13,721 bases of DNA from Candidatus Fermentibacterota bacterium (GTDB lineage: Bacteria; JAFGKV01): contig JAUXFG010000101.1 of NCBI GenBank assembly GCA_030620115.1, positions 1 to 13,721 of the forward strand, in the 5' to 3' direction. Both the position numbers and the translations under genes were made by a program. Below, in pieces: positions 1-13,721 of this stretch (positions are counted from its first letter, which is position 1; each line of letters opens with the position of its first letter). The notes beneath the pieces are model-generated. The model was given only the letters and a program-made list of their open reading frames with translations, had not been told where the DNA came from and did not search any database.

Positions 1-125
1 ACTACATTTCGATTTCAGAGGTATGGAGGTAGGTTTATCAAGGGTTTCCGCGCCAGAAATCCGCGATTTCCGGCCTCAGTTCGCAAAACAGAGGTGAACT
101 TGGGCTAGCGTCGTCTCTCGCCAGT

Positions 126-236
126 TGTCGGTCGCCGGTGATCCGCCAGCTGGCGGACAGAGGATACGCCGTCAGCCGGCCTCGGTCGCAAGCCTTGCGG
201 GATCTCAGCCATTTCGCGACGAAGGCCGGTGAGAAG
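126..236 (-). repeat. Dispersed mosaic intergenic repeat, copy A
   Basis: This stretch matches positions 6770-6879 in inverted orientation over nearly its full length. Positions 175-200 are identical to the reverse complement of 6813-6838 (26 of 26). The blocks around CCGGCCTTCGTCG and GAAATGGCTGAGAT are also shared. Unlike the other copy, it carries internally the perfect 16-bp palindrome TCCGCCAGCTGGCGGA (142-157), and it lacks about 7 bases next to position 200. It overlaps the last ten or so codons of the secreted protein ending at 205. Positions 1-125 hold no gene I can support. I see no transposase, so this is a non-coding repeat; its mobility is unknown. Confidence 0.8.
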
Positions 237-2229
237 TGCGGACTGGACAACCGGTGGAAAATGTGAGATAGAAGAAGTCCCACTCACCGACTCGATGCGA
301 TCGCGAAAGCTCCTGCTGGGAACTGTCAACTGCGATGATCATGTAGGTCCAGTTGAACTCCGGGTCACCGAGACCATTGGGGCTGGACCAGGTCGTAGTC
401 GCTGGAGAGAGCGTGTCCAGCCTGTATTCATAGGATGGGGAACTCATCCCGGGCTCGAACCACGCCATGTTCTCTGCTCCATAGATCCAGAAGGCTGAGG
501 CCCCTTTGCATGGGGACCAGCTGAGTTCGAGGCTCCCGTCGAGGAGGGTTGCCGAGACCGTTATGCTCAGGGTTATGGAATCGAGGGCCGCAAGGCTGTC
601 CCCCGTACTATCCCATAGGACAAGGCGAACGTCGTAGTCACCGGCCGACATCTCCGCGGTGTTCCATGCACCAAGGAGATCGTTGAACACCTGGGTGGTC
701 GACTCCTCGATCACGGTCCAGCCGATCTCTCCTTGGGGGGCCCACGAGAGCTGGTAGCGATCATAGGCAACGGGGCTCAAGAAACCTATGTCCATCCATG
801 AAGAACCCCAGATGTCGACTGTATTTCCAACCACGCCTGTTGAAGGACACTGAATGGTGACGAACTTCACCAGCGCCGTATCCAATGCAAACGGGAGGGA
901 ATCGAGTTCGGTGTTTACACAGAATATGCGGGAGTTGTGGTGGGCGCTGTACGCTCTCTGGTGGCAGTAATGGTCTGGGGGTGCTGCAACATGCGACGAG
1001 AGCAGAAGCAAGGTGCCTCGTTTCCGGGTCGAAACGGTGTTCCTGCACTCGCCGTTCTCGACACAGAAGAAGGCATTGTCCAATGCATCCGCACTGGTAG
1101 GCAGTCCGTCGGAGATGGTGTCCTTCGTATAGATGGCCGAGCTGTCCCTGGCGATGGCCTCGGCATACCGACAGGAATCCATGTAGAGGGCCGCACGATC
1201 GTAGGTGTACCAGCTCCACCAATGGAGATAGCTGCGATCGATACGGAAGATCCTGTCGTCCAGCGGCGCAGAAAGAGAAAGATGAAAGCTATGATCGCTC
1301 AGACCGTCCAAATAAACGGTGTCCGAGCCCGCGATCCGAAACGCCGCGTTGACCAGCGGTGAATTCCGCACGGTGATGTCCGAACCAGTCCAGGATTCGA
1401 CACCCCACATCACCTGGCGGCAGTCGTCGAAAGTGACCAGGTATTTGACGCCATCTACTCCATCTACGGTTGAATCGAACAAGTAGTGATCCACTTCCGT
1501 GTAGTCCGGAAATGTGATGTCGAATACATCCCCAGCGCTGGCCCCAAACCAAGGGAGAATGGTATCGCACCGCACAAATGAGACGTAGCAAGAGTCATTT
1601 ATTGTGAGGTCGCCCACATAGTCGATATCCTCCATGATGAGCTTCGACGCACCCCAGAGCTTCCTGAAATTCCAGTGAGGGAAACATGTTCTCGTGGCAG
1701 CATACTCGCTCTGGTCGTACATACGCGCCACCCAGATGGTGTTGCCGTACACGATGGCATCGGTGGCTTCGAATCGGGAGCTGTCTTTGAGAACATGGGG
1801 ATATTGGGAGAGATACTCCTGGGGCACGTGCAAGTATGCGCCATTCCTCACAATCATCTGACCTCTGTCTTGCTGATACAGGGAGCCGTAGAGCGTCAAG
1901 CGGGCATTATCCACTATGAGGACACCATCGCCGATGATATAGACATTCCCATCCTGTACGAAGTCATCCTCGATCAAGAGCGTATCGCATTCCGGACCAA
2001 TGATGAGGTTATCCCTCGCACAGAGGTCCATGGAATCGCCCTCTTTCCGGCTACTCGATCGTCTGTCACCACGAGGTTGGGTTCCGTGGTATGTCTGATC
2101 GACAACGCGAAGGCGGAACATGTCGAGGTTTGGCGGCTCATGCAGGTCGCCGAACGAGAGTGAACCAAGCAGAATGACAAGAACAAGGGCAACGGTGCCC
2201 CTGATGTGGTGAAGGCATGGAACGGGCAT
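205..2229 (-). CDS. Secreted beta-rich adhesin-like protein with C-terminal Ig-like and Fn3-like domains
   Basis: A 674-aa protein of unknown specific function, probably exported. Residues 1-27 form a signal peptide: a short basic start, then the hydrophobic core around VALVLVILLG, with cleavage near SFG. The start is supported by GAAGGGAG, 8 nt upstream of the ATG. Residues 70-460 are rich in short strands and Asp/Ser/Tyr (for example NVYIIGDGVLIVDNARLTLY), which suggests a right-handed beta-helix or similar repetitive fold. Residues about 468-556 resemble the Ig-like module found in surface proteins and subtilases, with a GDYDVRLVLWDSTGDS core. Residues about 560-650 resemble an Fn3 domain ending in RVGEWDF. 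The tail after residue 652 has no domain character, and about its last ten codons plus the TGA stop lie in the dispersed repeat. It lies 98 nt downstream of the phospholipase-D-like gene on the same strand, so co-transcription is possible. No catalytic motif is recognised. A surface or periplasmic structural or binding role is inference. Confidence 0.85.
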   Translation of the reverse strand: MPVPCLHHIRGTVALVLVILLGSLSFGDLHEPPNLDMFRLRVVDQTYHGTQPRGDRRSSSRKEGDSMDLCARDNLIIGPECDTLLIEDDFVQDGNVYIIGDGVLIVDNARLTLYGSLYQQDRGQMIVRNGAYLHVPQEYLSQYPHVLKDSSRFEATDAIVYGNTIWVARMYDQSEYAATRTCFPHWNFRKLWGASKLIMEDIDYVGDLTINDSCYVSFVRCDTILPWFGASAGDVFDITFPDYTEVDHYLFDSTVDGVDGVKYLVTFDDCRQVMWGVESWTGSDITVRNSPLVNAAFRIAGSDTVYLDGLSDHSFHLSLSAPLDDRIFRIDRSYLHWWSWYTYDRAALYMDSCRYAEAIARDSSAIYTKDTISDGLPTSADALDNAFFCVENGECRNTVSTRKRGTLLLLSSHVAAPPDHYCHQRAYSAHHNSRIFCVNTELDSLPFALDTALVKFVTIQCPSTGVVGNTVDIWGSSWMDIGFLSPVAYDRYQLSWAPQGEIGWTVIEESTTQVFNDLLGAWNTAEMSAGDYDVRLVLWDSTGDSLAALDSITLSITVSATLLDGSLELSWSPCKGASAFWIYGAENMAWFEPGMSSPSYEYRLDTLSPATTTWSSPNGLGDPEFNWTYMIIAVDSSQQELSRSHRVGEWDFFYLTFSTGCPVRTSHRPSSRNG

Positions 2230-2327
2230 CCTTTCGTCTCCCTTCTTGATTTCTGATAGTGTTCGGACTAGCCGATCGTTGGATCAGACTGGGAGCTGTT
2301 ATGCAGACGAGACAGTGGCGATATCGT

Positions 2328-3800
2328 TTACTTCGGCGCAGAAAGACCTCCCGGGCGTGCTCCCATTCCATGTCGTCGCATGATGGTTTGAGGGAGGTCC
2401 ATGGCTCTATTGGCAAGGACGGAGAGCTTTCCCATGACTTTGATCGTGCCATAGCGGCCATAGCCGATGAGATTGCCCACGCGTCCTTGGAACTTGATAC
2501 AGTTCGTGAGGTCGGGGACTATGACCCGCGCCTTGAATGCCGCAATCACCGCTTGATCAGTGATGATTGCGATGATCTCCTGCTGCAATGTGCTACTGAA
2601 ATAATCAAGATTGGAGGATCCCATGATCAAGATGGAATCATCAATGAGTACGGCCTTTAGGTGGGACATACCTCCCTGATAAAGCCTCAGATCGAAACCG
2701 GAACGCTGAGCTTCCCAGAGGATATAATCCCTTATGATCCCTTTGTTGTTCTTCTCCGGCGTGATGAGGGTAACCACTGCGCCGTTCTGTTCGGCCTGTC
2801 TGAGTTTATCAAAGAAGGGAAACGAGACATATGGGCTGACCACATAGATCTCTTCGGTCGCCCCCGCAATGAGGTCGAATATCGCGGCAAGGAGCGATCC
2901 GTTGCAGCGACCATCGAACAGGTACAACTTCATCGTACCGAAGTCGCCGGTTGCACAGACATCTTGGCCATCCCAGGTTGCCATGAAATCGTTCCGAAGA
3001 AATCTGGCGATATCGGGATGTTCGATGCGCAGCATCATGTCGTGCCATTGAAAATTGTGCTCGCAGAAGTTGATCCCACCAAGATAGACAATACGATCAT
3101 CAACGAGCACGATCTTCTTGTGGTTGCGAGCAGGGAATCTTACCAGGAGGGGATCCATCGGGTTCGTCCATTTGACGGCCACACCTCCGGATCGAAGTCG
3201 ATCAACGAGTCTCCATGTATTGAATACTTCCTTCCAGAGTGCGCAATCGAACCAGTTCAATGGCGACAAGAGAAATCTATCGCTGATCATACGCTGGGAG
3301 TATGAATCTACGAGCATTCTCCTGTCTGTTGCGTCACATGCCATGAGCGCGGCAGACAGGAGATGTCCGACCCGGTCGCCCTCGAACGACATGGTCTGAA
3401 TATGGACATATTCCTCGGCTGAGGCGATGTCGGCTTCCAATCGGTTCCAGAATTCCTCGGAATCAACCAGTATCTCGATCTGTGAAGAGAGGCGTTCTCG
3501 TGTAGATTCGGCAGGCACTTCCACACGAGCATCTCCACGCACTAAGTGTCGGGAGTATCCCGCATCCTCGTGTGATCTGCTCCCGTCATGGGCCCAACCC
3601 GTCCCTATGCACGGGGTTGCCATGAGAATGGCGAGCATGAGGAAGAGAACACGATGAGGTATCAACGAATTGGATTTAGATCCACGCCACACTAGGGAAG
3701 AATCAGCGAAGGAGTAAAGGTGGTAGGGGCCGATGGAGATCGTATCCCGCATGTCACATTCCGCCGGGAATCCATCACCAAGGAAGTTCGAAGAGATCAA
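2328..3800 (-). CDS. Exported phospholipase D / cardiolipin-synthase-like protein
   Basis: The protein has two complete HKD motifs, the signature of the PLD superfamily. Counting from the TTG at 3800, the first is H227-x-K229-x4-D234-x6-G241-x2-N244 (NHKKIVLVDDRIVYLGGIN). The second is H380-x-K382-x4-D387-x6-G394-x2-N397 (HLKAVLIDDSILIMGSSN). The enzyme therefore probably acts by the two-histidine phosphodiesterase or transphosphatidylation mechanism, on phospholipid or another phosphodiester. Segments such as LEADIASAEEYVHIQTMSF and EEIYVVSPYVSFP fit the cardiolipin-synthase (ClsA/B) type. Cardiolipin synthases usually begin with membrane helices or none. Here a signal-peptide-like core (about 51-66, ending near GTGWA) precedes the domains, which suggests a periplasmic or membrane-tethered enzyme. 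The start is uncertain: TTG 3800 has a GAGAGGTGG upstream, but a later TTG just before the hydrophobic stretch or ATG 3752 are alternatives. It is divergent from the TPR gene at 4260. Confidence 0.88.
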   Translation of the reverse strand: MISSNFLGDGFPAECDMRDTISIGPYHLYSFADSSLVWRGSKSNSLIPHRVLFLMLAILMATPCIGTGWAHDGSRSHEDAGYSRHLVRGDARVEVPAESTRERLSSQIEILVDSEEFWNRLEADIASAEEYVHIQTMSFEGDRVGHLLSAALMACDATDRRMLVDSYSQRMISDRFLLSPLNWFDCALWKEVFNTWRLVDRLRSGGVAVKWTNPMDPLLVRFPARNHKKIVLVDDRIVYLGGINFCEHNFQWHDMMLRIEHPDIARFLRNDFMATWDGQDVCATGDFGTMKLYLFDGRCNGSLLAAIFDLIAGATEEIYVVSPYVSFPFFDKLRQAEQNGAVVTLITPEKNNKGIIRDYILWEAQRSGFDLRLYQGGMSHLKAVLIDDSILIMGSSNLDYFSSTLQQEIIAIITDQAVIAAFKARVIVPDLTNCIKFQGRVGNLIGYGRYGTIKVMGKLSVLANRAMDLPQTIMRRHGMGARPGGLSAPK

Positions 3801-3810
3801 ATGCCACCTC

Positions 3811-3875
3811 TCTTCATCCCGCGCAGTACGCGGGACTACGCCTCCCGTCTACGCCAATGCTCCGCCGTGGCAAGC
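3811..3875 (+). repeat. Dispersed mosaic intergenic repeat, copy D (hairpin module)
   Basis: Positions 3811-3861 match 9252-9302 at 46 of 51 bases. A further short block (CGCCGTGGCAAGCCG here, one base different there) follows after a gap in this copy. It contains the perfect hairpin TCCCGCG-CAGTA-CGCGGGA at 3817-3835. The related hairpin at 6892-6910 differs mainly in the loop. This copy and the 9252 copy have the same orientation, and each lies just upstream of a minus-strand reading frame (10 nt from the TTG at 3800 here). Confidence 0.75.
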
Positions 3876-4195
3876 CGGTTTCGCTCCCTCGGGGAGACCA
3901 ATTCCGCGGCAAAGCCGTGCGCCAAGAATACGAACTCATTCTTGCTCGGACCCTTAGAGTCAAGCGTCATTACTCCGCCGTAGTCAAGCAATGAGAAGGC
4001 GGACTCGTGTGCACTATGGACAAGCGGAGGCATTTGCATTACCTTTTCTGGGCGCTGCGTATCTCTCTGACTATGGATGATACTTGCAGGCGCCCGACAC
4101 TGGGCGTGGTTTCACATATCCTGGGGTGGATAAGGATTCCCGCGCTGGCCTAATGAGTTGCTGGTCATCTCATCCGCTCTGGGAGGGGGGAACAT

Positions 4196-4237
4196 ATGGA
4201 CAATACCCACCGTTTTCTCGAATCCATATCGTTTTGA
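4196..4237 (+). other. Possible leader mini-ORF upstream of the TPR gene
   Basis: The ATG at 4196 follows GGGAGGGGGG at 4181-4190 with 5 nt spacing. It opens a frame encoding MDNTHRFLESISF and then TGA, ending 22 nt before the TPR gene's ATG. The Shine-Dalgarno sequence is as strong as that of the gene itself. The peptide has no run of a single amino acid that would suggest attenuation, so it may be chance. Confidence 0.2.
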
Positions 4238-4246
4238 CGTCACCGC

Positions 4247-4254
4247 AGGAGGGG
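4247..4254 (+). promoter_or_regulatory. Ribosome binding site deciding the TPR gene start
   Basis: AGGAGGGG lies 5 nt before the ATG at 4260. It fixes that start over the longer in-frame TTG at 4158. A signal peptide follows directly from the ATG. Confidence 0.85.
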
Positions 4255-4259
4255 CTTCG

Positions 4260-5732
4260 ATGAGAAAGAATGAATCAGGCACGCGCGTTATGGTTCTCAT
4301 GATGGCCTGTGTATTACTCTTGGGTCTTGCAGCGGCAAGCGCTGAAGAGGGCAAGATTCCGATCACGACTTCGTCCGAGAAGGCCTTGGAGCTCTATCTG
4401 CAAGGTCGCGAACTCCAGGACAACCTTCGCCTCCAGGAATCATTACGATATCTTCGCGAAGCTGTTTCGGTCGATCCCTTTTTTGCTCTGGCATATCTGG
4501 GCCTTTCGCGGGCCGAACCCACGGTGTCAGGTTTCTTTGATACCTACAACATCGCCAGAGCACTGGTGGATAGTGTTTCCAAGGGCGAACAGCTTATGAT
4601 CCGGGGATTCGAGGCCGGGGTCAACTCAGATCCGGTCAAGCAGAGGGGTTTCTACTCGAAGCTGACCGCACGATTCCCCAAAGATGAACGTGCGCATACG
4701 CTTCTGGGTAATCACTACTTTGGACAGCAGGAGTACCAACTCGCAATCAGGTCATATGATCACGCAATTGCAGTCGATCCTCAGTTTCCACCACCGTACA
4801 ATCAGTTGGGCTACGCCCATCGTTTCTTGGGCGACTACGCGAATTCGGAAACAGCTTTCAAGAAATACATCGAACTGATTCCTGATGATCCGAACCCATA
4901 TGACAGCTACGCCGAGCTTCTCCTGAAAATGGGGAATTTCGACCAGTCGATCGAATACTACCAGAGAGCCCTCGCAGTGAGCTCTCACTTCGTGGCATCC
5001 CACGTGGGCATTGCCACTAACCTGAATTTTATAGGCAAACACGCGCAAGCAAGGACACGGCTCCGCGAACTCTATGACATGGCTCGAAATGATGGCGAGC
5101 GACGTGCCGCCATATTCGGCATAGCAGTCTCCTACGCCGATGACGGGGAATTGGACAAGGCGCTCCAAGAAATCGACAAGCAGTACATCCTGGCCGAGAA
5201 TAACGATGATACTCCCTCCATGGCCGGCGACCTGGTGCTCATGGGGAATATCCTGCTCGAAATGGGAAAGCCGGATGAGGCGTTGATGAAGTATGACAAA
5301 TCAATGAAGCTCATGAAAGGGTCCGAACTTGCGAAAGAGGTGATCGATAACGCCATCAGAGGGCATGTTTACAATTCGGGATGTGTTGCAGTGGCAAAAG
5401 GAGATCTGGAGACTGCGAAAGAGAAGGCAGTGGAATACGAGGAACAGGTGAAAGCTCTCCAAATTCCACTTCAGATACGCCGATCGCACGGGCTTCATGG
5501 GCTGATCGCTTTGGCAGAGGAGAACTACGATATCGCTCTGGACGAATTTCGTCAGGCCAATCAACAAAATCCGTACAATCTCTATCGGGTGGCCTTGGCG
5601 TTCCACGGCAAAGGGAACAACGAGAAGGCCCAGGAATGGTGCCGGATGGCGGCTGATTTCAACGCACTCAACAACTTGAACTATGCTTTCATGCGGAAGA
5701 AGGCACGAGATATGTTGGGCTCCATGCAGTGA
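4260..5732 (+). CDS. Exported tetratricopeptide-repeat protein
   Basis: A 490-aa protein. Residues 1-28 are a signal peptide (MRKNESGTRV, then a hydrophobic core, ending AAASA before EEGK), so the mature protein is probably periplasmic or outer-membrane associated. The rest is largely helical TPR. Clear units include about 145-178 (AHTLLGNHYFGQQEYQLAIRSYDHAI with VDP), 180-210 (QLGYAHRFLGDYANSETAFKKYIEL), 213-243 and 325-352 (VLMGNILLEMGKPDEALMKYDKS). Weaker units are near 41-75, 370-400 and 412-440. There is no attached catalytic domain, unlike family members in which similar TPR regions follow a protein kinase or a DNA-binding domain. TPRs form protein-binding superhelices, so a scaffold or assembly role in the envelope is likely, but no partner can be named. 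It is transcribed away from the phospholipase-D-like gene, and a strong hairpin follows 42 nt after the stop. Confidence 0.87.
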   Translation: MRKNESGTRVMVLMMACVLLLGLAAASAEEGKIPITTSSEKALELYLQGRELQDNLRLQESLRYLREAVSVDPFFALAYLGLSRAEPTVSGFFDTYNIARALVDSVSKGEQLMIRGFEAGVNSDPVKQRGFYSKLTARFPKDERAHTLLGNHYFGQQEYQLAIRSYDHAIAVDPQFPPPYNQLGYAHRFLGDYANSETAFKKYIELIPDDPNPYDSYAELLLKMGNFDQSIEYYQRALAVSSHFVASHVGIATNLNFIGKHAQARTRLRELYDMARNDGERRAAIFGIAVSYADDGELDKALQEIDKQYILAENNDDTPSMAGDLVLMGNILLEMGKPDEALMKYDKSMKLMKGSELAKEVIDNAIRGHVYNSGCVAVAKGDLETAKEKAVEYEEQVKALQIPLQIRRSHGLHGLIALAEENYDIALDEFRQANQQNPYNLYRVALAFHGKGNNEKAQEWCRMAADFNALNNLNYAFMRKKARDMLGSMQ

Positions 5733-5774
5733 TCCCCCGCATTAAGGGTTTCGATCTCCAATTCACGCGTGCCG

Positions 5775-5809
5775 ACTCCCCGGGTTGCCCGGGGAGTCAT
5801 AGCCTTTTC
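5775..5809 (+). terminator. Putative intrinsic terminator after the TPR gene
   Basis: A perfect 11-bp GC-rich stem (GACTCCCCGGG, TTG loop, CCCGGGGAGTC; 5775-5799) starts 42 nt after the TPR stop. A short TTTT tract (5806-5809) follows it, separated by ATAGCC. The T tract is short and offset, so termination efficiency is uncertain. The same T tract forms part of the next hairpin. Confidence 0.55.
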
Positions 5810-5840
5810 TGAATCCTCGAAAACGAGGATTCAGAAAAGC
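5805..5840. repeat. Perfect 16-bp inverted repeat with AAAA loop
   Basis: CTTTTCTGAATCCTCG (5805-5820), AAAA, CGAGGATTCAGAAAAG (5825-5840). The arms are exact complements. It lies 5 nt after the previous hairpin and 41 nt before the PAP2 gene's ATG, so it falls in the 5' untranslated region of any transcript reading into that gene. Possible roles are a second terminator, an RNA processing or stability hairpin, or a protein-binding palindrome. Confidence 0.8.
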
Positions 5841-5881
5841 GAAAGCCCGTCCTCCGCTCATACAGAGATGTTCGGGATAGC

Positions 5882-6763
5882 ATGATCCCCGAAGAACCCC
5901 ATCATTGGCATTGCGTATGTTTCCCGGCAGAGCGTGCGCTATTCCTGTACCTGATATTTGCAGCCGGGTCCATTGTTATGCTCAGGCCTCCATCGTGGGC
6001 ATGGTTGAGCATAGGTCATCTGACCGCCGCCGGTTTGGTCTGGTGGATCAGCAGGAAACCCATACCCGCGAGCCGGCAGTTGGCCGCTCTTCAAGGAATC
6101 GCCCCGGTTCTCACGTTTGCGGTGCTCTATCCCTTGACTGGAAAGATCAACATCGGGCTCTCTCCATGGATCCTTGATGGGCCACTGGAGCGATTCGAAG
6201 CATCACTATTCATGGGCCAACCCAGCATATTGCTTGCAGAACGGGCATCATGGATTGTGCTCTCCGAATTCCTTCATGCCTGTTACTTCAGTTATTACAT
6301 GCTTGTTGCCGCCATGGGAATCGTTTTGATATTACAGAAACGCCTGATTGATCTCAGCCGCGCAGTCGGGGTGCTCTGCTACTGCTTCTTCTTCTGCCTT
6401 ATTTGCTACATCTGGATTCCAGTCACCAGTCCACTATATCTCTATGCTCCCATTGGTTCGCCGCTCTCCAATGGATTTTTCTATAGGCTGACTCATCAGA
6501 TGGCCGTAGGTGGTGGGGTGGTAGGCGGCGCTTTTCCGAGCAGCCATGCGGCATTGTCGACACTGAATCTCCTCTTGGCGTACAAGCTCGAAAAGCGGCT
6601 CTTTTTTGTGACCTTGCTTCCCACCATCGGACTTCTTGTGGGAACCGTGTATTGCCGATATCACTATGCGTTGGACACCATAGTGGGTATGCTGGTCGCC
6701 TTCGTATTCTTTTGGCTTTGGAAGTCCGGTGGGCACGGTCCGCTAGCTGGCGGATGCCCCTAG
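5882..6763 (+). CDS. PAP2-superfamily integral membrane phosphatase or phosphotransferase (PAP2_3-like)
   Basis: A 293-aa multi-pass membrane protein. Hydrophobic segments lie near residues 18-36, 40-56, 70-86, 123-152, 160-180, 240-258 and 263-280. The catalytic signature is in the C-terminal half: GAFPSSH (216-222) matches the PSGH-type motif. CRYHYALD (258-265), with Arg259, His261 and Asp265, matches the SRxxxxxHxxxD motif in the compact form seen in the inositolphosphorylceramide-synthase-like (Aur1/PAP2_3) branch. The likely reaction is hydrolysis or transfer of a lipid phosphate group at the membrane; the substrate is unknown. The start is weakly supported, with only GGGAT upstream. 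The last dozen or so residues (SGGHGPLAGGCP) are encoded by a 33-bp sequence repeated exactly at 9346-9378, so the natural C-terminus may have been altered. The gene is convergent with the histidine kinase. Confidence 0.85.
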   Translation: MIPEEPHHWHCVCFPAERALFLYLIFAAGSIVMLRPPSWAWLSIGHLTAAGLVWWISRKPIPASRQLAALQGIAPVLTFAVLYPLTGKINIGLSPWILDGPLERFEASLFMGQPSILLAERASWIVLSEFLHACYFSYYMLVAAMGIVLILQKRLIDLSRAVGVLCYCFFFCLICYIWIPVTSPLYLYAPIGSPLSNGFFYRLTHQMAVGGGVVGGAFPSSHAALSTLNLLLAYKLEKRLFFVTLLPTIGLLVGTVYCRYHYALDTIVGMLVAFVFFWLWKSGGHGPLAGGCP

Positions 6764-6910
6764 CCCGGGCTTCTGACCGGCCTTCGTCGTGAAATGGCTG
6801 AGATGGCATTGTCCGCAAGGCTTGCGACCGAGGCCGGCCGAAGGCGTATCCTCTGAGATACGTCGAGGGCGACCGACAGAGCGTAACGAAGTCCCGCGTC
6901 GGACGCGGGA
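6726..6910 (+). repeat. Dispersed mosaic intergenic repeat, copy B (composite)
   Basis: This is the most complete copy and links all three modules. Positions 6726-6758 are identical to 9346-9378 (33 of 33) and include TCCGCTAGCTGGCGGA (6739-6754). Positions 6770-6879 match copy A inverted, including an identical 26-bp block at 6813-6838. Positions 6892-6910 form the hairpin TCCCGCG-TCGGA-CGCGGGA, related to those at 3817 and 9258. It starts inside the 3' end of the PAP2 gene and fills most of the convergent gap up to the histidine kinase stop at 6995. The hairpin could act as a bidirectional terminator, but it has no T tract. Confidence 0.8.
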
Positions 6911-6994
6911 TGCCATATCTGCCGTTGTAATAGAAGGCTGGTGAGAAATCCGGGCTAAACCGATCAGATAGATCCGGCCGCCGAAACCGCGAAC

Positions 6995-9106
6995 CTATTT
7001 GTCAATTGCTGGTGGGCAGGGGGGCTTCCGGCGTAATGTAAATCGAAAGGAACTCCCGCCGCCCAGCTTGCTTTCTACCCAGATCTTTCCCCCGTTGATC
7101 TCGACGAACTCCTTGCACAAGATGAGGCCCAGGCCCGTTCCTTTATCCTTGGTTGATCCGATATGCGTGTGCTCTGCCTCGATACGAAATAGATCCCCTA
7201 TGTCTTGTTCGGAAATGCCAGAGCCATCGTCCACTACTGAGACCTCGATATAGTCCTCATTGGGCGTCGCCTCAATGGAGACAGTACCGCCCTCCCTCGT
7301 GAACTTGATTGCATTATCAAGCAGATTCCTCAGCACCGCCTTTACCATGTTGGGGTCGGCATACACAAAGGCGCCCTGCTCGATTCGTGAAGAGACATGA
7401 GTGTTCCTCTCACGAGCACTGGATTCTAGTACGTCCACACAGCGCGAAGCGATATCGCTCAAATCAATCCGTTCACACTCGAGGTCGATATCGCCGGTTT
7501 GCGTACGCGCCCATTGGAGAAGATTCTCGAGCAACTTGTACAATCTATTCGCAGACTGATTGAGCGTTTTGAGATACGTGTGCCTCTCTTCCTCTGTGAT
7601 GTCATGGTGGGACTCAGACAGTGATCTTGAGATCGAAATCAGAGCGGAGAAGGGATTGCGGAGATCATGGGCGATGATGGTGAAGAATTTGTCCTTTGTC
7701 GCATTCAACTCGCAGAAAGCGTCACGCTGCTTCGCCAACTCCTCCTTCTGCTGTGCAAGGAGTACGTTTGCCATGGTCTTCTGCTTGTACTGTCGGTACA
7801 GTAGTGTTGAAAGCACCAGCGAGAGGAGAAGGAGAACGATGATGAATGACAGCAGGATCCTGTGGCGCCGAAGTGTCTCCTGTTTTCTTCTCAACTCCAC
7901 TGCTTTGGTTTCCTTATCCAGCATCAACAGCTGGATTTCATGTTCCTTTCTCTCCATTTCATATCTGGTTCGCATCTCCGCGATCAGCTCGCTTTTCTCC
8001 GCGTTGAATAGGCCGTCCTTCAGCGCGGTGTATTCCTTGTAGTACTCAAGCGAAGACTGATAATTGTCTTTTGACGCTTCCAGGTTCGACAACGCAAGGA
8101 GCGTTGCCTTCTCCGTATTTCGAGCCCCGATCTCCCGTGACAGATTCAGTGCGCGGCGAAGGTTGTCTTCCGCCTTCTCATAGTCTCCGAGTTTCTCATA
8201 CAGCATGCCGATGTTCTGCCGAGTGATGGCAATGCCGCTCTTGTCACCCATCTGTTCCATCAAATCCAATGACTCAAGGAAGAAGTCTAATGACGTCTCG
8301 TAATCCTCTCGCCAGAGGTACACGTTGCCAATGGCGACATATGTCTTGGAGATGCCACCGATATCATGGAGTCCTTTCTCTATATCTAGTGCCTTCCCAA
8401 GGTATATCAAAGCTTGATCGTAATGCTCGTCAGATAGATTGACAGCGCCGATATTATACAGAGACATTGCCAAGTGAATCGAATCGCCGAAGTCCTGATA
8501 CATATTCATTGCCTTCATGTAGTACTCGAGGGCTTTGTCATAGCGCTCCTGATTCTTCATCACGACTGCGATGTTATTATACGCATCAGCCATTGACTGG
8601 CTATCGTTTAACGCTTCATGAATCCTTACCGAGAATAGGAAATGCTCCAACGCCTTGTCATAGTCTCCCTGTTTAGTGTAGATGGCACCGATGTTGAGAG
8701 AGACATTGGCAACATTGGTGCTGTCGCCAAGCTCATCAAAGCTCCTTAGGGCAATCAATTGATGGGTGAATGCTTCTTGATAATCGCCACAAGCCCAATA
8801 ATAGATACCCAAGATGCTGTTACTCTGTGCAATCCCCTCCTTATATGAGAGCTCCTCCGCAAGCTTCAGGGCTTGGGTTCCATATTCCTTTGTTTTTTCC
8901 GGGGATGTTCGGTACACGAGGAAGGCGAGATGGGTAAGCGCATTGACGCGGGTCGTGTCACGGGTGGTAGATGACGCGATGGTCTCAAGACTGTCAAGTA
9001 GATCCTCTTGGCCCCACGACATCTCCGGCAGGGAGGCAAGTGGAAGGGCAAAGACGAATAGTCGCATGAGTATCAAGGACGCAGATGAGCCCACGCGTTG
9101 CATCAT
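6995..9106 (-). CDS. TPR-sensor membrane histidine kinase
   Basis: A sensor kinase. The frame opens at ATG 9247 (750 aa), but I prefer ATG 9106 (703 aa): it has TGGTGG upstream and starts a typical signal peptide or signal anchor (MMQRVGSSAS to SWG). The N-terminal 47 residues of the longer form look non-coding. Numbering here is from 9247. Residues about 100-415 hold seven or so 40-residue TPR units with the A-x-x-Y-x-N-I-G and Y-D/E-K-A pattern. A coiled coil follows (about 418-460), then one membrane helix (463-483). The HisKA domain contains the phospho-acceptor His527 in IIAHDLRNP. The HATPase_c domain has the N box (N641, N645), G1 box DDGSGI (673-678) and G2 box GTGLGL (703-708). The TPRs are expected to sense in the periplasm and the kinase acts in the cytoplasm. 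No response regulator lies in the window, so its partner is elsewhere. All catalytic motifs are intact. Confidence 0.92.
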   Translation of the reverse strand: MMQRVGSSASLILMRLFVFALPLASLPEMSWGQEDLLDSLETIASSTTRDTTRVNALTHLAFLVYRTSPEKTKEYGTQALKLAEELSYKEGIAQSNSILGIYYWACGDYQEAFTHQLIALRSFDELGDSTNVANVSLNIGAIYTKQGDYDKALEHFLFSVRIHEALNDSQSMADAYNNIAVVMKNQERYDKALEYYMKAMNMYQDFGDSIHLAMSLYNIGAVNLSDEHYDQALIYLGKALDIEKGLHDIGGISKTYVAIGNVYLWREDYETSLDFFLESLDLMEQMGDKSGIAITRQNIGMLYEKLGDYEKAEDNLRRALNLSREIGARNTEKATLLALSNLEASKDNYQSSLEYYKEYTALKDGLFNAEKSELIAEMRTRYEMERKEHEIQLLMLDKETKAVELRRKQETLRRHRILLSFIIVLLLLSLVLSTLLYRQYKQKTMANVLLAQQKEELAKQRDAFCELNATKDKFFTIIAHDLRNPFSALISISRSLSESHHDITEEERHTYLKTLNQSANRLYKLLENLLQWARTQTGDIDLECERIDLSDIASRCVDVLESSARERNTHVSSRIEQGAFVYADPNMVKAVLRNLLDNAIKFTREGGTVSIEATPNEDYIEVSVVDDGSGISEQDIGDLFRIEAEHTHIGSTKDKGTGLGLILCKEFVEINGGKIWVESKLGGGSSFRFTLRRKPPCPPAIDK

Positions 9107-9251
9107 TCTTGCCACCAGATATCGCATCCACGCCGCGTTTGCGCGGGCCGATTTGCGATCACGCCTCCATGGCTGGAGTGAGAGATGCGTGCCATATGCA
9201 ATATCCATCCTGAGGATTCGCGCAGGAATAACTTCACATTTTGACATCCCA

Positions 9252-9378
9252 TCTTCGTCCCGCTCAGTACGCGGGACGACGCCTCCGGTCTACGCCAAGG
9301 CTTCCGTCTATGTATGACAACGCCGTGACAAGCCGCCGCGGCAGGCCGGTGGGCACGGTCCGCTAGCTGGCGGATGCC
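9252..9378 (+). repeat. Dispersed mosaic intergenic repeat, copy C
   Basis: The left part (9252-9302) matches 3811-3861 at 46 of 51 bases and carries the imperfect hairpin TCCCGC-TCAGTAC-GCGGGA (9258-9276). The right part (9346-9378) is identical over 33 bp to 6726-6758 and contains TCCGCTAGCTGGCGGA (9359-9374). The two modules are separated here by about 43 bp. The left end abuts the long form of the histidine kinase frame, 4 nt from ATG 9247. Confidence 0.8.
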
Positions 9379-9446
9379 TCTACATGGCTTCTTCTAATGA
9401 ATGAAACTGATCATTCCCCGTACCGCAAAGGAAATCCGCAACCGTT

Positions 9447-9484
9447 TAGGGGTTGATGGTTCAGGGGTTCACGGGTTCAGAGTT
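9447..9484 (+). repeat. Short degenerate tandem repeat, GGGTTCA-type
   Basis: Successive units of 7-8 bp read GGTTGAT, GGTTCAG, GGGTTCAC and GGGTTCAG, then degrade into AGTTGCAG. It lies in the non-coding gap between the histidine kinase and the gene ending at 9546. The rest of that gap (9379-9545) shows nothing I can support. Confidence 0.6.
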
Positions 9485-9545
9485 GCAGACTTACGAAGAA
9501 AGCCAACAGATAAATCGTGAATGCGGGGAATCAGCCCAGCACCTA

Positions 9546-10425
9546 CTAATCACGGGTCGAATCATCGTTCTTGAGTGAGAATAGATCGAAGATGTTGGTG
9601 GTCTTGCAGTACATGTGTTCGAGGCGAGTTCGGTAGGGAGCGAGGGAAGCCTCTATCTCAGTTGGAAGACCATCCTGCCACGGAATACGTGCGGGATTCC
9701 TTTCCAAGACATTGATCTCTGATTGCAACCGTTCACGCAATTGCGCCGCGTGCAAGGAGCCCACACCTGCTGAGGATATGGCCTTGAGCTGGTTTTTCAG
9801 CAATGCAACCACATATGTTTGGTATCGACCGGTCGAGGGCTCTTCCCGAAACGCCGAGCCATGTCCGAAAATCCGAGTATCTGAACTCCCATCCGCAACG
9901 ATAATCATGTCTTCTGTCCCGTCTGCGGGCGAGTATCCAAGCCAGCTGTGGTAGACGATTGTATGGATATAGAAGTACTCCCCTGGTCCCATTTCGGCTT
10001 CCATCAAACTCTGGTTGCGAAGCTTGATGTAGTCACCAATGAGGGGCAGAATGCCCGTGGCTGCCTTTATTGTCCTCAGCGTATGGCCTATCGCTTGCTT
10101 GCCGTTTTCCGATTCATCCTTGATGATGATAGCAAACGTTTCCGCCATTCGACGCTGCAGAGGAACCAGTGATTCGCGAACAGATAGGAATCTCTGCACG
10201 CGTGGGGCAGGAATGGCTCCGTCGGGCTGGGGCACGAAATCGGTGATCCCGCCATACGCATCCTCCAGCTCTGTCTGGCTCTGTTGCACCTCTTGGAACC
10301 TATTGACCGTGCTCCTGACGCAGAGAAAGCCGCCCCCTAACACAAGGCTTCCTGCCAGAAGCACGAGCCCACAGCCAATGGCCAATGCCGCAGCCCAGAA
10401 GCCAACTGGATGTCTTTCTCGCCAT
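9546..10425 (-). CDS. Membrane-anchored protein of unknown function, frame broken by a 7-bp duplication
   Basis: The natural start appears to be ATG 10425, 13 nt after the permease stop, with AAGGCGG upstream. It encodes MARKTSSWLLGCGIG and then hits an exact GCCAATG duplication (10374-10387) that shifts the frame, giving a 41-residue product. Removing one copy joins it seamlessly to the downstream frame (CGLVLLAGSLVLGGGF and onward) and gives 290 aa. As the sequence stands, the downstream frame is open only from TTG 10385 (279 aa, weak start). The protein has one N-terminal membrane helix (about 10-34 of the restored form) and then a soluble, mostly helical domain. A conserved-looking motif, FVPQPDG (restored 61-67), precedes RVQRFLSVR (73-81). 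I recall similar uncharacterised proteins with this F-x-P-x-x-D-G ... FL-x-VR pattern in Gemmatimonadota and related phyla, but no function. Coupling to the permease suggests a related membrane role. A sequencing error is possible. Confidence 0.75.
10374..10387 (+). repeat. Exact 7-bp tandem duplication in the start region of the membrane-anchored protein gene
   Basis: GCCAATG is repeated twice head to tail. Seven is not a multiple of three, so the duplication shifts the frame between the plausible ATG start and the rest of the gene. With one copy removed, the reading is continuous through a typical membrane anchor. Confidence 0.9.
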
Positions 10426-10438
10426 CAGATGCCGCCTT

Positions 10439-11200
10439 TCAGGAATAGGTCACATAGAGGAGACGAATAAGAGTAAAAGCAACCACGATCAGAAAGAAAG
10501 CACGGACAAACCGTGCCTCTTTCCGAATGACCAGACGAGATCCTGCTGCGGCTCCTGCTATCTCACACACCCCCATGAGCAAGCCAGCCGCAAGAACAAC
10601 CTTCCCGCCAATGGCAAAAAGCACGAGAGCGACGATATTGCTTGTGAAATTGAGAATCTTCGTATGAGCCGCAGCAATTCTGAAATCGTAGCCAAGGAGG
10701 AGTACGAAAGCCAAGGTCCAGAAGGATCCCGTGCCTGGGCCAAAGAAGCCATCATAGAAACCGATGGCAAGCCCTGCGATTGTATAGAATGCATGACTTG
10801 ATACCGATGTTTGGCGTGCAGTTACTCCAAGTCTTGGAGAAAGCATTGTGTAGATGAAGACAATCGCCAGCAGGAGAGGAATTATGCTCGCCAGAACTGA
10901 CGCAGGCATGCATTGCACAAGCACTGTTCCGGTTGCCGCCCCCACTGCCGTGCAGAATATGCCGTACAGGGTCTCGCGAAACACCACCAGTCCGCTTCTT
11001 GTGTAGTTGATGGATGCGGTAAGGCTACCGAAACTCGATTGCAGTTTGTTCGTTCCCAGTGCAAGATGAGGCGGGAATCCTACCCATAGCAATGCCGGTA
11101 CGGTGATGATGCCACCTCCACCAGCGATGGAATCAACGAATCCTGCGAGGAAACCAGCTGCTGCAAGGAGAAGATAGGATGTAGAAGAGAGGCTGTTCAT
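10439..11200 (-). CDS. TauE/SafE-family permease, YfcA-like
   Basis: A 253-aa integral membrane protein from ATG 11200 (MNSLSSTSYLLLAAAGFLAG), preceded by GAGTGGTG. An upstream in-frame GTG at 11290 would add 30 residues of poor character. The family signature is clear. The first repeat contains GFVDSIAGGGGIITVPALL and ALGTNKLQSSFGS, and the second half contains GFYDGFFGPGTGSFW and AAAHTKILNFTSN, the internal duplication typical of DUF81/TauE. The wording is closest to the YfcA subgroup. Members export or import small anions such as sulfite, sulfoacetate or related organosulfur compounds, but the substrate here cannot be told. There are about eight hydrophobic segments, full length. The next gene starts 13 nt after the stop, so the two are probably co-transcribed. 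It is divergent from the protease. Confidence 0.92.
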   Translation of the reverse strand: MNSLSSTSYLLLAAAGFLAGFVDSIAGGGGIITVPALLWVGFPPHLALGTNKLQSSFGSLTASINYTRSGLVVFRETLYGIFCTAVGAATGTVLVQCMPASVLASIIPLLLAIVFIYTMLSPRLGVTARQTSVSSHAFYTIAGLAIGFYDGFFGPGTGSFWTLAFVLLLGYDFRIAAAHTKILNFTSNIVALVLFAIGGKVVLAAGLLMGVCEIAGAAAGSRLVIRKEARFVRAFFLIVVAFTLIRLLYVTYS

Positions 11201-11277
11201 CGAGTTCACCACTCCATGCACGATATCCAACGCGATTTCCAATATGATGGCCAATGTACGAGACCAACCAATTGATG

Positions 11278-11306
11278 ATAATCCCCGCACACGCTCGAAA
11301 CGTCAA
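11278..11306 (-). promoter_or_regulatory. Possible promoter for the permease gene
   Basis: Reading on the minus strand, TTGACG (11306-11301) is followed after 17 nt by GATTAT (11283-11278). This gives five of six -35 matches and four of six -10 matches to the sigma-70 consensus, about 75 nt upstream of ATG 11200. The match is modest. Confidence 0.3.
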
Positions 11307-11507
11307 GGGAAATCTCCTACCCAAATTGAGCGATTCTCATCTATCCCGCGTCTGACACGATACTGCACCGCTCAGTTCGCGAGTTCACTCCAGATAGTTC
11401 GCTGGTGCTCAGCACAGGCTCCTTCAGTGAATAGGCCTGCGTCGCTAATGGGACGCATATGCGGCGTGCACTCTCGAACCACTGGCGATAGTGGTGAAAG
11501 AACTGTC
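11307..11507. other. Divergent intergenic region, permease / protease
   Basis: Non-coding as far as I can tell. It contains small inverted repeats: the palindrome CGCATATGCG near 11456-11465 and ACCACT-GGCGAT-AGTGGT at 11478-11495, the latter just upstream of the protease promoter. No RNA gene is recognised. The whole gap between the two genes is 11201-11742, with the promoters and leader listed separately. Confidence 0.4.
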
Positions 11508-11535
11508 TTGACATGAGACACTCATCTCATAAAAT
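11508..11535 (+). promoter_or_regulatory. Strong sigma-70-type promoter for the protease gene, with palindromic spacer
   Basis: TTGACA (11508-11513, perfect -35), 16-nt spacer, TAAAAT (11530-11535, five of six). The predicted start is near 11541-11543, leaving a leader of about 200 nt before ATG 11743. The spacer holds the inverted repeat ATGAGA-CACTCA-TCTCAT (11513-11530), which overlaps the ends of both promoter boxes and could be a repressor site. Confidence 0.6.
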
Positions 11536-11561
11536 GTGACATTCGATTCCTATTCTGTCAC
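11536..11561. promoter_or_regulatory. Inverted repeat across the predicted transcription start, possible operator
   Basis: GTGACA (11536-11541), 14 nt, TGTCAC (11556-11561). It lies directly downstream of the -10 box and spans the predicted start site, a usual position for a repressor operator. The half-sites are perfect complements, but a chance pairing of this size is possible. Confidence 0.3.
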
Positions 11562-11651
11562 GATTCGTATCAGATTCCACGTCACACTCCCCACTAGATG
11601 GCGAACCTGATTCGGAGCACTTCATGCGACTTTGCCTTTCCACAATTCGTT

Positions 11652-11691
11652 GGCCCGGCCCATCGCCGTACAGGTGCGGGGTCTCCGGGCC
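11652..11691 (+). other. Stem-loop in the protease mRNA leader
   Basis: GGCCCGG (11652-11658) pairs with CCGGGCC (11685-11691). Inside, CCC and CGCC can pair with GGTG and GGGG, giving an extended GC-rich stem. No T tract follows, so it is not an intrinsic terminator. It could affect mRNA stability. It resembles no riboswitch I know. Confidence 0.35.
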
Positions 11692-11730
11692 GCATCCTCC
11701 CTCCCCACTCTTCCTCACAGGATCCCAGCC

Positions 11731-11738
11731 AAAGGAGA
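11731..11738 (+). promoter_or_regulatory. Ribosome binding site of the protease gene
   Basis: AAAGGAGA ends 4 nt before the ATG at 11743. It fixes the start, which is followed at once by a signal peptide. Confidence 0.85.
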
Positions 11739-11742
11739 CACC

Positions 11743-13721
11743 ATGATCCGAGTCAAGCACACCCCTTGCTTGTCCCCACTCGCAATGATCCTCTCCATGC
11801 TGCTTCTGGCGGTAACCCTCTCACCCGTTGCACACGCATCCAGCCCCATGGAGCGCGTGGTCTTTGCGCCGGTGCAGGAAGGATTCACCACCACAGGCGA
11901 AGACCTGCTTCCTTATGCATCAGGCAGAGTGCTGGTGAAGTTTACACCCACGGGATTAGGAGAATCCCGCCTGGGGACACGAATCATGCGGGCACAGAGA
12001 ATGGCCCCTGTAACAGGGCTTTCCTCCGTGGATGCCTTGTGCAGTGGAATCGGCGCACAAAGCATTTCCAGGCTGTACGATGAACGGAAACATGTTGCCT
12101 TGGCGGCACGCCTGGGAGTAGACCGATGGTTCATGGTCGAATTCGAATCACCCTCTGATCCCGTCTCTGTTGCGGCGGAATTCGCTCTGGATCCCCATGT
12201 GGAATCAGCGTGCCCGGACTGGCGCGCATTCCCGGCCGTTATCCCCAATGACCCACTGCATTCAATGCATTGGGGACACAATAATACTGCCCAGATGCTC
12301 TCGTATGACTGGGCCACCCATAGCCATGAAAACGGAACGCCGGTGGGCACGGTTGGCTTCGACGCCAAGGCTGAGGCAGCATGGGATGCGAGCCAGGGGT
12401 ACGGGAATTCCGGGATCATTATCGCGATTCTTGACAGCGGTGTTGACAATGATCATCCGGATCTTCGGCAGGTGACCGGATACGATTACGGCGACAATGA
12501 CAGTGATCCTGATGATGATAGCTCGCAGCCCGGTCACGGGACTGCCTGCGCTGGAATCGCCGCAGCCATGGCCGATAATGGCCTTGGGTCGGCAGGCATT
12601 GCGGGCGACTGTAGTATCATGCCCCTCAAAGTCGCCAATAGCAGTGGCGATATGTACTTCTCCGCTATCCAAAACGCCTTGTATTATGCAGCGGATAACG
12701 GCGCCGACGTGGCAAGCATGAGCCTGGGGGCCGCCATTTCCAGCGACCCTTCCACGGACGATGCGCTTCTCTACGCATACAATGCGGGAGTCATCCTTGT
12801 GGCGGCAACCGGCAATGAAAACGCCAGCACCATCAGCTACCCAGCGGTGAATCAATATGTGATGGGCATTGGCGCTGCTTCACCCTGCGGTGAACGGAAA
12901 CGGAGCAGTAGCAGCAGCTCCGAGGTGAATTCTGGCGTGAATACCGATCCCAACGGGTATACATGTGATGGGGAGCGATGGTGGGGGTCCAACTATGGGT
13001 CCAGTACCCAGGACGCGGCTGGCGCGGTCGCCGTTATTGCGCCGACTATCCTTCCGACCACCGATATTGGAGGAAGCGGTGGGTATGATGCGAGCGACTA
13101 CTCCAAATGGTTCAACGGTACATCCTGCGCGACGCCTTATGTGGCGGGGATCTGCGCACTCATCAAGGCTGCGAATTCGTCATATACGCCGGCACAGATA
13201 CGGCAGCGCGTGGTGGATACTGCGGTGGATGTGGTGAGCGTTGAGTCAGGTACGGGTTGGGATCGCTACAGCGGCTATGGGATGGTTGATGCATCGGCGG
13301 CTGTCGGTGGTTCGTCGACCAACTATGCGAGTGTTCCGTACAGCACGGACTTTGAAACAGGCTCGTTGGATCAGTATTGGGTCACGAACTCTACCGGTGA
13401 CGGGCGGATCCGTATCCTGAGCACGAACACGCCGCATGGCGGCTCGTATCACTTGACTATGGACGACGCCACCAGTGGGGGATTCTCGCAGAACGAGGCA
13501 TGGCTACACCTTGATCTATCAGGAGAAAGCCAGGTGGAGCTAGGTTTCTGGTGGAAGGAGTTCGGAGACGAGACGCACACACAAGATGGCGTGTACTTCT
13601 CGAGCAATGGCGGCGGCAGCTTCACGAAAGTATATGACCTGAATGGGAGCAGCTATACGAACAACACATGGAATGAGTTCACGTTGGATGTGGATGCACT
13701 GGCCTCGTCACACGGGTTGAG
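11743..13721 (+). CDS. Secreted subtilisin-family (S8) serine protease, 3' end cut by the window
   Basis: The reading frame is open from ATG 11743 through the right edge (659 codons seen). Residues 1-32 are a signal peptide (core around AMILSMLLLAVTL, cleavage near AHA). Residues about 55-165 look like a propeptide of the fervidolysin/thermitase type (SGRVLVKF ... WFMVEF ... DPHVESACPDW). The catalytic domain spans about 175-525. It has Asp231 in ILDSGVD, His265 in GHGTACAG, oxyanion Asn358 in ATGNEN and Ser461 in NGTSCATPYVAG, so the triad is complete. An insert at about 381-416, with a Ser run and flanking Cys382 and Cys408, sits between the oxyanion region and the Ser motif. After 530 comes a beta-rich jelly-roll-like region (YSTDFETGSLDQYW ... 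TWNEFTLDV), as found after the catalytic domain in large extracellular subtilases. More C-terminal domains, such as a sorting signal, may lie beyond the window. Confidence 0.95.
   Translation, partial: MIRVKHTPCLSPLAMILSMLLLAVTLSPVAHASSPMERVVFAPVQEGFTTTGEDLLPYASGRVLVKFTPTGLGESRLGTRIMRAQRMAPVTGLSSVDALCSGIGAQSISRLYDERKHVALAARLGVDRWFMVEFESPSDPVSVAAEFALDPHVESACPDWRAFPAVIPNDPLHSMHWGHNNTAQMLSYDWATHSHENGTPVGTVGFDAKAEAAWDASQGYGNSGIIIAILDSGVDNDHPDLRQVTGYDYGDNDSDPDDDSSQPGHGTACAGIAAAMADNGLGSAGIAGDCSIMPLKVANSSGDMYFSAIQNALYYAADNGADVASMSLGAAISSDPSTDDALLYAYNAGVILVAATGNENASTISYPAVNQYVMGIGAASPCGERKRSSSSSSEVNSGVNTDPNGYTCDGERWWGSNYGSSTQDAAGAVAVIAPTILPTTDIGGSGGYDASDYSKWFNGTSCATPYVAGICALIKAANSSYTPAQIRQRVVDTAVDVVSVESGTGWDRYSGYGMVDASAAVGGSSTNYASVPYSTDFETGSLDQYWVTNSTGDGRIRILSTNTPHGGSYHLTMDDATSGGFSQNEAWLHLDLSGESQVELGFWWKEFGDETHTQDGVYFSSNGGGSFTKVYDLNGSSYTNNTWNEFTLDVDALASSHGL

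Follow-up and report, generated by a model that had tools for sequence, protein, structure and literature searches.

Introduction

Among long simple repeats, heptanucleotides form the commonest class in most prokaryotes, a prevalence for which slippage of the polymerase has been put forward as the cause (Mrazek et al., 2007, as summarized in PMC4679880). Two further kinds of described system are close to the locus reported here. In contingency loci, which undergo phase variation by slipped-strand mispairing, the reading frame of a gene depends on how many tandem repeat units are present at its 5' end. Short tandem-duplication frameshift mutations consist of an exact head-to-tail copy of a length that is not a multiple of three. 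The window analyzed here, a stretch of 13,721 nucleotides that forms contig JAUXFG010000101.1 of an uncultured Candidatus Fermentibacterota bacterium (assembly GCA_030620115.1), contains a duplicated heptamer at the start of a gene for a membrane-anchored protein. We consider it probable that this duplication is a small frameshift mutation, recent or polymorphic, which most likely arose by replication slippage.

Results

A tandem heptamer breaks the reading frame close to the start codon

At positions 10374 to 10387 GCCAATG occurs twice, head to tail (GCCAATGGCCAATG), and this is the sole exact match to the doubled heptamer in the window. Read on the minus strand the repeat is CATTGGC twice and lies within the codons of a conserved GCGIGCG block, so that, as in tandem-duplication frameshifts, an exact direct repeat with a unit not divisible by three is located in a coding region. 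The features of the locus are the following:

10374-10387, minus strand: exact tandem 7-bp duplication, seen in the sequence, with three relatives showing a gap of exactly 7 nt in its place
10300-10425, minus strand: 41-aa open reading frame that begins at ATG 10425 behind a Shine-Dalgarno-like site (AAAGGCGG) and leaves the frame after 15 conserved residues of the N-terminus
9546-10385, minus strand: rest of the coding sequence, in the other frame and 279 aa long if begun at TTG 10385, with a membrane anchor and a mostly helical domain of an uncharacterized family (low-confidence model)
10439-11290, minus strand: intact upstream permease of the TauE/SafE family, matched over the entire PF01925 profile and probably starting at ATG 11200

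As had been described in the original prediction, translation from ATG 10425 reads MARKTSSWLLGCGIG and then leaves the frame. This happens after 15 codons, at the repeat; translation continues as GHWLWARASGRKPCVRGRLSLRQEHGQ and ends at a stop at 10300. The remaining gene is open from TTG 10385 to 9546 in a frame that is +1 relative to ATG 10425 (offset of 40 nt), and no start codon was found in this downstream frame between TTG 10385 and the preceding stop. Deletion of one copy does yield the 290 aa that had been calculated, 15 residues from one frame and 275 from the other. The description of the Shine-Dalgarno sequence at ATG 10425 as good is justified, with a ribosome-site energy of -7.1 kcal/mol versus -2.4 kcal/mol for TTG 10385 and -5.3 to -11.4 kcal/mol for the starts of relatives.

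The ATG is indeed placed 13 nt past the stop of the permease gene (10441-10439), which matches the full TauE/SafE profile. The proposed coupling of the two genes does not hold as a conserved feature, as each of the four other genomes tested has its permease matches and its homologues of the broken gene on different contigs. The product of the gene is membrane-anchored and probably helical, and belongs to an uncharacterized family: searches gave no match in Pfam, only insignificant matches in NCBIfam (for the homologues) and PHROGs, and no relative in the PDB, and the structure model is mostly helical with a low-confidence mean pLDDT of 43.7. Elsewhere in the window, an open reading frame of at least 696 aa (11632-13719) runs off the contig end and by eye resembles a secreted subtilisin-like serine protease.

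Homologues possess an unbroken N-terminus of one-copy length

Protein searches detected homologues with 33-34% identity in G001 and G002, which are of the same family, three homologues in G027 and one in G030, as well as weaker homologues in five further genomes. Two relatives with names were recovered from a scan of genome contigs, JALOPK010000003.1 (Ca. Eisenbacteria MAG) and JAFGKV010000023.1 (Ca. Fermentibacteria MAG), and no match was obtained in viral, phage and plasmid collections. The gene has no second copy in this genome, and no second genome of the same species was found in the collection searched, in which the phylum is represented by three genomes.

The N-termini are unbroken in nine homologues from seven other genomes (G001, G002, G027 with three, G030, G174, G283 and G146; examples are MAGSAWKWAAGCGIGC, MGSAKNWLIGCGVGCG and MASSTTRKWLVGCGLGCG). 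All nine share one layout, in which M or V is followed by a short basic or polar leader and by a Gly/Cys block (G-C-G-x-G-C or a variant) that opens the membrane stretch. Their starts, which mostly have good ribosome sites, lie 7-12 codons earlier than TTG 10385 and most have basic residues. In the window the leader is encoded by the ATG frame, which also covers the Gly/Cys block up to its middle; the second half of the block and all that follows are encoded by the other frame. When a simple profile built from the nine homologues was employed, the final ten residues read in the ATG frame (SSWLLGCGIG) scored 23.8, higher than each of 419,603 ten-residue background peptides, which came from a 276-kb genome sample that excluded the window and was translated in six frames; the corresponding place in the TTG frame, read upstream, scored 4.4. 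In an unsupervised MAFFT alignment of DNA, each of the three relatives compared was gapped by exactly 7 nt at the repeat, and residues 2-278 of the downstream frame aligned with homologues and showed no further stop or frame break.

Because the homologues are unbroken, the ATG frame matches their N-terminus and a 7-nt gap is found in the three relatives, these comparisons show that one copy is ancestral and that the insertion belongs to this genome or to this assembly. The comparison with related genomes suggested in the original prediction has thus found the single-copy form in the relatives, and the repeat does disrupt the start of a real gene. It is notable because the frames on its two sides match successive parts of one conserved N-terminus, and not because of the heptamer itself.

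Seven-base tandem repeats are abundant in the intergenic DNA of this genome

Exact tandem dimers were counted in 978 kb of this genome (G000, contigs C1-C80; L021-L040 and L089-L148). Long open reading frames (708 kb) contained 43 exact 7-bp dimers, about 1 per 16 kb, versus 87 from a third-order Markov model, so that a heptamer dimer by itself is unremarkable by chance. Outside long open reading frames (227 kb), 105 exact 7-bp dimers were present versus 10.5 expected, and 47 8-bp dimers versus 2.5 expected. Tandem repeats of 7 bp are thus roughly ten times more frequent than expected in intergenic DNA and scarcer than expected in coding DNA. The intergenic repeats are families of drifting words such as CTGAACG, TGAACCC, TTCGATG, GCCATTR and ATTCCCC (for example at L026:1098-1166 and L027:6516-6542). 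A 105-kb sample of G001 showed a weak excess of 7-bp dimers (7 versus 2.1), and the sample of G002, which was smaller than that of G001, showed none.

A second exact GCCAATGGCCAATG in the 4.1-Mb genome is found on contig C108, where it is apparently intergenic. This copy (L001 1501-1524) and positions 10364-10387 of the window are alike just beyond the repeat (CATTGGCCATTGGCYGYRGGCYCG) and all their differences are transitions, a resemblance that is probably due to chance. Downstream of the frameshifted gene, at 9447-9490, a low-complexity segment (GGGGTTGATGGTTCAGGGGTTCACGGGTTCAGAG) resembles the drifting heptamer repeats of the genome.

Probable slippage and the alternative explanations for the frame break

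In the ancestral gene, translation would have begun at ATG 10425 with a leader containing Lys/Arg, followed by the GCGIGCG block that opens a transmembrane stretch, and would have given about 290 residues. Seven bases of the GCGIGCG block would then have been copied in tandem, most likely by replication slippage, and ribosomes starting at ATG 10425 would now be out of frame after 15 codons and stop after 41, with a product that should lack the membrane anchor. The full-length protein would be lost, and at most a trimmed product might be made from the weak TTG 10385 or from a later start; if initiated at TTG 10385 it would keep most of the hydrophobic stretch and miss the basic leader. As the downstream frame is unspoiled, the lesion is probably recent or present in only part of the population. 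Slippage had been offered as one of the possible origins and is the one rated likeliest here; a slippage event in a 7-nt register fits because the intergenic DNA of the genome is so rich in 7-bp repeats, although on inspection the one-copy sequence shows almost no microhomology 7 nt apart.

The alternative that deserves most weight, although we judge it unlikely, is that the second copy is an artefact of assembly or consensus calling and that the real genome has one copy. The genome is a draft of 296 contigs, the gene is otherwise unspoiled, and the assembly contains another apparent one-nucleotide frame break. This break was detected when proteins of relatives were compared with 978 kb of this genome, a small sample in which a frame change occurred in 1 of 65 matched genes, compared with none of 75 in the reverse comparison. 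The affected gene (G000:C63, L131 about 5340-5346) encodes a ClpP-like serine protease of the SDH type (PF01972), is 73-75% identical to its counterpart in G001, is one nucleotide longer and changes frame about 83 codons in. This comparison shows that frame breaks are not confined to the heptamer-bearing gene, and the one other break in the draft leaves room for assembly errors, although a single case among the 65 other gene pairs speaks against an artefact. (A census of frame breaks by joining open reading frames across every tandem repeat was dropped, as it was swamped by 4-5-bp repeats and by adjacent genes.) Ordinary reads are much longer than a perfect repeat of 14 bp, and assembly errors are typically indels of one base in homopolymers, both of which count against misassembly. 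Because a 7-bp duplication is atypical as an assembly error, a mutation is preferred over an artefact.

If the duplication is real, the gene might still not be broken in effect, with a working protein of 279 or fewer residues made from TTG 10385 or GTG 10343. When read from TTG 10385 the frame is uninterrupted, includes the greater part of the hydrophobic anchor and can be aligned with the homologues nearly throughout; yet its ribosome site is poor, its product would lack the basic residues present in most of the earlier-starting leaders of homologues, and the abandoned residues of the ATG frame are still conserved, so that we regard this explanation as improbable. Restoration of the full protein by programmed +1 ribosomal frameshifting at the repeat would agree with the direction of the frame change, but no known +1 shift site was recognized at the junction on inspection, folding of the junction RNA is no more stable than that of shuffled sequence (z +1.6) and the homologues need no shift; of all the readings we give this one the least credence. 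Hardly more credible is the phase-variable switch contained in the original prediction, in which heptamer number would change at high frequency and turn the gene on and off. A non-triplet tandem heptamer near the start of a membrane-anchored protein, in a genome that makes many 7-bp repeats and carries related GCCATTR repeats elsewhere, is what such a switch might look like. Against this, only two units are present whereas several are needed for high-frequency slippage, the homologues have no repeat units at the site and the aligned relatives are single-copy, and the 7-bp repeats of this genome lie between genes and are underrepresented within them. The caveat expressed in the prediction itself, that two units are few for a classical contingency locus, proved to be justified, and the broader idea that slippage in a 7-nt register acts genome-wide, also hits coding genes and toggles this membrane protein in the population through gain and loss of heptamers appears just as far-fetched. 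A small slippage mutation remains the preferred explanation.

Discussion

An annotation that calls this gene from TTG 10385 should be viewed with caution, as it would describe the trimmed remainder of a frameshifted gene. The locus also points to a genome from a lineage of which few members have been sampled; tandem repeats of 7 and 8 bp pervade the intergenic DNA of this genome.

In its intergenic DNA, with an approximately ten-fold enrichment of 7-bp repeats, this genome resembles the prokaryotes with heptanucleotide long simple sequence repeats portrayed in PMC4679880 (citing Mrazek et al., 2007), among them the TAACTGA repeats of Beggiatoaceae. Unlike the repeats portrayed there, the repeat in the window is coding, consists of two units and has a word that is one of many in the genome. 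It resembles contingency loci in that the number of tandem units at the 5' end decides the reading frame, but it has two units only and none extra in relatives. With short tandem-duplication frameshift mutations it shares the exact head-to-tail copy, the non-triplet length and the loss of frame, together with an intact remainder of the gene and intact homologues elsewhere; no notable difference from this class is evident, the 7-nt unit being found in a genome rich in intergenic 7-bp repeats. With one copy in the relatives, the locus looks like an ordinary small slippage mutation, a known kind of event, or with lower probability like an assembly artefact, rather than a genetic switch.
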